Part shown: positions 1-5,560 of the stretch, in pieces
Position numbering within the stretch: the first letter of the stretch is position 1
How the letters are laid out: each line of letters opens with the position of its first letter
Origin: Coriobacteriia bacterium
GTDB taxonomy: Bacteria > Actinomycetota > Coriobacteriia > Anaerosomatales > JAHIQC01
Reading direction: 5' to 3'
Assembly (NCBI GenBank): GCA_030653635.1
Contig: JAURYZ010000194.1
Coordinates: forward strand, 1-5,560
DNA length: 5,560 bases
Position numbers and translations under genes: made by a program
The notes under the pieces: generated by a model
What the model was told of the DNA's origin: nothing
Databases searched by the model: none
What the model saw: only the letters and a program-made list of their open reading frames with translations

Positions 1-1550
1 CTCTCATGTCCTCGATCATGGACGAGATCAGTGTTGTTGACAGCTTGCTTCTGGACCGCAGGCGGGGAGAGATCGCTTTGCTGAAGCAGTACAGTGACGA
101 CGTCTCCCGCACCTCCGTTGTCATCACCGATCTTCAGGAGCAGGGCATGCGTTTGCGCATGCTCCCCGTGTCGACCGTGTTCCAGGCGTTCCCTCGCGCC
201 GTTCGTGATTTGGCGCACTCATTCAAGAAGGACGTCGAGCTCGTGATCGAGGGCGGCGATACGGAACTGGACAAGAAGGTGCTCGAGGAGATCAACGATC
301 CACTCGTGCACATCATGCGCAATGCCGTCGACCACGGCATCGAGTCGCCCGAGGAGCGCATCGCTGCCGGCAAGTCTCCGAGCGGCACCATACGTATGGC
401 GGCTAGGCAAGAGGGTGACCACATAGTGATCGAGGTCTCCGACGACGGGGCCGGCATCGATCCGGAGCGAGTCAAGGCGGCTGCCGTACGCAAAGGGTAC
501 ATCTCCGAGGCGGAAGCCAACTCGATGTCTCCTCGCGAGGCTATCTACCTAATCTTTGAAAAGGGCTTCTCGACCAACGCCATCATCACCGAGATCTCTG
601 GACGTGGTGTCGGCATGGATGTCGTCAGAGAGTTCATTGTCGAGAAGCTCAAGGGCTCACTCGATGTTCAAAGCGAGCTTGGACAAGGCTCATCCTTTCG
701 CCTGACCATACCGCTTACACTCGCCATCATCCGGGCACTCATGTTGCGCGTGGGCGATCAGGTATACGCTATGCCCACGGCATCCATTGCTGAGACGATG
801 CGCATCGCTCCGACCGAGATCATGAAAGTCGAGGGTCGCGAGGTGATCAGGCGCCAGCGTAGAACCATCCCACTGGTCCCGCTCGGCGACATCTTGGGCG
901 TGACGCATTCTTTACACGAGGGCGCGAAGATCCCAATAGCCACCATCAGCTTCTCAGGGCACCGCATGGGATTCATGGTGGACGCGCTTGTGGGAGAGCA
1001 GCAGATTGTCATCAAACCACTGGGCACTCATCTGCTCAAGGTCGATAACGTCGCCGGAGTCACGATTCTGGGAGCCGGGGAGGTCGTGCCGATTCTCAAC
1101 ATCCCCGACCTTATGGCCAATGCGCGACATCGGGCAGGGCAAAGGACAGGCGGCCAGGTGGCAGTCAAGGAGCACTCCGGTCCTCGCAAAATACTTATCT
1201 GCGAAGATTCGTTCACCACGCGTGAGTTAGAGCGTTCGATATTTGAGGCCGCAGGCTATGAGGTCGAAGTTGCTATGGACGGGGCGATGGGTCTTGCCAA
1301 GCTTCGGGAGGGCCTCGAAGTTGATGCGGTCGTTTCCGATGTCCAGATGCCCAACATGACCGGCTTTGAACTCACCAGAGCGATCAAGTCCGACGCTGGA
1401 TTGCGGGATATCCCGGTCATCATCGTCACCTCCTTGGAGCGCGATGAGGAGAAGGCCGAGGGTATCGATGCCGGCGCTGACGCATACATCACCAAGTCCG
1501 TATTCAACCAGGACACGCTGCTTGACACAGTCGAGCGCCTGATCCGCTGA
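1..1550 (+). CDS. cheA: Hybrid chemotaxis histidine kinase CheA with C-terminal receiver domain (5'-partial)
   Basis: This is the core and tail of a CheA-type kinase, which autophosphorylates a histidine in response to receptors and passes the phosphate to response regulators. The frame is open to the left edge (a Leu codon precedes the first visible Met, at 6), and the visible protein begins inside the P3 dimerisation helices, so the true start and the His-containing P1 domain lie upstream. Counting from that Met, the end of P3 spans about 1-65. The P4 ATPase follows, with the N box HIMRNAVDHGIE (102-113), G1 DDGAG (146-150), F box FEKGFST (184-190) and G2 GRGVGMD (199-205). A CheW-like P5 domain spans about 236-372. 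After a hydrophilic linker (about 373-394) comes a receiver domain with acidic pair E400/D401, phospho-acceptor D445 (SDVQMP), T475 and K497. It is cytoplasmic and works with receptors and CheW. The kinase motifs look intact. The fused receiver may act as phosphate sink or output. Family assignment is secure; whether it controls flagella, type IV pili or another output cannot be told here. Confidence 0.95.
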   Translation, partial: LMSSIMDEISVVDSLLLDRRRGEIALLKQYSDDVSRTSVVITDLQEQGMRLRMLPVSTVFQAFPRAVRDLAHSFKKDVELVIEGGDTELDKKVLEEINDPLVHIMRNAVDHGIESPEERIAAGKSPSGTIRMAARQEGDHIVIEVSDDGAGIDPERVKAAAVRKGYISEAEANSMSPREAIYLIFEKGFSTNAIITEISGRGVGMDVVREFIVEKLKGSLDVQSELGQGSSFRLTIPLTLAIIRALMLRVGDQVYAMPTASIAETMRIAPTEIMKVEGREVIRRQRRTIPLVPLGDILGVTHSLHEGAKIPIATISFSGHRMGFMVDALVGEQQIVIKPLGTHLLKVDNVAGVTILGAGEVVPILNIPDLMANARHRAGQRTGGQVAVKEHSGPRKILICEDSFTTRELERSIFEAAGYEVEVAMDGAMGLAKLREGLEVDAVVSDVQMPNMTGFELTRAIKSDAGLRDIPVIIVTSLERDEEKAEGIDAGADAYITKSVFNQDTLLDTVERLIR

Positions 1551-1564
1551 TTTTCGGAGGCCGC

Positions 1565-2623
1565 GTGCCCGTATCGGGTCGCATTCGCGTGCTAATCGTC
1601 GACGATTCGCTCGTCGCGCGCGAGATGCTCACACAGATTCTAGCGACTGATTCCTCGATAGAGGTGGTCGGAGTCGCTCGCGACGGCCAAGAGGCGGTCA
1701 ATGCGGTCGCACAGCTGAAGCCCGACCTAGTGACCATGGACATCCACATGCCCAAGATGGATGGTCTTCTGGCGACCGAGCAAATCATGGCGTATCACCC
1801 GACCCCGATTCTCGTTGTCTCATCGTCTGTACACGGCGAGGGGATGGGACGCGCCTTTGACGCTCTGCAAATGGGCGCTCTAGAGGTAATCAAGAAGCCT
1901 GAGCCGCGAGACTGGGCCGATCTGGAGCGCATTGGTTGCGATGTCATTCGCAAGGTCAAGCTACTCTCCCGCGTCAGCGTGATCACTCACATCAAGGGCA
2001 GAAGGCGCGCCATAGTAGAGCCGGCCGGTTCGACGGTGCGGCACGCTGGTCGATTGGGAGTCCGGTCGATTGTGGCAATCGGGTCATCGACCGGCGGCCC
2101 GAGCGCGCTGCTGAACGTGCTTGGCCGCTTGCCCAAGGAGTTCCCAGTTCCAATCGTCATCGCTCAACACATCTCCGAAGGATTTGTTCCCGGGCTCGTG
2201 GGCTGGCTGGACTCCGGGTGTGCCATACAGGTGCTTGAGGCGGTTGATGGCCAGATTGCACAATCAGGCTGTGCCTACCTTGCTCCCACCGGCTCGAACT
2301 TGGAGATGGATGGCTACGCCATGCGTTTTTCGGCTCCGCAGGCTGGGCAGTTGTACATCCCGTGCGCTGACACGCTATTCATATCGGTGGCAAACAGCTT
2401 CTCGCGCAGCGCCGTTGGGGTCATCCTCACCGGCATGGGGGCGGATGGCGCGGAAGGGCTTAAGCGCTTGCATGATGCCGGCGCGGCCACGATAGGCCAA
2501 GACGAGGAGTCCTCAACGGTCTATGGTATGCCCAAGGCCGCCGCCGATCTGGGTGCCGTGGACGAGGTTCGGACTGTCAATGAGGTCGCTGCGGCAATCG
2601 AGCGCCTCGTCGCCCAGGCCTGA
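1565..2623 (+). CDS. cheB: Chemotaxis response regulator protein-glutamate methylesterase CheB
   Basis: CheB removes methyl groups from, or deamidates, glutamyl/glutaminyl residues of chemoreceptors, giving adaptation; phosphorylation by CheA activates it. The 352-residue protein is full length for the family. The N-terminal receiver (about 7-125) has the acidic pair D13/D14, phospho-acceptor D59 (MDIHMPKMDG) and K110 or K111. A linker rich in Arg/Lys (about 126-165) leads to the esterase domain (about 167-350), with the catalytic triad readable as S175 (GSSTGG), H202 (AQHISEGF) and D294 (TGMGADG). The C-terminal QDEESSTVYGMPKAA stretch is typical of CheB. The GTG start is chosen because GGAGG (1556-1560) sits 4 bases upstream and the receiver begins immediately; the next in-frame Met (residue 22) would cut into the receiver. 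The gene follows the hybrid cheA by 14 bases and is surely co-transcribed. A small oddity is that the common MPPGFT segment after the catalytic His reads ISEGFV, which may affect substrate contact but not catalysis. Confidence 0.96.
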   Translation: MPVSGRIRVLIVDDSLVAREMLTQILATDSSIEVVGVARDGQEAVNAVAQLKPDLVTMDIHMPKMDGLLATEQIMAYHPTPILVVSSSVHGEGMGRAFDALQMGALEVIKKPEPRDWADLERIGCDVIRKVKLLSRVSVITHIKGRRRAIVEPAGSTVRHAGRLGVRSIVAIGSSTGGPSALLNVLGRLPKEFPVPIVIAQHISEGFVPGLVGWLDSGCAIQVLEAVDGQIAQSGCAYLAPTGSNLEMDGYAMRFSAPQAGQLYIPCADTLFISVANSFSRSAVGVILTGMGADGAEGLKRLHDAGAATIGQDEESSTVYGMPKAAADLGAVDEVRTVNEVAAAIERLVAQA

Positions 2624-2631
2624 GCACTCCA

Positions 2632-2660
2632 CGGTTCACGGAGCGTCGATCCGCGAACCG
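2632..2660 (+). terminator. Imperfect hairpin just after cheB, possible terminator
   Basis: Nine bases after the cheB stop, CGGTTCACGGA (2632-2642) can pair with TCCGCGAACCG (2650-2660) around a 7-base loop, giving an 11-bp stem with a single internal A-C mismatch. The following bases (2661-2674) are only moderately T-rich, with no proper T tract, so a canonical Rho-independent terminator is not shown. Its position between two functionally unrelated operons makes a terminator or mRNA 3'-end stabiliser the best reading. Confidence 0.45.
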
Positions 2661-2683
2661 CTCTCTTGGCTGTCGCGAACGCA

Positions 2684-2705
2684 TTGTGTGATGAGTGTCA
2701 CACAA
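2684..2705. promoter_or_regulatory. Perfect palindrome matching a CRP/FNR-family operator (site 1)
   Basis: The sequence is TTGTGTGA-N6-TCACACAA, a perfect 8-bp inverted repeat with spacer TGAGTG. Its core TGTGA-N6-TCACA equals the half-site pattern and spacing recognised by CRP-type regulators. It lies about 200 bases before the start of the hydrogenase operon and 60 bases after cheB, so the hydrogenase genes are the likely target. The 12 bases between TTGTG and CACAA rule out the Rex spacing (8 bases). Which CRP/FNR-family protein binds is not visible here. Confidence 0.6.
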
Positions 2706-2732
2706 ATCGACCGATCTTCGCTGATTCATCCA

Positions 2733-2752
2733 TGTGTAAGACCGCTCACACC
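2733..2752. promoter_or_regulatory. Second CRP/FNR-like half-site pair (site 2)
   Basis: TGTGTAA-N6-TCACACC repeats the pattern of site 1 (TGTGTGA-N6-TCACACA) with two differences outside the spacer. The core is TGTAA-N6-TCACA, one mismatch from the CRP consensus. Its centre is 48 bases downstream of the centre of site 1. Two related sites in one short gap are unlikely to be chance and suggest a double-operator promoter for the hydrogenase operon. Confidence 0.5.
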
Positions 2753-2776
2753 TTTTCGGGTGCCGTTCACGCCGCT

Positions 2777-2839
2777 GTACTTAATAGTCAGTACCTGACC
2801 GCCGATGTAATCCGAAGAGCGTTTGTCCAGCCGGTACTG
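2777..2839 (+). repeat. Cluster of overlapping GTACT/AGTAC inverted repeats
   Basis: Three pairings share the same bases. GTACT (2777-2781) can pair with AGTAC (2790-2794) around an 8-base loop. GTCAG (2787-2791) can pair with CTGAC (2795-2799) around 3 bases. CAGTACC (2789-2795) can pair with GGTACTG (2833-2839) around 37 bases. In RNA these stems are mutually exclusive; in DNA they could be operator half-sites. Each stem is short (5-7 bp), so function is uncertain. Confidence 0.4.
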
Positions 2840-2877
2840 GACGTAGTGCGACCTATGCTAGCGACAGACATCGTGCA

Positions 2878-2888
2878 AAGGGGTGAGG
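2878..2888 (+). promoter_or_regulatory. Ribosome binding site fixing the GTG start of the HdrA/MvhD fusion
   Basis: AAGGGG (2878-2883) and GAGG (2885-2888) lie directly before the GTG at 2893, with GAGG 4 bases and AAGGGG 9 bases away. They support this GTG, because the protein aligns from its first residues with the HdrA N-terminal pattern (short hydrophobic strand, then a CGG motif). Confidence 0.65.
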
Positions 2889-2892
2889 CATC

Positions 2893-4500
2893 GTGCCACT
2901 AGGCTTGTATGTATCCCGCTGTGGAGGCAAAGTCGACGACGTCATCGACGTGGACGCAGCTATCGCAGGAGTCGCTGCGCGTGCTGCGGTCGTACGTGTT
3001 TTCGATGACCTGTTCGATCCCGCCGCGCAAGAGCGGGTGAGACGCGATGTGGTCGACGCCGAACTCGACGGGGTTGTCCTCGCAGGTCATTCCATCGAGC
3101 GGTACACGAAGAGCCTATCCGGACGCCACCTCATCGAGGGCATCGTCGCGGCAGGCATCAATCCGAACAGGGTCGTGGCAGCAAACATCCTAGAGCAGGT
3201 TGCCTTGGTTCATGCCGACGATCCGGTCGGTGCAACTGCCAAGGCCAAGGCTGTCATTGAGGATGCGTGCCGTAGAGTCGAGCTTTCCGATGAGGCAGAG
3301 GGCATCGTCTGTGAGCCCCGCCGGTCGGTTCTCATCCTCGGAGTCACGACCGAAGCCGTCGTTGCGGCCCAGCGGCTCCTGCAGCTTGGGTTTTCGGTGG
3401 TTCTGGCGGATCGGGGCGAGGGCCTTTCCCATGCTTTGCAGCCGTCGAGCCTCAAGGCCACTTCGGCCTATGTCGCCGGCCATCCCAACGCGGAGTTCGT
3501 CGATGGTGCGCGCATCTCAGATGGTTCGGGTTGGGTCGGCGACTTCGATATCGTGCTGAACTCGGACGCCGGTTCAGCGCACTACAGAGTCGGAGGCATT
3601 CTCTTGGCTCGCCCGGACGTCACGCAGTGGATCGAGGAGCTTCGCGGCCACTTCAAAGTCGATATAGACGAGAACGGGCATGCCCGTTCCATCGATCCGG
3701 ACACTCATCCCTCCGAGACCATCGATCCGGGCATTATGGTCGTTCCCGTACGCGGGAGCGGAGACAGAACGCGCGAGAAGGTCGCGGCCGCAGACTCGGC
3801 GGCGATGGCTCTTGTCCTTCAGCTGTCTCAGCCCACAACGGTCCACTACATGGATGTCTCCGAGGTTGACGAAACTCTATGCGGCGGCTGTGCGTCGTGT
3901 GTGCGCACCTGCGCATTCGGGGCGTGCAGTATAGGCGAGGACGGTTTCTCTCATGTCGATGTTCGCCGTTGCCGCGCATGCGGCAAGTGCGTGGTCTCAT
4001 GTCCGGTGGGCGCAAGAGACATCATCAGCGCGCCACACGATTACCTCATCGAGACGATCAGGGGACTTGCAGACTCCGAGGTCGAAGGGGAAAAGGTCCT
4101 GGGCTTCTTGTGTGCTGGCTGTGGATACCCTGCGGCCGACGGCGCATCCGCCTACGTCGAAGAGAGCGGCGAATCCTATCCCGCATCCTTCTTGCCACTA
4201 CGCATTCCATGCGGTGGGCGGCTGGACACCCTCTACGTCCTGGAGGCCTTCAAGGCCGGCTTTGACGGTGTGACGGTGTTCCGTTGCCGCGAAGGTCACT
4301 GTCATAATCTGATCGGGAACCTCGACATGGACCGCAGGATGAACCTTCTGCGCACCGTCTTGCGCTCGCGCCACCTGGACGATGCCCGCCTGCGAATCGT
4401 GGACATCTCGCCCTTCGAAGGCGAGCGGTTCGTGGAGCAGATCAACGCGGTATATGCCACCTTGGGCTCCCTCACCAACGGCAAGGGAGGCCCGCAATGA
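2893..4500 (+). CDS. mvhD: Condensed HdrA-like protein fused to a 2x[4Fe-4S] ferredoxin and an MvhD domain (hydrogenase iron-sulfur subunit)
   Basis: This 535-residue cytoplasmic protein probably carries electrons between the hydrogenase encoded next and a partner oxidoreductase. Residues 3-135 match the HdrA N-terminal domain (LYVSRCGG at 5-12, ANILEQVALVH at 97-107). Residues 145-172 are a Rossmann-like strand-helix-strand whose FAD glycine motif is reduced to G150-VTTEAV. Residues 278-312 resemble the HdrA segment that closes the FAD domain. Two [4Fe-4S] motifs follow, C330/C333/C336/C340 and C360/C363/C366/C370. The MvhD domain (about 400-520), which in Mvh hydrogenases binds [2Fe-2S], has C407/C410, C440, C465 and C470-H471, all at positions typical of the family. 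HdrA alone is usually about 650 residues, and here there is no cysteine from 141 to 329, so much of the FAD/thioredoxin-reductase-like domain and its cluster appear lost. It heads the operon and overlaps the small-subunit gene by 4 bases (ATGA). MvhD and ferredoxin assignments are firm; loss of flavin binding is inferred. Confidence 0.9.
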   Translation: MPLGLYVSRCGGKVDDVIDVDAAIAGVAARAAVVRVFDDLFDPAAQERVRRDVVDAELDGVVLAGHSIERYTKSLSGRHLIEGIVAAGINPNRVVAANILEQVALVHADDPVGATAKAKAVIEDACRRVELSDEAEGIVCEPRRSVLILGVTTEAVVAAQRLLQLGFSVVLADRGEGLSHALQPSSLKATSAYVAGHPNAEFVDGARISDGSGWVGDFDIVLNSDAGSAHYRVGGILLARPDVTQWIEELRGHFKVDIDENGHARSIDPDTHPSETIDPGIMVVPVRGSGDRTREKVAAADSAAMALVLQLSQPTTVHYMDVSEVDETLCGGCASCVRTCAFGACSIGEDGFSHVDVRRCRACGKCVVSCPVGARDIISAPHDYLIETIRGLADSEVEGEKVLGFLCAGCGYPAADGASAYVEESGESYPASFLPLRIPCGGRLDTLYVLEAFKAGFDGVTVFRCREGHCHNLIGNLDMDRRMNLLRTVLRSRHLDDARLRIVDISPFEGERFVEQINAVYATLGSLTNGKGGPQ

Positions 4501-5381
4501 GCAAGCCAAGATTGGCGCATGTAGTTCTTGGGGGCTGCGAAGGATGCTACGTCTCGCTTCTTGACGCCGGAGCGGCGCTGCTGCCTCTCCTTGAGGCCGT
4601 GGATCTTGTGGCTTCACCTCTTGTGGCCGAAGACGACCTGACTGATTGCGACGTGTGCCTCGTAGAGGGTGCGGTCACCACGGAGCGAGACATCGAGAAA
4701 CTGCTTCAAGCTCGCAAGGCGAGCCGTACATTGGTTGCTGTCGGTTCGTGCGCCGTGCTCGGTGGCATCGGTGGATTACGCAACCTCTCGACGCGCGCTG
4801 AGGTGCTCGATACGGCACTCGGGGTCGGGGAGCGACCGACCGGCGTGCCGGAGCTCACAGCGCGCGTGCAGCCGATCTCGGACTTCGTGACCGTGGACAT
4901 GTCCGTACCGGGCTGTGCGCCCGAGACCGAGACCCTGCTCGAGGCGCTGACTGCAGCGCTTGAGGGTCGCGATTGGGCCCTGCCACGCCGCAACATGTGC
5001 GACGAGTGCGGTCGCACCAAGGTCAAGCTCCTCGAGCATTCCTCGGAGTTCGTCTCTGATTCGGTCTACGCGATCATGGAACTCGACGAGATCGATCCGG
5101 AACTCTGCTTCCTTGAACAGGGTGTCATTTGCATGGGCCCGATGACTCGCGAAGGTTGCGGCGCCCGCTGCACCGTCGCGGGTGTGCCTTGTCGTGGATG
5201 CCAAGGCCCGAGCCGTCCAGAGTTCGAGCAGGGCGGCAAGATGGTCGATGCTCTGGCGGCGGTACTGCCTGCAGGCGCGATCATGTTCATGGACGACTTA
5301 GTGGGCACTGGATACCGATTCAGCATGCCGATCTCGATATTTCCCACAATCTATGACCACGGAGGTGATGACGATGAGTGA
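4497..5381 (+). CDS. mvhG: Cytoplasmic [NiFe] hydrogenase small subunit, MvhG type (group 3)
   Basis: The small subunit carries the iron-sulfur chain that takes electrons from the NiFe centre of the large subunit to the MvhD domain. The 294-residue protein has no Tat signal, fitting a soluble group 3 enzyme. The proximal cluster ligands are C14 and C17 (GGCEGC), C85 (GSCAVLGG) and C140 (PGCAPE). Eight more cysteines, C168/C171 (MCDECGR), C204, C212, C221, C225, C232 and C235 (GCGARC, VPCRGC), suit two further [4Fe-4S] clusters. The stretch CFLEQGVICMGPMTREGCGARC is characteristic of MvhG/VhuG-like subunits. The ATG start overlaps the previous stop (ATGA), with GGGAGG (4485-4490) six bases upstream, indicating translational coupling. 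The last residues, an acidic DDDE tail, are encoded by the bases that also serve as ribosome binding site and start of the next gene. Related soluble hydrogenases (groups 3b-3d) share the fold, but the adjacent MvhD domain favours 3c. Confidence 0.94.
   Translation: MSKPRLAHVVLGGCEGCYVSLLDAGAALLPLLEAVDLVASPLVAEDDLTDCDVCLVEGAVTTERDIEKLLQARKASRTLVAVGSCAVLGGIGGLRNLSTRAEVLDTALGVGERPTGVPELTARVQPISDFVTVDMSVPGCAPETETLLEALTAALEGRDWALPRRNMCDECGRTKVKLLEHSSEFVSDSVYAIMELDEIDPELCFLEQGVICMGPMTREGCGARCTVAGVPCRGCQGPSRPEFEQGGKMVDALAAVLPAGAIMFMDDLVGTGYRFSMPISIFPTIYDHGGDDDE
5361..5369 (+). promoter_or_regulatory. Very strong Shine-Dalgarno for the hydrogenase large subunit, inside mvhG
   Basis: GGAGGTGAT is a nine-base match to the usual anti-Shine-Dalgarno end of bacterial 16S rRNA. 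It sits inside the last codons of the small-subunit gene. The GGAGG core is 8 bases from ATG 5374, which decides that start over the in-frame ATG at 5368, which overlaps the site itself. Confidence 0.7.
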
Positions 5382-5560
5382 AGTCATCCACCTTCCAGAC
5401 ACCAAGCGGATCGAAGGCCATGGGCGTATCTCGTTGTTCCTGGGCGATGACGGCCTTGTGCAGGATGCCCATTTCGAGATAACGGAGTTCCGCGGTTTCG
5501 AGAAGTTTCTGCAGGACCGGATGATCTGGGAGATGCCGCTTATCACAAGCCGTATCTGCG
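5374..5560 (+). CDS. mvhA: Cytoplasmic [NiFe] hydrogenase large subunit, MvhA type (3'-partial)
   Basis: This is the N-terminal 62 residues of the catalytic subunit, which holds the NiFe(CN)2CO centre and splits or forms H2. It shows the family opening KRIEGHGRI (11-19), the conserved FRGFEKFL (39-46) and the start of the L1 motif, SRIC (59-62), where C62 is the first of the four cysteines that bind the active-site metals. The window ends at this residue, so the second L1 cysteine and the C-terminal DPCxxC pair are outside. The start at 5374 overlaps the small-subunit gene by 8 bases and is set by the strong Shine-Dalgarno. Maturation proteases and Hyp genes are not in view. Assignment to MvhA rather than HoxH or other group 3 relatives rests on the FRGFEKFL signature and on the MvhD-MvhG context. 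Confidence 0.93.
   Translation, partial: MSEVIHLPDTKRIEGHGRISLFLGDDGLVQDAHFEITEFRGFEKFLQDRMIWEMPLITSRIC

Follow-up and report, generated by a model that had tools for sequence, protein, structure and literature searches.

A short HdrA-MvhD protein encoded with a group 3c-type [NiFe]-hydrogenase in Coriobacteriia and predicted to act as a flavin-free electron wire

In a Coriobacteriia genome, a protein of 535 residues in which a shortened HdrA is fused to MvhD (hereafter mini-HdrA) is encoded directly ahead of the subunits of an MvhAG [NiFe]-hydrogenase. We show, at the level of sequence, that mini-HdrA has lost the flavin-site signature and most of the ligands of the HdrA-specific clusters, while the iron-sulfur wire has been spared. 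From this we predict that the protein is probably a flavin-free Fe-S wire, which would connect the adjacent MvhAG hydrogenase to a single acceptor with no electron bifurcation.

Results

The window and its genes

The window, that is, the whole stretch of DNA that was analysed, is an entire contig of 5,560 bases from a MAG that is 64% complete and consists of 304 contigs (Table 1). The MvhD (FlpD) domain is a Pfam match with E 1.9e-28 and 4Fe-4S motifs are matched at residues 324-375, and no flavin or dinucleotide domain is found by Pfam in the 535-residue protein even with the threshold relaxed to E≤1. The start of mvhA, for which we adopted the ATG at 5374 (the ORF tool gives 5353), sits within the 3' end of mvhG, and the gene runs off the contig. 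The upstream cheA and cheB genes are probably an insertion neighbourhood only.

Table 1. Features of the window, with the evidence for each
Feature	Position	Strand	Evidence
Mini-HdrA fused to MvhD, 535 aa, GTG start	2893..4500	+	ORF list, Pfam/NCBIfam, structure-chain alignment, same-length homologues
N-terminal HdrA domain, residues 1-138	2893..3306	+	Aligned to 8rvu/5odc HdrA; 16 short vs 12 long HdrAs
Thioredoxin-reductase FAD-half remnant, residues 143-317	3319..3843	+	Single Rossmann-like domain, degenerate flavin motifs
Degenerate glycine motif GVTTEA, residues 150-155	3340..3357	+	Alignment of family and short/long comparison
Excision point: 195-310 residues in long HdrAs, 45-51 in short	3556..3708	+	Alignment
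C-terminal 2x[4Fe-4S] ferredoxin domain, residues 325-377	3865..4023	+	Eight invariant ligand-type Cys plus Cys345
MvhD/FlpD domain, residues 402-526	4096..4470	+	Five Cys invariant in close family
mvhG/vhuG, hydrogenase small subunit	4497..5381	+	Start overlaps HdrA-MvhD stop; 12 Cys conserved in 8/8 copies
mvhA/vhuA 5' end, large subunit	5374..5560	+	Contig end cuts it just inside first active-site motif
cheA (cut) and cheB, upstream of operon	3-2623		Position kept across order

The missing segment and the flavin signature

Alignment with solved HdrA chains reveals that about 240 residues are absent from mini-HdrA, namely the inserted ferredoxin domain and the second dinucleotide half: residues 3-222 and 268-376 correspond to 6-234 and 522-633 of Methanothermococcus thermolithotrophicus HdrA (5odc_A), and residues 3-222 and 248-377 to 14-242 and 509-637 of 8rvu_a. 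The description of the gene as a shortened HdrA plus MvhD of 535 residues in total, given in an earlier, sequence-only reading of this DNA, is thereby borne out. Residues E356 and K409, near the flavin N5, have been proposed as marks of bifurcating HdrAs, one or other of them being wanting in 15-22% of archaeal HdrAs, according to excerpts of PMC12054007; both fall within the missing stretch (235-521 of 5odc_A) and so have no counterpart in mini-HdrA.

Sixteen short proteins were set against 12 long HdrAs, all from one phylum. GxGxxG, the GG motif and the cysteines at the YxC and ACSP positions are present in 12 of 12 long HdrAs and in none of the 16 short forms. In mini-HdrA itself, S8, F41, H66 and V103 occupy positions that are cysteine in the 12 long HdrAs, and Cys10 is kept; the gap in cysteines that had been noted is real, with Cys10, 126 and 140 followed next by Cys330. 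The sequence-only reading was also right that GHS at 65-67 stands in place of the ACSP-type cysteine, which all 12 long HdrAs possess. It correctly read EQV at 101-103, but the cysteine expected at this REQC position is not universal among flavin HdrAs of solved structure, being absent from the chains of M. marburgensis and 9sfi.

The C-terminal 2x[4Fe-4S] domain is present in mini-HdrA, whereas the inserted 2x[4Fe-4S] domain and the Cys197 loop are not; these two are also absent from 9 of the 12 long controls and are not decisive alone. According to excerpts of PMC9012536, the Cys197-type cysteine coordinates the N-terminal cluster of the partner. It occurs in none of the short forms, but nine of the 12 long HdrAs (HdrA-MvhD and two-domain controls) lack it as well, so that loss of this loop does not set the short forms apart. 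At the excision point three of the long forms carry 289-310 residues and the other nine 195-200, the 16 short forms having 46-51; HdrAs without the inserted ferredoxin domain thus exist, and these might resemble an intermediate. Long HdrA-MvhD fusions of 725-762 aa (L083-L087) have 199-200 residues at this point and no inserted ferredoxin domain; in L083, L084, L085 and L087 the fusion lies with two-domain HdrAs of ~1,000 aa.

Structure prediction gave a model of the 535-aa protein (pLDDT 89) that keeps the HdrA outline with the FAD-half fold only, the latter predicted with good confidence; no cofactor is shown in the model. The structural match of the remnant spans both ends of thioredoxin reductases (e.g. 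model residues 143-316 on 5mh4 5-307). An NAD-binding domain, which a Pyr_redox_2 match at 142-257 in the relative L081 might indicate, was set aside because the match covers both thioredoxin-reductase ends, as an FAD half would. The FAD-domain remnant would, on our reading, serve as a scaffold.

A conserved family

A homology search returned 174 sequences at E≤1e-3; among the 120 listed most are full-length, at ~530 aa, and relatives carry Coriobacteriia/Actinomycetota source labels. We aligned 78 members (76 of the 120 listed homologues, the window's protein and one L018 copy), whose lengths are ~520-545 aa. Fourteen cysteines are invariant in 78/78 (330, 333, 336, 340, 345, 360, 363, 366, 370, 407, 410, 440, 465 and 470): eight suit two 4Fe-4S clusters and five belong to MvhD, with Cys345 as an additional one, so the ferredoxin motifs and MvhD cysteines first seen intact in one protein are intact in every member aligned. 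These members have no GxGxxG and have lost most of the cluster cysteines of the N-terminal domain; Cys10 is retained in 67/78, and C126 and C140 are poorly conserved (9/78 and <10% of the 78). The earlier proposal that both the FAD site and the HdrA-specific clusters had been hit holds for the flavin signature and most of the ligands, but not for Cys10.

A search with divergent members returned 236 sequences at E≤1e-20, of which 120 were listed, with source labels that include Aquicultor (Actinomycetota), Thermodesulfovibrionales/Nitrospirota, Firmicutes (among them the cultured Phosphitispora fastidiosa, for member P0239), KSB1 and Planctomycetes. The eight ferredoxin cysteines and four of the five MvhD cysteines are present in 120/120 of these listed members, Cys410 in 109 and Cys345 in 20. 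GxGxxG is absent from 119 of the 120, the exception being P0158, which keeps all three glycines; one member, P0230, scored for a GG-like pattern. Because six of the 120 retain at least three of the four N-terminal cysteine positions without GxGxxG, the flavin signature has been lost more widely than the N-terminal cysteines. A precomputed Pyr_redox_2 domain is recorded for 13 of the 120, and L081 and L078 match Pyr_redox_2 at 3e-8 and 1e-3; judged from such matches, some distant members may still bind a dinucleotide. The family is large and old and is not peculiar to the source genome.

Operon and distribution

Within the class (197 genomes) we found 13 full copies, one cut by a contig end and one split over two contigs. 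All 15 carriers belong to the window's order, which is represented by 69 listed genomes. A search of 396 genomes of the phylum, made at stricter settings than the class search and including the window's own and some class genomes, added five genomes with full copies (two copies in G476) and two with pieces.

Gene context, read in Actinomycetota members, revealed a recurrent operon of mini-HdrA-MvhD, mvhG, mvhA and usually an ORF of 81 aa. The genes mvhG and mvhA follow in this order 3' of mini-HdrA in 20 of 21 loci, the other locus being a contig-end piece; in L080 and L082 the frames are broken. Inside the operon there is no match to hdrB/hdrC or GltD references, nor any flavoprotein match, in the 21 loci. 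In 13 loci of the order the operon is flanked, where the contig reaches, by cheB and by an opposite-strand gene, beyond which lies a gene that we take to be murI. The opposite-strand gene looks like a hydrogenase maturation protease, with no Pfam match at 1e-3.

Both NiFe motifs (L1 RxCGxCxxxH and L2 DPCxxCxxH) match by pattern in 17 of 20 MvhA sequences, the window's own mvhA being cut; in L088, K replaces R in the first motif. In L064, L066 and L070, the loci of the order that were inspected for it, L2 reads AHDPCLSCATH, not AYDPC. The 12 cysteines of MvhG, which fit three clusters, are kept in 8/8. The top NCBIfam match is VhuG for the window's small subunit (200 bits, cut-off 450) and VhuA for the large subunit of the relative L009 (394 bits, cut-off 800).

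Two loci depart from this arrangement. In G476 a tandem second mini-HdrA-MvhD and MvhG set (L077, 6240-13384) has no second MvhA match. In G131 the corresponding locus (L094, 879-4207) contains cheB, the 81-aa ORF and murI with the hydrogenase genes absent, which looks like loss of the operon with retention of the small ORF; on other contigs of G131, mvhA adjoins a long HdrA and mvhG adjoins mvhD.

The 81-aa ORF lies 3' of mvhA in 19 of 20 loci and occurs in 14/15 order carriers versus 1/54 other genomes. The window's contig ends before it; in L009 it is found downstream of mvhA at 13901-14146. Its LE..FG and MWG motifs are invariant across 27 aligned proteins, its model is a four-helix one (pLDDT 93.8), and it has no match in Pfam (1e-3), NCBIfam (1e-10) or PDB folds (1e-3).

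Comparison with known systems

Mini-HdrA resembles the HdrA of HdrABC-MvhAGD (5odc, 8rvu) in its N-terminal domain, FAD-half outline, C-terminal 2x[4Fe-4S] domain and gene link to MvhAG; it differs in the ~240 missing residues, in most N-terminal cluster cysteines, the Cys197 loop and the flavin motifs, and its operon contains no hdrB/hdrC. With HdrA2, or type Ia HdrA-MvhD (NF040770), it shares the C-terminal MvhD fusion, and this is its top NCBIfam match; however, it scores only 204 bits against a cut-off of 1100, has 535 aa rather than ~725-780, carries no flavin signature and has an incomplete thioredoxin-reductase domain. On a tree of 28 rows, with the MvhD part left out, the 16 short forms make up one side of a 100/100 branch, apart from long HdrA-MvhD. 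Together with the missed cut-off, this separates mini-HdrA from full-length HdrA-MvhD. HdrA2 contains one FAD, four Fe4S4 and one Fe2S2 (PMC5296606, in part).

The hydrogenase is closest to group 3c (MvhAG/VhuAG), as judged by the top VhuG and VhuA matches and the intact NiFe motifs; unlike that group, it scores under the curated cut-offs, has the altered L2, lacks HdrBC in the operon and, in 14/15 order carriers, is accompanied by no flavin HdrA match in the genome. QmoB is an HdrA-like protein with a C-terminal FlpD/MvhD-like part, a flavoprotein of a membrane complex with QmoA/C; by this general description it shares the HdrA-MvhD type of fusion and differs in being a flavoprotein in a membrane complex. 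Lacking the flavin features of HdrA and HdrA2, mini-HdrA appears from its sequence to be a new variant on the group 3c-type hydrogenase theme. The listings and passages searched, from open-licence papers, describe no flavin-less short HdrA-MvhD.

Discussion

Electron route

In the Mvh/Elp-Hdr complexes electrons pass from HdrA clusters to the 2Fe-2S of MvhD/ElpC, on a mobile arm, and then to the bifurcating FAD, by a last step of unknown mechanism (PMC12350162, in part). Mini-HdrA keeps the parts of this donor arm and loses their destination, for which a linear wire to an outside acceptor would be the simplest reading. Electrons would move, in either direction, between H2, the Ni-Fe site of MvhA, the three cubane clusters of MvhG, the two cubane clusters of the ferredoxin domain, the [2Fe-2S] of MvhD and the acceptor. 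Because the signature of the FAD site is absent, the MvhD arm would dock on something other than an HdrA FAD. We favour a ferredoxin or ferredoxin-like partner as the acceptor, since no other possible electron acceptor recurs with the operon; transfer from H2 to ferredoxin is uphill at low H2, and for this reason we leave the direction either way.

A flavin on an unlinked partner

A less likely possibility is a bifurcating or confurcating unit in which mini-HdrA is the donor arm and the flavin sits on an unlinked partner, such as the module of GltD-ferredoxin-MvhD and MetVF that lies next to CODH/ACS, a protein resembling Nfn, or an HdrBC-type complex. The sequence-only reading had offered this beside a non-bifurcating adaptor; the adaptor fits best, and the other branch is weakened by the operon's lack of a flavoprotein match in 21 loci and by the lack of another HdrA in 14/15 order carriers. 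With the G040 protein as query, a flavin HdrA was found in one of the 15 (G040); of the other 14, 12 match via the short protein alone and G103 and G123 show none at 1e-8. Seven of these 14 genomes are 92-100% complete, and the window's own, at 64%, is among the 14. Outside the order, long HdrA-type frames occur in 5/7 carriers (G352, G215, G274, G524 and, with a 1,035-aa frame, G420) and were not seen in G476 or G516. That mini-HdrA is an arm for an unlinked flavin HdrA of the same cell was accordingly rejected for the 14 and is possible for G040 and those five; paralogous HdrAs may form heterodimers in which one complements the other (PMC9012536, in part).

HdrB-like genes (252-273 bits, none above the cut-off) are common as unlinked genes, in 57/69 order genomes and 12/15 carriers, which favours such a partner; they occur regardless of the short HdrA, and only G040 and G079 show the HdrB type that adjoins a long HdrA. 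The window's own genome has an HdrB-HdrC fusion near a ferredoxin/glutamate-synthase-domain protein (C180, L037 440-4570).

Also in favour, the CODH/ACS gamma subunit (AcsC) is commoner in carriers (9/15 versus 6/54 others; Fisher p 2.5e-4, uncorrected for kinship), as are 663-751-aa frames that match MvhD in part and lie on CODH/ACS contigs (8/15 versus 6/54, likewise uncorrected), which are presumed to be GltD-MvhD fusions from the one copy scanned, that of the window's genome. Yet an AcsC match is absent from 6/15 carriers, including G043, G067 and G069 (95-100% complete), and in six of the 15 a second MvhD match is missing along with AcsC. Also in favour, GltD-like matches occur in carriers outside the order, on the contig of the operon but not within it: in L080 and L082 they lie upstream at a distance of ~3.6-3.8 kb, and in L088 the match is 1.8 kb off on the other strand, where the preceding gene looks Nfn-like. 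In the window's own genome (C8, L035 1884-6792) CODH/ACS gamma is followed by a GltD-like/ferredoxin/MvhD fusion of 665 aa and two genes, presumably MetV and MetF; the set is possibly an NAD(P)H- or MvhD-linked methylene-THF reductase.

The same genome encodes an exported-looking [NiFe]-hydrogenase with a Tat-like small subunit near a CxxCH protein (C237, L090 4034-6892). Second NiFe large subunits, picked by eye among the matches listed, occur in at least 11/15 carriers and at least 8/54 others, uncorrected for kinship. Their assignment to energy-converting group 4 was dropped in view of the Tat-like signal on the small subunit and the CxxCH neighbours; the exported and mini-HdrA hydrogenases are possibly an H2 cycling pair.

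Other alternatives

More doubtful still is a minimal flavoprotein, in which FAD or NAD(P) is still bound, atypically, by the remnant domain. The confidently predicted FAD-half fold is consistent with it, as are the Pyr_redox_2 scores of some divergent members and the residues kept in the 78 aligned close members: G150 is invariant, residue 155 is Gly in 45/78 and residue 173, the acidic position at the end of strand 2, is Asp in 75/78 (D173 in mini-HdrA). But the motif, rightly read at the outset as degenerate (G150-VTTEAV), has Thr, Ser or Asn for its second glycine in 78/78, neither the GG motif nor the flavin enzyme's second half is present, and even Gly150 is lost in L077b, the second mini-HdrA of G476. 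Gene erosion, a chimera or a misassembly, which the origin of the window as an entire contig of a fragmented, 64%-complete MAG might suggest, was rejected as next to impossible, since homologues of the same length and architecture, with invariant cysteines, recur in genomes from many families and also under named public records.

Implications

We take the window's order to be the OPB41 lineage, although this is a guess. For the first isolates of that lineage a group 1i hydrogenase is reported, with a group 3b enzyme also in one strain, and the words Hdr and Mvh are absent from the portion of the text available (PMC9686372); group 3c is mentioned in related clades (PMC7325909, in part). In one survey, metagenomic MvhAGD was taken to imply HdrABC as well (PMC6085437, in part), and group 3c hydrogenases are commonly taken as a sign of HdrABC-linked bifurcation. 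Returning to the flavin-free wire, we are evenly divided on a broader proposal, that an undescribed and widespread subclass of cytoplasmic group 3c-type [NiFe]-hydrogenases, in several phyla, has abandoned bifurcation: HdrA minus its flavin and outlet domains would be a one-in, one-out adaptor which, with a new 81-aa helical partner, would form an H2:ferredoxin (or H2:partner) oxidoreductase. If the family is indeed flavin-free, the H2 metabolism of many uncultured anaerobes would have been mis-assigned. HdrA would then offer a natural experiment, with the same donor arm present with and without the bifurcating site, and the parts of HdrA that serve docking would become separable, by test, from those that serve bifurcation.
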